From NCBI RefSeq assembly GCF_008065115.1, contig NZ_CP042913.1:3095827-3159826 (forward strand): a stretch of 64,000 nucleotides of DNA, in the 5' to 3' direction. The DNA comes from Bythopirellula goksoeyrii. Lineage in GTDB: Bacteria > Planctomycetota > Planctomycetia > Pirellulales > Lacipirellulaceae. The notes beneath the pieces were generated by a model. It worked only from the letters and a program-made list of their open reading frames with translations, did no database searches and was not told where the DNA came from. Shown here in pieces: positions 1-64,000 of this stretch (position 1 is the stretch's first letter; every line of letters starts with the position of its first letter). The translations under genes and the position numbers were made by a program.

Positions 1-176
1 AGCAATTGGTATGTTGTCTGAGTACATCCTACGTTGGGTTGTAACTAGTTTGATACTTATTTCTAGAGATAGGTGAGCGGATGGAGTGCGGAGTGCTAGC
101 TTTGCCCGAGCAGGCGGAGCCCATTTTCGAAGAATCATGGGAATTGGCAGGAAGGACGACGGATATCCTAGCAGAG

Positions 177-365
177 ATGGATGATCCTTTCGACGATTTC
201 GACGACGACGATTTCGACGATGACTTTGATGACGACTTTGAAGAGGACTGGGAAGACGATCTGACCGAGGACAACGAGTTCCCAGATACTTTTGGTCAAG
301 ATGATAGTGACGATGACGACGGCGATGCTCCGTTCAATGATGACCCCGATTTCGATGATGACTGA
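177..365 (+). CDS. Small highly acidic protein of unknown function
   Basis: The frame encodes about 62 residues made mostly of Asp and Glu with regularly spaced Phe, in the pattern DDFDDD. There is no signal peptide or membrane segment, and the protein is probably disordered. An in-frame ATG at 81 would add 32 ordinary residues, but the compositional shift and the Met at 177 make the shorter form more likely. It ends 114 bases before ileS and could be cotranscribed with it, although an inverted repeat lies between. Function is unknown. Acidic tails of this kind can bind cations or basic proteins, which is speculation here. The low-complexity composition makes homology hard to judge, so the gene call itself is only moderately sure. 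Confidence 0.55.
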   Translation: MDDPFDDFDDDDFDDDFDDDFEEDWEDDLTEDNEFPDTFGQDDSDDDDGDAPFNDDPDFDDD

Positions 366-387
366 AACAAGTGAATGACCAATTCTC

Positions 388-427
388 AATGACCAATGAC
401 CAGCGTATTGATTGGTCATTGGTCATT
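388..427. repeat. Inverted repeat built of heptamers, between the acidic protein and ileS
   Basis: The arms AATGACCAATGACCA (388-402) and TGGTCATTGGTCATT (413-427) are perfect reverse complements of 15 bases with a 10-base loop. Each arm is about two copies of the heptamer TTGGTCA or its complement, and a further degenerate copy lies at 374-382. It could fold as a transcript hairpin, but no T-tract follows, so it is called as a repeat and not as a terminator. Confidence 0.75.
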
Positions 428-478
428 TGGTTCTTGCTGTGAATACATTTGCCTCTTGACGAACGACAATCGGGTTCC

Positions 479-3400
479 ATGTTTCCCACAATCGATAAGA
501 ATGAAAGTTTTCCCGCTCGCGAGTTGGCTGTTGGAGAATTCTGGCGCGAGAACGACATCTACCACAAGTCGCTCGCTGCCCGCGAGGGTGCGCCACCATT
601 TGTATTCTATGAAGGCCCGCCCACAGCCAACGGCATGCCGCACCCCGGGCATTGCTTGACTCGGGCCATCAAGGATCTGTTTCCCCGCTACAAGACGATG
701 CGTGGCTATCGCTGCGACCGCAAGGCGGGTTGGGACACGCATGGCTTGCCGGTCGAAGTGGAAGTCTGCAAGGAGATGGGTATCCACTCCAAAGAAGAGA
801 TCGAGGCCTTTGGCATCGAACCCTTTATCCAGAAATGTCAGCAAAGTGTCTGGCGCTACATGCAAGAGTGGCGTCGTCTGACCGAGCGGCTCGGCTTCTG
901 GGTCGATCTTGATGAGGCGTATGTCACCTATCACCAGAGCTACGTCGAAAGCGTCTGGTGGAGCCTCAAGACGCTTTTTGATCGTGGACTACTTTATCGC
1001 GGGCACAAAATAGTCTGGTGGTGGGCACAGGGTGGCACGGCGCTCTCGGCGGGGGAAGTGGGACAGGGGTACCGGGAGGTGGCGGATCCGAGTGTTTATG
1101 TGAAGTTTCCGCTGTTGGATGATGACGGCAAAGAAACGGATACTTCGCTGTTGGTGTGGACCACCACCCCCTGGACGTTGCCAAGTAATCAATTTACAGC
1201 GGTGCATCCTGACATCGAATACACCGAAATAGAAGATCCTGATTCAGATGTCGAACGAAAACTAATAGTTGCTCTCGATTGTGTCGCTACAGTCATCGAC
1301 AAGTACAACTTAAAGCAGAAAAAATCGGGACCAGTTGAAAAAGGGCAGGGGCCCGTGTTTGTTGGCGACAATGTGTTCCCAGGAAAAGACCTGATTGGTC
1401 GAAGGTATAAGCCGCCATTTGATTGCTTTTATGAAAAGAAATGGGTTGGCGTAAAGACTTTACATGGAGATAGAGATCAAAGATTTGGCTATTACCAAGG
1501 TCGCTTGGTCCACCCGAATTTAAAGGGTGAGAACATCGAACACACTAGTTGGCGAGTAGTTGGGGCAGATTTTGTCACTACGGACAGTGGAACAGGCATC
1601 GTTCATCAAGCTCCAGCATTTGGTGAAGTAGATTATGATGTGCTTTTGAACGAGAGAGAGCGATTTCATCCAGGTAGTAGGCCACAACTCATAAACTGTG
1701 TCGGAGCCGATGGCAAGTTTTTGGAAGACGCGCCTGAGATCGTGCGAAATCGCTGGGTCAAAGATTGCGACAAGGACATCATCCGCTATCTCAAGACACG
1801 TGGTTTGCTCTTCCACCAAGAACAATATCTCCACGATTACCCCTTTTGTTGGCGGGCCGAGGAAGATCCGCTTATTCAGTATCCCCGTGAGAGTTGGTTC
1901 GTTCGTACGACCGAATACAAGGACCAGATGCTCGCCAATAATGCGAAGATCAATTGGCTCCCCGAACACATCAAAGAGGGTCGATTTGGGAAGTTTCTCG
2001 AATCGAACGTCGATTGGGCCTTGAGCCGCGAACGGTATTGGGGAACTCCGCTGCCGATCTGGGTTTGTGACGAGACAGGAAAGATGGAGGCGGTGGAGAG
2101 CTATGAAGAGTTGCTGGCCAAGCCGCAAGCGACTGGGTTCGAGGTATGGGAAGAAGCGAAACAAAAGAATCCCGATCTTCCTGATGATCTACGGATTCAC
2201 AAGCCCTACATCGATGCAGTGATCTATGAATCTCCCTTTGCTAAAGGTGCTCGCATGCGGCGGGTCACCGAGGTGATCGACTGCTGGTACGATAGCGGCG
2301 CGATGCCGTTCGCCCAGTGGGGATATCGGGGCCAGGATTCAGGCCCCGCAAAAGAACAATTTGAATCTCAATTCCCCGCCGATTTCATCAGCGAAGCCCT
2401 CGACCAAACCCGCGGCTGGTTCTACAGCCAGCTAGCGATTTCGACGTTAATGTTTGGTAAGGGTGAGTCTGTCGATTCTCCCCAGTCCCCAGTGCCCAGT
2501 CCCCCGTATCCCCATCCCTTCAAAAACTGCATCGTCCTTGGCCTCATGCTCGGCGAAGACGGCCAGAAAATGTCCAAGAGCAAGCGGAACTACCGCGAGC
2601 CGAATGAAATCTTCGACAAGTATGGTGCCGATGCCCTCCGGTGGTACTTGTTTGCCAATCAGCCACCATGGACCTCGATTCGCTACAGCGAAGATTCGAT
2701 CAAGGACAGCATCCCCGAGTTTCTGCTGAGGCTGTGGAACGTATATAGCTTTTTCACGATCTACGGAAATATCGACGAGTTTGATCCGGCAAAAGAGTTA
2801 GGTGAATCAGCCGCTACATGGTCACCGGAGCGACCAGTTCAACTGGACGCGGAAACTCTTTCCAACGCCGAATCCTATCGACCGATTGCAGAGCGGAGCG
2901 AACTCGATCGTTGGATTCTCAGTGAACTCAACGCGGCCTGCGCCATCGTGGTCGAGCGAATGGACGCTTTTGATAATTTCGGAGCCTGTCAGGCGATCAC
3001 ATCTTTTATCGATGGTTTGTCCAACTGGTATGTCCGGCGGAGTCGTGATCGTTTCTGGGCGAAAGAAAAGCGGTCGACTGACAAACTCGACGCCTATTGG
3101 ACTCTTTATGAATGTTTGCTTACGACAACAAAGTTAACTGCACCGTTCGTGCCATTTTTGGCCGAGCGATTGTGGCAGGACCTTGCTGTGTTTCCATTCA
3201 AAGAGGCACTGGAAGATCAATCAGTCGTCGAAAGTGTGCATTTGTGTGACTTCCCCGTTGGAGATGCCTCAGCAGTTGACCAGTCGCTCTCCGAACAGAT
3301 GGACTTGGTTCGCCTGATTTCATCGCTGGGTCGACAGGCCCGCAGCGCGGCAGAGCTCAAGGTCCGTCAGCCGCTTTCTAAGGTGGAAGTTATCTTGGCG

Positions 3401-4036
3401 GATACCTCTCACCAAGCATGGCTCGAGGATCACGCGGGGGTGATCGCCGAGGAACTCAACGTGAAAGCTGTTGAATTCAGCGATGAACCCGAGAAATACG
3501 TCGATCACGAAGTCGTGCCAAACTTCAAGCTCTTGGGCCCGAAGCTCGGCAAATTGATGCCGAAAGTTAAGGGAGTTCTCGCCAAGCAGAGCGGCAGCGA
3601 GCTGTTGGCCAACATCCAAGACAATGGGCAGATCAATATCGAGATCAATGGCCAACCAATCGCGCTGACGGCAGAGGAAGTCGAGTTTCGTATTCAGGCC
3701 AAACCGGGCTGGACCTCGGCAAACGACAAGGGAGTGGTCGTAGTGCTGGCCACCGAAGTCACTCCGGAACTCTTGGCAGAAGGCTGGATCAAAGATTTCA
3801 TTCGCCTTGTGCAAGATCGAAGAAAAGAAATAGGTTGTGAGTTTACGGATAGAATTGAAATTGGAATAGTAACAGATTCCGCAGATCTTCAGTCAGCCAT
3901 TGAAACATTTCTTGACCGTATCAGACAAGAAACACTTTCAGTTCGCATTGTCTTTGAACCATTGGAAGATGTAGAACCCATAGCAACTAAGATTGGCGAT
4001 GCCGATGTGGAACTCTACCTACGAGTGTCATCGTGA
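479..4036 (+). CDS. ileS: Isoleucyl-tRNA synthetase, eukaryote-like (IleRS2) type
   Basis: This enzyme charges tRNA-Ile in the cytoplasm. The 1185-residue product has the class I signature HPGH near residues 55-58, the nearby [10 protein letters not shown] segment, the large editing insert and KMSKSKRNY near residue 697. The KRNY continuation in place of the usual bacterial LGN, together with the length, fits the IleRS2 clade shared with eukaryotes; in that clade resistance to mupirocin is known. The start at 479 was chosen over one at 449 because the family's N-terminus begins close to this Met. A Ser-Pro rich stretch at residues 661-680, just before the conserved segment leading to KMSKS, is encoded by heptamer repeats. 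The stop overlaps the purN start by four bases. Confidence 0.97.
2481..2515 (+). repeat. Heptamer repeat tract inside ileS
   Basis: Three successive heptamers, CCCAGTC (2481-2487), CCCAGTG (2488-2494) and CCCAGTC (2495-2501), are followed by degenerate C-rich heptamers. They are read in frame as a Ser/Pro-rich loop of IleRS. The tract lies between two well conserved parts of the enzyme, so it looks like an insertion or expansion tolerated in a surface loop. Confidence 0.7.
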
Positions 4037-4674
4037 ATCGGCAAACTAGCAAACCTCTCAAGCTCGCAGTTCTGATTTCCGGTGGTGGCCGAACTCTCAA
4101 GAACTTGCTCGATTTGGCAGCCGAGGGAACGCTACCCATCGACGTGCGGCTTGTGATTTCGAGTACCGAGAGGGCAGGGGGACTGCAACATGCTAAAGCT
4201 GCAGGTATTCCATCGGCTGTCTTTGAGCGAAAGCAGTTCGCTACAGATGAGGCATATGGATCCACTATATTCGACGCTTGCCGTGAGGCCGAGGTGGATT
4301 ACGTCGCCATGGCCGGATTCTTAAAACTTGCACCCGTGCCGGACGATTTTGCTGGCCGCGTGTTGAATATCCACCCAGCACTAATCCCGTCATTTTGTGG
4401 GCATGGCATGTATGGTCATCATGTCCATCAGGCGGTGTTAGACTACGGGGCAAAGGTAACTGGCTGCACAGTCCATTTCGTCGACAATGAATACGACCGT
4501 GGACCAATCATCTGGCAACAACCGGTCCCGGTGTTCGACGACGACACTGCGGATTCTCTTGCCGCTCGAGTGTTTGAAGCAGAAAAGGAGTCGTATCCCC
4601 ATGTGCTTAAGCTGCTTGCAGCAGGACGAATTCAACTGGAAGGTCGGCGCGTGACTTTCGGTGAACGGCAATGA
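4033..4674 (+). CDS. purN: Phosphoribosylglycinamide formyltransferase
   Basis: PurN transfers a formyl group from 10-formyltetrahydrofolate to GAR in purine synthesis. The 213-residue length is normal. The N-terminus has the family pattern [17 protein letters not shown], and the active-site segment reads [10 protein letters not shown] with the following His and the conserved GCTVHFVD and DRGPII stretches. It starts with GTG inside the ileS stop (GTGA overlap), which suggests translational coupling. The end overlaps the next gene if that gene uses its first GTG. No other pur genes are in the window. Confidence 0.95.
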
Positions 4675-4681
4675 GTTGAGC

Positions 4682-5386
4682 ATGTCCGAAATCGACCAAC
4701 TCGACGCTGAACAAATCAAGGAGCAGATTTGCGACATTGGGCGACGGCTCTGGCAACGCCAACTCGTAGCGGGGATCGATGGCAACATTACAGTTCGATT
4801 GACCGAGAACGAAGTCCTTTGCACTCCCACGTTGCATTCTAAGGGATTTCTGGAGCCAGCAGACATTTGCTTGGTGAACCTCCATGGAGAGCAGTTGGCG
4901 GGCCAGAAACGCCGCTCTAGCGAGATCCTCTTGCATCTTGAGATCCTCAAGGCTCGACCCGATGTGAGGAGCGTCGTCCACAGCCATCCGCCCCACGCCA
5001 CAGCTTTCGCTGTTTGTGGTCGACGAGTGCCGCTTGGGTTACTTGCCGAGGCAGAATTCTTCCTTGGCGAAGTCCCTATCGCTCCCTATGAGCTGCCGGG
5101 GACAGCCACGTTCGCCCGCACGGTGTTGCCTTATGTTCATCGCTCGAATGTATGCCTGTTGGCCAACCATGGGGCGGTCACCTATGGCGGGAGCCTCATC
5201 GATGCCTACAATCTGATGGAAGTGCTGGATGCCTATTGCCGGATCGTGTTGTTGGCTGAGAGGTTGGGACCCGCACAGTCCCTCACGGCTGACCAGCAGG
5301 CGGAACTTTCTCAACTGAGAGTCCAGAGCGGCGTGGCACCTCCCAAACCTTATGCCTCTGACGAAATTACTGATGACTCAATCTGA
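4682..5386 (+). CDS. Class II aldolase/adducin family protein
   Basis: The protein of about 234 residues belongs to the zinc-dependent family that holds L-fuculose-phosphate aldolase and ribulose-5-phosphate 4-epimerase. The metal-binding pattern is visible as [13 protein letters not shown] with a later NHGAVTYG. A Glu-rich stretch between them supplies the usual acidic partner. The true substrate cannot be told from sequence. An upstream in-frame GTG at 4661 would overlap purN by 14 bases; ATG 4682 is preferred because it lies just past the purN stop. The following deacetylase gene overlaps its end, so ileS-purN-aldolase-deacetylase looks like one transcription unit of unrelated functions. 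Confidence 0.88.
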
Positions 5387-6104
5387 ATACCCTCAACTTG
5401 ACGTAATCGCCGTGGGCGCCCACCCAGACGATGTAGAAATCGGCTGTGGAGGCACCGTGGCCCAACTCGTACGGCAGGGCTACCAGGTGGGGATCATCGA
5501 TCTCACCGATGGTGAACCTACCCCCTCGTCGTCGGGCCCTGAGGAGCGTCTCGCAGAAGCACAGGCCGCCGCTGAGGCTTTGGGGGTCCAACATCGCGTT
5601 ACAATGGATCTGCCGAATCGAAAGCTATTCGATAGCTATGAAGCGCGAGTCAAACTGGCTATCGAGTTTCGCAAATACCGTCCCAAGCTGGTGTTGGGAT
5701 TGGGAGAGAAGACCCCGCTCGCTTCGCCCGATCACTGGCAGGCGATGCAGATAACCGACGCGGCCGTGTTCTACTCCAGGCTAACCAAATGGGACATCGA
5801 TTTCACCAATATCCCGCCGCACACGATCTCCTCTCATTTGTACTACACCCTCGAGTCACATCGGGCGAACCCACTTGCCGGAGAAGGTCAAATAGTTGTC
5901 GATATCGGGGACACTCTCGCCGCGAAACTCGCATCGGTTCGGTGTTACAAGTCACAATTTCCTCCGGAGAAGCAATACATCTTCCCCCGCATCGAGGCAA
6001 TTGCCAATCAATTGGGACATGCGGCCGGTTACCTCGCAGGTGAGTTGCTGGTGAGCCCTCGGACCTTGGGAACTCGCGACTTGATGAAGACGCTTTTTGA
6101 TTGA
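5373..6104 (+). CDS. LmbE/PIG-L family deacetylase, BshB1-like
   Basis: The 243-residue protein has the signature [13 protein letters not shown] near its start and a later SPDHW, the metal ligands of the LmbE/PIG-L N-deacetylases. The order of motifs and the length fit BshB1, which deacetylates GlcNAc-malate in bacillithiol synthesis; other GlcNAc-type substrates are possible. The ATG at 5373 lies inside the preceding aldolase gene (14-base overlap), and an in-frame start at 5352 is less likely. A second gene remotely like BshC lies at 16.5-18.1 kb, which gives weak support to a thiol-synthesis role. No BshA glycosyltransferase was seen in the window. Confidence 0.8.
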
Positions 6105-6112
6105 ACGGACGC

Positions 6113-6529
6113 TCAACGTTTTGCGAGAGAGTCGCGAATCTCACGTAAGAGAACAACGTCTTCTGGCGTAACTGAAGGTGCGGCCTCTTCCTTTTTCTTC
6201 AGCGAGTTCATCACTTTGATCATGGCAAAGATAGCTGCTGCCACGATTACGAAATCTAGGACGTTTTGTAGAAAGGATCCCCAACCTAGATAGGCTCCCC
6301 CCATTTCCTTAGCTACCGCTAAGGTGTCAGGCTTCGGCCCTTTGCCCAACCAGAGGAATTTATCGGTGAAACTTGTTCCCCCCGTCAATGCACTGACCAT
6401 AGGCATGATCACATCACCAACCAAAGAGCTAACAATCTTGCCAAAGGCCCCGCCAATGATAATGCCTACTGCCAAGTCGACGACATTGCCCTTCATGGCA
6501 AATTCTTTGAATTCCTTGACTAATCCCAT
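6113..6529 (-). CDS. mscL: Large-conductance mechanosensitive channel
   Basis: MscL opens under membrane tension to release solutes during osmotic downshock. The 138-residue product starts with the typical [20 protein letters not shown] amphipathic helix. A pore helix rich in Gly and small residues ([14 protein letters not shown]) follows, then a periplasmic loop, a second membrane helix around residues 85-108 and a charged C-terminal helix. The open frame continues upstream to 6646, but the family's start and the GGAG upstream of 6529 decide for 6529. It is convergent with the deacetylase gene, leaving only 8 bases between the stops. Confidence 0.96.
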
Positions 6530-6605
6530 GACACTTTCTCCGGCTTGGTGAGGAACGAAAAGAGGCCTACCGAGAATTGTTCGGTAGTGTTTGTGATAGC
6601 CTGTT

Positions 6606-7682
6606 CTATCGCGACAAGTTAGTTTGCTGCAATAGCAGCAAGACACGTGAGAGGTCCGGAGGAAACTCGGCGCGGAATTCCATTGGTTCCCCGGTGATGG
6701 GGTGTACTATCCGGAGTACCTCGGCATGGAGGGCCTGACGATTGAGAATGACTTCTTCAGGAGCCTGATCAGGTTTCAACTCCTTGGAGCGAGTGATACT
6801 CCGTAATTCTCCAAGAGTTAGCCGTGCCCGCCCGCCGTAAAGCTTGTCACACAGTACGGGACAGCGAATTGAATTGAGATGCAACCGAATTTGGTGAGTG
6901 CGACCAGTTTTCGGATAGGCCCGAATGAGAGTAAAACCGCGAAATCGCTCCTCGACCTCGTAAAAAGTTTGCGCAGTGCGACTGGTCGGGTGGTCGGGCA
7001 GCAGTGCCATCTTCTCGCGTTGTGAAGGATGGTCGGCGACGGCTCGGTCAATGAGATCTCGATCCCGATCGGGGCAGCCTGAGGTGATGGCCAGATATTC
7101 TTTCTCTACGGTCCGGTTCTGAAATTGCTCCGATAGATTTTGATGGACATCGTCAGTTTTAGCGACAATCATCACTCCGCTTGTATCGCGGTCGAGGCGA
7201 TGGACGATTCCGGGGCGTGTTGCACCTCCCTGTTGGCTCAGTTGGCCAAAGTGATGTACCAACGCACTAGCTAGGGTACCCGACCAATGCCCCCGGGCTG
7301 GATGGACCACCATTCTTGGCGGTTTGTTAACCACCGCGAGTACTTCGTCCTCGTAGAGGATGTCCAGCGGAATCGGTTCAGGCTCGGGTCCCGTGGCAGG
7401 AGGTGGGGAAAGGAGGAAATCGATCTGTTCGCCCGCTGTTAGGCGATAGGCCGCTCTTTGCTCCACTCCATCGATTTTAGCCCCTCCTGTGTCAATCGAA
7501 CGACGAACTCGAGTCCGGCTCACTCCGGTGAGTTGACCAGTTAGAAATACATCAAGCCGTTGATTGGCAGTATCGTCCGGTACGGCGAAATGAAACTGAG
7601 TGGTTTCAAATTCTGAAGGGGGAACGTTTGATTCATGGTTCGAATCGTAATCGTCCCCGGCAGACTCAGCGGCGGGGCTCAT
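6606..7682 (-). CDS. RluD-family 23S rRNA pseudouridine synthase
   Basis: This enzyme isomerises uridine to pseudouridine in RNA, probably 23S rRNA. The 358-residue protein has an N-terminal extension of about 30 residues, an S4-type RNA-binding domain (residues about 40-95) and the RluA/RluD catalytic domain. The catalytic motif HRLDRDTSG holds the nucleophilic Asp. A later GRTHQIRLH segment is also typical. It overlaps the upstream membrane-protein gene by four bases, which suggests coupled translation. Which uridines it modifies is not decided by sequence. Confidence 0.93.
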
Positions 7683-8563
7683 TGTCCGTCCGCTGGTTTT
7701 TCATCGGACTCTTCGCTATCGGCATCCGATGGTTCTTCTGCAGGAGCATCCCCGACCGTCTCATTGTCATTCTCACTGTCTGTTTCTTGGTAGCGATCCT
7801 CATCACTCCCGGTACCTGCCGATCCAGTCAGGATCTCCTCAAGAGAGCGGCTGTCTTGGATGGCAGAGGGTGCAGCGACGGATCCAGGGACTTCTGCCTC
7901 AAAACTTGGCCGACTTCCTGAGCCGCTTGTGTTAGTCGATGCCGCTTTTCGTTTGGGAAGTTCGGCGCTGGCTAGCCAGTTGCAGGCTTCCTTAACCTCC
8001 TTCAATTCAAGTTGTTCCGCGCGACCACTGGCAAGTGAAGAGAGGTCCCCTTTCACTTCGGAATATTTTGCTTCAGCCTCGTCCACTTTGGCCTGCATTT
8101 CATAAACTTGTGCCAGTCCATAGCGTGCTCGGTCTCTGATCTGAGGGACACTTGCACTGGAGGTTAATCCTTCGAAGATTCCTTGGATTTGCTTCAATCG
8201 ACTGGTAGTTGCTTCGCGGTCTACAAGGTACGTCTGCGATGCAATCTGTAGTTGGCGGTCGCACCACATCAGATAGGCCCATTCAGGAACGGATGTACCG
8301 GAGTATTCGGAGTTCTCTGCTAGTCGCTTCATTTCCAGCATTTCGGGATCGCTGGAGTAACTAGCCAGCATGAATTTATCCCATGCTTGCTGCTCCGTTA
8401 CGGACGAACTCCTACCCCAGAATCCCCAAAAAGCGAAAAGCAAGGCGACAACCGCGACACCTACCAGCAATTGAAACAGATAGGGCTTGGATGTTTCAAT
8501 CGCATCTTTCATGCGGATGGCAAGATCATTGGTTTCCAAGTCGTGGCGTCGTTCAGATTTCAT
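7679..8563 (-). CDS. Membrane-anchored tetratricopeptide-like protein
   Basis: The 294-residue protein has one membrane helix near residues 28-50 after a charged N-terminus, so most of it probably faces the periplasm. The middle part (about 60-190) is helical with a TPR-like stretch ARYGLAQVYEMQAKVDEAEA. This resembles the YfgM/TPR-21 type of anchored scaffold, though the match is by form only. The last 80 residues are rich in Ser, Asp and Glu and probably disordered. The stop overlaps the start of the pseudouridine synthase gene. Function is unknown. Confidence 0.75.
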   Translation of the reverse strand: MKSERRHDLETNDLAIRMKDAIETSKPYLFQLLVGVAVVALLFAFWGFWGRSSSVTEQQAWDKFMLASYSSDPEMLEMKRLAENSEYSGTSVPEWAYLMWCDRQLQIASQTYLVDREATTSRLKQIQGIFEGLTSSASVPQIRDRARYGLAQVYEMQAKVDEAEAKYSEVKGDLSSLASGRAEQLELKEVKEACNWLASAELPKRKAASTNTSGSGSRPSFEAEVPGSVAAPSAIQDSRSLEEILTGSAGTGSDEDRYQETDSENDNETVGDAPAEEPSDADSEESDEKPADGQ

Positions 8564-8796
8564 GGCATTTCATAGAGTGAGAAAAACGGAAAAATTTTGG
8601 CGAAATCGCCTTTTCTATCTCCGAAGTGTAGAAACAGTCATCACTTAGAGTCAAGGCGGTTCGCTCTCTGTATCGAATTTCATGCAGTTAATAGCCTTCT
8701 CGTCAAGGACTTTCCTAGCCTGCGTCAGTGCTTTACTATCCTTGGTTCCCCGTTTTCCAGTAGCTTAAGACAGTTTGGAATGTCCTTCAAAAGATA

Positions 8797-10785
8797 ATGT
8801 CAGACGGCCTCAATTCACCTCAACGAGAAGCTGTACGAACCCTTTCGGGACCACTTCTGGTGCTTGCTGGGGCGGGTACAGGCAAAACTCGGGTGGTTAC
8901 CCACCGCATCGCCGAACTCATTCGACATGGAACTCCGCCGGAACGCATTCTGGCTGTCACGTTCACACGCAAAGCTGCTGGAGAGATGCTCGAGCGGGCA
9001 ACCCTATTGCTTCAAACCAAGAAGAGAAAACCTGAAACGCGCCCCGTTATCTCCACTTTTCATTCGCTCTGTGTGAAAGTTCTCCGGCGGCATATCGAGC
9101 GGCTGGGTTATCCGCGGAAATTTACTATCTGCGACCGCTCGGATCAGCAGGCTGAGGCTCGATCCGCCTTAAGGGAGATTCGCTGTCCGGATCAATCGCT
9201 CAAGCCGGCTGATCTGCTATCAATAATCAGTCAATGGAAGAGTCGTTCCTTCGAGCCTGGGCGAGCCGCATCAGCGGCTGATTCGGACAAAGAACACCTC
9301 GCTGCCGCCGCCTACCGCCGCTATCAGAGTACTCTTAAAACAAAAGGTATGGTCGACTTTGATGACCTGCTGCTATTGACGCAACAATTGTTCGCTAAGC
9401 ATCCAGCCGTTCGTCGTGAGGAAGCGGCTCTGTTTGATCACGTCCTCATTGATGAGTATCAAGATACCAATCAGAGCCAATACCAGATTGTGAAAGGCTT
9501 GGCGGCTGGACACCGCAACCTATGTGTGGTGGGGGACGACGACCAATCAATCTATGGTTGGCGGGGGGCTGAAGTGCAACATATTCTTGGCTTCAAAAAC
9601 GATTGGCCTGAAGCAAAAGTCGTCCGCCTGGAAGAGAACTATCGCTCGACAGCCTCAATTCTGAAATATGCGAATACACTTATTGCCTTCAATCGAGTGC
9701 GACATGAGAAGGTGTTGATTGCCGCCCGCCCTAATGGCCAGATCCCACGTGTGATGCAACTTCGAGATGAGAACGACGAAGCTGAAAAGATTGTATTCGA
9801 TATCCAGCGTCTGCTGTCCGAGCCGGGAGTGCGGGCAAAAGATTTTGCGATCCTTTGCCGTACCAACGAGCAACCGCGGGCCTTCGAAACCGAACTGCGT
9901 CGCGCGAAGTTGCCATACGTACTACTCGGGGGGATGAGCTTTTTCGATCGCAAAGAAGTCAAAGATATTCTCTCCTATCTAAAGGTTGTCGATAATCCGC
10001 AGGATGAATCTTCACTGCTACGGATCATCAACACTCCAACAAGGAATATCGGCGCCTCGACGGTGAAACAGCTCCTGGCAGCGGCAACCGCCAAAGGGTG
10101 CACGGTATGGGACGTATTGCCTGAAGCTGGTCCGCTAGGAATCTTGCCCTCAAATGCTGCCGCAGCCGTAACCAAGTTTCGACAACTGATCTTGTCGCTG
10201 CAAGACGTTTCCCAAAAGACTACGCTGGCCAATCTCGTCGAAGAGGTAATTTCTCGCACCGGTTATCACTCGGAATTAGATCGTCAGTATCCAGACCCCA
10301 ACGATCGGGAAGCTCGCTCTGCGTCAGTGGAAGAAATCATCAATGCAGCCGCAGCCTTTGACGGACGCAAGAAAAAGCAAACACGACTCGAAGAGTTTCT
10401 GGATGAAATCGCCCTGGGAACTCGTGATAGTAGCGATGACAAAGAGAATCAACTCCAGAACAACGCCATTGCATTGATGACCCTCCATTCGGCAAAGGGG
10501 CTCGAGTTTCCATTTGTTTATATGGTCGGAATGGAAGAAGGCATCTTGCCTCATAAGCGATCGGTCGAGGTAGAGGGAGACGCGATCGACGAGGAACGGC
10601 GGCTCTGCTACGTAGGAGTGACCCGCGCACAAGAGAGTTTGACCCTCTCTTTCGCTCTCGCGAGACGAAAATGGGGAAAACTTCGAGATACAGTCCCCAG
10701 CCGATTTCTCTACGAGATGACCGGCAAAGCAGAGAATATTCGCAAACCAGGATCGAGACGCCCGAGAAGTCGAAACGCCGTGTGA
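8797..10785 (+). CDS. UvrD/Rep family ATP-dependent DNA helicase
   Basis: This SF1A 3'-5' helicase of 662 residues has all the usual motifs in order: Walker A AGAGTGKT near residue 25, DEYQDTNQSQY in motif II, VGDDDQSIYGWRGA in motif III, the motif V segment MTLHSAKGLEF and YVGVTRAQ in motif VI. The length is closer to Rep than to UvrD or PcrA, and the C-terminus is short, ending in a basic tail. Its role is DNA repair or replication restart; which of the two cannot be told. The ribosome binding site is weak. The gene is convergent with yifB. Confidence 0.95.
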   Translation: MSDGLNSPQREAVRTLSGPLLVLAGAGTGKTRVVTHRIAELIRHGTPPERILAVTFTRKAAGEMLERATLLLQTKKRKPETRPVISTFHSLCVKVLRRHIERLGYPRKFTICDRSDQQAEARSALREIRCPDQSLKPADLLSIISQWKSRSFEPGRAASAADSDKEHLAAAAYRRYQSTLKTKGMVDFDDLLLLTQQLFAKHPAVRREEAALFDHVLIDEYQDTNQSQYQIVKGLAAGHRNLCVVGDDDQSIYGWRGAEVQHILGFKNDWPEAKVVRLEENYRSTASILKYANTLIAFNRVRHEKVLIAARPNGQIPRVMQLRDENDEAEKIVFDIQRLLSEPGVRAKDFAILCRTNEQPRAFETELRRAKLPYVLLGGMSFFDRKEVKDILSYLKVVDNPQDESSLLRIINTPTRNIGASTVKQLLAAATAKGCTVWDVLPEAGPLGILPSNAAAAVTKFRQLILSLQDVSQKTTLANLVEEVISRTGYHSELDRQYPDPNDREARSASVEEIINAAAAFDGRKKKQTRLEEFLDEIALGTRDSSDDKENQLQNNAIALMTLHSAKGLEFPFVYMVGMEEGILPHKRSVEVEGDAIDEERRLCYVGVTRAQESLTLSFALARRKWGKLRDTVPSRFLYEMTGKAENIRKPGSRRPRSRNAV

Positions 10786-10833
10786 CGCAGCACTTATCAG
10801 CCGTGCTACAGACCCGCAGGCCTCAATACTCCT

Positions 10834-12390
10834 TCAGCTCCAAAACTGCCGATCGAGCATTCGATAGTTGATTGCTTCGCTGATGTGCTCAACACCGATG
10901 TGATCAACACCATCGACGTCGGCTATCGTGCGAGCCACTCGAAGTACTTTGTCGTGCGCGCGAGCCGACAGGCCAAGCTGGTCGACACTCTGCTCCAATA
11001 GCTTTTGACAGGTTGCATCGAGGGGACACACATCTCGCAACTGCCGTGATGTCATTTGAGCATTCGTGCGGGTTGCCGATCCGGTAAACCGATGTAACTG
11101 ACGCTCACGAGCATTGACCACCGCTTGTTTCATCGATCCACTGTCGGTACCGTGGGCTGAAGCCGCCAACTCACCATAAGGCACGGCTGGCACTTCGATA
11201 TGCAGGTCGATGCGGTCCAGCAGTGGGCCGCTGATCTTAGACATGTATCTTTCTATTTGTGGTATCGTGCAGTGGCATTCACGGCGGCGGTCATTGCGAT
11301 ATCCACACGGACAGGGATTCAGGGATGCGACCAGCATGAAATTCGCTGGAAACTCATTCGAACTAAGTGCTCGGCTGATTGAGACCCGGCCATCCTCAAG
11401 CGGCTGGCGGAGGACTTCAAGTGTTTGGCGATGAAATTCAGGAAGCTCGTCGAGAAAGAGGACCCCATTGTGAGCCAAACTGATTTCACCCGGTGTAGGG
11501 ATCGAACCTCCTCCAACAAGCCCGGCGTTGCTAATCGTGTGATGCGGTGCGCGATAGGGGCGCCGCGCCAATAGGGGCTTGCCATTCGGCAGTTTTCCCA
11601 AGGCGCTGTAAATGCGTGTGGTCTCGATGGACTCCTCCGCACTCAATCCTGGCAAGATGCTTGGGACTCGTTTAGCGAGCATGGTCTTTCCTGATCCAGG
11701 AGGACCTACCATTAGGAGATTGTGGTTGCCAGCGGCGGCCAGGGTGATGGCGCGCTTGGCCATCTCCTGTCCGCGAACATCAGCGAAGTCGACATCGTAG
11801 CCACCCAACTCCTGAAATAATTCTTCGAGTCGCGATGGAGTAGGCTCGATGGGAAGTTGGCCAGCGAAAAAGGCAGCAGCTTGTGCAAGAGTATCGACGG
11901 CGACGACTTCGATGTTTTCCACAACAGCAGCCTCGGCAGCGTTGGCAGAGGGAACGACAATGCCGCGGAGTTTGCGACGGTTGTTGAGGTCCATATCCGC
12001 TGAAGCGGACATCGCCATCGAGAGTGCTCCCTTGATGGGGCGAGTCTGTCCGTCCAGTGCCAATTCTCCGGCGACGGCGTATTGCTCGAATAGATCTGAG
12101 TCGAGTTGGCCGCTTGCTGCTAAGAGCCCCAAAGCGATTGGTAAATCGAACGACGCAGCCTGTTTTGGCAATTCTGCTGGGGCGAGATTTATTACAACTC
12201 TGTTCTGCGGTCGCACATAGCCACTGTTGACCAAAGCTCGTTCAATCCGATGGGTGCTTTCCTTGACAGCTGCCTCAGGAAGGCCAACGAGAATAATCTT
12301 AGGCATCGCCGCCGGGGAGACGTCGACCTCCACCTCGACAGGCAAGGCATCAATTCCGAGCAAAGACAGGGTATGCAGTTTAGCTAGCAT
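10834..12390 (-). CDS. YifB/ComM family magnesium chelatase-like AAA ATPase
   Basis: The 518-residue protein has the N-terminal Lon-S5-like domain (about 1-165), an AAA+ module with GPPGSGKTMLAKR near residue 220 and a C-terminal helical domain of the Mg-chelatase type, including the Cys-rich NPCPCGY segment. ComM in other bacteria is a helicase that helps branch migration during natural transformation. That role is known for the family but untested here. The start at 12390 is decided by a strong AAGGAGG at about 12397-12403; the frame is open to 12438. The broken TfoX gene near 40 kb is another competence-family relic in the window. Confidence 0.94.
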   Translation of the reverse strand: MLAKLHTLSLLGIDALPVEVEVDVSPAAMPKIILVGLPEAAVKESTHRIERALVNSGYVRPQNRVVINLAPAELPKQAASFDLPIALGLLAASGQLDSDLFEQYAVAGELALDGQTRPIKGALSMAMSASADMDLNNRRKLRGIVVPSANAAEAAVVENIEVVAVDTLAQAAAFFAGQLPIEPTPSRLEELFQELGGYDVDFADVRGQEMAKRAITLAAAGNHNLLMVGPPGSGKTMLAKRVPSILPGLSAEESIETTRIYSALGKLPNGKPLLARRPYRAPHHTISNAGLVGGGSIPTPGEISLAHNGVLFLDELPEFHRQTLEVLRQPLEDGRVSISRALSSNEFPANFMLVASLNPCPCGYRNDRRRECHCTIPQIERYMSKISGPLLDRIDLHIEVPAVPYGELAASAHGTDSGSMKQAVVNARERQLHRFTGSATRTNAQMTSRQLRDVCPLDATCQKLLEQSVDQLGLSARAHDKVLRVARTIADVDGVDHIGVEHISEAINYRMLDRQFWS

Positions 12391-12655
12391 CGAAGACCTC
12401 CTTTGGTATCCCTTATTGACACATGAACTAATGTTCACTATTTTGGTGGGATATGGGTTTTATCGCAAGTCTTTTTCATTGAATTGGGTAAAATCTTCGA
12501 GAAAGACCCCACTTATCCAACCTCAGGAGGTACGGACCTCAGCTAGCGATCAAGCGGGTCATATTGCCCGTTCGAGAGGTTTTTTCTAGGATCTCCCCGC
12601 TTTCTACCTCATCAGTCATGCCCGATGCTCTGGCCAGACGACGGATTGTGCGCCC

Positions 12656-13186
12656 ATGCAATTAGAAATTGATATCACCTCATGTAGCAGGGTCTGTGCC
12701 GCCACAGATCGGCCTTTGCAGCCTGGTGATGTCTACTTTTCACTATTGCAGTTGGAAGCTAATGAGATGATTCGTAAAGACTTTAGTGCCGAGGCCTGGC
12801 AAGGGGCACCAGACGAGTGCGTGGGCTGGTGGCGGTCGCGAGTGCCTGCGAAGGATGATTCGCAGCCCGTCATGGCTCCGATTGACGTCATGCTCAACTT
12901 ATTTGAAGCCCTCGAGGAAGTTCCCGCCGAAACAGAGTTTCGCTACTTGCTCGGCCTCTTGTTGCTCCGCCGTAAGTCATTGCGCCGTGAGGACTCGATC
13001 CAGGATGATAAGGGACGAGAAGTGCTGGTCCTCCATTGTTCGCGACGTGAAAAGGACTATGAGTTGATCGTCTCCGAACCCTCGCCCGAACAGGCTATGA
13101 AGCTTCAACAGCAAATGTTTGATCTGCTTTACGGCACTCGCGAAGTCACACCGGCAGTACCCGCTTCCCAGCAACGAACCGAGTGA
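12656..13186 (+). CDS. Conserved hypothetical protein with an N-terminal Cys pair
   Basis: The 176-residue product is cytoplasmic by appearance. It begins with a short beta-rich stretch holding CSRVCAATDRPLQPGD, which looks like half of a zinc ribbon or treble clef, and continues with helical, charged sequence. No catalytic motif is visible. The lipoprotein gene follows after 12 bases, so the two are probably an operon. The clear coding character and the operon context make the gene real; function is unknown. Confidence 0.75.
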   Translation: MQLEIDITSCSRVCAATDRPLQPGDVYFSLLQLEANEMIRKDFSAEAWQGAPDECVGWWRSRVPAKDDSQPVMAPIDVMLNLFEALEEVPAETEFRYLLGLLLLRRKSLRREDSIQDDKGREVLVLHCSRREKDYELIVSEPSPEQAMKLQQQMFDLLYGTREVTPAVPASQQRTE

Positions 13187-13198
13187 GGCGGTAGTATC

Positions 13199-14374
13199 AT
13201 GCGACTAGTTTCTTATCTCAGATCTCAAGCGGCGATCGGACTCGTCGGGTTGCTGCTGATTTTCTGTTGTTCAGGGGCAACCTGTTCACGTTCCTTTCGC
13301 AGTCCATTCGCTTCAGTGGGACCGCCAGCACCCGAAGTATTGGTCCCAGGTGCGGCACTGGATCAGGTGATCGCTGCCGTGAATCAGAATGCCTCACGGA
13401 TCCAAAGTTATCAAACGAACAATGCCTCAATCACTGTCCCTGGTATGACGATGTTGCCACAGCTGCGAGGTAATATCGCCGCTGAACGCCCCGATAAGCT
13501 TCGCCTGAAGGCTTCGACAGCAATATCTGGGGAAGAAGTCGACTTGGGTAGCAATGAAGACTTGTTTTGGTTTTGGGTAAAAAGGAATGAGCCACCCGAT
13601 TTGTATTTTGCACGGCATAGCCAATATGTCGGAAGTGCCGCCCAGCAGGTGATGCCCATCGAACCGAGTTGGCTATTGGATGCTCTGGGATTCGCTCAAT
13701 TTGATCCTAACGATTTCCATGAAGGGCCTGTACCCCATGGCAATGGTACTTTGGAAATCCGTTCTGTCATTCAGACTCGGATTGGCACCCTCACGAAAAG
13801 TACCGTGGTGGACGCTCAGCGAGCTTGGGTAATGGCTCAGCATGTCTACGACGCCCAGGGAACCTTGCTAGCCAGTGCGATCGCAAGATCACATCAATAT
13901 TATCCGACAGCGAATGTCTCGCTTCCCCAGAAAGTGGATATTTCCTTGCCTACAGCCCAATTGGCCCTGTCCATCGATGTTGGAACCGTGGCGATCAATC
14001 AAGGACCACTGAATCCTGATCTATGGCAACTGCCAGCTTTGGCAGGCTATCGACAAATCGATTTGGGCACTGCACCTCCGGGAGCTGTGTCGGCAATGGG
14101 AGCCCCTGGCAGCAATGACATCAATACGCTTGCGTCGCCCGAAATCTTTGGAATTGGGCGTCCTTCAGAGGTTGTTCCCTCTCAGTACGGAATCACCCCT
14201 ACGCCTGCTAATAGTGCTTTGCCAACACAGGCTACAACCGGCTCCACGAGTCCCCTTTTGCCGTACAGTCAAACACAGTTCGTAGAGCCTGCCTCAACTG
14301 TGGTGCAGCCTGCGGCGCACTCAATTCAGCAGCAACTCCCTTCCGGCGGGATTCCACTTGGATTGCCTTATTAA
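13199..14374 (+). CDS. Putative outer-membrane lipoprotein, LolA/DUF4292-like form
   Basis: The 391-residue protein has a signal peptide ending in a lipobox-like LLIFCCSGATC (residues about 18-30). The next 230 residues resemble in form the LolA/LolB-like or DUF4292 beta-shell family: an N-terminal helix that begins with VIAAVNQNASRIQSY, followed by strands such as PQLRGNIAAERPDKLRL. The C-terminal 120 residues are rich in Pro, Ser, Thr and Gln and probably disordered. A GAGGCGG ribosome binding site lies before ATG 13199. The family link is by pattern only. Confidence 0.72.
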   Translation: MRLVSYLRSQAAIGLVGLLLIFCCSGATCSRSFRSPFASVGPPAPEVLVPGAALDQVIAAVNQNASRIQSYQTNNASITVPGMTMLPQLRGNIAAERPDKLRLKASTAISGEEVDLGSNEDLFWFWVKRNEPPDLYFARHSQYVGSAAQQVMPIEPSWLLDALGFAQFDPNDFHEGPVPHGNGTLEIRSVIQTRIGTLTKSTVVDAQRAWVMAQHVYDAQGTLLASAIARSHQYYPTANVSLPQKVDISLPTAQLALSIDVGTVAINQGPLNPDLWQLPALAGYRQIDLGTAPPGAVSAMGAPGSNDINTLASPEIFGIGRPSEVVPSQYGITPTPANSALPTQATTGSTSPLLPYSQTQFVEPASTVVQPAAHSIQQQLPSGGIPLGLPY

Positions 14375-14385
14375 TGCCCAAGTGT

Positions 14386-14919
14386 CTAGTGAGAAGTACT
14401 CCAGATCCCTATTCGTGCTCGTCGAGCGCGATTCTGAGCCTCTCTTAGTCGATCTTTCATGGGTTGGCTATAGTCATATGCTAGTTTGGCTTTTGCCAAT
14501 CCAGCAGCTACCAACTCCTCATTGAGCAAGCGTTCGTCATGCCAAACGAATCGTAGTTTCCTCCCATATTGGTCTTCTCTCTCACCATCGATAGTGAAGA
14601 AGAGTTTGCCGCCTGCTTCCTCAACAAACCGTTTCGTGTAGGCAGTCGCCTCGGGGCCCCACGCTTGTACCGGTGTGTTGTCTTTGACGGTTTCGGGAGT
14701 ATCAATACCTTGCAGTCTTACGCGTACTCGATTTCTCTTGAGCAAGAGAGTATCGCCATCCACGACGCGTAGAATCTCTTGCTCACCCTCGTTGTTAGGT
14801 TCCGACGAGGCTGAAGGCAGCAAGTAAGGTTCGAGCCACTTGCTCAACAATGCCAATGCAACCAGTAGAGCAATCCATAGTAGCTGAAGGCGAGGGTCGC
14901 GGCGAATGCGGCCTGGCAT
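14386..14919 (-). CDS. Thermonuclease (SNase) family protein, membrane-anchored or exported
   Basis: The 177-residue protein has an N-terminal membrane segment (about residues 12-32) and then the staphylococcal-nuclease fold. The active-site pattern is VVDGDTLLL, RVRLQGIDTPET, then the Glu/Arg region EREDQYGRKLRFVW. The fold cleaves DNA or RNA with calcium in characterised members. It is convergent with the lipoprotein gene, with 11 bases between. An extracytoplasmic role in nucleic acid degradation is the simplest reading. Confidence 0.9.
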   Translation of the reverse strand: MPGRIRRDPRLQLLWIALLVALALLSKWLEPYLLPSASSEPNNEGEQEILRVVDGDTLLLKRNRVRVRLQGIDTPETVKDNTPVQAWGPEATAYTKRFVEEAGGKLFFTIDGEREDQYGRKLRFVWHDERLLNEELVAAGLAKAKLAYDYSQPMKDRLREAQNRARRARIGIWSTSH

Positions 14920-14965
14920 GGCAAGCTTTCTATACTAGAAAGGTAGCAATTCAGATCACGAAGTC

Positions 14966-15271
14966 TTAGTTCTGACTGAAATCCAATTGCTGCGAGATCG
15001 CCCGACCGAGGGGATTCTTGATGAAACGATTTCGACATTCGCTACAGAGATCAAATCGGACATTTCGATAGACTTCCTCATCGATTTGCCCATCCTGCGC
15101 ATCATCGAGAGATTCGAGAATGTCTTGAATCTCCTGGAGATGGTCGCGATCGTTGTCAGACTCTTCCTCGGCGCTGTCAAGAGCCGCGTACACTTCCATG
15201 CGAACGACATATCGAAGATCGATCTCGGCATCGATACGTTGTTGACAACAATCGCAAGTGTAATGAATCAT
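14966..15271 (-). CDS. Small hypothetical protein with two CxxC pairs
   Basis: The roughly 101-residue protein starts MIHYTCDCCQQRID and has a second pair, FDLCSECRNRF, near residue 80. The two pairs could build one zinc site around an acidic helical centre. The start at 15271 is decided by an AAGAGGAGC ribosome binding site; an in-frame start lies 21 bases upstream. No known enzyme motif is present. It lies between the nuclease gene and a 570-base gap. Confidence 0.75.
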   Translation of the reverse strand: MIHYTCDCCQQRIDAEIDLRYVVRMEVYAALDSAEEESDNDRDHLQEIQDILESLDDAQDGQIDEEVYRNVRFDLCSECRNRFIKNPLGRAISQQLDFSQN

Positions 15272-15844
15272 GTGCTTTGCTCCTCTTAGCAATAAATCCT
15301 ACCGCTCGTCGTTAACGGAACCTTCCCTGTAAATTCATACTAACGACAAGTTCTCGCCGAGGGCAAGACAAATCTTCTCGTTATTTCTCCTCAGAAGTTG
15401 TTCTGGACACATTGCCAGTTTGGATCGGTAATTACTGGGTAGCAAATCGCGTGCCTATGAAGTTTTGCTTAATCTGACTGGTGATGCACCAACCTTGACT
15501 GGAATCTGTGAGCCCTTGAAAGTACAATAGACACAAGATGGCAGGGATTTTTCCTCGCTCATCGAGGTGCCCTGCATAGCGAAGACAGGCGATCCGCCCG
15601 GAGTGGAGAGTCGACCACCCCTCTGGGATCGCGGTCTCTGGGAGCGTGGGGCACAACGGTTGTCTCCCCGATGATTTGTGGCGACTTCCATAGAACTAAT
15701 GTCGAGAGTAGCGTGTCTACTCTTGTCCATGACTCCCCCGATCGAGGGAAATTGCCAAGGAAGAAATATAGATTCACTTAGAGAGATATCCGGAAGCTCT
15801 TGCGTCCGGTTGGCAATTCAAATACAAACCGGAAGGTAGTGTCA
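15272..15844. other. Intergenic gap without a recognisable gene
   Basis: This stretch of about 570 bases has only short overlapping frames without convincing starts or family features. It must hold the promoters of the two divergent flanking genes. No tRNA, no clear structured RNA and no terminator with a T-tract were seen. GGAAGG just before 15845 serves the HNH gene. Confidence 0.5.
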
Positions 15845-16477
15845 ATGTCGACGGTTTCACCTACGGGACTCAACGCGAGTGTTCTTGTTCTAAACCGCCA
15901 GTATATGGCGGTCCATGTGGTCGGTGTGCGAAGGGCATTCGGCCTGCTTCTAAATCAATTGGCTGAAGTAATCCACGTCGAGGATGGTCAGTACGCCAAC
16001 TACGATTTTCATTCCTGGCGTGAGATCAGCGAACTGAAAGCAGACTTCAAGGAACCCCACGACGACTGGATTCGCAGTGTCAATTTTGAAGTGTGCGTCC
16101 CTCGTGTGGTGCGATTGTTGCATTACGATCGGCTTCCCAAACAGCGTGTGCGACTAAACCGCCGCAATATCTTCGCTCGCGACGCGAATGTCTGCCAGTA
16201 TTGCGGAAAGCGATTTCCTACTAATGAGCTGAGCCTCGACCACATTCTACCCACTTGTTTGGGTGGTGGCAGCAGTTGGGAAAATCTGGTTTGTGCTTGC
16301 GTGAAGTGCAATGTCCGCAAAGGAGGAAGAACTCCTAAAAATGCAGGAATGAAGTTGATTCGCAAGCCGGTTATGCCACGACGAAGTCCGATGCTCACGA
16401 TCAAACTGGGCAACCCAAAGTACTCTAGTTGGAAGACCTTTGTTGACTCCGCCTATTGGTCGGTTGACTTGGAGTAG
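15845..16477 (+). CDS. HNH endonuclease family protein
   Basis: The 210-residue protein has a C-terminal HNH module: CQYCGKRF, then LDHILPTCLGGG, then NLVCACVKCNVRKGG (residues about 118-160). This gives the zinc Cys pairs and the catalytic DH. The N-terminal part, beginning LNASVLVLNRQYMAVHVV, is the one seen in free-standing HNH proteins that are widespread in bacteria. Their physiological targets are mostly unknown. The start at 15845 follows a GGAAGG sequence. There is no partner methylase nearby, so it is not an obvious restriction system. Confidence 0.92.
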   Translation: MSTVSPTGLNASVLVLNRQYMAVHVVGVRRAFGLLLNQLAEVIHVEDGQYANYDFHSWREISELKADFKEPHDDWIRSVNFEVCVPRVVRLLHYDRLPKQRVRLNRRNIFARDANVCQYCGKRFPTNELSLDHILPTCLGGGSSWENLVCACVKCNVRKGGRTPKNAGMKLIRKPVMPRRSPMLTIKLGNPKYSSWKTFVDSAYWSVDLE

Positions 16478-16489
16478 TGGCAGCTTCAC

Positions 16490-18094
16490 CTATCTCAGTA
16501 GGAATTCTTTCAGTTGCTCACCGGGGAAGAGGCAATAGCTGTACTCTCTTGAATCGAGTATTTGGGCAATGCTACTTTCTTGCTTAGATTGAGCAATTTC
16601 TTGCTCGAGATGCTGTTTGCGTTCTATGAGCCATTCTTGCAGTTGATAGTTTACGGCAGTTATCTCTTCGTGCCTTGTTGCAGCATTCATTGGGGTCTTA
16701 GCCGTTCTCACCCATTTGTTTTTCGTGTCTACGAGCCGCTTGATTCGAGATTGGTCTTCAGGACCAAATTGCATGTGCTCCAACTGTCGTTCAGGATGAT
16801 ATGTCAGATTGCGTATTTTTTGCCGTATTTCAGGTGCTGAAGGAAGGTCGTGATTAGTGCGTTCGACAGGCAAACGCAAAGTGCCTGAGACCGTGGCATA
16901 GTGAGGTAGCGAGAGACCGAAGAAATCTCGACAAAGTTCGTCCGTCACCTGATCGTATTTTGCTCCGCCAATGCCATGGATAAATACATCTGCCAAGAGC
17001 AATCGAACGAATAGAGTTGTTGTAAGCGCTCGTGTGCGGAGTTTGATTCCACGCGACTCCCACTCCGCCATCATGGAAGATGCTAGATTGGGATCGGAGT
17101 CTAGACTCATCGGGAGCGTTTCATGGAAAGCATGCCGATCTGTTAATTGACATCCACGAGCAGAACTTCGGACAAACAGCGAGCGTCTCACAGGATCAGC
17201 AGTATTCCAAATCCAAAATGGAGATTCAACCCAATCCTCCTTGCTATGAAGATCAGGGACAGGATGAGCACGGTTGCGCAGGCGATGACTGGTTCGATAT
17301 TCTTTAAGTGCACAATTGTAAGCGGTGCGAAAGTCTGCGGCGTGGGCGAACAGATGCAAGGCGAACAGACGGAATGTTTCCGTTTGGCAGAGTTTGCTTT
17401 GAGGAAGTTCCCAAGAGTGCGCCCCCCAAGTATGCTCCAAGCGATGGCGTGCCTGAGAGAAGGCTATTCCCACGTTTGGTTTTGAATTGGAAGCTACTAC
17501 TGTCGGCCACCACTCACGAATCAGCGGATTCCCTACCAAAGGCGAGATTGTGTCAGTAACGCGTTCTCCAAAGGTCTCCCACGCTTGTCGGTCCAATACC
17601 AGTCGTTCTTCGTAAGGCACTTGGGAGGCAAGCTTGTCGAAAGCCACAGACTCGATCATAGGATTTTCTGCTTCCCCAGTAGGAACTCGAATATCTGAAG
17701 AGCGGCAAATATCGCTATCTATTATGAGGCTGATTGCTGTCCCCCCACATGCGTCAGCTAGTCGAGATGCAGAAAATTTCTTGTACCACACTCCGGGGTG
17801 AAATAGCTCTGGCTGATGTCCTGTGACGATCAATGGCCCATCAAGAGACAAGCTAGTTTCCGCGTCAAAATACTGACCTGTGTATGCCTGAGCCGCAGAG
17901 AGGATAGACTTCCTGGCTTTGACAGATAGCTTTGAGAGGGGTATGCCGAACAACCTTATTTCATCAAGTTCAGCAGTCTTACGGCGGCATTTCACCGCTT
18001 CAACGAGAGTTTCCCAAGCCGGCTCACACAATACATGCCCGTTAGCAACAGGAGCGCGAAACCGACGGTAACGCTTCTCGGAGGTCATGAACAT
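16490..18094 (-). CDS. Large protein remotely resembling BshC (cysteine-adding enzyme)
   Basis: The 534-residue protein is not recognised with certainty. Three stretches line up by eye with BshC of bacillithiol synthesis: VTGHQPELFHPGVWYKKFSA (like the GGQQAGLLTGPLY and following Lys), then SLIIDSDICRSSDIRVP (like the WVAGEDHDLDE region), and later FIHGIGGAKYDQVTDEL (like FIAGPGEINYW). A Lys/Glu-rich helical region near residues 440-500 matches the BshC coiled-coil in position. The length is also right, 534 against about 540. It overlaps the glycosyltransferase gene by 10 bases. A distant family member with a different thiol or amine substrate is equally possible. Confidence 0.5.
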   Translation of the reverse strand: MFMTSEKRYRRFRAPVANGHVLCEPAWETLVEAVKCRRKTAELDEIRLFGIPLSKLSVKARKSILSAAQAYTGQYFDAETSLSLDGPLIVTGHQPELFHPGVWYKKFSASRLADACGGTAISLIIDSDICRSSDIRVPTGEAENPMIESVAFDKLASQVPYEERLVLDRQAWETFGERVTDTISPLVGNPLIREWWPTVVASNSKPNVGIAFSQARHRLEHTWGAHSWELPQSKLCQTETFRLFALHLFAHAADFRTAYNCALKEYRTSHRLRNRAHPVPDLHSKEDWVESPFWIWNTADPVRRSLFVRSSARGCQLTDRHAFHETLPMSLDSDPNLASSMMAEWESRGIKLRTRALTTTLFVRLLLADVFIHGIGGAKYDQVTDELCRDFFGLSLPHYATVSGTLRLPVERTNHDLPSAPEIRQKIRNLTYHPERQLEHMQFGPEDQSRIKRLVDTKNKWVRTAKTPMNAATRHEEITAVNYQLQEWLIERKQHLEQEIAQSKQESSIAQILDSREYSYCLFPGEQLKEFLLR

Positions 18095-18879
18095 TTCTGC
18101 AAGATACAGGGCTTGGCTTGTTTGGCCGTAGCATTCGAACCCGAGGCAGTAGCAGTGTCCTTAGCCTGGGCGATCACTTCGCGATAATAATTCAAACGAG
18201 TTTCAGCTGCATCGAGCGGACCACCAAAACTTCGTTCTTCATCTAAATAGATGAGTGGCACGGGAACCTCTGTGATTCTTAGCCCATGCCAGGCAGCCTG
18301 AACCCAAAGCTCGAGCGGCATAGCATAACCTGTTTCGGTTAGCTCTAAGTTAGCGAGAGCGCGGGTTCGATAGGCCTTAAAACCACAGAAGGCGTCAGTT
18401 AGATTGAGGCCCAACTGTTGGTTCAACTCTTTTGTGATTGTGCGATTGATCAATAGCCTGTCACTTGGCACCTGATCCGTTGATGTAGTGGACTCCAAGT
18501 ACCGACTTCCCGAAACGATGTCGGCATTTCGACAAGCGGCCGCAATTTGAGTGATACGTTGAGGTTCGTGTTGCCCATCGCAATCAATGGTGACAACAAA
18601 ATCGTACCGATGGTGAATGGCATAGTCGAAGGCGGACTTGAGGGCTGCACCATATCCTTGGTTTTCGCGATGAACTAGGAGTTGAATATCATCCCTGTCC
18701 TGTAGAATCTCACGAGTACCATCCGTTGAGCCATCGTCGACGACCAGCACATCGGTGGCATACTTGACAACTTCATCAAGTACAGCTGTTACGTGGTTCG
18801 CTTCATTGAAGACCGGCAAGGCAGTAAGAAATCGGCAAGAGGTGCAGTTGACTGAGTGGCTATCGGCAATCTGAATCAT
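18085..18879 (-). CDS. Family 2 glycosyltransferase (dolichyl-phosphate-mannose synthase-like)
   Basis: The 264-residue protein has a GT2 fold: LPVFNEANHV near residue 21, VVDDGSTDGT near residue 47 and TIDCDGQHEP near residue 97, the metal- and nucleotide-binding acids. The C-terminal part, with GYAMPLELWVQA and later VPLIYLDEERSFGG, is typical of enzymes that move a sugar to a polyprenyl phosphate or of similar membrane-associated transferases. No membrane helices follow the catalytic domain. It overlaps the BshC-like gene, so they are probably cotranscribed. The acceptor is unknown. Confidence 0.9.
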   Translation of the reverse strand: MIQIADSHSVNCTSCRFLTALPVFNEANHVTAVLDEVVKYATDVLVVDDGSTDGTREILQDRDDIQLLVHRENQGYGAALKSAFDYAIHHRYDFVVTIDCDGQHEPQRITQIAAACRNADIVSGSRYLESTTSTDQVPSDRLLINRTITKELNQQLGLNLTDAFCGFKAYRTRALANLELTETGYAMPLELWVQAAWHGLRITEVPVPLIYLDEERSFGGPLDAAETRLNYYREVIAQAKDTATASGSNATAKQAKPCILQKCS

Positions 18880-19110
18880 ATTGGACCGTTCTGCCCTGTT
18901 ACGCCCTAATTAGTTCAACTGGTCGAACGAGAGTAACAGTGACTGAGGTGAGGTGATTGGCAGGATTTAGATGGCGTTTTCAAATAGGACATTTCTCCAT
19001 CTCACACATTCTAGATGGGTCAGCAGGAGGGTCAACTTACGAGAAGTGTCGGCCACGCAAATAAAGAGTTTTGTTACCGAAAGACGCCTTACAAATAGCT
19101 GGTAAGTAGC

Positions 19111-19902
19111 TTAAATGGAGCGCAGCGGGTCTTGCTCGCTCTTACTGGCCCAGACGGTGACTTCTGGGACGAGATCACTCAAATAGTCAGCCAGGGAGAT
19201 AAGCCCGAAACGTTCGCTGGCAAAGTGACCGGGAAGAATCAACGCGACCCCGCGAGCTTCGGCTTCCAGGCAAGTGTGGAAATTTGTTTCCCCAGTAATC
19301 AAGCAATCACAATCTAGCTCGATCGCGCGATCGAGAAACGAGCCTCCGCTTCCACAGGCTATGGCGATCCGAGTGACCACTTGCTCATTTTCTCCGACCA
19401 CTTGGAGCTTTTCTAAACCAAGGAAGTTTTTTAGTCGCTCTGCCATATCCAAGAGCGACACCTCTTCGCCGAGTATTCCGCAACGACCTGCACCAATGTC
19501 GGCATCATCGACATCTCTAGGAAATAGTGGGACGATTTCTTGCAGTCCAAGCCCAATCGCAAGATGTTGATTAATGCCAGCCCGCGCAGAATCGAATGCA
19601 GAATGAGCACTATAAACCGCGATTCGGGCAGCGATAAGGTTCAAGAGCAGTCGACCTGCAGTAGAATCCGCAGTGATACTTTTCAAGGAATGAAAGGGAA
19701 GAGGATGGTGGGTCACAATCAGATTCGCGCGGGCTTCGATTGCTTCGGCGACCACGGCAGGAGTGATGGTAAGACAGGTCATTAATCGATCCACCGACCA
19801 AACACGATCTCCTACTAGTAGGCCAACATTATCCCAGTCCTCTGCGAGGGAGAGGGGAGCTATCTGCTCAAGGTATTCGATTACTTTGCCAACGGTAGAC
19901 AT
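19111..19902 (-). CDS. Nif3-like dinuclear metal-centre protein
   Basis: The 263-residue protein belongs to the Nif3/YbgI family. It shows EDWDNVGLLVGD near the start, NLIVTHHPLPFHS with the metal-binding His pair, HSAFD, and a C-terminal TGETNFHTCLEA followed by GHFASERFG. The family forms hexameric rings with two metals per subunit. Roles as GTP cyclohydrolase-like or tRNA-related proteins have been suggested but not settled. The gene stands alone, with gaps of about 160 to 230 bases on both sides. Confidence 0.93.
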   Translation of the reverse strand: MSTVGKVIEYLEQIAPLSLAEDWDNVGLLVGDRVWSVDRLMTCLTITPAVVAEAIEARANLIVTHHPLPFHSLKSITADSTAGRLLLNLIAARIAVYSAHSAFDSARAGINQHLAIGLGLQEIVPLFPRDVDDADIGAGRCGILGEEVSLLDMAERLKNFLGLEKLQVVGENEQVVTRIAIACGSGGSFLDRAIELDCDCLITGETNFHTCLEAEARGVALILPGHFASERFGLISLADYLSDLVPEVTVWASKSEQDPLRSI

Positions 19903-20063
19903 TCAACACACCAGGGTAGTAGGCACACTTCGTATGCCGTAGCCGGCGCAGGAAATGCTTTCATGGATACAGATAGGGCACTCAGAGTGTGCCTATTGTG
20001 TTGCATCGTAGTCGAACATCTGTCCAACTTCAAGGCAGACGTTGCCTCAACTTCGCCGGGCGA

Positions 20064-22697
20064 TTACTCCTCAACAATAGCTCGGTGATTCAAGACTCGC
20101 CGTTCTCCACCAAGTTCTTCCACTCTCAGCAGTAGTTCTTCTCCAAGCAGGTCTTCGCCATGAGAATAGTTGTAGGTTTTAATATCCCAATTGTTTGTCA
20201 ACTGAAAGACCTGCATCCGTTGTCGTCGCCGTTCGGAACCTGGCGCATAGAGAAAACACTTGAAATCTACCGGTTTTGAGTCGCGATTGAGCATCCGCTG
20301 TTCGACAACTAGGATCCCGTCGTCGGAGAGTCGCGTTGTCAGTTCCAACTCGATGTCTTTGTCTCCCACATTCAAAGTTCGATAGACACTGAAATGGTAG
20401 GGTTTCTCAGCGTTGACCTCAAAGTCGACGCGTAAGGGAGTTTCGCCGCTGATGGCATCAAACGGCAATGTAATGTGGAAGGGCCTTTTGGCCTTCTCTC
20501 CTGCAGCAAGTTTGAAGTCAATTCGGTCAGGAACGATCTGCCAACCTTCAGGACCGACTATTCTTGCCGTGCCGCCGATACCTTGCTCGAAGGCATTGTA
20601 GAGTTCGATAGAATTTGGATGGGACATCTCAAAGACGCTTGGAATATTCGTCTCTATGAATCGTGATCCCAATCTCATCTTGGTAATGGCTGCATTCATA
20701 CCTGTGACGAATTTGGGAAGAGATGTGACATCAAGTACATGCCGATTGTTCTTGATCAAAGGCGTTGTCGAACGTCCCCAGACATCTACGACTTGGATGT
20801 TGTCTCCAAGATTGAGTGTTTCTTGGCGTGGCTGGCGATTCCAGACGACCATCAGCACGGTACCATGCTTGTCTTCAAAAAGCCGATTCTCACTTCCGCC
20901 AGGCAACTGTAAGCTGCCGATGTATCGTGTACCGCTGAGCAAGGAGGCTGCAGTTCTCCATGGGAGCAGTAAATCGCTCGGGGTTCCCGTGTCAGACATT
21001 AACCCAACTTCGTCATCGAACGGTTTGGCAGCAAAGATCGTCGTGGCTCCATGAATCTTCGCAGATATCATTTGTTGCATGAGGTCGTGTGTACGGGTTT
21101 CTAGATCGTAGTCACTCCGCGGCAGCGGTTCGACGAGTGTCCAGCGCGCGACTCCTTTACGTGGGGGAAGGTCCAGATATGTTGCAAGTTCATCTCCAGT
21201 AAGTGGAGGAGAGGCAGAAAGCTGCTGGAAATCCCAGGTTGCCCGACGTTCGGTTGGGACTGCTTCGAGCCAAGGCCAGCCGAGCCCCAGACTAACATCT
21301 TGTCCAAAGCGAAACAGTTTTTCCCGCAACTCTCGCACCTCTTTCTCAGCATTGGGAAAATGCGCATAACTAGTGTCGCTATCGACTCCTAATTGCCACC
21401 AACGGACCCGTAGCGATAACCTGGTTAGAACTCCATCAAGCGATGGGAGCCAAACCGAGGAGTCAACATTTGATAGTAGGTCGGCAATACTCGCATCGGC
21501 TGGAATCTCCTTGCCAAAGAAATCAAGATCCTCCGGGGGATGATCGAGTACCCCAACAACATCGATATCCTTTGCTGCCAATTGCTCGGTAAAAAGTACC
21601 AGCTGTTCACCCCGTTCCGCTTCTGACTCCCCATACCAAACGGGAAGCTTAACCCAGCTGATCCCTGTTCGTGGTAACAAAAGATTGAGCTGTTCGAAAC
21701 TCAGCGGAATGTCGTCGCCCGCCAGTGACCAACCAAATTCACCCCGCGAGGCAGTCTGCATAGGGGGGACCACCGCGATTGAGATCATATGATCCTTTAG
21801 AGTTCCACGGGCAGTTTGCATTGAGACTTTGACACGGTAAAAGCCATACTGCTTGATCGGAGGTTGCCAACTCGTGGCGCCTGCGTAACCTGCAGGTCTT
21901 TCCACACTTGAATCGATGAATTCAGAAGACTTGCTCAGTTTTTCATGGATCAGTTTACCTGCTAGTTGGATGGTGTTCCCGTCGAGTTTGTGGCTGCTAG
22001 CGTCGAGTAGTTCGAAATGAATGAATGGATCTTGTTCTCGAATCCCGGAGAGTTCACAAGTAACCACAACATTCTTGGGATCGTCGTAAACATTGAAAGG
22101 ACTATTCGTATGCACATACATCCGTGGAAGACGTGCTAGCCAAATATCGTCCAGTGAGAACGATCCCTGAAGGTCGACATGCCCTCCTTCCTCGACAGCC
22201 ATCGTAACGATCGCTACTCGCACATCCGGATGAGTAACATTGACTGGGCCGATATGGATTTTTTGCCAACCATCAGTATTCTGATACCAGTCGCTGCTGG
22301 TCGATTCGAGAACATTGCGATTCTCGTCGCAAAATTCGATTCTCACCTGAGCCCGGGAATGCTGACTTCCTTGCCCTCGAATCCGAGCTTCTACCACGTA
22401 GCCAAAATTGTCGGAGATGGCAACGGAAGGGCTACTTATAAGTGCTCCACCACCATTGAGCTTAGCCGTCAGGCAACGCCCTTTAATCGCCGTTTCATCG
22501 TCTTGCATTTCGACTTCGACATAATGTGGCATATTCGGGCCATAGGTACGTCTCCATTCATCGGGCCATTTGTCGAAATTAACGTCGTTCTCCGAGAAAT
22601 CACAGTAGAATATCTGCACAGCATCGATGTGCCGCTGCTCGGAGGTCGGAGCAACGAGGGCAGTGCATAGCAGAAACCAAGCAGTGGCGTTTATCAT
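20064..22697 (-). CDS. Large secreted protein of unknown function with a jelly-roll/TIM-barrel look
   Basis: The 877-residue protein has a weak signal peptide. Residues about 30-200 form a beta-rich module like a carbohydrate-binding domain (DNFGYVVEARIRGQG, WQKIHIGPVNV). Residues about 330-620 look like a TIM barrel: GISWVKLPVWYG, VVGVLDHPPE, VRWWQLGVDSD and GATTIFAAKP. The place where a glycosidase would carry its catalytic acid pair (WWQLGVDSD) has no clear Asn-Glu, so activity is uncertain. The C-terminal 250 residues are again beta-rich. The next genes encode a sugar-isomerase fold and a sugar importer, which suits a role in polysaccharide use, but this is inference. Confidence 0.72.
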   Translation of the reverse strand: MINATAWFLLCTALVAPTSEQRHIDAVQIFYCDFSENDVNFDKWPDEWRRTYGPNMPHYVEVEMQDDETAIKGRCLTAKLNGGGALISSPSVAISDNFGYVVEARIRGQGSQHSRAQVRIEFCDENRNVLESTSSDWYQNTDGWQKIHIGPVNVTHPDVRVAIVTMAVEEGGHVDLQGSFSLDDIWLARLPRMYVHTNSPFNVYDDPKNVVVTCELSGIREQDPFIHFELLDASSHKLDGNTIQLAGKLIHEKLSKSSEFIDSSVERPAGYAGATSWQPPIKQYGFYRVKVSMQTARGTLKDHMISIAVVPPMQTASRGEFGWSLAGDDIPLSFEQLNLLLPRTGISWVKLPVWYGESEAERGEQLVLFTEQLAAKDIDVVGVLDHPPEDLDFFGKEIPADASIADLLSNVDSSVWLPSLDGVLTRLSLRVRWWQLGVDSDTSYAHFPNAEKEVRELREKLFRFGQDVSLGLGWPWLEAVPTERRATWDFQQLSASPPLTGDELATYLDLPPRKGVARWTLVEPLPRSDYDLETRTHDLMQQMISAKIHGATTIFAAKPFDDEVGLMSDTGTPSDLLLPWRTAASLLSGTRYIGSLQLPGGSENRLFEDKHGTVLMVVWNRQPRQETLNLGDNIQVVDVWGRSTTPLIKNNRHVLDVTSLPKFVTGMNAAITKMRLGSRFIETNIPSVFEMSHPNSIELYNAFEQGIGGTARIVGPEGWQIVPDRIDFKLAAGEKAKRPFHITLPFDAISGETPLRVDFEVNAEKPYHFSVYRTLNVGDKDIELELTTRLSDDGILVVEQRMLNRDSKPVDFKCFLYAPGSERRRQRMQVFQLTNNWDIKTYNYSHGEDLLGEELLLRVEELGGERRVLNHRAIVEE

Positions 22698-22773
22698 GGG
22701 GCTTCAATCAAGTCAGGGCTGACACTTCACCAAGTAAGAGAAACCAGTCGTCAATCTGGAAAGGTACCTATCT

Positions 22774-23556
22774 GTGACAATATTTCGAATCGCGGCACAA
22801 ACCCGATGCTTTGCGCAACCGTTCAAGAAAGCATTGCATACTGCGGCGTCTATTGGGTGCGAAGGAGTGCAATTTGATGCCCGAAACGAGCTTCAGCCAT
22901 CGGATATTTCGGACACCGGACTGCGCCAGTTGCGGAAAATGCTTGATGATCTGAATCTGCGGGTTGGTTCGCTCTCCTTCCCCACACGACGTGGATATTC
23001 GGAACCCGCCGATCTGGATCGCCGAGTGGCAGCCACCTTGGATGCGATGCGACTCGCCTCGCAAGTTCAGGCCAGAGTTCTGGTCTGCAATCTAGGTCGC
23101 ATACCAGACGATCCAGCAAGTTCAGAGTGGGCGACGCTCTCCGATGTGATCAATACCCTGACCACGCACGGAATGCGACTGGGAGTCCAGTTAGCTGCCA
23201 GGGCAGGTTTTGTCAGTTGTGTGCAGCTTGCCGATTTCGTTGGTTCCTTTTCAGAAGGGACCCTGTTTCTGGATTTGCATCCTGCGAGCTTGATGGCGGC
23301 AGGTCACTCACCTGCTGAATTTGTAAGTACGCTTGGCCAGTATGTCGCCCATGTTCACGCCGTCGACTCCGTGCGAGATTTCTCTGCCAACCGACATCTG
23401 GAAGTTGAACTCGGCCGCGGATCCGTAGACTTTCCCGCCCTGCTCGGCGGACTCGAGGAATACGAATATCGCGGTTGGATAACCATCGAACGGAACGGCT
23501 CCGCACAAACGGTCGAAGACTTCGCCAACGCAGTAAAATTCCTCCGCACCGTTTAG
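22774..23556 (+). CDS. Sugar phosphate isomerase/epimerase family TIM-barrel protein
   Basis: The 260-residue protein is of the xylose-isomerase-like TIM-barrel family (AP-endonuclease 2 superfamily). It starts with GTG at 22774 after GGAAAGG. Recognisable pieces are AAQTRCFAQPFKKAL at the first strand, ASIGCEGVQFDAR, then FLDLHPASL, HVHAVDSV and the final WITIERNG, which carry the metal-binding acids and His. The substrate cannot be told. It is divergent from the large secreted protein gene, and both may share a promoter region of about 76 bases. Repeat cluster A follows. Confidence 0.88.
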   Translation: MTIFRIAAQTRCFAQPFKKALHTAASIGCEGVQFDARNELQPSDISDTGLRQLRKMLDDLNLRVGSLSFPTRRGYSEPADLDRRVAATLDAMRLASQVQARVLVCNLGRIPDDPASSEWATLSDVINTLTTHGMRLGVQLAARAGFVSCVQLADFVGSFSEGTLFLDLHPASLMAAGHSPAEFVSTLGQYVAHVHAVDSVRDFSANRHLEVELGRGSVDFPALLGGLEEYEYRGWITIERNGSAQTVEDFANAVKFLRTV

Positions 23557-23660
23557 CCCCGCCCCGCCTAGCAAGCGTTTCCCAATTCGTCAGCATCTAG
23601 CGAATTTGTTAGCCGCCACGCGCCTGCCGATTTTCACGAGGCGCGAGCGGAGCTCGTCGA

Positions 23661-24147
23661 TGGCCCAAAAATCGTTGTGGCATTTCTCCTGTGCATCTCG
23701 ATAATGGAGCTTGCCACCTGCCAGGCAAGTTCGCTAGCTCGACTTGCACATGTTTGCTGATCCGAACAGCCGAGTTTGTTCACTGAATCGGGTCGGCGCA
23801 GTGTAGGTCCAGGGATTGGGAAAGGCTGATTGGTCGAGGGTTTTGTTTTCAAAACCCTTCCCCGCCCGAGTCGTGGTGATTCGCGTAAGTCTTAGCAGGT
23901 AAACGAGTTGCAGCATACTCAATCCGCAACAAAACAGGGGGTTTTGTTTTGTAAGAAAAGTTTTCGACAGAATGTGAGGGGGCAAGCATCCTCCGTCGGT
24001 GCGCAGGATCGAAATAGAATCATGAGCTTTCCACCATCCCCGTTCAGCCGCGCCCCGCTGCCGAGCCTCACGAGGCGAAAGGGAAGCGATTCCTCGAGCT
24101 GGCCCAAAAATCGTTGTGGAAGCCAACCACTCCTTCCGCGATAATGG
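23661..24147 (+). repeat. Composite interspersed repeat, copy A
   Basis: The element has three parts in order. A leader module runs from TGGCCCAAAAATCGTTGTGG (23661-23680) to GATAATGG (23699-23706). A 198-base core (23838-24035) runs from a hairpin GGGTTTTG-TTTT-CAAAACCC to GAGCTTTCCACC. A second leader copy lies at 24100-24147 with the same 20 bases and the same GATAATGG end. The core recurs at 57272-57470 on the other strand at roughly 75-80 percent identity by eye, and leader modules flank that copy in the same order. Short frames inside it are not convincing genes. Confidence 0.85.
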
Positions 24148-24223
24148 GTTCGTATTAGAGCCTGAACATTCCTTGATATTGGAATAGTGCCCGTCCCGAC
24201 GTGCGGCCTAAACCATAGATTCC

Positions 24224-24291
24224 TCTCGCAGAGACGTGGAGACACAGAGAAGAATTAAATCCTTTATCTGCATCTCCGCAACTCTGCGAGA
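24224..24291. repeat. Inverted repeat TCTCGCAGAG / CTCTGCGAGA
   Basis: Ten-base arms at 24224-24233 and 24282-24291 are perfect reverse complements, separated by 48 bases rich in purines with degenerate octamers of the GCAGAGAC type. It sits between repeat copy A and the importer genes. It may be another dispersed repeat family; no T-tract follows. Confidence 0.55.
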
Positions 24292-24326
24292 ACCTAGTTA
24301 GTAAACATGGAAGTGAAAGCATAATC

Positions 24327-25310
24327 GTGAGGAAGAAGAGACCATCGAACAAGAACATGACTGGTATCTCCCAGAGTGAAGTTCGCGCAGGGCTGGCGAT
24401 GGTTAGCCCTTGGATCGTTGGGTTTGCCGTCCTCACGCTCTATCCATTTCTCGCTTCGTTCTATTGGAGCTTTTGCCGCTACGACTTGCTCAGCGAACCG
24501 AAATGGGTGGGACTTGCCAACTATCGCCGCATCTCGGGAGAAGTTCTCTCGGGCGGTACTTTGGCACAGGCGATTGGCAACACCGTTTACTACGCTGTCC
24601 TAAGCGTTGGCTTCTCAGTAATCCTGGGCGTCTTGTTGGCAGTCATGCTCTCTTGGGAGGTTCGAGGCAGGGCCATCTTTCGCACACTCTGCTATTTACC
24701 ATCTGTCGTGCCAATTGTAGCTGCCGCGGTGTTGTGGATGGCGCTGCTTGATCCGCAGCAGGGTCTCATCAATGGCATCCTGGCGCAGTTGGGGATTCCT
24801 GCACAGGGATGGTTTCAGAGCACGAGCTCAGCCCTCTGGCCCCCGGCTTGGCCTGTCGATCACGCTGGACGAATTTTTGGCTCGAAAGACGGGCTAGTGC
24901 TGATGGGCGTTTGGGGCGTAGGAAACTTGCTCGTAATCTATCTGGCCGCCATCACCGAAATTCCTCGCCAGCTTTACGAGGCGGCCGAGTTGGATGGTGC
25001 AGGCCACTGGCGGCAATTCTGGCATGTGACACTTCCCATGCTTTCACCAGTAATTTTCTTCAATGTGGTCGTGGGCTTGATTCACTCCGTACAAGCGTTT
25101 ACCCAAATCTATCTGGTAAGCGATGGCCAGGGCGACCCTGCAGGAGCCACGCTGACGCTGTCGCTCCATTTGTTCCTCGCGGCATTCAAGGAACTCGATA
25201 TGGGATACGCTTCGGCAGTGGCTTGGATGTTGTTCGTGGTTATTCTCCTGATCACTATTTGGCTCTTTCGTACCTCGCATCGCTGGGTGCATCACCAAGG
25301 AGCCGCGTGA
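24327..25310 (+). CDS. Sugar ABC importer permease, MalF type
   Basis: The protein of up to 327 residues has about six membrane helices and the EAA loop EAAELDGAGHWRQFWHVTLP near residue 215, which docks onto the ATPase. The first helix, VSPWIVGFAVLTLYPFLASF, is typical of MalF/UgpA-type permeases for sugars or sugar derivatives. It starts at GTG 24327, or at ATG 24360 within the same frame. The binding-protein gene begins right at the stop, so this is the first gene of a three-gene operon. A stretch near residues 155-190 is longer than in close relatives and may be a periplasmic loop. Confidence 0.92.
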   Translation: MRKKRPSNKNMTGISQSEVRAGLAMVSPWIVGFAVLTLYPFLASFYWSFCRYDLLSEPKWVGLANYRRISGEVLSGGTLAQAIGNTVYYAVLSVGFSVILGVLLAVMLSWEVRGRAIFRTLCYLPSVVPIVAAAVLWMALLDPQQGLINGILAQLGIPAQGWFQSTSSALWPPAWPVDHAGRIFGSKDGLVLMGVWGVGNLLVIYLAAITEIPRQLYEAAELDGAGHWRQFWHVTLPMLSPVIFFNVVVGLIHSVQAFTQIYLVSDGQGDPAGATLTLSLHLFLAAFKELDMGYASAVAWMLFVVILLITIWLFRTSHRWVHHQGAA

Positions 25311-26630
25311 ATGATTTCCCGATTTGTTCTCACTTTTGCCATAATCGCGACAGGTGCTCTCAGTGTGGCCGATGCCACAGAACCTGCTGAAATCGTCTTC
25401 TGGCATTTCTGGGGCGGACGCGATCGGCCCATCGTCGAGCGAATTGTTGCCGGCTTCAACGAATCTCAGGATCGCTACCGGGTGCGTGCGATTGCCATGC
25501 CGGGGTCGAATCTAGATCTCAAGTTTTTCCTGAGCGTCGCAGGGGGCGATCCGCCGGACCTGCTGAATCACGACGATCCCGTGGTCGGTGATTGGGCCTA
25601 TCGGGGAGTCCTCACGCCGCTCGACGAATTGGCCGCGTCCAACGAAATCAAACGCTTGAAGACATGGCTCTTTCCAGCAGCGCGTGAACTGGGTACCGCT
25701 CAGGGCCAACTCTATGCACTGTGCAATGGGCTCGACATTCGTGCCTTGTATTGTAATCAGACGTTGCTTGCCGAGCATGGTATCCGATTGCCGGAGACAA
25801 TCGAAGATTTGGACCAAATTGCCGAAACGATTGCACCGGCGTCAGGGTCCGTGGGCCGCCACCAGATGGGCTATCTCCCTGATCCGAGAAGACTTTGGGC
25901 ATGGGGAGTCGTCTTTGGCGGACGATTCGTCGATTCGACGGGATCAATCACAGCTGATGATCCTAAAATCGTCGCCGCCCTCACTTGGATGGCAGGTTTC
26001 AGCGAGCGTTATGGCCCCAGCGAGGTTGCCGCGTTTCGCTCAGGAGAGCAGGCTCTTACGGGGGCCGCCTTTCCGCTCTTGGCGAATCGTCGCTACGCCG
26101 TGGTCATGGATGGCCAGTGGCGTCTCCGCGATCTATCTGAGGCGGCAGCCGCAGCAAAGCAGAATGGCGAGAAAGCCGACGAAATCGCCGTCGTTCCGCT
26201 TCCCCCACCATCGGGAGGCGTTGCCAATGCTGGCTGGGTGAATGGTAATTTCTTCGTCGTACCCCAGAGTGCCCGACAGAAGCAAGGAGCCTGGGAGTTC
26301 ATGAAATATTGGACTGGTTTTTCGGGCAACGTCGACGCCGCCGCGAAAGCCTGTGCTGACGCAGGTTGGATTCCACCCTCACAAGAGATTGTTGAGCAGG
26401 CTCCGTACCAGAGGGCCCTGGAAGAACAGCCACTCCTACGTGAATTCGTCGTCTTGGCAGCCAGTGCGAATGAACGTCCGGTTCCCTCGCTACCCGTTAG
26501 TTCGTTTTACTATCAAGAAGTTGTGAACGCGGCACAGCAGGTGATGTATCGCGGAGCTGACCCCCACACAGAATTGAAGGAAGCTACCGGGCGTGTTCAG
26601 CGGCGACTGCAGGAGGTGTTGGATGAATAG
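25311..26630 (+). CDS. Extracellular solute-binding protein of a sugar ABC importer
   Basis: The 439-residue protein has a signal peptide (about residues 1-23) and the family 1 binding-protein fold. AEIVFWHFWGGRDRPIVERI begins the mature part, followed by LLNHDDPVVGDWAYRGVLTPL and the C-terminal ANAGWVNGNFFVVPQSARQK segment. It captures a sugar or glycoside outside the membrane and delivers it to the two permeases that flank it. There is no clear lipobox Cys, so it is either soluble or anchored in another way. It starts directly at the end of the first permease gene. Ligand unknown. Confidence 0.93.
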   Translation: MISRFVLTFAIIATGALSVADATEPAEIVFWHFWGGRDRPIVERIVAGFNESQDRYRVRAIAMPGSNLDLKFFLSVAGGDPPDLLNHDDPVVGDWAYRGVLTPLDELAASNEIKRLKTWLFPAARELGTAQGQLYALCNGLDIRALYCNQTLLAEHGIRLPETIEDLDQIAETIAPASGSVGRHQMGYLPDPRRLWAWGVVFGGRFVDSTGSITADDPKIVAALTWMAGFSERYGPSEVAAFRSGEQALTGAAFPLLANRRYAVVMDGQWRLRDLSEAAAAAKQNGEKADEIAVVPLPPPSGGVANAGWVNGNFFVVPQSARQKQGAWEFMKYWTGFSGNVDAAAKACADAGWIPPSQEIVEQAPYQRALEEQPLLREFVVLAASANERPVPSLPVSSFYYQEVVNAAQQVMYRGADPHTELKEATGRVQRRLQEVLDE

Positions 26631-27447
26631 TCGAACTCCTGGCTGGTGGGCCTATGTCAGTTTATTGACGGTCTCCGCGCTCATGGCTGCGCCATTGGTG
26701 TGGTTGGTGCTCACTTCGCTCAAGGCACCCGAACAGTTGGCCTCGGAGCCGTTGTCCTGGTGGCCGCGACCCTTTCGCTGGCAGAATTACCACGACGCGG
26801 TCAATGCGATTCCGTTTTTCCGCTATCTAGCGAATACGCTTCTATTGTGTCTAGGCAATGTGACGGGGACGCTCATTTCCTGCAGTGTGGTGGCGTATGC
26901 CTTTGCTCGCTTGCGCTGGCCAGGGCGTGATGTGTTGTTCGCCGTGTTGATCGCCACGTTACTACTTCCGTGGCAAGTGACCATGGTGCCGCGATTCCTA
27001 GTGATCCGGGAACTAGGTTTGTATGATTCGCTGGGAGCTTTGATCGTGCCCAAATTCTTGGGAGAAGCGTTTTACATTTTTCTGCTGCGACAGTTCTTCC
27101 TGACCGTCCCCCAATCCTTGATCGATGCGGCTCGTTTGGATGGTTGCAGCGAACTGGGAATTTTGTTCCGTGTGATGTTGCCGCTGTGCCGCCCAGCCCT
27201 GTTGACAGTCGGCTTGCTAGAATTTGTCGCCACCTGGAACGACTACGGAGGGCCGCTGATGTACCTGAATGATCCCGATCGATTTCCGCTTGCCTATGGG
27301 CTGGAGCAGTTTATCAGTTCGCATTCAAGCGAATTGAACCTACTACTCGCTGCAGCCGTGTTATTCACCTTGCCGATTGTAATGCTGTTCGCCCTCTTGC
27401 AGCGCGCATTCCTCGACGGCATCGCCACAACTGGTCTGAAGGGGTAG
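26623..27447 (+). CDS. Sugar ABC importer permease, MalG type
   Basis: The 274-residue protein is the partner permease, with about six helices and the EAA-like loop DAARLDGCSELGILFRVMLP near residue 170. The N-terminal ending PLVWLVLTSLK and the FRWQNYHDAV segment are typical of MalG-type subunits. The start at 26623 is supported by AGGAGG at 26611 and overlaps the binding-protein stop by 8 bases; the frame is open to 26593. No ATPase gene follows, so the importer probably borrows a shared MsmK/UgpC-type ATPase from elsewhere. Confidence 0.93.
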   Translation: MNSRTPGWWAYVSLLTVSALMAAPLVWLVLTSLKAPEQLASEPLSWWPRPFRWQNYHDAVNAIPFFRYLANTLLLCLGNVTGTLISCSVVAYAFARLRWPGRDVLFAVLIATLLLPWQVTMVPRFLVIRELGLYDSLGALIVPKFLGEAFYIFLLRQFFLTVPQSLIDAARLDGCSELGILFRVMLPLCRPALLTVGLLEFVATWNDYGGPLMYLNDPDRFPLAYGLEQFISSHSSELNLLLAAAVLFTLPIVMLFALLQRAFLDGIATTGLKG

Positions 27448-27527
27448 AGCAACCGGCTCACACTTCTTCTGCGAATACCGACCGCAATAGGAGAATGCTG
27501 GCGATCCGAAAGATCCCAAGCGAGAGA

Positions 27528-27617
27528 TTATTTCTTGCGATGCCGAATTTTGGCTCGCATGCGACGTTTCTTGCGGCCTTGCTTACGCCGCCCTTTTCCA
27601 GATTTCTTCGTTCCCAC
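27528..27617 (-). CDS. Tiny very basic protein, 29 residues
   Basis: A frame of 30 codons reads from GTG (27617) to TAA (27528). It encodes MGTKKSGKGRRKQGRKKRRM followed by nine more residues, RAKIRHRKK. More than half of the residues are Lys or Arg. GGAGGT lies four bases before the GTG, and an in-frame stop lies four codons upstream, so the frame is closed on both sides. The composition resembles very small ribosome-associated proteins (bacterial Thx, or the AURKAIP1/COX24-like bS22 type), but no match is certain. The gene stands between the importer operon and a Pro/Ser-rich protein. Confidence 0.65.
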   Translation of the reverse strand: MGTKKSGKGRRKQGRKKRRMRAKIRHRKK

Positions 27618-27718
27618 AATACCTCCGAATCAAATGATGGACTCAGCCGAACACCCAACCAATGGGCGAAACACCCATTTTAGACTGGATTGGCCTTCGA
27701 CGGCAAGTGCCTTGACAC

Positions 27719-27745
27719 GTCAATCCCGCGCAGGCGGGAACCCAG
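27719..27745 (+). repeat. REP-like palindrome, copy 1
   Basis: The sequence contains CCCGCGCAGGCGGG, a stem of CCCGC/GCGGG with loop GCAG, preceded by GTCAAT and followed by AACCCAG. A diverged relative lies at 44079-44106 on the opposite strand. It resembles the GTCATTCCCGC...GCGGGAA-type dispersed repeats known from many bacteria. Confidence 0.65.
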
Positions 27746-27786
27746 AACTCCTAGTTCCTAGCCTGCAAGGGAAAGACAGTGTATAG

Positions 27787-29238
27787 CTAGTCCCGACTAC
27801 CGCGGCCGGTGAGCTTCCGAGAAGCATCATAGAGCACATCGCGATATTTGTTGCGAATGTCCAGATAGCTCCAGAACAGATAGAGATTCCCCGCTCCCGA
27901 TCCGCTCAAGAGAACCCACGATAACAAGAGTGGGAACATGGCTGTAGGATTGGCAGCCGCCTGAGCTACCGATTGCTGGGCTGGCGGTTGGGTAGTCTGA
28001 CTGCCCGCAGTTGGTGAAGAAATAGAATTCTGCAGGGTGATCGATTGGCCGTTCGCTCCTTGCAACTCGGCGTTGGCAGGGCGAGCAAGCATCCCTCGGT
28101 TGATCTCTGGCACGTTCGACTGACCTCGAGAAGCAGGAGTAGTTGGACTCGCTAATCCAAGGTTGTTGTCGGATGTAGGCTTGAAGTCGGGAAAACCTGG
28201 TCCAGATTCAGTCGGTCGAATGCTTGCCGAAACATCGTTTCGGTTGTCAGCAACATCAAAACCGCTACTTTGCGGCGGTTGAATCGAATTACCATAGCGT
28301 TCGTTCTGTGGGAGCACACTCGATTTTCCAGTACTGAAGGTAGAAGGCGTAGCACCTGGTTGCATTGTTCGACTGCTAGACTGACCAGCGCCAAAACTCG
28401 AATTGCTCGCAGCAAAACCTGGAGGACTGCCACTTGATTGCCAATCTCGCCCTTGATTAGTGCTCACAGGGGGCTCCACAGGTCGGGAATCTACCGTAGT
28501 GTTACCATCAGGGGGCAGGATTGTTTGTCCGTTGTTTGCCAGAGTGTTGCGGTTTTCAGTAGCTGTGAGGGGAGAACTGCCTGGAGGTAGCACTTGAGAG
28601 TTTTGACGATTGGTACTCTGAGGTGGCGCGACGACGCTGGTGGGTTCGCCACCAAACAATTGACGGATATTAGAATTGACTGAGTCGCCAACGTTTCTGA
28701 TTTCGCTACTCATTTGTTGGCTCGTGCGATCAACTGCATCAGAAATGCTGCGTCCCGGATCAGGTGGCAAAACATCTTGCGACATTTGGTTGGCCGCTTC
28801 GCCACCGTTCTGCAGCGATTGGGCAAAGGCTTCTGGTGAACTCAGGGAACTTCCGCCTGGAGGCAAAACGGGCTGCGAAGCCTGTTGCGAAGTATGATAG
28901 CGGTCATCGCCGGAATTATTGGGAAGCCGGTATTGCGCTTCGACGACACCCTCACGGGACTGCTTCTCCCCTTCGCCCGGCCACGGCTTAAGATTGGTCA
29001 ACAGGCTTTGCTGGGGAACCTGTCCAGAGCCGACGATAATTCTCACTCGCTTGATAGGTCGCACATGTTCAGGAATGTCTACGGAAAGCGGAATCGAACC
29101 CCCATCCTTGAGCGTGCCCACCAATTCAGGTTCGAGTTGAATAACGCATTCGTAACTGGCATCCCCATCTGGCATCGGTTGCCAACCGCAAACAATCCCC
29201 AACCCCGACGCGAGCAACAACCCCAACCCTGCGACCAT
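27787..29238 (-). CDS. Pro/Ser/Gln-rich secreted protein with a C-terminal membrane anchor
   Basis: The 483-residue protein has an N-terminal signal peptide and a folded part of about 65 residues (YECVIQLEPELVGTLKDGGS). A long disordered region from about residue 95 to 430 carries degenerate VLPPG or ILPPD units (for example QPVLPPGG, SQDVLPPD, SQVLPPGS, QTILPPDG). A membrane helix follows near residues 436-460 and then a short basic tail (RKLTGRGSRD), which places the C-terminus inside. The form suggests a surface or periplasmic spacer protein. No family is recognised. Confidence 0.72.
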   Translation of the reverse strand: MVAGLGLLLASGLGIVCGWQPMPDGDASYECVIQLEPELVGTLKDGGSIPLSVDIPEHVRPIKRVRIIVGSGQVPQQSLLTNLKPWPGEGEKQSREGVVEAQYRLPNNSGDDRYHTSQQASQPVLPPGGSSLSSPEAFAQSLQNGGEAANQMSQDVLPPDPGRSISDAVDRTSQQMSSEIRNVGDSVNSNIRQLFGGEPTSVVAPPQSTNRQNSQVLPPGSSPLTATENRNTLANNGQTILPPDGNTTVDSRPVEPPVSTNQGRDWQSSGSPPGFAASNSSFGAGQSSSRTMQPGATPSTFSTGKSSVLPQNERYGNSIQPPQSSGFDVADNRNDVSASIRPTESGPGFPDFKPTSDNNLGLASPTTPASRGQSNVPEINRGMLARPANAELQGANGQSITLQNSISSPTAGSQTTQPPAQQSVAQAAANPTAMFPLLLSWVLLSGSGAGNLYLFWSYLDIRNKYRDVLYDASRKLTGRGSRD

Positions 29239-29740
29239 GACTGAATCCTTTCCCCAAAAATTAAGGCGGTGGATAACACGCTACCTAAACGAGTCCTTCC
29301 GACTTCGCTTCGCATTCTAACCCAATCCAGAAAAATCTCCTAGACAAGCCAGCAGCGAAAGCAGGGGGTGATATTGGCGACTCTTTGAGAGTGATAGCAT
29401 TGAATGCCCAGTGTTCGGCGCAGCTAGATTTCCCTCGTCGCAGAGCAGATGTGAGACACACGAGGAAAGAAAGAAATGAGGTGCGAGATGACCTACTGAT
29501 CTCTGTAGAGGAGGTAGGTGATGTGTCTCGTATAGGAATGGATGCGCTTGTTGCGAGCACGCGAGCCATAGGGGCTCATCGAAGCGTGGCCCCGTATTGA
29601 AATGACCGAACGCGAGTCAGAGTAGTTGTCGACCCCTGAGCGATAGCGACACGAGCAAAGAGCGTGGCGGAAAGCGCTCCACTATGGAGTCGCTCCGCAT
29701 CGCAGCTTACAGTACCGTCGCGGCAAACCAATATCGCCGC
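29239..29740. other. Intergenic gap without a recognisable gene
   Basis: This gap of about 500 bases lies upstream of the anchored protein gene and downstream of the ferredoxin gene, both on the minus strand. Only short frames without family features are present. No tRNA and no strong terminator were seen. It probably holds the promoter of the anchored protein gene. Confidence 0.45.
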
Positions 29741-30019
29741 TCAACTGTCGGCCAGAGGCTCTTTCTTTTCGGTGATGACCGGGCACTGGGGTGCCATCTC
29801 GGCGTTGAGCTCTGTGAAGGCGGCCCATTCTTCGGGGACGTTATCTTCATGGAAGATAGCTTCGACGGGGCACTCGGGGACGCATGCCTCGCAGTCGATG
29901 CATTCGTCGGGGTGAATGTACAGGATCTGCTCACCCTCGTAGAAGCATTCAACGGGGCAAACCACGACACAGTCGGTGTACTTGCAGGCAAAGCAAGGTT
30001 CGCAAACTACATGCGTCAT
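29741..30019 (-). CDS. Ferredoxin, 7Fe (3Fe-4S/4Fe-4S) FdxA type
   Basis: The 92-residue protein carries [21 protein letters not shown] at the N-terminus and [17 protein letters not shown] after it, the two cluster motifs of small bacterial ferredoxins. The arrangement of the first motif (C-x7-C then CP) with a full CxxCxxC-CP second site fits the FdxA group, which holds one 3Fe-4S and one 4Fe-4S cluster. It carries electrons in the cytoplasm, partner unknown. An AAAAGGAGA sequence precedes ATG 30019. Confidence 0.93.
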
Positions 30020-30555
30020 CTCAGATATTCTCCTTTTCGTCGCTCAAACCAACGTGGTCGCGGTACCGGTTGGATTCCCAGTGCAGGCTCCCTCGCAATA
30101 CAACGAAAAAGCACTCCAAACTGAGAGGAATGATACAAATATCGGCAAAAGTAAGGCAAGTGTTAATCCAGGAACTTATTTCACAGCACTTTTACCACAA
30201 TCTCATGCTCTGATTCTCCTCATTTTTGGCAATTGCAAAGCACTCGACTGCTATTTACCCACCTGGGAAATCCTCTGTCAAGCGGATAGTTTGCCAAAAT
30301 ATCACTAGTTTTGCCAAGTTTGCCCCAGTTCGAGTCACCTTCGACTTGCTCCTAGATTTCTGGCTATTTAGAATTGGAGTATACGCGGTCCAGCAGATTG
30401 TTCCACTAGTTTTCACCGAGGAAGCCATTAGTTTGGCAGTTTGGGGCACCCGAAGCTGCTCTTCGCTCGGTGGAACACCCGATTGACCTGTTCTTACCAA
30501 CAGGCAGTTGCTACGTTTCTTTCCCCTGAAAGAATGTGATTGAGGCACCCGATAC
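30020..30555. other. Intergenic gap upstream of the sigma factor gene
   Basis: This divergent gap of about 535 bases is AT-richer than its surroundings. It contains several copies of the word TTTGCCA or its complement between 30288 and 30445 (for example 30310-30325 and 30432-30442), which might be an operator. No clear open frame, tRNA or terminator is present. Confidence 0.4.
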
Positions 30556-31119
30556 GTGGCTTTATCTGAAATTGATCGAAGTCTGCTAGAACGCTGTTTG
30601 GCAAAAAAGCCCCGCGCATGGGAGGATTTTGTTGACCGCTTTATGGGATTGGTGATTCATGTCATAAATCACACGGCCCATTGTCGGAGCGTGCTGCTTG
30701 CCTCTACGGATCGCGACGATTTGGTGGGAGAAGTCATGCTAAGCATCGTAGACAACGATTTTGCCGTTCTGCGGCATTTCCGTGGTCAAAGCAGCCTGGC
30801 AACCTATTTGACTGTGATTGCGCGCCGAGTTGTCGTGAAGAAACTCATCGAGCGTCATCAAGCTGCTTCGCTGGGTTCGCTCTCCGGCGAGCCTCACACG
30901 AACGATGCTCCTTTTGAGCAGCGAATTGAAGACCGGGAAGAAGTAGATCGATTGCTCCAGTCGCTTGATGGGACGGAAGCCCAAGTAGTCCGCATGTATC
31001 ACTTGGAAGGCAAGACTTACCAGGAGATTTGCCGCACTACTGGGATGTCGTCCAACAGTGTTGGCCCCATGCTCAGTCGTGTTCGCAACAAATTGCGGAG
31101 CATGCCACAACAGAGTTGA
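30556..31119 (+). CDS. ECF-like RNA polymerase sigma factor
   Basis: The 187-residue protein has a sigma-2-like region (WEDFVDRFMGLVIHVINHTA through LRHFRGQSSLATYLTVIARR) and a sigma-4 helix-turn-helix (MYHLEGKTYQEICRTTGMSS near residues 150-172). It recruits RNA polymerase to its own promoters. It starts with GTG 30556. No anti-sigma gene follows; the downstream neighbour is convergent. A small hairpin CGGCGC-TAG-GCGCCG follows the stop at 31126-31140. Regulation may act through the long upstream gap or through C-terminal contacts. Confidence 0.9.
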   Translation: MALSEIDRSLLERCLAKKPRAWEDFVDRFMGLVIHVINHTAHCRSVLLASTDRDDLVGEVMLSIVDNDFAVLRHFRGQSSLATYLTVIARRVVVKKLIERHQAASLGSLSGEPHTNDAPFEQRIEDREEVDRLLQSLDGTEAQVVRMYHLEGKTYQEICRTTGMSSNSVGPMLSRVRNKLRSMPQQS

Positions 31120-31125
31120 GTAGAT

Positions 31126-31140
31126 CGGCGCTAGGCGCCG
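31126..31140. other. Small hairpin between convergent genes
   Basis: CGGCGC (31126-31131) and GCGCCG (31135-31140) are perfect complements with a three-base loop. No T-tract follows, so a terminator role is only possible. Confidence 0.4.
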
Positions 31141-31186
31141 GCAATTCAAGTCAAACGGTGTCTAGAGCCAATCTGCTCACGATACG

Positions 31187-31750
31187 TTAGTATCCTGGTC
31201 CTAGTAGATCTATAGTACCTGTGGGCCAGTCTCGATTTGTGGGATACCGCATACGAATCTCGTCCCAAAAGGGGCATTTATCTGGATTCGGATCCAAGGA
31301 GTTAACGAACCGGTTGTCCACTTCGCAGGCCCCCAATCCTTCGTAGAACTTCTTGACAGGTCGTGTCGTCTGAAAAAGTGCGAAGTCGTACACGCCGGCG
31401 TCCACTAGATCAAAAACCGCTCGAACGACCATTTCGCCGAGGCCGTGTCCACGTAGATCTGGATCGCTGCAAACCTTGCAAAGCCCTGCAATGGTCATTT
31501 CCCCATGCGAAGTGTTGATTGACCGTGGAATGACCGCCGCGTGGGCGATCACACGATCTTGCTCGCGAATCACAAAAGAGCGGGGAGCTTGCTTTTCGGG
31601 GCCCTGGTAGCAATGGCCGAGGGTCAGCATTTGACGTTGTCGAAAAACGGCGTCTTTGCCCGGCTTGGGCCAAACCTTGAAGATCAACTGGCCGATGGCC
31701 AGGGCATCTTCGGCAGTGAGTTGACGGGATTCTAAAATTTCGACCTTCAC
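31187..31750 (-). CDS. GNAT family N-acetyltransferase
   Basis: The 187-residue protein shows the acetyl-CoA-binding motif CSDPDLRGHGLGEMVVRAVF near residues 90-110, after a strand MTIAGLCKV. The C-terminal part, with FFQTTRPV-like FALFQTTRPVKKFYEGLGA, is also typical of the GNAT fold. The substrate is unknown. It is convergent with the sigma factor gene and lies 82 bases from the end of hemB. Confidence 0.85.
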   Translation of the reverse strand: MKVEILESRQLTAEDALAIGQLIFKVWPKPGKDAVFRQRQMLTLGHCYQGPEKQAPRSFVIREQDRVIAHAAVIPRSINTSHGEMTIAGLCKVCSDPDLRGHGLGEMVVRAVFDLVDAGVYDFALFQTTRPVKKFYEGLGACEVDNRFVNSLDPNPDKCPFWDEIRMRYPTNRDWPTGTIDLLGPGY

Positions 31751-31832
31751 GCGAATTTCCGATCACTTGGACGCGTCAGTAGCTTTTATCCAAAAGTATA
31801 GGATAAAAATGAGACCGGATGCCACAGCCGTT

Positions 31833-32882
<1,050 letters not shown>

Positions 32883-32979
32883 TTAGTATTCAGACTTCCA
32901 TTATCCAAGGAGTCGTCCGTAAAATCCATGGGCAGAATTCGATGCTCGCATACTTTTATCTAGATGAGTTCCACAGTTT

Positions 32980-33408
32980 ATGCCTGCTCAAGACCCCAAA
33001 ATGAATCTCGGGCCGTTTGAATTTCGTCCTGCCAATGTAAAAGTCCGCGGCAAACCTGAATTAAACGACTGGAAAGGGCCGCTTCATTTTGCCATTTGGT
33101 GCCAACGTGCCAGTCCATGGTGGATCGGAGATTTGATCAATCGAGGTGAAGATCTTTTTGGCGAAGAGTTTGGGGAAGTTTGTGGTGAGACTCTCTCCAC
33201 CGAGATGGTCAGCCGCTATGCCTCGGTGGCACGTCGGGTACCACCTCAGAACCGACATCCAGATCTGTCTTGGTCTGCGCATGCAGCGGTTGCCCGACTT
33301 ACACACGAACATCAGCGTCGCATGCTCGCCGAGGCGATTCGAGAAGGCTGGAACAGTGACGATCTTCTCAAGAAGGTACGAGAGTTTGTCAAATCGGCGA
33401 AGGACTAG
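32980..33408 (+). CDS. Conserved hypothetical protein with a helical DNA-binding-like segment
   Basis: The 142-residue protein is mostly helical, with WKGPLHFAIWCQRASPWWIG near its start and later LSWSAHAAVARLTHEHQRRM followed by AIREGWNSDDLLKKV. The latter segment resembles by eye the region found in ParB-like or phage-type proteins where a helix-turn-helix is followed by a conserved LSWSHH stretch. That link is inference. The start is 32980, or 33001 in the same frame. It stands alone, divergent from hemB. Confidence 0.65.
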   Translation: MPAQDPKMNLGPFEFRPANVKVRGKPELNDWKGPLHFAIWCQRASPWWIGDLINRGEDLFGEEFGEVCGETLSTEMVSRYASVARRVPPQNRHPDLSWSAHAAVARLTHEHQRRMLAEAIREGWNSDDLLKKVREFVKSAKD

Positions 33409-33539
33409 CTCACGGTTATCTCACGATGGCACTTGCCGCTAATTGGTTTTGGAGTAGGTTGGGGCCTCACTCACGAATCTTGTTCTGAACTTATACAACA
33501 CATCGGGTGGTCCATGCCCCCCCGACTTACCCATTCGCC

Positions 33540-34307
33540 ATGTTCTACTCTCTTCACGATATCCTGCTGATTGCTCTGGTGATGACATTCGGGAGCGTTG
33601 TGCAAGGGGCTGTGGGATTCGCGTCTGGCTTGCTAGGCGTACCTCTTCTGGTGATCTGTGGTTTCTCTCTCCCGGAGGCAGCGATTATTAACCTCATCTC
33701 GACTAGCATTCAAAATCTAACAGGGGCTTGGAAACTTCGAGACTATCTAGACATTCGCGATCTGATCTATCCTACGCTGATTCGCTTACTGGCAATCCCT
33801 TTGGGGACGGCGTCAGTTTCCTGGCTTGCTGAAAGGATTACAGCTTCGCAGAGTAAGCAAGTGGTCGGCGGCATCTTACTAGCGGTGGTTTCACTACTAT
33901 GGTGTTTTAGAGTCAAGCGGCGGGAGAAACTTAATCTCTTCTGGCAAACACTGGCTTTTTTCTCGTCAGGATTCCTATTGGGTTTTGCTTCGATCGGAGG
34001 AGCTCCGATAGTTATTTATGTGAACTCGCTCACATGGGGAGTCAATAGGTCCCGCGCTTTTTTGTTTTTTTGCTCGGCCGTTGGCCAGCCTCTTGCCATG
34101 TGGTTTTTCTGGCAGCAGTTTGGTGAACAATTCTGGACTCCAGTTTGTTCAACGCTTGTGGTTCTTCCAGCAATTCTAGCAGGGCTCTGGGTGGGACTCC
34201 CTTTGGGTGCCCGTCTCTCACAGCCCGTGTTTCGTAACATCACTTTGGGACTGATTACACTCACTGCTCTTGCTGCAATTATCTCTCCGTATTTTTATAA
34301 TGCTTGA
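33540..34307 (+). CDS. TauE/SafE family membrane transporter
   Basis: The 255-residue protein has about eight membrane helices. The first, ending SVVQGAVGFASGLLGVPLLV, is the typical start of the TauE/SafE family, and its half-repeat FSSGFLLGFASIGGAPIVIY lies near residue 145. Members export sulfite, sulfoacetate or other organosulfur anions, but many are uncharacterised. The frame is open to 33507; the Met at 33540 places the first helix directly. The aldo/keto reductase follows after 76 bases on the same strand. Confidence 0.87.
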   Translation: MFYSLHDILLIALVMTFGSVVQGAVGFASGLLGVPLLVICGFSLPEAAIINLISTSIQNLTGAWKLRDYLDIRDLIYPTLIRLLAIPLGTASVSWLAERITASQSKQVVGGILLAVVSLLWCFRVKRREKLNLFWQTLAFFSSGFLLGFASIGGAPIVIYVNSLTWGVNRSRAFLFFCSAVGQPLAMWFFWQQFGEQFWTPVCSTLVVLPAILAGLWVGLPLGARLSQPVFRNITLGLITLTALAAIISPYFYNA

Positions 34308-34383
34308 GAAGAGTTGCTTTGAATACAGTTTGTCTAGAGGCCAATTATTTCCCAATTGTACTGAGTATCCCAAGGAGATCGCG

Positions 34384-35379
34384 ATGTACCATGCCGACGA
34401 AGCACGATACGAGAATATGACCTTCCAGCGTTGCGGTCGGAGCGGCTTAAAGCTCCCTGCGGTTTCTTTGGGGCTTTGGCACAACTTTGGCAGAGTTGAC
34501 TCGTTTGAGAACTATCGTGCCATAGGGCTTCGTGCTTTTGATCTCGGTGTCACTCACTTCGATCTGGCCAATAATTACGGCCCTCCTCCCGGCTCGGCGG
34601 AAGAGAATTTTGGTCAGATTCTGCGTGATGATCTCGCGAAGTATCGCGATGAGTTAATAATCTCAACGAAGGCAGGCTACTTGATGTGGGACGGCCCTTA
34701 TGGAGAATGGGGTTCCCGAAAGTATTTGCTGAGTAGCCTTGACCAAAGCCTCCAAAGAATGGGCGTCGAGTACGTCGATATCTTTTATTCGCATCGGCCA
34801 GATCCAGATACTCCCCTGGAAGAAACCATGGGGGCTCTCGCTTCTGCTGTGGCCCAAGGAAAGGCACTATACGTCGGTATTTCGAATTATCGAGCGGATA
34901 TGGCTGTCGAAGCCTGTAGGCTCCTCCGTGAGATGGGTACTCCTTGTCTCATTCATCAACCACGGTATTCGATGTTTGATCGCTGGGTAGAATCTGACGG
35001 CCTATTAGACGTGCTCGAACGAGAGGGGGTCGGCTGCATACCCTTTTCCCCTCTCGCCCAAGGAATGCTCACAGACCGCTATCTTGAAGGCATACCGAGC
35101 GATAGCCGTGCAGCCAAATCTCATGGCTTTCTCCAACAAGCTGATATTACCTCCGCGAGGCTGAAGCAAATCCGACAACTCGCCGAGATTGCAAGCTCAA
35201 GAGAGCAAACTCTAGCCCAAATGGCTCTCGCCTGGGTACTGCGAGATCCTCGCATTACTACGGTTCTGATCGGCGCTAGTTCAGTCGCTCAGCTAGAACA
35301 AAATGTTGGTTGTCTGGCCAACCGAGATTTCAATTCGAGCGAACTGTCCTCGATAGAAAATATTTTGGCCCAGAGGTAA
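34384..35379 (+). CDS. Aldo/keto reductase, YghZ-like
   Basis: The 331-residue NADPH-dependent reductase has the AKR barrel with the catalytic set in DLANNYGPP (Asp, Tyr), STKAGYLMWDGPYG (Lys) and FYSHRPDPDTPLEE (His). The beginning, CGRSGLKLPAVSLGLWHNFG, and the WGSRKYLL segment are characteristic of the YghZ/Gpr branch, which reduces L-glyceraldehyde 3-phosphate and methylglyoxal. CAAGGAG lies before ATG 34384; the frame opens earlier at 34270. A terminator hairpin follows the gene. Confidence 0.93.
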   Translation: MYHADEARYENMTFQRCGRSGLKLPAVSLGLWHNFGRVDSFENYRAIGLRAFDLGVTHFDLANNYGPPPGSAEENFGQILRDDLAKYRDELIISTKAGYLMWDGPYGEWGSRKYLLSSLDQSLQRMGVEYVDIFYSHRPDPDTPLEETMGALASAVAQGKALYVGISNYRADMAVEACRLLREMGTPCLIHQPRYSMFDRWVESDGLLDVLEREGVGCIPFSPLAQGMLTDRYLEGIPSDSRAAKSHGFLQQADITSARLKQIRQLAEIASSREQTLAQMALAWVLRDPRITTVLIGASSVAQLEQNVGCLANRDFNSSELSSIENILAQR

Positions 35380-35402
35380 GCGAAAACGAGGCAGGGCGCA
35401 AA

Positions 35403-35438
35403 AAAACAAGGCCAGCCCATCCAGGGCGGCCTTGTTTT
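35403..35438. terminator. Bidirectional intrinsic terminator
   Basis: AAAACAAGGCC (35403-35413) and GGCCTTGTTTT (35428-35438) form a perfect 11-base stem with a 14-base loop, with A and T runs at the outer ends. It sits between two convergent genes, the aldo/keto reductase and the PEP-CTERM protein, and can serve both. Confidence 0.88.
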
Positions 35439-35464
35439 AATTATTCAACAAGCTTCAAGCCGAA

Positions 35465-36217
35465 CTATCGGCGACGGCTCGACGCCAGGGCAACCATGCT
35501 AAGCAATGCAAGAGCCATAGAGGTAGGCTCGGGGATTGTCGTGTCGATCATGAAATCTTTCTTAGCAATAAATGCCACAGAGGACGGTTCGCTGATTGCG
35601 AGTAGCGTGTCATTGATAGCGATTTCTAGTTTAGTGGCGCCTAAAGGAAGATTGGCAGCAGTCAACGCTGCATCTACGTCATAGGACAGTGTAAGACCCC
35701 AGGAAGCTCCGATCACTGGACCGTCCGCGACAAGGTTCTTGCTGCCGAAAGCTGAAGCACCATTGAGGGCTACTGGCGCTATCGCTGAGCCATTAATCTC
35801 AGTAACCACCACACTACCAAGCGCTATGCCATAACCAACCTGCGTACTCGTGGTGCCGGATCCAAAAAGCGTAAAATCGCCTCCTTCAGATATATTAATC
35901 GTTTTCAACGTTGCGCCGGGAGCGGCCATCAGTGTGAAATTCAGCTGACCGTCCGTAACGTCGGGGGTCCCAGGCACAGCAGTAGCGGCAAAACCAGATG
36001 GATCAAAATCGAGTTTGTTACCTGAAATGGTAGGGGGACCATAAAGTGGCTCGTCGTCGCCAGGAGAGTTTGCCGTTTCAGTCACGTCGAGATACATGAC
36101 CGAAGTTCCAGAGAAATCGCCGTAGTTAATGGGCGCGGCATCGGAAACCACCGCAGTTGCAAAGAGAAGCGCAAGCGCCAGCAACGACGAGAAAAAAGAT
36201 CGTGATGTGGTCTTCAT
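35465..36217 (-). CDS. PEP-CTERM sorting domain protein
   Basis: The 250-residue protein has a signal peptide (MKTTSRSFFSSLLALALLFA), a beta-rich middle and a C-terminus that reads IPEPTSMALALLSMVALASS followed by RRR. That is a PEP-CTERM tag: the PEP motif, a membrane helix and a basic end, cut by an exosortase (XrtA-type) in other bacteria. The protein is therefore expected at the cell surface or in the extracellular matrix. Its function is unknown. The exosortase itself is not in this window. Confidence 0.9.
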   Translation of the reverse strand: MKTTSRSFFSSLLALALLFATAVVSDAAPINYGDFSGTSVMYLDVTETANSPGDDEPLYGPPTISGNKLDFDPSGFAATAVPGTPDVTDGQLNFTLMAAPGATLKTINISEGGDFTLFGSGTTSTQVGYGIALGSVVVTEINGSAIAPVALNGASAFGSKNLVADGPVIGASWGLTLSYDVDAALTAANLPLGATKLEIAINDTLLAISEPSSVAFIAKKDFMIDTTIPEPTSMALALLSMVALASSRRR

Positions 36218-36857
36218 TAGTCAGTTCCTGCCAAGTTGAATAATCTAGTGTTTACCATGTCGCTAACATCCTTGCGACGCGAGGTAGAAGCCAAGTTTCT
36301 TTAGATAAGCCACTATAGCGTCTGCGCAGATTCTGCGCTCTACATCACGTACTATACTCGGGTTTCTAGTCCTTGCAAGAGTTTTTTTCATAATTTTCCT
36401 TAAACTCATGAATTTGTTCAATCTTGAGAAGTGGACCTGCTTCAGAAGGGCAGCTTTATGTTTACAAGGAGTAAGCAGTACTCCGAGGGGGGACTTGGAA
36501 ATATTAATTTAAGGCATATGATAATTCGTGGTTTCTTATTTTTCTCGACCTTTCCGACTTCTCAAGAGACTAAGCCTTTTGGCTTAGTTTGGCGAGAATT
36601 ACAGAAGCCTGGATAGGTCAAGTGCCCTGCACTATGGCAGTTATATCCAATAACCGACTGAGTTCCCAATAGAATCGGCAACCGAACTCTTCTGCTGTAT
36701 CCCCAAGCATACGTAGTGCCTTGTTGGTTCGGGATTGCTCGTCGTTCTAAAATGTTCGCAGCGGAATAGAATACTCCTCGAATTGCGGTTTCGATCTCCC
36801 ATCCCTATACTGCGGTCCAATTCCGCTGTCACGTCCCTAGAATCTCGCCACACTCAA
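36218..36857. other. Intergenic gap of 640 bases with one hairpin
   Basis: The gap between the divergent PEP-CTERM and ROK genes holds promoter regions for both. ACTAAGCC (36569-36576) and GGCTTAGT (36581-36588) form a perfect 8-base stem with a TTTT loop. Only three T follow, so a terminator is possible but weak. A 61-codon frame at 36431-36616 ends in that hairpin and lacks other support. Nothing else was recognised. Confidence 0.45.
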
Positions 36858-37906
36858 ATGTCCGCTCCCGAAGCCCACCTCCCTCTTGTAGACGCTAAAT
36901 TCCCTTTGTTTGTAGGCATTGATTTGGGCGGGACAAACATCAAGTTGGGACTAGTGGACGATAGTGGCCAAACAATCGAGTATCATTCTGTCCCAACAAA
37001 CGTAGAGCAAGGGCCTGATCAGGCAGTGGAGCGGATCGCAAGTGGTGTAGCACATTTGCTTGAAGAGGCACTCGTCACTAAATCAGATGTTGTTCGAATT
37101 GGTCTGGCGACCCCAGGACCGATGGATCTAGAGGCGGGACTCTTACTCACACCAGGGAATCTCCCCGGTTGGTGGGACTTTCCCATTCGCGAACGAGTCG
37201 CTGCGAAATGCGGACTTCCTGTCCGATTTGCCAACGACGCAAATGCCGCGGCCTACGGTGAGTACTGGCAGGGAGCAGCAGCCGATACCCATAGCATGGC
37301 GCTGCTTACCCTGGGAACGGGTATTGGTGGCGGTGTTGTTATCCGAGACTTGTTGGTGGAGGGGCACATAGCTGTGGAGCGGAATGTGGTTTCATCCTAA
37401 TTGACCCTCGACCCGATGCTCGGCGCGATTCCCTTAAACTTTCCGGTACGCTAGAGGCCTATTGTGGCTCCTATGGGGTCGTGGGAAGAGCGTCGGATGC
37501 CTTGGCAGGAGGTCGCGAAAGCACATTGTCAGAGACACTTAGCTCAACCGAATCGCTTACTCCGTTGGCCATTGCACAAGCAGCCGAGGCGGGTGATTCG
37601 TTGGCATTGGAAATAGTCCTGGAAACGGCTCGCTATCTTGCTCTGGGGATTGGGACCTTGATCCACATTGTTGATCCGGGGTGCGTCGTTCTTGGCGGGG
37701 CAATGAATTTTGGCGGTGCAGGGCACCCTCTTGGAGAGCAGTTTCTCCAGAAAGTTCGCGATGAACTGCGACCTCGCCTCTTACCCCCGCTTCGCAAGCT
37801 ACTGCAAGTCGAGTTCGCTAAACTTGGCGGCGATGCGGGCTACATCGGCGCAGCTGGATTGGCCAGACTGGAGCATCTCAAACAATGCGATGTTTTAGTC
37901 CCCTAG
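36858..37906 (+). pseudogene. ROK family sugar kinase gene with a frameshift
   Basis: Two frames together give one ROK kinase. The first (from 36858) has the phosphate-binding FVGIDLGGTNIKLGL, the FANDANAAAYGEYWQG catalytic Asp region and LTLGTGIGGGV, then stops at 37400. The second continues from about 37365 with GAHSCGAECGF and LEAYCGSYGVVGRA and ends at 37906. Adding one G to the GGGG run near 37370 joins them, so a one-base deletion (real or a sequencing error) is the likely cause. The usual zinc motif (CxCGxxGC) and the preceding His are also missing, so the joined product would be a zinc-free or decayed ROK protein. Confidence 0.85.
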
Positions 37907-37962
37907 GCCGCATGTCGACTTGATATTCGATTCAAAGACCATCCCTCCATTGTCCTCGCCAC

Positions 37963-39780
37963 ATGACCTCGCCCCAATATATTCGCAATTTCTCCATCGT
38001 TGCCCATATCGACCACGGTAAGAGTACTCTCGCCGATCGACTGATGGAAATCACTGGAACAGTAAGTTTCAGGGAGATGAAAGAGCAGTTACTCGATGAT
38101 ATGGCACTTGAACGCCAAAGGGGCATCACTATCAAGTCCCATGCGGTGACGATGCACTACCAGTACCAAGGGCACAAATTTGAACTCAACCTGATTGATA
38201 CTCCTGGGCATGTGGACTTTCAGTACGAAGTGTCTCGGTCGCTGACGTGCTGCGAGGGAGCCGTGCTCCTTGTTGATGCATTTCAGGGTGTCGAGGCCCA
38301 GACGGTCGCCAATGCCTACGCGGCTATGGAGCATGATCTGATGATTGTTCCCGTAATGAACAAAGTCGATCTGACGCACGCTCGTCCTGACGAAGTCCGT
38401 GAGGAAATGGAACACACCTTGGCCATCCATGCCGAAGAAGTCTTGGGTTGTAGTGCCAAGACCGGCATGGGCTGCAAGGAGGTCCTGGAGGCGGTGATCG
38501 AACGAGTTCCTGCTCCTCAAGGCGATCCCCATGCGACTTTGCAGGCGATGATCTTTGATGCGGTGTACGATGAATTTCGAGGTGCGATCACTTACATCCG
38601 AGTGATGAATGGAACCGTTCGCAAAGGACAGAAAATCAAGTTTCTGCAGCAAGGAACAACGCACGAAGTTATCGAGCTGGGTCATTTTACACCCCGGCGA
38701 AAAGCGACCAATTCATTAGCTGCAGGTCAGGTGGGATACCTGATCTGCAACATCAAGACACTAGACAAGGTTAACATCGGCGATACTGTGAGCGTCGCAA
38801 CTGGTGAACCAGCCCTCAAGCTGCCCGGCTATCGGGAGCCAAAAAGAATGGTTTTTTGCGGGCTCTATCCCTCCGATGGTCAGGATTTCAAGCAACTTCG
38901 CGAAGCACTCGACAAACTTGTGATTAACGATCCGAGCTTTGAGTTTTCGCCCGAGACAAGCGACGCGTTGGGGTTCGGGTTTCGCTGCGGATTTCTTGGC
39001 TTGTTGCACATGGAGATTATCCAGCAGAGGTTGGAACAGGAAGCCGACATCGATCTCGTGCAGACCGCTCCCAACGTTACCTACGAAATCGTCACGAAGA
39101 CCGGTGAGACCATGGAGGTTCACACACCGCAGGATGTGCCAGATCAGGGCGATATCGAGGAATTCCGTCAGCCGATTGTACGTGTCAGTTTCGTGCTACC
39201 GACTGAGTACATCGGCGGCATCATGAAACTCTGCACCGATCGCCGGGGGACTTATGTGCGGACCGAGTATCTCTCGCCCACACGTGCAATGTTGGTTTAC
39301 GACTTGGCTTTGGCCGACGTAATCTACGATATGCACGACAAACTCAAAAGTACCACCCGCGGCTACGGTACTATGGATTATGAGCTCTTGGGCTACGAGC
39401 CGGGGGAACTAGTGCGGATGGACATCCTCGTAAAAGGCGAGCGCATTGATGCCCTGTCGATAGTTTGCGATCGTCGCGATGCGGATGTGCGCGGACGGGC
39501 AGTGATTAAGAAGCTCAAAGAGGAAATTCCTCGCCATATGTTCGAAGTTCCTTTGCAAGCCGCCATAGGCACGCGCGTGATAGCTCGAGAAAATATCTCC
39601 GCGATGCGCAAGAACGTGACCGCCAAGTGCTACGGCGGCGACATTTCCCGCAAACGCAAACTGTGGGAGAAGCAGAAGGAAGGCAAAAAACGGATGAAGT
39701 CCATTGGGTCGGTCGACATTCCACAGAAGGCATTCCTGGCGGTGCTGGAGACTGGGGAAGAAGAGGGGAAGAAGAAGTAG
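37963..39780 (+). CDS. lepA: Elongation factor 4 (LepA)
   Basis: LepA is a GTPase that acts on ribosomes, with roles in assembly and in back-translocation. The 605-residue length is normal. The G motifs are AHIDHGKSTLADR, DTPGHVDF and MNKVD. The LepA-specific C-terminal domain is present, with KRKLWEKQKEGKKRMK near its end. The gene starts 56 bases after the ROK gene, so read-through is possible. The nearest gene downstream is the broken TfoX gene on the other strand. Confidence 0.98.
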   Translation: MTSPQYIRNFSIVAHIDHGKSTLADRLMEITGTVSFREMKEQLLDDMALERQRGITIKSHAVTMHYQYQGHKFELNLIDTPGHVDFQYEVSRSLTCCEGAVLLVDAFQGVEAQTVANAYAAMEHDLMIVPVMNKVDLTHARPDEVREEMEHTLAIHAEEVLGCSAKTGMGCKEVLEAVIERVPAPQGDPHATLQAMIFDAVYDEFRGAITYIRVMNGTVRKGQKIKFLQQGTTHEVIELGHFTPRRKATNSLAAGQVGYLICNIKTLDKVNIGDTVSVATGEPALKLPGYREPKRMVFCGLYPSDGQDFKQLREALDKLVINDPSFEFSPETSDALGFGFRCGFLGLLHMEIIQQRLEQEADIDLVQTAPNVTYEIVTKTGETMEVHTPQDVPDQGDIEEFRQPIVRVSFVLPTEYIGGIMKLCTDRRGTYVRTEYLSPTRAMLVYDLALADVIYDMHDKLKSTTRGYGTMDYELLGYEPGELVRMDILVKGERIDALSIVCDRRDADVRGRAVIKKLKEEIPRHMFEVPLQAAIGTRVIARENISAMRKNVTAKCYGGDISRKRKLWEKQKEGKKRMKSIGSVDIPQKAFLAVLETGEEEGKKK

Positions 39781-39870
39781 GCGTTTCTCACTTACGCTCA
39801 GAAACTGCCTGTTTCAAGTGGATTGCACACAGATTGCAGAACCCTGAACTCATGGCGGCCAATCGGTAAG

Positions 39871-40203
39871 TCACTTCGCCGGTAGCAACTCGGCGAACTT
39901 GGCTGCGCGATGCACCCATGACTTCAAAACAGAACCAGACTTGATGCCTGCCGATTCGACCAGTGCCCAGCCTCGCATCACTTTGCCGGTGATGTCCATT
40001 GGTCGTACATGGGTCTCGGATTGTGTCTCGTCGTGCTTCTTTCTGGCCAGCCGAACGACAAGCGAGCCCTTCCAGGCTCCTACGCACATGTTGCCGTTAG
40101 CCATAAAACAGACGCCGCCAAACATCTTCTTTTCAGAATCAACTTTGTGGCGTTACAGTATTGGCCGAATCCGGGCGACTAGGATTTCGTCAACTTCAGT
40201 CAC
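39871..40203 (-). pseudogene. TfoX N-terminal domain protein gene with a nonsense codon
   Basis: The downstream part (from Met 40125 to 39871) reads MFGGVCFMANGNMCVGAWKG and clearly belongs to the TfoX N-terminal domain family. Upstream, the same frame from GTG 40203 reads VTEVDEILVARIRPIL, then TAA, then RHKVDSEKK directly before MFGG. This matches the family's usual N-terminal helix, so one stop codon interrupts the gene. Translation might restart at 40125 and give a truncated protein without its first helix. The family includes the competence regulator TfoX, but single-domain members are mostly uncharacterised. Confidence 0.78.
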
Positions 40204-40250
40204 GGAGTGTGCTTGGAATTAGAAGTGAGGATTTAAACTTAACGCAAGAG

Positions 40251-40332
40251 TGGGGATGACAGGAGTTGAACCTGCACTCCCGAAGGAACTGGAACCTAAA
40301 TCCAGCGCGTCTGCCAATTTCGCCACATCCCC
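40251..40332 (-). tRNA. tRNA-Leu (anticodon TAG)
   Basis: The minus strand from 40332 to 40251 folds as a class II tRNA. The acceptor is GGGGATG with its complement CATCCCC, the anticodon stem CTGGA/TCCAG has the loop TTTAGGT (anticodon TAG), and there is an extra arm and a T-arm with GTTCAA. It reads CUA and related Leu codons. The CCA end is not encoded. Confidence 0.95.
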
Positions 40333-40435
40333 TCTTACGTCGTGCTGAGCATCAAAGTATAGTCGGCGGCTGGTACTACGGCTAGCCGATTTTCGGAAAC
40401 GGTTATTGGGAAAATTCCTGCAAACAAGGCAAATC

Positions 40436-40741
40436 ATGAGCAATGTCCCCCTTGATCTGAAGGCCAATCGGGAGTCCGGTCAACTGCATGTGGCCTGGGG
40501 CGACTCGCAGATTGATTTCCCGTTCGCCTTTCTCCGCAGACAGTGCCAGTGTGCCCATTGTGTAAATGAATGGACCGGTGAGCAGATTCTTGATCCTGCG
40601 TCGGTGCCCGAAGATATTTCCATTGAAAGCATGGAGCTTGTGGGGAGCTATGCGGTTCGCATCCATTGGACGGATGGGCACAATGCTGGGCTTTTCACCT
40701 GGGAGCGACTGCGAGAATTGTGCAGGTTGCTGAATTCATAG
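40436..40741 (+). CDS. DUF971 domain protein
   Basis: The 101-residue protein is a DUF971 single domain, seen also as the N-terminal part of gamma-butyrobetaine hydroxylase-like proteins. Recognisable parts are FPFAFLRRQCQCAHCVNEWT, with a CxCxxC cluster, and GSYAVRIHWTDGHNAGLFTW. In other bacteria it is linked with iron-sulfur protein assembly or the Mrp/ApbC ATPase, but the function is unsettled. The frame opens at 40406; the Met at 40436 fits the family start. Neighbours give no functional clue. Confidence 0.88.
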   Translation: MSNVPLDLKANRESGQLHVAWGDSQIDFPFAFLRRQCQCAHCVNEWTGEQILDPASVPEDISIESMELVGSYAVRIHWTDGHNAGLFTWERLRELCRLLNS

Positions 40742-40845
40742 CCGAGTCTCCCCGAGTTTATGTTTTCACTCGAAGTAGTCGCAATATCAATCACCCGAAA
40801 CGGACCTGCACAATATGATGCGACTCGGAGAGTCGTGCTACGCTT

Positions 40846-42411
40846 CTACAAAGATGCATCGCTCGTATTGCCATGCAATACATTCATGTGAACTTCCAGG
40901 GGATGAATCACGCCACGGCTCTCCACCTCAAAGCGAATCATGGAAGCCTCGTTAGCGATCTGTGATTGGACATGCTGCAAGAGTTCATTGCGGTCAGCAA
41001 AGTCCTTATCATCGGCTGCATAGATGCGGTCATTGACTTGGAATCCTGCACGATCTGCAGGGGAATGTGGCACCACACGGGTGACATAAACCGATTGAGG
41101 TTCCGCTGGGTCATCACGCCACGAGAGCCCCAGTTGTACTGGATTTCCAGAGAGAGGGACGGACACGTCCAGTTGCTCGTCGATTCCCGCTCGCTTGATG
41201 CTCATTTGGAGTGGCGAATCACTTTGCAAAGCGAGAGACTCCAGCATGATGCCGTCAGATAGTGGCAAATTGTTGACCGAGACAATCTTATCGCCGCGTT
41301 GGACGGTGCTATTTGTCTCAAGGCCATCTTTCACTTCTAAGGAACCATCCGCCGCTTTCTCCCATGTGAAACTAAGTCGTGACGCCATAGGGGGGAGCGG
41401 TTTCTCGAGTCGCGTCTGGTTGAATGGGTTATCCAACCTCGCTGCACTTCGATATTCAGGTAAGTAGTCCGCGTCGGCAAGCTCCACGACTTGCTCTAGC
41501 ATATAGCTGGTGACCATTCGAATACCCGGGATGTTGATTTTCTCTACGTCATCCGACGGACGGTGATAGTCATCATGGAGTCCGGTATGGATGTAGAGTG
41601 AAGGAATCTGCTTTTGGAAGAAAGTCCAGTGATCGCTGTTGTTCTTGTATTCCCAATTAAAATCGAGCCACGCTTCGTTGAGATTGGGGGTACTCATAAG
41701 CCGACGGAATCCGCTGCCGCTCCGCGTCCCCCCCACTTCGATTCTGCCATCAGTCAGACGACCGACCATATCGACGTTTATTGCGAGCTTCACACTACTA
41801 AGAGGCACCGTCGGCTTGCGTACCCAATAAGAGGAACCCAGCAGCCCTTTTTCTTCGCCATCCCAGAAGGCGAACAAAATTGATCGCCTGGGGCGTTGCT
41901 CGGTGCGGGTGAGGGCATCTATCAATTCCAACACGGCCGATACCCCACTGGCATTGTCATCTGCTCCATTATGGACGTAGCCAAAAGGACCGAAGCTATT
42001 GCGGCGGTTGCCATATCCGACGTGATCGTAATGGGCACCTACGATGATAGTTTCGTGTTTGAGATCGGGGTCAGAACCAGGTAGCAGTGCTAGAAGGTTT
42101 TGCGAATGCCCTTGGAAATGTTGTTGGAAAGTTCCATTTGTACCGGCAGGTTCGAGACTTGTTTGTTGAACCAATTCCAGAATGTACTTGGCGGCCGCGT
42201 GGCCTCCACGCGAGCCGGCCTCACGTCCTTCAAGCATATCCGCTGCCAGATAATCGACGTGTCCCTGAATTTCGGCGGTCGTGATCGAGGCGCGCGCGAT
42301 GTCATACCAGGCGTTTTCAGCTGCATCAGCTAGCAACGAGATTGCCGCCAGAAAGCTCACCAAAAAGGCACACAAGAAGCGATATCGAAGATTCAGACAG
42401 AGGCGGGTCAT
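40846..42411 (-). CDS. M28 family metallopeptidase with C-terminal PDZ domains
   Basis: The 521-residue protein has a signal peptide (residues about 8-28). The zinc aminopeptidase domain has VGAHYDHVGYG, then NGADDNASGVSAVLEL, FAFWDGEEKGLLGSSYW and later the His in LYIHTGLHDDYHRP. Two PDZ-like domains follow (about 335-420 and 430-510), for example VVPHSPADRAGFQVNDRI. It probably works as an exported aminopeptidase. It stands divergent from the DUF971 gene, and its stop and the DUF971 stop are about 100 bases apart. Confidence 0.92.
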   Translation of the reverse strand: MTRLCLNLRYRFLCAFLVSFLAAISLLADAAENAWYDIARASITTAEIQGHVDYLAADMLEGREAGSRGGHAAAKYILELVQQTSLEPAGTNGTFQQHFQGHSQNLLALLPGSDPDLKHETIIVGAHYDHVGYGNRRNSFGPFGYVHNGADDNASGVSAVLELIDALTRTEQRPRRSILFAFWDGEEKGLLGSSYWVRKPTVPLSSVKLAINVDMVGRLTDGRIEVGGTRSGSGFRRLMSTPNLNEAWLDFNWEYKNNSDHWTFFQKQIPSLYIHTGLHDDYHRPSDDVEKINIPGIRMVTSYMLEQVVELADADYLPEYRSAARLDNPFNQTRLEKPLPPMASRLSFTWEKAADGSLEVKDGLETNSTVQRGDKIVSVNNLPLSDGIMLESLALQSDSPLQMSIKRAGIDEQLDVSVPLSGNPVQLGLSWRDDPAEPQSVYVTRVVPHSPADRAGFQVNDRIYAADDKDFADRNELLQHVQSQIANEASMIRFEVESRGVIHPLEVHMNVLHGNTSDASL

Positions 42412-42564
42412 TGAGTGTCCTGAATTGGAGCAAATAATACGAATTCGTATGTCTGAATTAACTATCGTCTACCCCTCTGGAAGACTAGTCTCAGTTTGTT
42501 CAAAGTCCGCTCGTAGCGGTGGCAACTTCCATTTGTGGCAGCTGCCCCCGAGGGCCCGAAAACT

Positions 42565-43974
42565 TTATTTGCCAATACAGAATTGACTAAAGATACGGTC
42601 CAACACGTCGTCGGTATAGACGGCACCCACTACACGGCCCAGGTCCGAGAGGGCTGCACGCAAGTCAGCGGCCACCAGTTCCTCCCCACCTCGGGCGGAG
42701 AGTGTCTCCAAGGCGTTTTTTAGAGAGTCACGGGCATTTCGCAGGCTCTCGCTGCAGCGGGCGGCAGTCGCAGCAACTCCTGAAGAGGCTAACTTCTCCG
42801 AACTACCTAACAACTTCGTAATTGTCAGTTGCAACACAGGTAGGCCTTTTCCCGTAAGACTGCTGCAAAATACCACATGAGGATGAGGACGGTTGACGGA
42901 TTCGCATCCTTCTAACAGATCGCTCTTAGTAATCGCCAGGCAATTGGAAGCTGTATTGTGTGACGAAACTAGGAAGTTAGCTATTTCGTCCTCGAAATCC
43001 TCGTCCCTTGAGTCCACACATAGCACGCAGCAGTCTGCCTGCTTTCGTTGGGTCTCCGTCATTTCCTGGGCGATGCTCATGATCGATTCAACACGACCCA
43101 CTGTTTCGGTTCCAGCCGTGTCAATGACTTCACAACATTGTCCACCCAGATTGATCGTAGTCGACAAGAAGTCGCGTGTCGTGCCGGCTACCTCCGATAC
43201 CAATGCTCTCCGGCCTTCTGAAATCACACCAAACCTGTCGGCAAGGGCGTTGAACAGACTACTTTTTCCCGCATTCGGTTTCCCCACCAAGACGACGCGG
43301 GGAGAGGTCAAGTGTTGGTTGCGATTAGCCAACTGATCGAGGACAGCTTGGACCCTATTCACAGCCTCGACTAGTTGCGACTTGAGATCCTCAGCAGAAA
43401 TGAATTCGATGTCTTCTTCCACAAAATCAAGCCCGGCCTCCAAGTGGGCCAACAACATGAGCAGCTGTTCACGAAGTTGAGCGAGTGGCTCAGACAGTCC
43501 ACCGGCAAGCTGCACTAAGGCGGACTGAAAATCGTCGTCTCCGGTGGCGTTAATGAGCCCAAGCACGGCTTCTGCCTGAGTTAGGTCTAGGCGGCCTGCG
43601 AGGAAAGCGCGAAGGGTGAATTCCCCCGGTTCGGCAATCCGCGCCCCGAAGCGACACAACGTCTCCAAGGCGAAGTCCAATAGAGGGGGCGAGCCTATAG
43701 TGTGTAGCTCAACGCTTGGTTGGCAAGTATAACTCCGCTCACTGGGCCAGAGAAACATGTCACACGGCAATGAGGCGGCATTATTTAATCGCAGATTGCC
43801 GACGACCGCTTGTGCTGAATTGACTGCTTCAAGCTGTAATTCTTGTTCTACCTGTTCAAAGCATTCGTTCAAGCAAGTGAGCATTGCTGGTCCGCTCAGG
43901 CGAATCATCCCCCTCGCCGATACTCCTGGGGCGGTGCCGATTGCAGCAATCGTGTCAGTGATATTTGGGACCAT
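42565..43974 (-). CDS. mnmE: tRNA modification GTPase MnmE
   Basis: MnmE, with MnmG, modifies the wobble uridine of certain tRNAs (cmnm5U). The 469-residue protein has the N-terminal tetrahydrofolate-binding domain, the GTPase domain with GKPNAGKSSLFNAL near residue 228 and DTAGTE, and ends with the essential FCIGK, where the Cys lies in the C-x-GK motif. It is downstream of yidC, the old bacterial order yidC-mnmE. A REP-like sequence lies between the two genes. Confidence 0.97.
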   Translation of the reverse strand: MVPNITDTIAAIGTAPGVSARGMIRLSGPAMLTCLNECFEQVEQELQLEAVNSAQAVVGNLRLNNAASLPCDMFLWPSERSYTCQPSVELHTIGSPPLLDFALETLCRFGARIAEPGEFTLRAFLAGRLDLTQAEAVLGLINATGDDDFQSALVQLAGGLSEPLAQLREQLLMLLAHLEAGLDFVEEDIEFISAEDLKSQLVEAVNRVQAVLDQLANRNQHLTSPRVVLVGKPNAGKSSLFNALADRFGVISEGRRALVSEVAGTTRDFLSTTINLGGQCCEVIDTAGTETVGRVESIMSIAQEMTETQRKQADCCVLCVDSRDEDFEDEIANFLVSSHNTASNCLAITKSDLLEGCESVNRPHPHVVFCSSLTGKGLPVLQLTITKLLGSSEKLASSGVAATAARCSESLRNARDSLKNALETLSARGGEELVAADLRAALSDLGRVVGAVYTDDVLDRIFSQFCIGK

Positions 43975-44078
43975 AGGAGTAAGTGTTAATGCCTCGGAAA
44001 ACTCGATAAAGCATCCGACTTGACCGTTAGAACCATCATTCTCACGAAGGCGAGGACACAGAAATCAACACGATATAT

Positions 44079-44106
44079 CTGGGTTCCGACCTGCACGGGA
44101 ATGACA
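44079..44106 (-). repeat. REP-like palindrome, copy 2 (diverged)
   Basis: On the minus strand, TGTCATTCCCGTGCAGGTCGG followed by AACCCAG resembles the copy at 27719-27745, with GTCA(A/T)TCCCG, a GCAGG centre and the AACCCAG end shared. The stem is imperfect here. It lies between mnmE and yidC. Confidence 0.55.
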
Positions 44107-44117
44107 TCTTGCCAAGA

Positions 44118-46442
44118 CTACCGTTTTTTCTTCGGCCGTTTTGCCTGTTTGCTAGTCGCTGCGCCATTCTTGGAACTGCGATTGATTGAGCGAGGGCTCT
44201 CAGGCGATGTCGCAAAATCGAGACTCGGCGCAACGGGAGCCGGGATCAGTTTTCGTTCGGCGATGCCCCATAAACTTGAAGCGATGAAGTAAATACACAA
44301 TCCGGCAGCAACCTTATAGAACAAGAGCCCCATGAAAACCATCATATATTTCATCATCTTCTGCTGCAGTGCCGCTTGCTCGTTTGCAGGCTCTGGCATC
44401 ACCAGCTTCTGTTGCAGAATAAATAAACCGCACGTCACTAGTGGCAAGATATTCAAGTAGGGACCCAGGCCAAAAAACCCTTCACCGCTATTAATGAAGT
44501 CAGGCATGTACTTTGACCAGTTCCAGAGCATATCCGGGGCCGCCAGATTCGAGCACCATCGTATCGCGTCGCCGAAGAGAGGTGCCTGCCGCAATTCCAC
44601 GTCCACGGCCAGCGATCTATACAGACCAATGAATACGGGCAGCTGGATAAACATCGGGAGACAGCCTGCAAGAGGATTGATCTTATGCTTGCGATACAAT
44701 TCCTGCATAGCTTGCGACTGCTTGGGTGTGTCGTTCTTGTACTTCTCTTTGAGCTTGTCCAATTCTGGCTTGAGCTGCTGCATTTTAGCCATGCTTTGCA
44801 TCTGCTTGCGGCTGATGGGGAACATGCAGCTTCTCACTAACACTGTGAGCAATACGATCGCTATACCGTAATTATGGACGATACCATAGAAGAAGTGCAG
44901 AATCGCCAACATCCCCTTGGCGACGGGGGCGAACCAGCCGTAGTAGATCAGGTCACTGAGGGAATACTGGGGGCTGTTCACCGCCAAATAGTTTGCCAAG
45001 AGATCTGGGCGCTTGGGTCCGGCGAAGATCGTGTAAGATTGCTGAAGTGATGCCCCCGGCTGGATCACGTTCGCTTTGCTTATCAACCGGCATGTGACGT
45101 TGGCAAACATCCCGTCATTGGAACGTGGCTTCGGTGGAGGACTCAACAGGATAGGCTGTACCACTTCCAGCCACACTTCATCAGGGGATTGCTTTAGCGG
45201 CAACAAGACGGAGGCAAAGTACTGGGCATCAACCCCCATGAAGGCCATTGAGCCTCCTTCAAAATTGGTGCCATCACCTTTGGCGATCGTTGTTGGAGAC
45301 TGTTCAGCCGTATCGCCTCCAAAGTAGCGGCCTACTACGTCGCGCAGTCCGGCTGCTCCCCAAAGGCGACCAAACTTGCGGGCATACCACCAACCTTCGA
45401 TTGGTAAACCATTGGGGCCATCGAGTCGGTACGCCACTTCGGTAGCCTGCTCCCCCAAATTGCGAATCTCGATATCGAGAGTCAGCGAATAACCTGGATA
45501 ATTAATGTTGTCCTGCTGGTCGGGTGGGATCGGTTCCATGCGGAACGTTTTGATGACTTCTAAACTCTGATGCGGTATCAATTGGCGGAAAGAGATACTC
45601 TCCGAATTAGAGTCGACAATTTCCCAGTTACTATCGAGCAGATGGAGCCCAGCTATTTCTGCTTCTCCTTCAGCAATCTTCTCCAAACCAATTTTTTCCA
45701 TAGTCAATTGGTAGGATGGGGGAGCAGGAAAGTCCTCCGGCAGATCACCTGTACGGAGGAGAATATTCTCGCTCTCTGGACGAATTACCTCCAAGGGCCT
45801 CCACCTAAGGGTCACATCAGCCTTGAATGGCTGTCCATCACCTCTCGCACAGTTCAGTTGAATCTTGGATTCGGGCCTACGGCGAGAAAGAACCTGGTGC
45901 AAATCTTGGATCGTTTCAAGATTGGCGATTCCTTTTTTGTCTTCCACCGAGAGGAGCCGATCCCCGACTTCGATACCTGCCTTTGCGGCGGGTGTGCCTG
46001 TTCCTACGACTTGGACGAGTAGGCCTCCTTTAGGGGAGACTACTAGTTCCAGTTGCCCCAGATAGCCACCACGGTCGTGGAGATCTCGGAAGCGGGAACT
46101 CGCCAATTCCACTCGTCGGAGTGAGCCGCCATGATTCGTAAAAGTGCAGAGCAAACGGAAGGGCGAATCCGAGTCTATTGATCCGAGTGTCAAATAACTC
46201 AGAGGAGAATCTTTTGCCACGGGGAAGTCTGCCGGAACGTCAGAGTCCTCTTTGGCGGGATCTTCGACCACTTCCTCTGGCAAGGGATTAGCAACGTCGT
46301 TCTCGCCAGCAAGCTCTGCTGCCGGAACCCCCGGTTTTTCATCTGGTTTCTTCGCATTCCGGGCAGGAGCCAGAAACATGCTGTTGAGAACCAGCACGCC
46401 AAACGAAAGAGCCAGAAACAATACTATGCGGCGTTGATCCAC
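44118..46442 (-). CDS. yidC: Membrane protein insertase YidC with an inserted PDZ domain
   Basis: YidC inserts and folds inner-membrane proteins, with or without SecYEG. The product of about 774 residues has an N-terminal helix, a long periplasmic domain, and the five-helix C-terminal core with FPISRKQMQSMAKMQQLKPE and the proline-rich PLAGCLPMFIQLPVFIGLYR. The basic tail ends in KRPKKKR. Residues about 150-215 read GLLVQVVGTGTPAAKAGIEVGDRLLSV and more, a PDZ domain not found in ordinary YidC. GTG 46442 has better spacing from AAGGA than TTG 46448. The core is longer than in Escherichia coli (548 residues), mostly because of the periplasmic part. Confidence 0.96.
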   Translation of the reverse strand: MDQRRIVLFLALSFGVLVLNSMFLAPARNAKKPDEKPGVPAAELAGENDVANPLPEEVVEDPAKEDSDVPADFPVAKDSPLSYLTLGSIDSDSPFRLLCTFTNHGGSLRRVELASSRFRDLHDRGGYLGQLELVVSPKGGLLVQVVGTGTPAAKAGIEVGDRLLSVEDKKGIANLETIQDLHQVLSRRRPESKIQLNCARGDGQPFKADVTLRWRPLEVIRPESENILLRTGDLPEDFPAPPSYQLTMEKIGLEKIAEGEAEIAGLHLLDSNWEIVDSNSESISFRQLIPHQSLEVIKTFRMEPIPPDQQDNINYPGYSLTLDIEIRNLGEQATEVAYRLDGPNGLPIEGWWYARKFGRLWGAAGLRDVVGRYFGGDTAEQSPTTIAKGDGTNFEGGSMAFMGVDAQYFASVLLPLKQSPDEVWLEVVQPILLSPPPKPRSNDGMFANVTCRLISKANVIQPGASLQQSYTIFAGPKRPDLLANYLAVNSPQYSLSDLIYYGWFAPVAKGMLAILHFFYGIVHNYGIAIVLLTVLVRSCMFPISRKQMQSMAKMQQLKPELDKLKEKYKNDTPKQSQAMQELYRKHKINPLAGCLPMFIQLPVFIGLYRSLAVDVELRQAPLFGDAIRWCSNLAAPDMLWNWSKYMPDFINSGEGFFGLGPYLNILPLVTCGLFILQQKLVMPEPANEQAALQQKMMKYMMVFMGLLFYKVAAGLCIYFIASSLWGIAERKLIPAPVAPSLDFATSPESPRSINRSSKNGAATSKQAKRPKKKR

Positions 46443-46627
46443 TAACAAAGATCCTTAGGTATGATAGACGATTAATACATGCCGCGGTCGTGAAGGCTAC
46501 CGCTAAAACCAGCCTGCCATGTTCAAAATCACTGTGTGGGCGATAGAACCTATCAAAACGGCACTATTGCCGCGATATTTACTCACCCGGAAGACCAGCC
46601 TGCGAAAATTGCGAGGCGAAATACTAA

Positions 46628-47380
46628 TTACCGGCCTTCCTTGATGCGGTCGCCGAGAAAGTTATCCAGATCGGGAGTCTGATAGATTTTCTCGGCGGTC
46701 TTGGCGTTGTCGTATTCCACACGGTGGAAAGTCAACTTGTCATCTTCCTGCACAATATAACAGGAACGAGGATCACCGTCGCGCGGTTGCCCCACTGAGC
46801 CCACGTTTACCATGAACTTCTCGTCACGGTATTCAAACACATGGTTGGTTTGCTCGGGCGTGATGAATTCCAAACTCTCTAAAAACACGCCTGGAACATG
46901 CGTGTGACCCTGAAAACTTGCCTTATTTATTAGTCCGAAGAGTTTTTCCATCTTTTTTTGATTGTAGATATCTTCGGGGAACACATACTCATTTACCGGA
47001 TTTCGAGGAGAACCATGCACATAGAGCCAAGGGTCATCGCGATGGACCCGAGGGAGGGTACCTAGGAAATCCCAGCGGCGGTCAATTTGATCGCGTGGCC
47101 CAGTGGCGTTCTCAAGTTGGCTGCGCGTCCAGAAGATCGCTCTCTCTGCCCCACTGTTAAACCCTTCAGGGTCAAACATGGCTCCTTGGTCATGATTGCC
47201 TAAAAGGCAGATGCCAGTCTTCTCGATCACTTTATCAAGGCACTCGCACGGATTGGGCCCGTAACCGATGATGTCACCGAGGCAGAAGACCTCATCAATT
47301 CCCTGGCTGGCAATATGGGCGAGCACTGCTTCGAGTGCTTCGAGATTGCCGTGAATATCGCTGATTACCGCACGTTTCAC
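46628..47380 (-). CDS. Metallophosphoesterase, YfcE/ApaH-like fold
   Basis: The 250-residue protein has the calcineurin-like metal motifs: [33 protein letters not shown], then YVHGSPRNP and [10 protein letters not shown]. It starts with GTG 47380. These are the classic GDxxG, GNHD and GHTH patterns of small bacterial phosphodiesterases. The substrate, such as a nucleotide or protein phosphate, is not told by the sequence. Its neighbour is the divergent tsaB gene. Confidence 0.92.
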
Positions 47381-47682
47381 CGGAGAGACGACCTCACATC
47401 AACTAGCGTGAACAAAAATTGCTGGACTAGCGAGAGAGTACCCCCCTCACGGACACGGGCCCCTAAGAGCCAGCATCGCGGTGCTATTGCCAAACTGCCA
47501 GTCTAAGGACCCCTTGGAAGAGGGTCAAGGACGCAATCAAGGCATCCCATACACTGTTCCCACAGAATCGGCGCTCTTTCCTAGGGGGTTCCAAGCTTTT
47601 CTCCGAAGGTGGGGTCATGCGGCGTACCACCCTTGGAAGGGGGCAGCCTTGATGCTACTTTCAAAGGTTTGGACCTCCTTAT
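47381..47682. other. Intergenic gap with two short related sequences
   Basis: The gap of about 300 bases holds two related stretches, CCCCTTGGAAGAGGGTCAAGG near 47510 and CCCTTGGAAGGGGGCAGCCTTG near 47630. They look like degenerate imperfect palindromes. No gene and no T-tract terminator were seen. Confidence 0.35.
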
Positions 47683-48396
47683 TTGGCTTTGGGAAGTGAA
47701 ATTAACTTGCGAATTCTTGCTATTGAAACCAGTTTAAGACAGGGTTCTTTGGCGACGCTGGATGCTTCCCACTCCCCAGTAACTCTGGTTGCCGAGAGGC
47801 TGCTTCCCAGTGACCAGCGGTCTGCACAATCCCTTCTTCCTACACTTTCCCAGTTATGCAGTGAGAGCGACTGGCAACCCAGCCAGATCGAGTTGATTTG
47901 TGTGACAACCGGTCCTGGGTCTTTCACCGGGTTGCGAATTGGCGTGACCGCTGCCAAGGCACTTGCCTTCGCAGTGGGGGCGAAACTCGTTGGTGTCCAT
48001 ACGCTTGCCTCATTGGCAGGGAGCGTGCCACATGCTGGTGGAAAATTGTGGGCAATCCTCGACGCCCAGCGCCACGAGCTTTTCGCGGCATGCTTCAAAG
48101 GAGCTGATATTCCGCAATACCCGGATACTCGAGTTTTGAGTAGTGATGAGTGGCTGGCGGAATTGAAAGCAGGCGACTCAGTAATGGGACCTCCGCTTGG
48201 TATTCTAAAGGATCGATTGCCGTCTGACGTCACTCTCGTAGATAAGAGTTTATGGCACCCCCAAGCGTCGCTTGTGGGGAGACTTGGGTATGAAATGTAT
48301 TCGGCAGGAAGTACAGTTGATCCGATGCAGTTGATTCCCAGCTATTTTCGCAAGAGTGCCGCGGAGGAAAAAGCGGACGCGGCAACACATGAGTGA
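47683..48396 (+). CDS. tsaB: tRNA threonylcarbamoyladenosine synthesis protein TsaB
   Basis: TsaB supports TsaD in making t6A on tRNAs that read ANN codons. The product shows LAIETSLRQGSLA at the start, then VTTGPGSFTGLRIGVTAAKALAF, the signature of this ASKHA-fold partner protein, and a C-terminal tail. The length of up to 237 residues is normal. The first start is TTG 47683; another TTG at 47707 sits closer to the family start and may be used. tsaD, tsaE and tsaC are not in the window. Confidence 0.94.
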   Translation: MALGSEINLRILAIETSLRQGSLATLDASHSPVTLVAERLLPSDQRSAQSLLPTLSQLCSESDWQPSQIELICVTTGPGSFTGLRIGVTAAKALAFAVGAKLVGVHTLASLAGSVPHAGGKLWAILDAQRHELFAACFKGADIPQYPDTRVLSSDEWLAELKAGDSVMGPPLGILKDRLPSDVTLVDKSLWHPQASLVGRLGYEMYSAGSTVDPMQLIPSYFRKSAAEEKADAATHE

Positions 48397-48449
48397 TGTT
48401 CCCCCATAGAGCAGGCTTCAAGGCTGGGAAGAAATGTCAGCCAAGATGG

Positions 48450-49748
48450 CTACCCCACATTCAGCACTTCCTCTGACGCAGCGATGGTGCGATCTATATC
48501 ATCTTCTGTATGAGCGGATGAAACGAACAGCGCCTCGTATTGGCTGCATGGGAGGTACACTCCGCGATCCATCATGCCCCAGAAGAACTGGGCATATCGC
48601 TCGGTGTCGCAGAGGCTTGCTTGTTCCCAGCTGGTGATCGCGTTGCCATGGAAGAATAAGGTCATCATACTTCCCACTCGAGCGATAGTGTGTGGTATAT
48701 TGGCCTCTGCGGCGGCGCAGTGAAGCCCCAATTCTAAACGAGAAGCAAGCTGTTCCAAGCGATCGTAAAGTGGCTGCTCCTTAAGAATCTTTAGCGTTGC
48801 GCACCCGGCTGCTGTGGCCAGTGGGTTCCCGCTCAGTGTGCCGGCCTGAAAAACCTTTCCAGCAGGAAGAATGTGCTTCATTACCTCCTCACGGCCACCG
48901 TAAGCGCCAACCGGCAGTCCACCTCCGACTATTTTTCCTAATGTCGTGAGATCGGGCTCCAGTCCCAGGAGTTGCTGGGCCCCGCCAAACGCTACACGAA
49001 AACCGCTCATCACTTCATCGCAAATCAACAAGGCACCATGCGCCTTCGTGAGTCGGTTGAGTGCAGTAACAAACTCCTGGGTGGGAACCACGACTCCCAT
49101 GTTGCCAACCACGGGTTCGAGAATTACTCCAGCAATCTTGTCGCCATGTGTGGCAAAAGCCTTTTCCAAGCCAGATACGTCGTTGTATTCCAGAACCAAT
49201 GTGTCCCGTGTAGTTCCGACCGTAACGCCTGGTGAGTTTGGAGTCCCCAGCGTCGCCGCCGAACTTCCCGCGGCCACCAAGAGGCTATCGACATGGCCAT
49301 GGTAGTTCCCGGCAAACTTGATAATCACATCTCGGCCAGTATATCCGCGGGCCAACCGTACGGCACTCATCGTGGCCTCCGTGCCCGAGCTGACCAGCCG
49401 CACCATTTCCACGGAGGCCACAGCATCGATAATCCGTTCGGCCAGTTCACTCTCGGCTTCGGTGGGGGCACCATAACTAGTTCCCTTGGATAGTGCCTCT
49501 TCCAACGCCGCAATGACTGTCGGATGGCGATGCCCCAGAATCATCGGTCCCCATGAGCCGATGTAATCGAGGTATTTGTTCCCGTCCACATCGAACAGAT
49601 GGGCTCCTTCTGCCCGTTCGATGAAGATTGGCGTCCCGCCAACGGCACCGAATGCACGAGCCGGGCTGTTGACGCCTCCTGGCATGAGGTCCATTGCTTT
49701 TTCAAAGGCTGCCTCGCTTTGGGGGCGAGATTTCTTCGGTAGGGTCAT
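48450..49748 (-). CDS. hemL: Glutamate-1-semialdehyde 2,1-aminomutase
   Basis: HemL makes 5-aminolevulinate, the substrate of HemB, in the C5 route. The 432-residue protein has GGVNSPARAF near its start, and the PLP-lysine lies in TLGKIVGGGLPVGAYGG near residue 268. FAGNYHGHVDSLLVAAGSS is another classic part. The presence of HemL shows that the cell uses the C5 pathway from glutamyl-tRNA. It stands alone; tsaB ends 54 bases away on the opposite strand. Confidence 0.97.
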   Translation of the reverse strand: MTLPKKSRPQSEAAFEKAMDLMPGGVNSPARAFGAVGGTPIFIERAEGAHLFDVDGNKYLDYIGSWGPMILGHRHPTVIAALEEALSKGTSYGAPTEAESELAERIIDAVASVEMVRLVSSGTEATMSAVRLARGYTGRDVIIKFAGNYHGHVDSLLVAAGSSAATLGTPNSPGVTVGTTRDTLVLEYNDVSGLEKAFATHGDKIAGVILEPVVGNMGVVVPTQEFVTALNRLTKAHGALLICDEVMSGFRVAFGGAQQLLGLEPDLTTLGKIVGGGLPVGAYGGREEVMKHILPAGKVFQAGTLSGNPLATAAGCATLKILKEQPLYDRLEQLASRLELGLHCAAAEANIPHTIARVGSMMTLFFHGNAITSWEQASLCDTERYAQFFWGMMDRGVYLPCSQYEALFVSSAHTEDDIDRTIAASEEVLNVG

Positions 49749-50152
49749 ATGAGATCCTGCGTGCGTGGAGGTGTCTGATTTCGTGATTATAGCTGCCGAC
49801 TCGTATGAAGCGACACCTCCAGAGGTCTACATGCTCATCTGTCATTTGTCTATCCGCGTTGGTTGAAGCACAAGATCCAAAATCTTCAGTAGACGGATAG
49901 TAAGCAACGGAGATATTTCTAAAACATCCAACTCCCTCGGTCATCAAATAGCTTGCCGACCATACTGCTGGCCTAAGAGTTATCAATTCGAGTACAACTG
50001 GATCGAAATGAGCTGCCAAGTGGATGTGAGAAAGTAAGATTTCGCCGAGAAAGGCGAGCTTTTCGATACCTCTCCAATTGGCGCATCATTTGCTATCATG
50101 TTTATAGAACAGAGAGTCAGCTTCGGCAGATTCAAGAGTAAGGAGAAATGTG
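49749..50152. other. Intergenic gap of 400 bases
   Basis: The gap separates divergent hemL and a small exported protein. It must hold their promoters; TTTGCTATCATG near 50088-50099 could contain a -10-like element for the small gene. No structured RNA or repeat was recognised. Confidence 0.4.
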
Positions 50153-50389
50153 ATGAGAAGGCTTGTGTTAATTGGTGCGATGTTGTTCGTAGGCGGGTTG
50201 TTGGCAAGTGTAGCCGACGCCCAGATCTACTATGGTCGCGGTCCTGCAATCTATCCGTATGCCGTTCCTTCCTATTCCTACTACGGTGGGTGGTATCCAG
50301 GCAGTTACGGGAACATCTATGGCAATTATGGTTCCTACCATGTGATGACCCCGTACTGGAATGGCGGATACCGCTATCGTTATTGGTAG
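50153..50389 (+). CDS. Small exported Tyr/Gly-rich protein
   Basis: The 78-residue protein starts MRRLVLIGAMLFVGGLLASV with a cleavage-like ADAQ, so it is exported. The mature part of about 55 residues is rich in Tyr, Gly, Pro and Ser (YYGRGPAIYPYAVPSYSYYG). AAGGAG lies 7 bases before ATG 50153; the GTG three bases earlier is an alternative. Such sequences are usual for small structural or surface proteins, and no family is recognised. Confidence 0.78.
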   Translation: MRRLVLIGAMLFVGGLLASVADAQIYYGRGPAIYPYAVPSYSYYGGWYPGSYGNIYGNYGSYHVMTPYWNGGYRYRYW

Positions 50390-50400
50390 AAGAGTAGCGG

Positions 50401-52302
50401 TTAGTGGTTTGTAGTTAGGTCGGCTAGCGCTTGTTTTGCTTCGGCAACGACTTCGGCTGCCCAGTCTTGCTCGCCATACAGGTTCACCAATGCTCGGTAC
50501 ATCTGTGCGGCGCGATGTGGATTGCGCTGTGCGATCGTCCCAGCCAAACGTAGTTGTTCACTCAGTGCGGGGAGTAATTCTTCGGCGAGCTCTTCGTTTA
50601 ATTGACGAAGCTTTTCCAGTTCTAGTCGCGCGAGAACCAACCAACGACGTTCATCCTCAGATAGATTACTGGCTTGAATTTTTGCTTCGGTCGCCCCTTC
50701 GACAGTCGCATCTGTGGGATCGTATAGAGCGATCAGATCGTCGAGCATCAGCTCACTTCGAGAAGGATTCTCTTCACTTATGTTCATTATTTGCAAATAA
50801 ATCTGCTCAATTGGTCCCAGCTGGCCTGCATCGCTGAATCGACTTCTTGCACGGGCTTGTCGGGCTAGTTTCTGGTATTCCAACTGCTCAAGGTACCCAG
50901 CAACGGTTGCCGTACGAGGGTCGTCCGGAAAGCGAGCCATGAATTCAGATAACTCCGCTGAGATCGCGCGTAAGTCACTATCTCCTTCTTGCTCGATGGT
51001 GGCCGCGATCGTGTCGAATAGATCGTCGGCAGTAGGGGGCCGCGTTAGAGTCCAGCCCAACCAACCAATAGTGCCCAGTAAGAGAATCAAGGCTGTCCAA
51101 CGAGCTAAGAGCGAGAGGTTGCCATCAGAATCTTCCTGGTGCTTTCGACGCTGGTTTTCTTCGTCGAGGGTAGTAAAGCGCGTCTCAGTTGGCCGGCCTG
51201 GAACTTGTGGATCCACCGGGCCAAGCGTCGGCGTAAGAGGCGAAGAAACGGAAGGGATGGATTCTGGTTGAGCGATTGTGGGAGCATCGAAGAGGTTACT
51301 GGGATCGCCTACCTCTTCCTCCTCCATTACCAGATATTCTGGTTCCTTAGAACCGTTGGTTGCATCCGACTTCATTGCCGAAGTTAAATCTGTCGCCTTG
51401 GTTCCCAGGTCGTTTTCATTGTGTTCAGAAGGTGCCGCTTTTGATTGAGGCTCTTCTGGTTTTGCTGGTCGAGAAAGAGCTCTCTGCATCGCTTCCATGT
51501 GCCGACTCAAAACCAGTATGTTAGGAAATCTTTCATCCGGATCCTTCGACAGTAGTTGCTGGATGAGACGACTGAGTTGGTCGGGCGTGTCGGGGGCGAA
51601 TCGCTGGACTGGTTCTGGCTCAGCAAACCGCTGCATTTGCAGCATTTCAGGCATCGTCTTGGCTCGGAAAGGAGGCCGTCCGGCAAGTAGTGCATACATC
51701 ACTCCACCGAGGCTGTATTGATCGCATTTCTCTGTGACGGGTCGGCCATCCGCTTGCTCGGGAGACATGTAGTCGGCGGTGCCGAGTACTCCCCCTGCGG
51801 TAGTAAGTTGAGTGCCACCAAACAAACGTGCGATGCCAAAATCGGCAATTTTGATTTGGCCCTCTTTGGTCAGCAAGAGATTCGCTGGCTTGATGTCGCG
51901 ATGTACCACCCCATGGTCGTGGGCATGTTTGAGTGCGCGGCAGACTTGAATGCCAATGGATAGGGTTTCCTGCCAATTGAATCGACGGCCGGAGTTAATC
52001 TCCTCCTCGAGGCTCGTCCCTTCGACAAGTTCCATGGAGTAAAAGAGAATTCCTTCCTGTTCGCCGTAGCCGTAGAGTCGGACAATCCCGTCGTGCTTGA
52101 GCTTCTTGAGAGAGTCGATTTCCGATTCAAAACGCTCACGGAAGCCCTCGGCCATTGCTAGCTGAGGTGCTAGTGCCTTGACTGCTACATGAGCACCAGT
52201 GGGGTCCCCCGGTCCTTCGTAGGTCGCCTCATAGACAGCACCCATCCCGCCTTTCCCGATTTGGCGTTCAATGTGATAGGGACCCAGCTTCTCTATTTTC
52301 AT
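50401..52302 (-). CDS. Membrane-anchored serine/threonine protein kinase
   Basis: The 633-residue protein has an N-terminal kinase domain (about 8-270) of the PknB type, with GKGGMGAVYEA, an invariant Lys in HVAVKAL, HGVVHRDIKPANLLL, then DFGIARL and the YMSPEQADG activation end. A Pro/Ser-rich juxtamembrane linker follows. A helix (LARWTALILLLGTIGWLGW, about 397-420) leads to an outside part of about 210 residues that is helical and without PASTA repeats. The start was set at 52302 because the frame's earlier Met (52386) adds residues that no kinase needs. The signal it senses is unknown. Confidence 0.93.
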   Translation of the reverse strand: MKIEKLGPYHIERQIGKGGMGAVYEATYEGPGDPTGAHVAVKALAPQLAMAEGFRERFESEIDSLKKLKHDGIVRLYGYGEQEGILFYSMELVEGTSLEEEINSGRRFNWQETLSIGIQVCRALKHAHDHGVVHRDIKPANLLLTKEGQIKIADFGIARLFGGTQLTTAGGVLGTADYMSPEQADGRPVTEKCDQYSLGGVMYALLAGRPPFRAKTMPEMLQMQRFAEPEPVQRFAPDTPDQLSRLIQQLLSKDPDERFPNILVLSRHMEAMQRALSRPAKPEEPQSKAAPSEHNENDLGTKATDLTSAMKSDATNGSKEPEYLVMEEEEVGDPSNLFDAPTIAQPESIPSVSSPLTPTLGPVDPQVPGRPTETRFTTLDEENQRRKHQEDSDGNLSLLARWTALILLLGTIGWLGWTLTRPPTADDLFDTIAATIEQEGDSDLRAISAELSEFMARFPDDPRTATVAGYLEQLEYQKLARQARARSRFSDAGQLGPIEQIYLQIMNISEENPSRSELMLDDLIALYDPTDATVEGATEAKIQASNLSEDERRWLVLARLELEKLRQLNEELAEELLPALSEQLRLAGTIAQRNPHRAAQMYRALVNLYGEQDWAAEVVAEAKQALADLTTNH

Positions 52303-52537
52303 TAGTTGTCCCAATATGGTCCGAATCTCCAAGTTGGCTATTCTCGACTCGAGGAGTCGCGCCGACGGTATTCGCTCTATTACCATCCTACCAACGTACT
52401 TGTCTTGCTGCTAGCAGATGCTGCGTTCTGGAAGACCTTGAGCGGGTGGCTCGAATTATCTATAAGCCACGGTCAATCTTACTCATTTCCCCATTGCACA
52501 AGTAAAAATCTACTCACGCTCTGACGAGGGCAAGCAT

Positions 52538-54028
52538 ATGGATCGGATGTTCTTTGTACCAACTGACTGCCGAATTTCGAAGACTCTCATAGGTCTTTTC
52601 TCCAGCATTGCAATTGTAGCGGTGCTGACCAGTGCTGCGCTTTGTGAGGTTACTTTCCCCTATGTGGCGTATGTAAGCGCACCTCAGACTTTTGCGCGTG
52701 GTGGTCCAGGTCAGCAGTACTATCCCACTCAGCAATTACCTCAGGGTTTAGCCTTGGAGGTCTATCGTCACGATAGTGAAGGCTGGTGTGCCATCCGCCC
52801 ACCGGAAGGTAGTTTCTGTTGGATCGCTGCGCACGAGATCCATCGGCTTGATCAACACACTGCGGAGATCGCCGTTGAGAGCGCAATCGCCCGCGTGGGG
52901 AGCAGTGTCTCGCCAGCCCGCAGTGCCGTGCAAGTGATGTTACATCGTGACGAAAGAGTCCGCTTGTTGCCTGCGGCAGCTACCGATGACCCGCGTTGGG
53001 TTCGCATCGCTCCGCCGTCAGGAGAATTTCGTTGGGTTGCTGCGGAGAGTGTCTCTCGAACACCGCCATTGGAGCATTCTGCAGGGGTACAACAGGCTTC
53101 CGGTTGGATGAAGCAATCGCTGGTCACAGGAGTCTCAAAGGACAACAATCGAGGCTTTACCCACCTTGTGCAAAATGCAGTTCCCATTCAGTCGGCCAAT
53201 TCTGAATCGGATATTGCAACCGCGACACCGATGCCCTCAGCTCTAAGTAGTCCACCACTGCTTTCAGCTGGAACTGCAGACAAAGTTGAAATTGTGGCGG
53301 GATCCCCCGCAGCAGCACAGGTGTCGCAATTCTCTGGAAGGAATGCGGATGGTTCCTCTCCTCCGACACACGCAGTACCTCGAGTGAGCACTTCTCCAAG
53401 AATTCGATTTGGCAATTCCCCTTCGGTCTTGGGGCCTGAAACGGAACGTGTAGAGGAATTGCAATTGCGACTCTCCCAAGTGGTGGTTCACCCCAAAGAG
53501 GAGTGGCAGTTCGACCAAATTGAATCCGAGATTCAGGTACTCATGGAAAAGAGTGATTCTGTGTCCGAACACGAGCATTTGCACGAGTTATTAGAACGGA
53601 TCGCTCAATTTAAACACGTTCAAGCGGGGCTGCCAAGTTCACCGCCCGTGGAAGGTTCCTCGGTCCCGAATCCGGAGAACGGTCAGTTCACGGGCCAGAC
53701 ATCTCGAGTTCGAGAGTTGGCCGAGCTCGATTTGAAATCTGACGATCCGTTTGATTCGAAATCTGGTGGTCCCAATGAGCCGCGTTACGATGCGGTCGGC
53801 CGCTTGAAGCCAGTTGCATCCAATGGGAAAGATGCCCCCAGCTATGCTCTCGTTGACGACAAGGGGGCAGTCATTTCGTTCATCACCCCGACTCCCGATT
53901 TGAATCTGCAACCGTATTTGGGAATGCGTATTGGGGTGAATGGGTCACGTGGTTTTATCCCTGAATTCCGCAAGGCTCATGTCACCGCGGGTCGGGTTAC
54001 TTTGATCGAGGACCGGATTCGGCGGTAG
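52538..54028 (+). CDS. Exported protein with bacterial SH3-like repeats
   Basis: The 496-residue protein has a signal peptide (residues about 15-36). Two SH3-like units follow, the first with YVSAPQTFARGGPGQQYYPT through EGSFCWIAAHEI and the second with DDPRWVRIAPPSGEFRWVAA. The rest is low in structure, rich in Ser and Pro, with a helical Glu-rich piece near 305-360 and a C-terminal folded part of about 60 residues (DKGAVISFITPTPDLNLQPY). It might bind peptidoglycan or a surface polymer. GAGGG lies before ATG 52538. Confidence 0.78.
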   Translation: MDRMFFVPTDCRISKTLIGLFSSIAIVAVLTSAALCEVTFPYVAYVSAPQTFARGGPGQQYYPTQQLPQGLALEVYRHDSEGWCAIRPPEGSFCWIAAHEIHRLDQHTAEIAVESAIARVGSSVSPARSAVQVMLHRDERVRLLPAAATDDPRWVRIAPPSGEFRWVAAESVSRTPPLEHSAGVQQASGWMKQSLVTGVSKDNNRGFTHLVQNAVPIQSANSESDIATATPMPSALSSPPLLSAGTADKVEIVAGSPAAAQVSQFSGRNADGSSPPTHAVPRVSTSPRIRFGNSPSVLGPETERVEELQLRLSQVVVHPKEEWQFDQIESEIQVLMEKSDSVSEHEHLHELLERIAQFKHVQAGLPSSPPVEGSSVPNPENGQFTGQTSRVRELAELDLKSDDPFDSKSGGPNEPRYDAVGRLKPVASNGKDAPSYALVDDKGAVISFITPTPDLNLQPYLGMRIGVNGSRGFIPEFRKAHVTAGRVTLIEDRIRR

Positions 54029-54034
54029 CTAGTT

Positions 54035-54093
54035 CGTGGGGCAGGGATCTTGCCTACCTTGCAATCATTGACAGGCAACATGCCTGCCCCACG
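54035..54093. terminator. Long inverted repeat between convergent genes
   Basis: The arms at 54035-54055 and 54073-54093 are reverse complements in 19 of 21 positions, beginning CGTGGGGCAGG and ending CCTGCCCCACG. They lie exactly between two convergent genes (stops at 54028 and 54099). This may be a bidirectional terminator without T-tracts or a REP-like repeat. Confidence 0.6.
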
Positions 54094-54098
54094 GATAT

Positions 54099-55424
54099 TC
54101 ACCTCGCCTCACGCATGATACGGGCTGCTAATTCTGAGACGCGAGAATCCTGATCATGGACAGCTATCTCTCTGGCAAACTTTACAAGATGAGGATCGTT
54201 GGTCGTGGCCAATGCGGTTAGCGCTTCGAGCCGCACTTGGGCGTCTTTGTCTCCGAGCAAGACTTGCAGCCAGCGACGCGCTGAACGGGCAGGCAGCACC
54301 TTTAGTTCGCCTACCAGCCGCAACCGATCGGCAGGATCGGAAGATAGCAATCGATCAAGGACCGAAAGTTCTTCGTCGGTGATTCCGCGTTCACGCAGAA
54401 CAATTCGAATCGCACCAGCAGTATAGAAGTCTGTTGAGGGTAATCGTTTTAACAAGGCACCTGTGCTTTCCTTATGCAACGCGGCGATGGTAGCTTGCAT
54501 TTCATCTGGGGCAGGAACGTCGATCAGTGAGGTCGTCGAGTTTTCTCTCTGCGAGTCGCTTGACGTCTGATCTTCTGTCCGTTGCTCGATGGTTGCCGGT
54601 GCATCTAACGCAACTAATGGGCTTGCAGGATGCTTCTCGTAAGCCAAGTCTTGAGCCAACTCCAATGTCGTCGAGAGCGATTTGAAAGGCTCTTCGGCTA
54701 GTTTGATCGTGGTCGTTGATTTCGCTTCGATCTTTTCGGGAAGTGATTTATCGGCAGGTGAACTTGGAACTCTGCGTTTCAGCGAAATTGCGCGCTCACT
54801 AGGAATATTGAGTAGAACTGGTTTGGGTTGACCCTCCGTTGAAACTTGTAAGTTTCTTGTCGGCTCCGCATACTTGCCCTGGTTAAGCGTTCGCTTCCGT
54901 GGGCCCAGTGCAGGAACTTGTGCCAGAATCTTGTCGCAATCGGTCAATAAGTGGGCAGCATCCTTTGCTGGCAAGGCGTCAGCAAGTACTACTAACTCCA
55001 ATGCCAGGCTGCCTGACCATTGTTGGCCAAGCGGGCCGAACTTCTGAATGTGTGTGGCCAAGGTGCTGGCCAACATGCGTGTTGGTTGGCTCAAATCAAA
55101 AGAAGGATCGACTTCGACCGTTGTTTTCCACGTGCCAAGTTTCTCTTCGATGATCTGACGGGCTTGGAGGGCTACGTTCGCTTGCTCGGCTGCTGCGGCC
55201 ACCACCAACGCTTCGAGCGCCGAATCTCCCAAGCTTGCGATTTGCCTTAGCAAGATAAGATTTTTCGAAGGATTAGATTGCTCCATTTCCAGGATCAGAC
55301 GTTGTGCGAGTAAACGCTCTTGCCTGGCTGCAACGTGTGGCCACGCAAACTTTACTGCTCCGATCAAGCCTGCGCACAGCACAAGGAGAAGTGCTGTTCG
55401 ATTTAGTGGTTGAGTGTATTTCAT
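54099..55424 (-). CDS. Membrane-anchored HEAT-like repeat protein
   Basis: The 441-residue protein has one helix near residues 10-30 (ALLLVLCAGLIGAVKFAWP), then a helical domain (about 35-180), a disordered Ser/Lys-rich middle (about 180-310) and a C-terminal helical part with HEAT-like units (LRLVGELKVLPARSARRWLQ, DAQVRLEALTALATT). HEAT arrays bind partner proteins, so a scaffold outside the membrane is the likely role. There is no enzyme motif. The gene is convergent with the SH3-like protein gene. Confidence 0.75.
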   Translation of the reverse strand: MKYTQPLNRTALLLVLCAGLIGAVKFAWPHVAARQERLLAQRLILEMEQSNPSKNLILLRQIASLGDSALEALVVAAAAEQANVALQARQIIEEKLGTWKTTVEVDPSFDLSQPTRMLASTLATHIQKFGPLGQQWSGSLALELVVLADALPAKDAAHLLTDCDKILAQVPALGPRKRTLNQGKYAEPTRNLQVSTEGQPKPVLLNIPSERAISLKRRVPSSPADKSLPEKIEAKSTTTIKLAEEPFKSLSTTLELAQDLAYEKHPASPLVALDAPATIEQRTEDQTSSDSQRENSTTSLIDVPAPDEMQATIAALHKESTGALLKRLPSTDFYTAGAIRIVLRERGITDEELSVLDRLLSSDPADRLRLVGELKVLPARSARRWLQVLLGDKDAQVRLEALTALATTNDPHLVKFAREIAVHDQDSRVSELAARIMREAR

Positions 55425-55644
55425 GACATGCTAGCAAAGAGAAGTCTGACGGTTTTCATAGAAGCATGGAGGGGCGAATTGTCCCGGATGGCGCGGTTGG
55501 GAACAAGGGCAGCAATACGAGTTCTTGCTAGCATTCCAGTGGTCAAATCTAGAAATGCTGACGAGCGGGCGGCTCTCTAGCCGAATAATTCCTACGACCC
55601 GCAGGTCTTCTCAAGCACTGCGGAATGTTTAGGGGGGGGAATGC

Positions 55645-56562
55645 ATGGTTGGTTGTCTGCGCATATTGTGCGCTTCTGCGCTCGGATCCAGGGGAAAACC
55701 CTGCTGGTGTCGTGCTTGGCGTATGCCGATTGCTGTGTTGGTTGTCACTTGCATGAATGCAGCTATCACAGAAATAGCGTATTCCGCAAACGAAGCTCAT
55801 GAAGCGAGTACGTCGAGTGAAGCTCGCGAGGCGGCTGTCTCGGCAATTCCGTTCGCCAAGATCGCTGTTCGCTATCGCGGGCCCATGACCAAGGTGATCG
55901 ACGATTGCACTCTGTATCGGCGCCTGCCGACGCAGATCGTCGATTGCGACCCAGCAATGTTCACCTTCATGGCCCAGAACCCAGACGCCTTGGTCGAAAT
56001 CTGGAAACAGTTGGGTATCTCGCGAGTGAGTCTGGAACGCACCGGCGAAAACACCTTCAGCATGGCCGACGGAGTCGGAACCACGGGCAAGCTGGTTATC
56101 GTGGAGCAGACATGCGAAGCGGATGCTCAGAATCGCATCGTGATGTTCGGTGAAGGAGCCTACGAGGGGAAGCCCTTTTCGAAACCGGTTCACGCGCAAT
56201 CGGTCCTCTTGCTCCGCAGTGGTTCGATGGTAGAAACGAACGGACGCACTTATGTCGCAGCACAATTGGATACCTTTCTCAAGATTGATCGAACCAGCCT
56301 GGAGTTATTTGCCAAGGCAATCCAGCCCCTAGTTGGGAGAACCGCCGACCGCAATTTTGCCGATACCATGACGTTTCTCAGTGGTTTCTCGCAAGCCTCG
56401 GAAATACGTCCGGAGCAGATCGAGCGGCTCGCCGTCAACCTGCCGCGGATCACACCCGATCGCCAACAGCAATTGGTACGGATCGCGTATCAGACGGGGA
56501 AGCAAAACGAAGCGGGAACCCGGGTGCGGGTGGCTGATCATAGTGAGCATGTAACACGCTGA
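55645..56562 (+). CDS. Exported protein of unknown function
   Basis: The protein of up to 305 residues has an unusually long N-terminus with a hydrophobic stretch (RMPIAVLVVTCMNAAITEIA) near residues 27-45, so it is likely exported. The mature part is mostly mixed alpha/beta (VDCDPAMFTFMAQNPDALVE, SVLLLRSGSMVETNGRTYVA). The start follows GGGGGGG before ATG 55645; another Met at 55723 starts directly at the hydrophobic stretch and may be the true one. No family is recognised. A long opposite-strand frame overlaps it but is judged a shadow. Confidence 0.68.
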   Translation: MVGCLRILCASALGSRGKPCWCRAWRMPIAVLVVTCMNAAITEIAYSANEAHEASTSSEAREAAVSAIPFAKIAVRYRGPMTKVIDDCTLYRRLPTQIVDCDPAMFTFMAQNPDALVEIWKQLGISRVSLERTGENTFSMADGVGTTGKLVIVEQTCEADAQNRIVMFGEGAYEGKPFSKPVHAQSVLLLRSGSMVETNGRTYVAAQLDTFLKIDRTSLELFAKAIQPLVGRTADRNFADTMTFLSGFSQASEIRPEQIERLAVNLPRITPDRQQQLVRIAYQTGKQNEAGTRVRVADHSEHVTR

Positions 56563-56580
56563 ATCGCTCTGCGTCAGGTG

Positions 56581-56760
56581 GTTAGTGGTTAGTGGTTAGT
56601 GGTTAGTGGTTAGTGGTTAGTGGTTAGTGGTTAGTGGTTAGTGGTTAGTGGTTAGTGGTTAGTGGTTAGTGGTTAGTGGTTAGTGGTCAGTGGTCAGTGG
56701 TCAGTGGTCAGTGGTCAGTGGTCAGTGGTGAGTGGTGAGTGGTGAGTGGTGAGTGGTGAG
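56581..56760 (+). repeat. Tandem heptamer block (GTTAGTG/GTCAGTG/GTGAGTG)
   Basis: The 180 bases are 15 exact copies of GTTAGTG (56581-56685), then 6 of GTCAGTG (56686-56727), then 4 of GTGAGTG (56728-56755) and a partial copy. The blocks differ only at the third position. This is a heptanucleotide tandem array of the kind that changes copy number easily. It is not a CRISPR array, because there are no spacers. Confidence 0.95.
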
Positions 56761-56996
56761 CAAGCGGTCATTGGAAATTGGATGAATCTTTTTCATTTCT
56801 GCGCACCGTTGGGGTGTTGTTGTCTTGCTGCGTTTCTCGGAAATCGAAAATCCAAAAAAGAATTAATTCATTTCGCCAGCCACGAATTGCCACAAATCGT
56901 TGTGGAGTAGCGACTTGCGAAAACGCCTCCTTCTCACGTTTTTGGAGTTTTTGAAAAAGAACCCCACCAAACTTGTCGCTGCTTAGTCTTCAATCG

Positions 56997-57637
56997 TGCC
57001 AAAGTAATGCAGCGCGCAAACCTAGCACGAGCAAACCCGTGAGACTCTGCGGGCGCTGGTGCGTTCTTAGGACTTCTAGCATGCTCCATTATCTAGATGC
57101 CAGGGAGGAAATCTACAACGATTCTTGTGCCAGTTTGTGGGGGACTGGGATCTGGGGCTAAGAACTTGGATAAGTGTAAACAGTACGTAACCACTACTCT
57201 TCCCCAGCCCCCAGCCCCTGACTCCCAACCCCCTCTAAAGTCGAAAGCCAGACTTGTCAGGCCGTGCGAGCGGTGGAAAGCTCATGATTCTTTTTCGATC
57301 CTGCGCACCGCAGGTGGTCTTTTGTCCCCGCACATTTTGTCGCAAATCTTCTCTACAAAACAAAACCCCCTCTCAATCTGTCGGTCCGGTGGGCTTCAAC
57401 TCGTTGGCCGATCAAGACTTACGCAAATCACGTTGCCTCGGGGACGGTAAGGTTTTGAAAACTAAACCCCACGAATCTAGCCGCTAATTGCTCGTCCAAA
57501 TCGCCAAACTCGTTCAGCGCGCGGACCTAGCGCGAGCAAACCCGCAAGACTTTGTGGGCGATAGTGTGTTCCTATTACATATCGCACGTACCATTATCAG
57601 GATGCCTGGGAGAAATTCCACAACAATTTTTGGGCCA
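56997..57637 (-). repeat. Composite interspersed repeat, copy B
   Basis: Read on the minus strand the order matches copy A: a leader module (57637-57591, TGGCCCAAAAATTGTTGTGG to GATAATGG), a 199-base core (57470-57272) and a second leader (57132-57086). Each leader here is followed by a shared extension of about 80 bases with GGGTTTGCTCG and CTAGG, at 57497-57590 and 56997-57085. Heptamer-like tracts (GGGACTG at 57141; CCCCAG-rich at 57200-57236) are wedged between core and second leader. Remnants may reach 56790 and 56892. Confidence 0.85.
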
Positions 57638-57695
57638 AGCTGAAAACAGCCGCGCAGCGACCATTGGCTAGCCGCGAACGTTAGTGACCGGTCCA

Positions 57696-58424
57696 GTAAA
57701 AGGGGACATTCTACTTTTCGTTCGTGGTGATTCGTGCTAGAATGCTTCTATGCCAAGAACTGCCAGAGCGTCGTGCGGTGGGTATCTCTACCATGTCCTC
57801 AACCGGGGCAATGGCCGGCAAGAAGTCTTTCATAAGACTGGCGACTACTCCTCTTTCGTCGATCTGATGGTTGCGGCCAACGAGCGGTTGCCCATGCGGC
57901 TGGTCGGCTACTGCCTGATGCCCAATCACTTCCACTTATTGCTGTGGCCGTTAGAAGATGGAGACCTCAGTCGTTGGATGCAGTGGCTGATGACTTCGCA
58001 CGTACGCCGCTACCATCGCCATTACCCTGGCAGTGGGCATGTGTGGCAGGGCCGGTTCAAGGCGTTTCCCGTGCAAGACGACGAACACTTCTGGACCGTG
58101 TTGCGATATGTCGAACGGAATCCATTGCGGGCAGGCCTGGTTCGGCGTAGCCAGGACTGGGACTGGTCGAGTTTGAAGCCGATAAGCAATCCGCCGGGCT
58201 TGCTGGCGGAGGGGCCGTTGGTCAAATATCGTGGTTGGACGAATTATGTCAACGGAGTAGAAAATTAAGCGGAGCTTGCCGCCCTGCGCCAGTCGACGGT
58301 CCGGGGTGCCCCCTTTGGGGAGGAGAAATGGCGAGTTCGCACCGCCAAGTCCCTGGGGCTGGAATCCTCACTTCGGCCCCGCGGCCGACCCCGTAAGCTG
58401 AAAAAGTAGAATGTCCCCTTTTAC
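57696..58424 (+). mobile_element. REP-associated transposase unit with 23-bp inverted ends
   Basis: The sequence begins at GTAAAAGGGGACATTCTAC (57696) and ends with its exact reverse complement at 58402-58424, giving 23-base perfect arms. Between them lie one transposase gene and a GC-rich 3' stretch. No target duplication is expected for this family. Confidence 0.75.
57750..58268 (+). CDS. REP-associated tyrosine transposase (RAYT, IS200-like)
   Basis: The 172-residue protein has the Y1 transposase core: GYLYHVLNRGNGRQEVF at the start, LVGYCLMPNHFHLLLWP with the HUH-like His pair, then YHRHYPGSGHVWQGRFKAF and the YVERNPLRAGLV segment with the likely catalytic Tyr. RAYT proteins are domesticated relatives of IS200 transposases. 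Characterised members act on REP palindromes near their own genes. Here the gene is flanked by perfect 23-base inverted repeats and sits just after repeat copy B, which makes it a candidate mover of repeats in this genome; that link is inference. Confidence 0.95.
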   Translation: MPRTARASCGGYLYHVLNRGNGRQEVFHKTGDYSSFVDLMVAANERLPMRLVGYCLMPNHFHLLLWPLEDGDLSRWMQWLMTSHVRRYHRHYPGSGHVWQGRFKAFPVQDDEHFWTVLRYVERNPLRAGLVRRSQDWDWSSLKPISNPPGLLAEGPLVKYRGWTNYVNGVEN

Positions 58425-58704
58425 CTCGACCCCTTATCAATTTCCTTATCATCTTATTCTATTCGAAAAGTATCATTTCAGCCGAACGGCATGAGACTCT
58501 CATTGTAGCTGGATTCACAAGAATTCAGACGAAAAAACGAAAAGCTGGGAAATCTCCGAATTCTTGCAAATCCGGCTACGATTCGAACTGAAGAGTTCCA
58601 CTCCGGTAGAGTGGACCTACAAAGAAGTATGACGCGGTTGGTACAAGGGTTGTGCGGCGCGGACGCGTTCTGCTGCGCTGGCGCTGTGCATCGCGGCTAA
58701 CATG

Positions 58705-61700
58705 TCACTTGGCAAAATGCTTTTTGGCCAGGTCGCTCAGTCCTTTGAGATCGAGCTTGCCGGTGCCGAGGACGGGGATTTGTTCGACTTCCAGGAAGCT
58801 GTTGGTGCTGGGGAGCCAGAGATTGGGTAGGCCCAGCTTGGCCAGGTGATCGCAGATATCTTGGGGGGTGTGATCCAATTTGGTGTGGACCACGATAAGC
58901 CGTTCCCCTTTTCTTTCATCGGGGACGGCGGTCACGACAGCCTTCACTACTTCGTCTTCAGGAGTCTGCACGAGACCTTGGATGGCTTCTTCGATGTTGA
59001 TGTGGGGGACCATTTCGCCGCCGATTTTTGAGAAGCGGCTCAGCCGGCCGGTGATTTGAATGAATCCCTGCTTGTCGATTAGCGCGATGTCACCCGTCAC
59101 GTACCAGCCGTCGCGGAGGACTCCAGCCGTTTTGTCGGGATCGCCCAGATATTCCTTCATCACATTGGGGCCCTTCACCAGCAACATGCCGGGGGTCTCA
59201 ACATCGAGCGGTTCGCCCGTGTCGGGGTCGACGATCTTTGCCGATACGCCGGGAATGGGTCGACCGACTGTCCCCTCTCGACAGTCTTCCTCACGACTTT
59301 GAGAACGTTTAGGAGGGACGTTGACCGATACCAGCGGAGATAGTTCGGTTGCTCCGTAGCCTTCCACGGGGCGGACACCGAACTTGGCTTCGAATTCGTC
59401 GCAGAGAGGAACCGGAAGTTTCTCCGCACCAGCGACCACGATTTCCAGTTTCGAGAAGTCTGCTGGTTCGCACTTTCGCAGATAGGACCGTAGAAAAGTG
59501 GGGGTGGAGAGCAACACCGTGACGCCCCATTTGCCGCACAGTTTGCCGACTTGTTTCGCATCGAGCGGCGTGAAGTGATACACGCAGCGGACGTCGAGTC
59601 CTAGCACAGTCCAGAGAGTGACCATGAAGCCGAACGAATGGAAAAAGGGCAGGATCCCCAGCAACGTGTCATCGCTCCGGAGGTGGATTACTTGGTCGAT
59701 GGCCTCGACGTTGGAGCCGACATTGTGGTTGGTAAGCACTACTCCCTTGGGTTCCCCTGTGGAACCAGATGTGAAGATTACTGTCAGTTCGTCGTCACTC
59801 GTCATGCGATGCACGCCGAGGATGCGTTCCAAGACGGGCAGCGGAGTTGCATAGGCTTGCGTGACGCCGGCTAACTTATCGGCGAGAGAGACCTTGGGCT
59901 TAAAATCTTCGAGCAGCACAATCTCGGCGTCGAGCTTGAGGTCGAGCTTTTCCATGACCTTCTTGCTGGTGAGTACGTGCCGAATGCCCGCCTTGCGGAT
60001 ACAAGCGTTGAGCACATCGTTGGTGACGGTGTAATTGAGATTGGCTGATACCCGCCCCGCCAAGGTAACGGCTGCGTTGGTGATGACTGCGCCGACCGAC
60101 GGAGGCAGGAGAATTCCCACATATTTCTCATCGGACTCGATCACTTCGCGCAGCAAGAGCCTGCGTAAGATGAGAGTTCGCATCAACAGCGAGCCACCGG
60201 TCGCTTCTGCACCACTGGAATCGGCGATTTTGAACCGAAATAAACTTTTGCGACACTTGCGAAGCATCAAGCGAGGCAACACCATCATACGTTCCTTTCG
60301 TCCAGATACGGCGTCGGCTCCCAGATCCTGAACCGCTTGTCGCAACTGATGAATGTTATTGACTTTTTCGATATGTTTGCCAAACCAAACGGAAACGGGA
60401 CGAAATAGGGTTCCCGTCGATGTGCGGAATAGTCGCCCGCCACGAAAGGTAAAGATACTCCCCCATAGCTCATCGAGATAGACGGGAATGACGCGGGCCG
60501 AGGTCCCTCTGAGGATTTCCATCGTGCCGCGGCTGAAAGTTTGTAATTGCCCTGAGCGGCTGATGCCTCCTTCAGGGAAGATACACACCAATTCCCCGTT
60601 GTTGAGCGCCTCGCGGGCAGTTTCGATTGCCGAACGAGTTGCCTTGGGGGTGCGGCGAAAAATTGGAATTGCTCCCATAATCCTTGCCAACCCCCGTGCC
60701 CACCAAGTCTTGAGCAGGTCGCCGGTGATGACAAGCCGAATCGGGCGAGGTGAGACGGCAACCAAGAGCAATCCGTCGATCCAAGAGACATGATTGGGTA
60801 CCAGCAGGGCTCCTCCCGTTTCGGGCAAGTTTTCTCGTTGATGGACTCGTATCTTGTAAAAGGAATGTGTGATAAGCCACGCCAGGAAACGGATCGAGGC
60901 CTGGGGGATGATCGCCACGATGTAGATCAGGACCGGAAGGGTAACCACCCCGCATATGAGAAACACGTCTCGCGCGCTCAACTGCAGGTAGGGGCTGCCT
61001 GCTAACCAATACAACCCTGAGGTGACGAGCATACCTCCAAAGGTGAGGAAATTGCAGGCCGCCAAGATGGATCCGCGATTCTTGCGCAGGCTATATCGCT
61101 GCATATAGGCTGCCAAGGGGACATTGAACAACCCCGAAAAAGTCCCCAGTAGAAACAAGAGAAAAGCAGCGCCGATGTAGCTTATCGTCCACTGTTTACT
61201 AGGATCGTAGAGTTCCCCTTCGACGGTGTAGAGCATCACGGCACTGAAGGCCAATCCGCCAGCTCCCAGAGGAAGAATTCCCAACTCGACTCGTCCTGCT
61301 GACCACACCCCGGCAAGAATGCTTCCTAGTCCTACACCGACTATCAATGGCACGAGCAGCATGGCCACCTGAGTCTGTTTGGTTGCCCCACCCTGAAAGG
61401 CAAATTGGTCGATGTTCAATTGGGCCATCATCGCCAGCGACCAGAAGAACATGATGCCCAGTGCTACTCGGAACATCGCTGGATCCGCGGCGAGCGTGGA
61501 CACATCTCGCCATGTTTGCCTGGCGGCGTCCCAAGGAAATTTTCTCCGCGCGTTGGCTATTGGTAATCTGCGAATTAAGAGACTTGCTGCCAGGCCTGCC
61601 GCAGCAAATCCGATCATCACCAGAGCCGAGAGCCAGAGATGTTCCCTTCCTCGCTCTCCCGTCGCGGTCGTAAGCCAGTTGCCCGCAACCATACCGATTG

Positions 61701-62202
61701 TGACCGCAACCACAGTGGTCAACTCCAGGACTCCATTGGCGGAAGATATCTTCGACTCGTTAAGCATCTCGGGTATGCTGCCGAGCTTCGAGGGACCAAA
61801 AAGGGCACTTTGGGCTCCCATCGCGGTGACCACCAGGAGCATGAGAGTGACACTTCCTAAATAAACAGCCAAGACGGCCGTGATCATTATCGCAACCTCC
61901 GCCATTTTGCAGGTCACAATAACTTTTTGCTTGCTAAAACGGTCGGCCAGATACCCCGATGGAGCAGCAAGTAGCACATAAGGCAGCACGAAAGCAGCAC
62001 TCCCTGCGGCCAGAATCCATGAAACGCTTTCCGGTGCTACGTACTGTTTGCCGATGCCAATCACTAGCCAGCGAAGAATGTTGTCATTGGCGGCACCTAG
62101 AAATTGGGTAACCAACAAGCCGACAAAGCTCGCCGACAACAGGCTGCGACTGCCCCCGCCCACGGTATAATCAGAATCGCTCGAAGGCGTAGGGCTGGTC
62201 AT
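58705..62202 (-). CDS. LplT-acyltransferase-acyl-ACP synthetase fusion (Aas-like)
   Basis: The 1165-residue protein joins three parts. Residues about 1-420 are an MFS transporter like the lysophospholipid flippase LplT. Residues about 440-640 are a PlsC-type acyltransferase with NHVSWID near 470 and FPEGGISRSGQL. Residues about 680-1165 are an AMP-forming acyl-ACP synthetase with VIFTSGSTGEPKG near 812 and YVTGDIALIDKQGF. In Escherichia coli lplT and aas are separate genes that work together to take up and re-acylate lysophospholipids. The fusion suggests the same route in one polypeptide. Single-protein fusions of this order are known in other bacteria. Confidence 0.94.
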   Translation of the reverse strand: MTSPTPSSDSDYTVGGGSRSLLSASFVGLLVTQFLGAANDNILRWLVIGIGKQYVAPESVSWILAAGSAAFVLPYVLLAAPSGYLADRFSKQKVIVTCKMAEVAIMITAVLAVYLGSVTLMLLVVTAMGAQSALFGPSKLGSIPEMLNESKISSANGVLELTTVVAVTIGMVAGNWLTTATGERGREHLWLSALVMIGFAAAGLAASLLIRRLPIANARRKFPWDAARQTWRDVSTLAADPAMFRVALGIMFFWSLAMMAQLNIDQFAFQGGATKQTQVAMLLVPLIVGVGLGSILAGVWSAGRVELGILPLGAGGLAFSAVMLYTVEGELYDPSKQWTISYIGAAFLLFLLGTFSGLFNVPLAAYMQRYSLRKNRGSILAACNFLTFGGMLVTSGLYWLAGSPYLQLSARDVFLICGVVTLPVLIYIVAIIPQASIRFLAWLITHSFYKIRVHQRENLPETGGALLVPNHVSWIDGLLLVAVSPRPIRLVITGDLLKTWWARGLARIMGAIPIFRRTPKATRSAIETAREALNNGELVCIFPEGGISRSGQLQTFSRGTMEILRGTSARVIPVYLDELWGSIFTFRGGRLFRTSTGTLFRPVSVWFGKHIEKVNNIHQLRQAVQDLGADAVSGRKERMMVLPRLMLRKCRKSLFRFKIADSSGAEATGGSLLMRTLILRRLLLREVIESDEKYVGILLPPSVGAVITNAAVTLAGRVSANLNYTVTNDVLNACIRKAGIRHVLTSKKVMEKLDLKLDAEIVLLEDFKPKVSLADKLAGVTQAYATPLPVLERILGVHRMTSDDELTVIFTSGSTGEPKGVVLTNHNVGSNVEAIDQVIHLRSDDTLLGILPFFHSFGFMVTLWTVLGLDVRCVYHFTPLDAKQVGKLCGKWGVTVLLSTPTFLRSYLRKCEPADFSKLEIVVAGAEKLPVPLCDEFEAKFGVRPVEGYGATELSPLVSVNVPPKRSQSREEDCREGTVGRPIPGVSAKIVDPDTGEPLDVETPGMLLVKGPNVMKEYLGDPDKTAGVLRDGWYVTGDIALIDKQGFIQITGRLSRFSKIGGEMVPHINIEEAIQGLVQTPEDEVVKAVVTAVPDERKGERLIVVHTKLDHTPQDICDHLAKLGLPNLWLPSTNSFLEVEQIPVLGTGKLDLKGLSDLAKKHFAK

Positions 62203-62324
62203 GGAGTTTGCTGAGGTGGGCAGAGTTTAGAACAGAGGCTATTTTAGCTACATGAAGGCGATGGCACCAACCTCAGTTCCTTTGGGTTGAAGGGTCTGTA
62301 GCTTACAACATTTATCCTATCCAG

Positions 62325-62867
62325 GTGAAGTTCAGCGTGAACGCCGACAACATAATCGACTTCGTCACAGCCCTCTGGCTTGGTTTTATCGGAGCGTGCA
62401 TCGGTAGTTTCCTCAATGTCGTGGCATATCGTTTGCCGCGGGGGATGTCGGTCGTGTGGCAGCCGTCTCACTGCCCCAAATGTAATCACCCAATCCGTGC
62501 TCGTGACAATATCCCCATACTTGGTTGGCTTTGGCTTGGGGGAAAATGTCGAGATTGTAAGGCAACGATTTCACCTCGCTATGCGGTTGTGGAAGGGGTG
62601 ATGGGGCTCGTGTTTTTTACCCTAGCCTATTTTGAGCTCTTAAGAGGAAGCCCAGTATCTGAGCTTACTGGTGCCATGGATGTTGTCTGGGACCCTCAAT
62701 GGAAAGCAATTGGACTCTACGCCTATCACTGCCTCCTCGCGAGCATCCTTATGGCAATCTTGTTGATGCGAATGGATAAGTCAATTTCTCTCCGAAAATT
62801 CATCCTAGGGGCGTTCATGGTAGTTTTCCTGTGGCCATTGGCATGGTTTCTATCTCGCATAAACTAA
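62325..62867 (+). CDS. Half-length prepilin peptidase-like membrane protein
   Basis: The 180-residue protein shows the N-terminal part of the prepilin peptidase family: FIGACIGSFLNVVAYRLPRG, then CPKCNHPIRARDNIPILGWL and the second CxxC in GGKCRDCKATI, the zinc-binding pair used by the methylase-like domain. Membrane helices flank it. The protease half needs two Asp residues, one in a GxGD motif; only a single D in LMRMDKSIS is present and no GxGD is seen. The protein may lack peptidase activity or be a split remnant. It starts with GTG 62325. Confidence 0.82.
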   Translation: MKFSVNADNIIDFVTALWLGFIGACIGSFLNVVAYRLPRGMSVVWQPSHCPKCNHPIRARDNIPILGWLWLGGKCRDCKATISPRYAVVEGVMGLVFFTLAYFELLRGSPVSELTGAMDVVWDPQWKAIGLYAYHCLLASILMAILLMRMDKSISLRKFILGAFMVVFLWPLAWFLSRIN

Positions 62868-62920
62868 TATTTCGAGGACTCTTATCCATAATTCTCAATC
62901 AACAAGGTAAATTTACAGCC

Positions 62921-63676
62921 ATGACTCCCAACAACCGACGTGATTTTCTACTTTCCTCTGCTGGCCTGACTGCTGCCAGTTGTGCAGCGTTCTCTTCTAC
63001 AGCCACTGCTGCAGAGGAATCTTCGTCTGTGTCCCTTGTGCAACCTGGGTACACGATCCTCTTTCAAGGAGATTCCATTACGGATGCCGGTCGGAATAAG
63101 GAGCAGACTGATTTAGTCAATCAGCAGTCGGCTTTCGGCAATGGGTATGCCTTCCTGGCGGCTTCGCAAATGTTGGTTGGTCACGCAGAGGATAATCTTA
63201 AGTTCTACAACCGGGGTATCAGTGGAAACAAGGTTTATCAGCTTGCCGAGCGCTGGCAGACCGATTGCCTCGACCTAAAACCAAACTTGCTTAGCATCTT
63301 GATCGGTGTCAATGACATCTGGCACAAGCTAAATGGCCAGTACGACGGTACGGTCGAAGTCTACGAAAAGGACTACAACGCTTTGCTCGCCCGAACCAAG
63401 GAGGCGTTGCCCGATGTCAAGCTGGTCGTCTGCGAGCCTTTTGTGCTCAAGTGTGGCGCAGTGACCGACGCATGGTTCCCAGAGTTCGACGAATATCGTG
63501 CTGCTGCTCGACGAGTTTCAGATGAAGCGGGTGCTCGGTTTGTGCCGTTTCAGGCGATGTTCGACCGTGCCGTGGAGTATGCTCCACCAGAGTACTGGGC
63601 AGCGGATGGTGTTCATCCGACTCCGTTTGGTGCATCGCTGATGGCTTACACGTGGCTGCAGAGTGTCGTGGGGTGA
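62921..63676 (+). CDS. SGNH/GDSL hydrolase exported by the Tat route
   Basis: The 251-residue protein begins MTPNNRRDFLLSSAGLTAAS, a twin-arginine signal. The SGNH blocks follow: ILFQGDSITDAGR (nucleophilic Ser), FYNRGISGNKVYQL (Gly), LIGVNDIWHK (Asn) and AADGVHPTPFGA (Asp and His). Members are esterases or lipases, often acting on acylated sugars in this lineage. The frame opens at 62831, inside the preceding gene, but the Tat signal decides for 62921. It starts 53 bases after the prepilin-type gene and may be cotranscribed. Confidence 0.93.
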   Translation: MTPNNRRDFLLSSAGLTAASCAAFSSTATAAEESSSVSLVQPGYTILFQGDSITDAGRNKEQTDLVNQQSAFGNGYAFLAASQMLVGHAEDNLKFYNRGISGNKVYQLAERWQTDCLDLKPNLLSILIGVNDIWHKLNGQYDGTVEVYEKDYNALLARTKEALPDVKLVVCEPFVLKCGAVTDAWFPEFDEYRAAARRVSDEAGARFVPFQAMFDRAVEYAPPEYWAADGVHPTPFGASLMAYTWLQSVVG

Positions 63677-63759
63677 GTAGCTGAGGCTACGCGAGAACAT
63701 AGAAACCTGACCTTGGAGCCGATGGCTATCAACGTAGTGTTTACTCAACAGATTCAATC

Positions 63760-64000
63760 TTACGCCAGGGCGTCGAGGACCAGATCACCGATTTCGCTGG
63801 TCGTGTAACCCATTTTGCCGGCGGATTGGCTCTTCATTTTAGTGTCGGTGACGTACATGATCGCGCTCATCACACGTTCCGCTGCTGCAGATTGCCCCAG
63901 TTGTTCGAGCATCATACTTACCGCATTGATGGTGGCGATTGGGTTGATCTTACCCGTGCCGGTGTATTTGGGGGCACTCCCACCCATGGGTTCGAACATG
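63760..64000 (-). CDS. Isocitrate/isopropylmalate dehydrogenase family protein, C-terminal part
   Basis: Only the last 80 or so codons are inside the window; the gene enters from the right edge. The visible part reads MFEPMGGSAPKYTGTGKINP and then TINAVSMMLEQLGQSAAAER, the C-terminal NAD-binding and dimer region of the LeuB/isocitrate dehydrogenase family. The ending, SAGKMGYTTSEIGDLVL, fits the planctomycete-type member often annotated as 3-isopropylmalate dehydrogenase. Leucine synthesis is the likely role, but isocitrate or tartrate-type substrates are not excluded. Confidence 0.85.
   Translation of the reverse strand, partial: MFEPMGGSAPKYTGTGKINPIATINAVSMMLEQLGQSAAAERVMSAIMYVTDTKMKSQSAGKMGYTTSEIGDLVLDALA

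Follow-up and report, generated by a model that had tools for sequence, protein, structure and literature searches.

A dispersed family of non-coding repeat units with promoter-like heads in Bythopirellula

Two copies of a composite repeat

Does a short sequence that recurs in a fixed order with a longer core mark the ends of a mobile element, or is it a signal belonging to each copy of the core? The question was raised by a locus in Bythopirellula goksoeyrii, a planctomycete from the deep sea, whose genome consists of a single contig of 6,473,141 bp. The window referred to throughout is the whole stretch of 64,000 nucleotides that was analysed (genome positions 3095827-3159826). A preliminary description of it reported two 20-base leaders, TGGCCCAAAAATCGTTGTGG, spaced 439 bases apart and each followed by GATAATGG, on either side of a core at 23838-24035; the same architecture was reported at 57.0-57.6 kb, and the leader-core-leader order was taken to indicate a mobile or copied unit. 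The features that we now recognise, in window coordinates, are as follows.

23661..24035, plus strand: copy A, a full type I unit of head, 5' hairpin, core and terminal block (alignment, multiple alignment and a tail-model match at genome positions 3119761-3119860)
23661..23707, plus strand: head of copy A (the "leader"), promoter-like, with GTGGCA-17-GATAAT at 23677-23705 (box conservation over 42 heads)
23709..23730, plus strand: 5' hairpin GCTTGCC-ACCTGCCA-GGCAAGT, just past the -10-like box (-10.5 kcal/mol, z -2.0 in copy A)
23838..23857, plus strand: core hairpin GGGTTTTG-TTTT-CAAAACCC (sequence and alignments)
23936..24035, plus strand: conserved tail of copy A, from the GGGGGTTTTGTTTTG block to the GGTGCGCAGGATCG terminal block (tail profile match, R1 search)
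24100..24147, plus strand: second head of copy A, isolated and with no core behind it, 180 bp upstream of an ABC-transporter permease ORF at 24327-25310 (Pfam BPD_transp_1)
57271..57637, minus strand: unit 1 of copy B, type I (pairwise and multiple alignment, tail profile)
56772..57132, minus strand: unit 2 of copy B, type II, in tandem behind unit 1 (tail profile, R1 search)
57670..57691, minus strand: CCGGTCAC module, lying upstream of copy B; it is a distinct repeat, frequently found ahead of heads (22 genomic places with no more than two mismatches)

Both leaders of copy A are exact, at 23661 and 24100, with GATAATGG at 23700 and 24140, and the core opens with the 8-bp perfect hairpin originally described. 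The perfect hairpin is confined to copy A, copy B having GGGTTTA..CAAAACCT instead. The likeness of the two loci was borne out by cores that are 77% identical over 202 columns (E 9e-36), but copy B lies on the minus strand, so that the order of modules is kept only in copy B's own orientation; its leaders are found at 57618-57637 (one mismatch) and 57113-57132 (three mismatches). What did not survive is the leader-core-leader arrangement as a unit, since the second leader proved to head a neighbouring tandem unit, and a single tail match was found at 47 of the 52 loci. In copy B this second leader is followed by a full, more divergent core, and in copy A by none. Judged from its sequence, every "leader" forms the promoter-like head to a separate unit of approximately 370 bp, and a single mobile unit bounded by two leaders was rejected because the second of them heads a unit of its own. 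Immediately behind unit 2 of copy B there is a tandem heptamer array (56578-56760) in which GTGGTTA passes into GTGGTCA and GTGGTGA; heptamers of the ACCACTGACC type, similar to this array, are present behind many other units.

Size, types and distribution of the family

A blastn search of the B. goksoeyrii genome with 23661-24150 (490 bp) gave 57 matches, the best other match having an E value of 1.2e-52, in agreement with the earlier view that the arrangement is not due to chance. The copied unit was also upheld, as nucleotide searches of the genome and of relatives, together with pairwise comparison, revealed many copies with a conserved order and sharp ends. Nineteen aligned copies have a mean pairwise identity of 76%, and 18 of them are 370-372 nt long and occupy the same columns, copy A being 380 nt. 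R1, a sequence model that covers the final 103 nt of the unit and was built from 37 copies, has at least 57 matches in B. goksoeyrii at E<=1e-3, at no fewer than 52 loci when matches less than 1.5 kb apart are joined, although the weakest of these may be fragments or chance; there are at least 30 matches in B. polymerisocia. Among the R1 matches listed, both units have the same orientation at all five two-unit loci. Most loci that appeared to hold a solo leader actually contain divergent cores.

Three types of unit were distinguished by eye, namely type I (copy A and unit 1 of copy B), type II (unit 2 of copy B) and a heterogeneous type III, which is presumably the ancestral type. The copy at 2502461 is a hybrid whose 5' half is nearest type I and whose 3' half is nearest type II. 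Copy B can be aligned with the locus at 4787920 over 945 columns at 90% identity, both tandem units included.

When R1 was run with stricter filters over 147 relatives, the matches listed came only from the two Bythopirellula species, with none in the other 145. A blastn search with a B. goksoeyrii unit gave matches in 7 of 97 relatives; those beyond the two Bythopirellula species span 24-48 nt, and one of them (in G019) is to the head. A B. polymerisocia locus gave matches in 20 of 43 family genomes, but those outside the two species are short and nearly all lie in the query's final 50 nt, beyond the unit, and were therefore not counted. An exact 19-mer from the tail occurs at 8 loci in a collection of genome contigs, four of them in B. 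polymerisocia, all with the tail, and four in other phyla, none of which matched any of three profiles at E 0.01; the 19-mer does not occur in viral contigs. Twenty B. polymerisocia loci were compared, by tblastx of masked flanks of about 2 kb, with sampled stretches of B. goksoeyrii, and at least 4 of the 20 appear, as judged from coordinates, to be syntenic with a B. goksoeyrii copy, two of these four cases depending on one match each, of 91 and 102 aa. Among the papers listed in literature searches on Bythopirellula, on planctomycete repeats, small RNA or MITEs, on RAYTs and on boxA with CRISPR, none was seen to name this repeat family.

Ends and surroundings of the units

Pairwise comparison of 25 head loci places the beginning of homology mostly at base 1 of the head and its end at about +365 to +374. 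Subsets of the B. goksoeyrii copies have in common a 55-nt CCGGTCAC module, some of whose 22 genomic places are without a unit, or longer upstream stretches. Five copies in B. polymerisocia have a common left boundary, about 321 nt ahead of the tail, and in others of that species the shared sequence extends further upstream. According to a simple ORF caller, 49 of 71 units face a convergent gene past their 3' end and 22 a co-directional one; the gene on the 5' side has the same direction in 39 and the opposite direction in 32. There are no terminator-like sites in 23560-24330 (0.7 expected), and inspection by eye of the sequences downstream of units found no common terminator; many B. polymerisocia copies have a common CCCGGCGGATGCTTTATCCGG-like hairpin downstream.

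No obvious partner gene was apparent among the ORFs at 64 loci, where the largest clusters consist of the units' own frames; a kinase-like family (assigned by eye) is found at four of these loci, an IS-like transposase at two and a RAYT family at two. At the loci L009 and L013, 873 bp that are 100% identical and include a transposase-like ORF lie approximately 130 and 75 nt upstream of a unit, and from their sequence are probably a recent insertion sequence.

Promoter-like heads and boxA

The heads consist of two conserved boxes, with an identity over 42 heads of 0.90 for box 1 (TGGCCCAAAAATCGTTGTGG) and 0.96 for box 2 (GATAATGG), compared with 0.67 for the spacer between them. A consensus promoter scan of 23560-24330 (771 bp) gave a single site, against 0.3 expected, and this site lies in copy A's head; its -35-like hexamer, GTGGCA, is poor, which was counted against the reading as transcription units. 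The 5' hairpin has a mean z of -0.66 (43 of 45 heads), and is thus weak as a family feature.

A model of the head, R2, has at least 49 matches in B. goksoeyrii, at least 12 in B. polymerisocia and matches in at least 8 more of 117 genomes. Heads without a core are located before protein genes in G019 and, less clearly, at L235. The G019 head, the best match outside the two Bythopirellula species, is separated by 26 nt from the co-directional ORF that precedes it and is followed by a hexapeptide-transferase frame; the GTG start of this frame was picked by eye, and there is also a longer ORF that opens at an ATG further upstream. The L235 head is situated between RNase III-like and methyltransferase frames, the latter of which continues in another frame, so that the gene may be broken. 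The second head of copy A may, from its sequence and position, represent a third coreless head before a protein gene, the ABC-transporter permease. In the heads of other genera at the L207, L209, L216 and G037 loci, GATAATGG is replaced by TAGGTTCGA, and several have the inverted repeat GGCCAAA..TTTGGCC.

Most of what is known of boxA antitermination comes from rRNA operons, CRISPR arrays and phage. The single 16S match in B. goksoeyrii has TTGACA..TAGAAT and TGCTCTTTGACAATTCGG upstream, in the rRNA leader, and the units of ancestral type possess, behind the head, a boxA with the same core as this rRNA boxA. Of 76 unit sequences, 19 contain the pattern CTTTGA[ACT]AA[CT], at a distance of 108-262 nt upstream of the tail. 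Behind heads, a loose pattern was found in 11 of 57 contexts and a strict one in 5 of 57, versus 0 of 46 controls for each. In other genomes, where 18 of 19 head matches were examined, boxA follows 7 of the 18 (in G011, G024, G034, G036 and G038), compared with 1 of 518 (strict) and 4 of 518 (loose) control windows from the same loci. The bodies behind these heads differ, and many contain inverted repeats, such as GTTTTGCGCC..GGCGCAAAAC in G024 and TTGCCCCAAC..GTTGGGGCAA in G037, an observation made without a control set. The pattern CTTTGA[ACT]AA[CT] does not occur on either strand of the 64-kb window, and no such boxA accompanies those units of types I and II in which a head was recognised, copies A and B included. 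The succession of promoter-like head and boxA is a property of the ancestral type and of heads in other genomes, and not of the two types in the window. As a sequence signal, boxA behind heads is the strongest evidence pointing to a transcribed, untranslated RNA, and it comes from relatives of the window copies instead of from these copies themselves.

RNA structure

Covariance, which the preliminary description had named as a finding that would favour an RNA, is weak, and the strand of copy A fares no better in this respect than the opposite one. Consensus folding of 18 copies gave double changes in 8 of 65 pairs on the copy A strand and in 14 of 64 on the opposite strand. The corresponding column-shuffle z values are -2.7 and -3.65 for 38 copies of both species, -2.0 and -3.3 for 17 B. 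polymerisocia copies, and -1.0 and -0.1 for 21 B. goksoeyrii copies. RNAalifold predicted no pair in the 37-copy tail, and a structure of the unit drawn by hand showed mixed pairing. Alternative pairings exist, since the arms GGGTTTTG and CAAAACCC occur twice per unit. Overall the evidence for an RNA fold is mixed.

At the gathering threshold of Rfam 15, the window contains only one match, a tRNA (40251-40332, minus strand), and none to the units or to rRNA. A search of nine unit loci at E values up to 2 gave five matches, all below the gathering score (four microRNA families and one Whalefall-1) and none of them to rRNA. Membership of an Rfam 15 family was consequently rejected for the window and the nine loci.

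A putative family of transcription units, and alternatives to it

We lean, with modest confidence, towards reading these sequences as a dispersed family of multi-copy non-coding transcription units that would originally have had rRNA-type antitermination. The copies look like genes for non-coding RNA, given that a promoter-like head is followed in related copies by an rRNA-type signal. We infer that the "leader", a candidate promoter of two conserved boxes around a free spacer, would be where RNA polymerase begins, and that the transcript would be an untranslated, hairpin-containing RNA of approximately 330 nt, with a presumed function of its own, ending at the conserved GGTGCGCAGGATCG block; the putative transcript would reach as far as the GGTGCGCAG block. 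As the boxA of the ancestral type has the rRNA boxA core, Nus-factor antitermination would allow read-through of untranslated RNA and of tandem units. The units may have multiplied by whole-block copying, tandem duplication and recombination between copies, and the second, coreless head at copy A may have come to serve as a promoter for the downstream ABC-transporter gene. The fixed length despite 76% identity, the co-orientation of tandem units and the convergent 3' genes of 49 of 71 units were counted in favour of such transcription units; the weak, strand-unspecific covariation, the lack of boxA in the type found in the window and the lack of a terminator-like site were counted against them.

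It is possible, if rather doubtful, that the units are instead selfish or inert DNA repeats with an incidental promoter, whose copies spread and decay and whose RNA, if any, would be functionless. Many divergent and mosaic copies (for example that at 2502461), a truncated copy (the second head of copy A), the weak covariation and the fact that most B. polymerisocia loci were not found to be syntenic are in keeping with such repeats. They sit less well with a near-constant length at 76% identity, with conserved boxes around a free spacer, with a position apparently kept between the two species at no fewer than 4 of 20 loci and with the retention of head and boxA across genera. As a short non-coding unit with many copies and defined ends, the repeat resembles a MITE, but this classification was rejected, as neither terminal inverted repeats nor target duplications were detected in 27 units. 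The mean score for terminal inverted repeats was 6.1, versus 5.7 (sd 1.2) for shuffled sequences, and the longest common word in the flanks had a mean of 3.6, versus 3.7 for mismatched flanks, the right end of the unit being fixed only to about 10 nt in this direct-repeat test.

A transposon-like unit mobilised by a REP-associated tyrosine transposase (RAYT) is unlikely. A RAYT gene (57750-58268; Pfam Y1_Tnp; NCBIfam NF047646, 82 bits with a cut-off of 80) does adjoin copy B, on one side only. At one B. polymerisocia locus (L161, approximately 1511-1705) a RAYT fragment (residues 1-51, or 1-67 with one stop) ends where the unit starts; no remaining part of the gene was detected past the unit. 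Y1 matches in the B. goksoeyrii genome, 15 in number with 14 over the cut-off, are also closer to units than expected, with 6 of 15 within 3.5 kb (0.83 expected, P 0.0001, 20,000 simulations) and 3 of 15 within 2 kb (0.48 expected, P 0.01), these distances having been picked after the data were seen. However, the RAYT gene beside copy B is flanked by a different inverted repeat of its own, GGGGACATTCTAC, at 57702 and 58406 (57702-58418), other copies have no flanking RAYT, and the unit is far longer than a REP; RAYT as the mover of the units is thus not supported. The genome has only three exact copies of GGGGACATTCTAC, and the one that does not flank the RAYT gene lies just ahead of another unit, at 5427131.

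It is improbable that the unit is a cis-acting, attenuator-like leader for the next gene, in which the four arms GGGTTTTG/CAAAACCC would pair alternatively: such pairings can be drawn and copy A does precede an ABC-transporter gene, but 49 of 71 units have a convergent gene past the 3' end. A protein-coding repeat on the opposite strand, with open frames of 117-130 aa in copies A and B, was rejected as very improbable, for although there are antisense ORFs at 23734-24126 and 57097-57450 and related frames at many loci, as DNA similarity would predict, codon-position values of 0.119, 0.138 and 0.136 indicate no bias and only 3 of 19 copies have any of the six frames free of stops.

Returning to the family of putative non-coding transcription units, a wider proposal can be put forward tentatively. 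The Lacipirellulaceae may possess a promoter and boxA cassette from which a new class of non-coding RNAs is launched; these RNAs would be fast-evolving, multi-copy and antiterminated in the manner of rRNA, with the head conserved across genera and the RNA body, rich in inverted repeats such as GTTTTG..CAAAAC, replaced in each lineage. If this is true, dozens of dispersed boxA-type units per genome, with no Rfam 15 match, would constitute a new use of the antitermination machinery, and would provide a natural test of how promoter-carrying repeats persist. A recognisable promoter-like motif is now available for these bacteria, and the locus illustrates that a repeated "leader" can be a probable promoter instead of a transposon end.

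Comparison with known systems

To judge from the available parts of the published accounts, the closest described kind is QMITE1 of Coxiella burnetii, which is approximately 300-400 bp long, is present in about 50 copies, carries a promoter, yields small RNAs and is partly conserved in position (PMC5896051). The Bythopirellula unit is similar in size and copy number, has a promoter-like head and is likewise partly position-conserved. QMITE1, however, is bounded by terminal inverted repeats (21-28 nt), has short direct repeats and has been demonstrated to be transcribed (PMC5896051), whereas the Bythopirellula unit had neither kind of repeat when tested and is a putative transcription unit. boxA is present in the ancestral-type units, and none is mentioned for QMITE1 in the part of PMC5896051 that was available.

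REPs, as far as the available text of PMC3733652 goes, are dispersed, palindromic and largely intergenic sequences of 20-40 bp with a GTAG or CGTC tag, which are also found in Planctomycetes. The Bythopirellula unit resembles REP and BIME sequences in being dispersed, palindromic, largely intergenic and sometimes beside a RAYT gene, but at approximately 370 bp, and with a promoter-like head, it falls outside the REP range when judged by length.

In rRNA operons and CRISPR arrays, as described in the available part of PMC7862264, a promoter and boxA are followed by an untranslated RNA. The Bythopirellula units differ from these transcripts in having no rRNA match and many dispersed copies, and types I and II have no boxA, but the ancestral-type units have the same succession, a promoter-like head and then a boxA whose core is that of the organism's own 16S leader.
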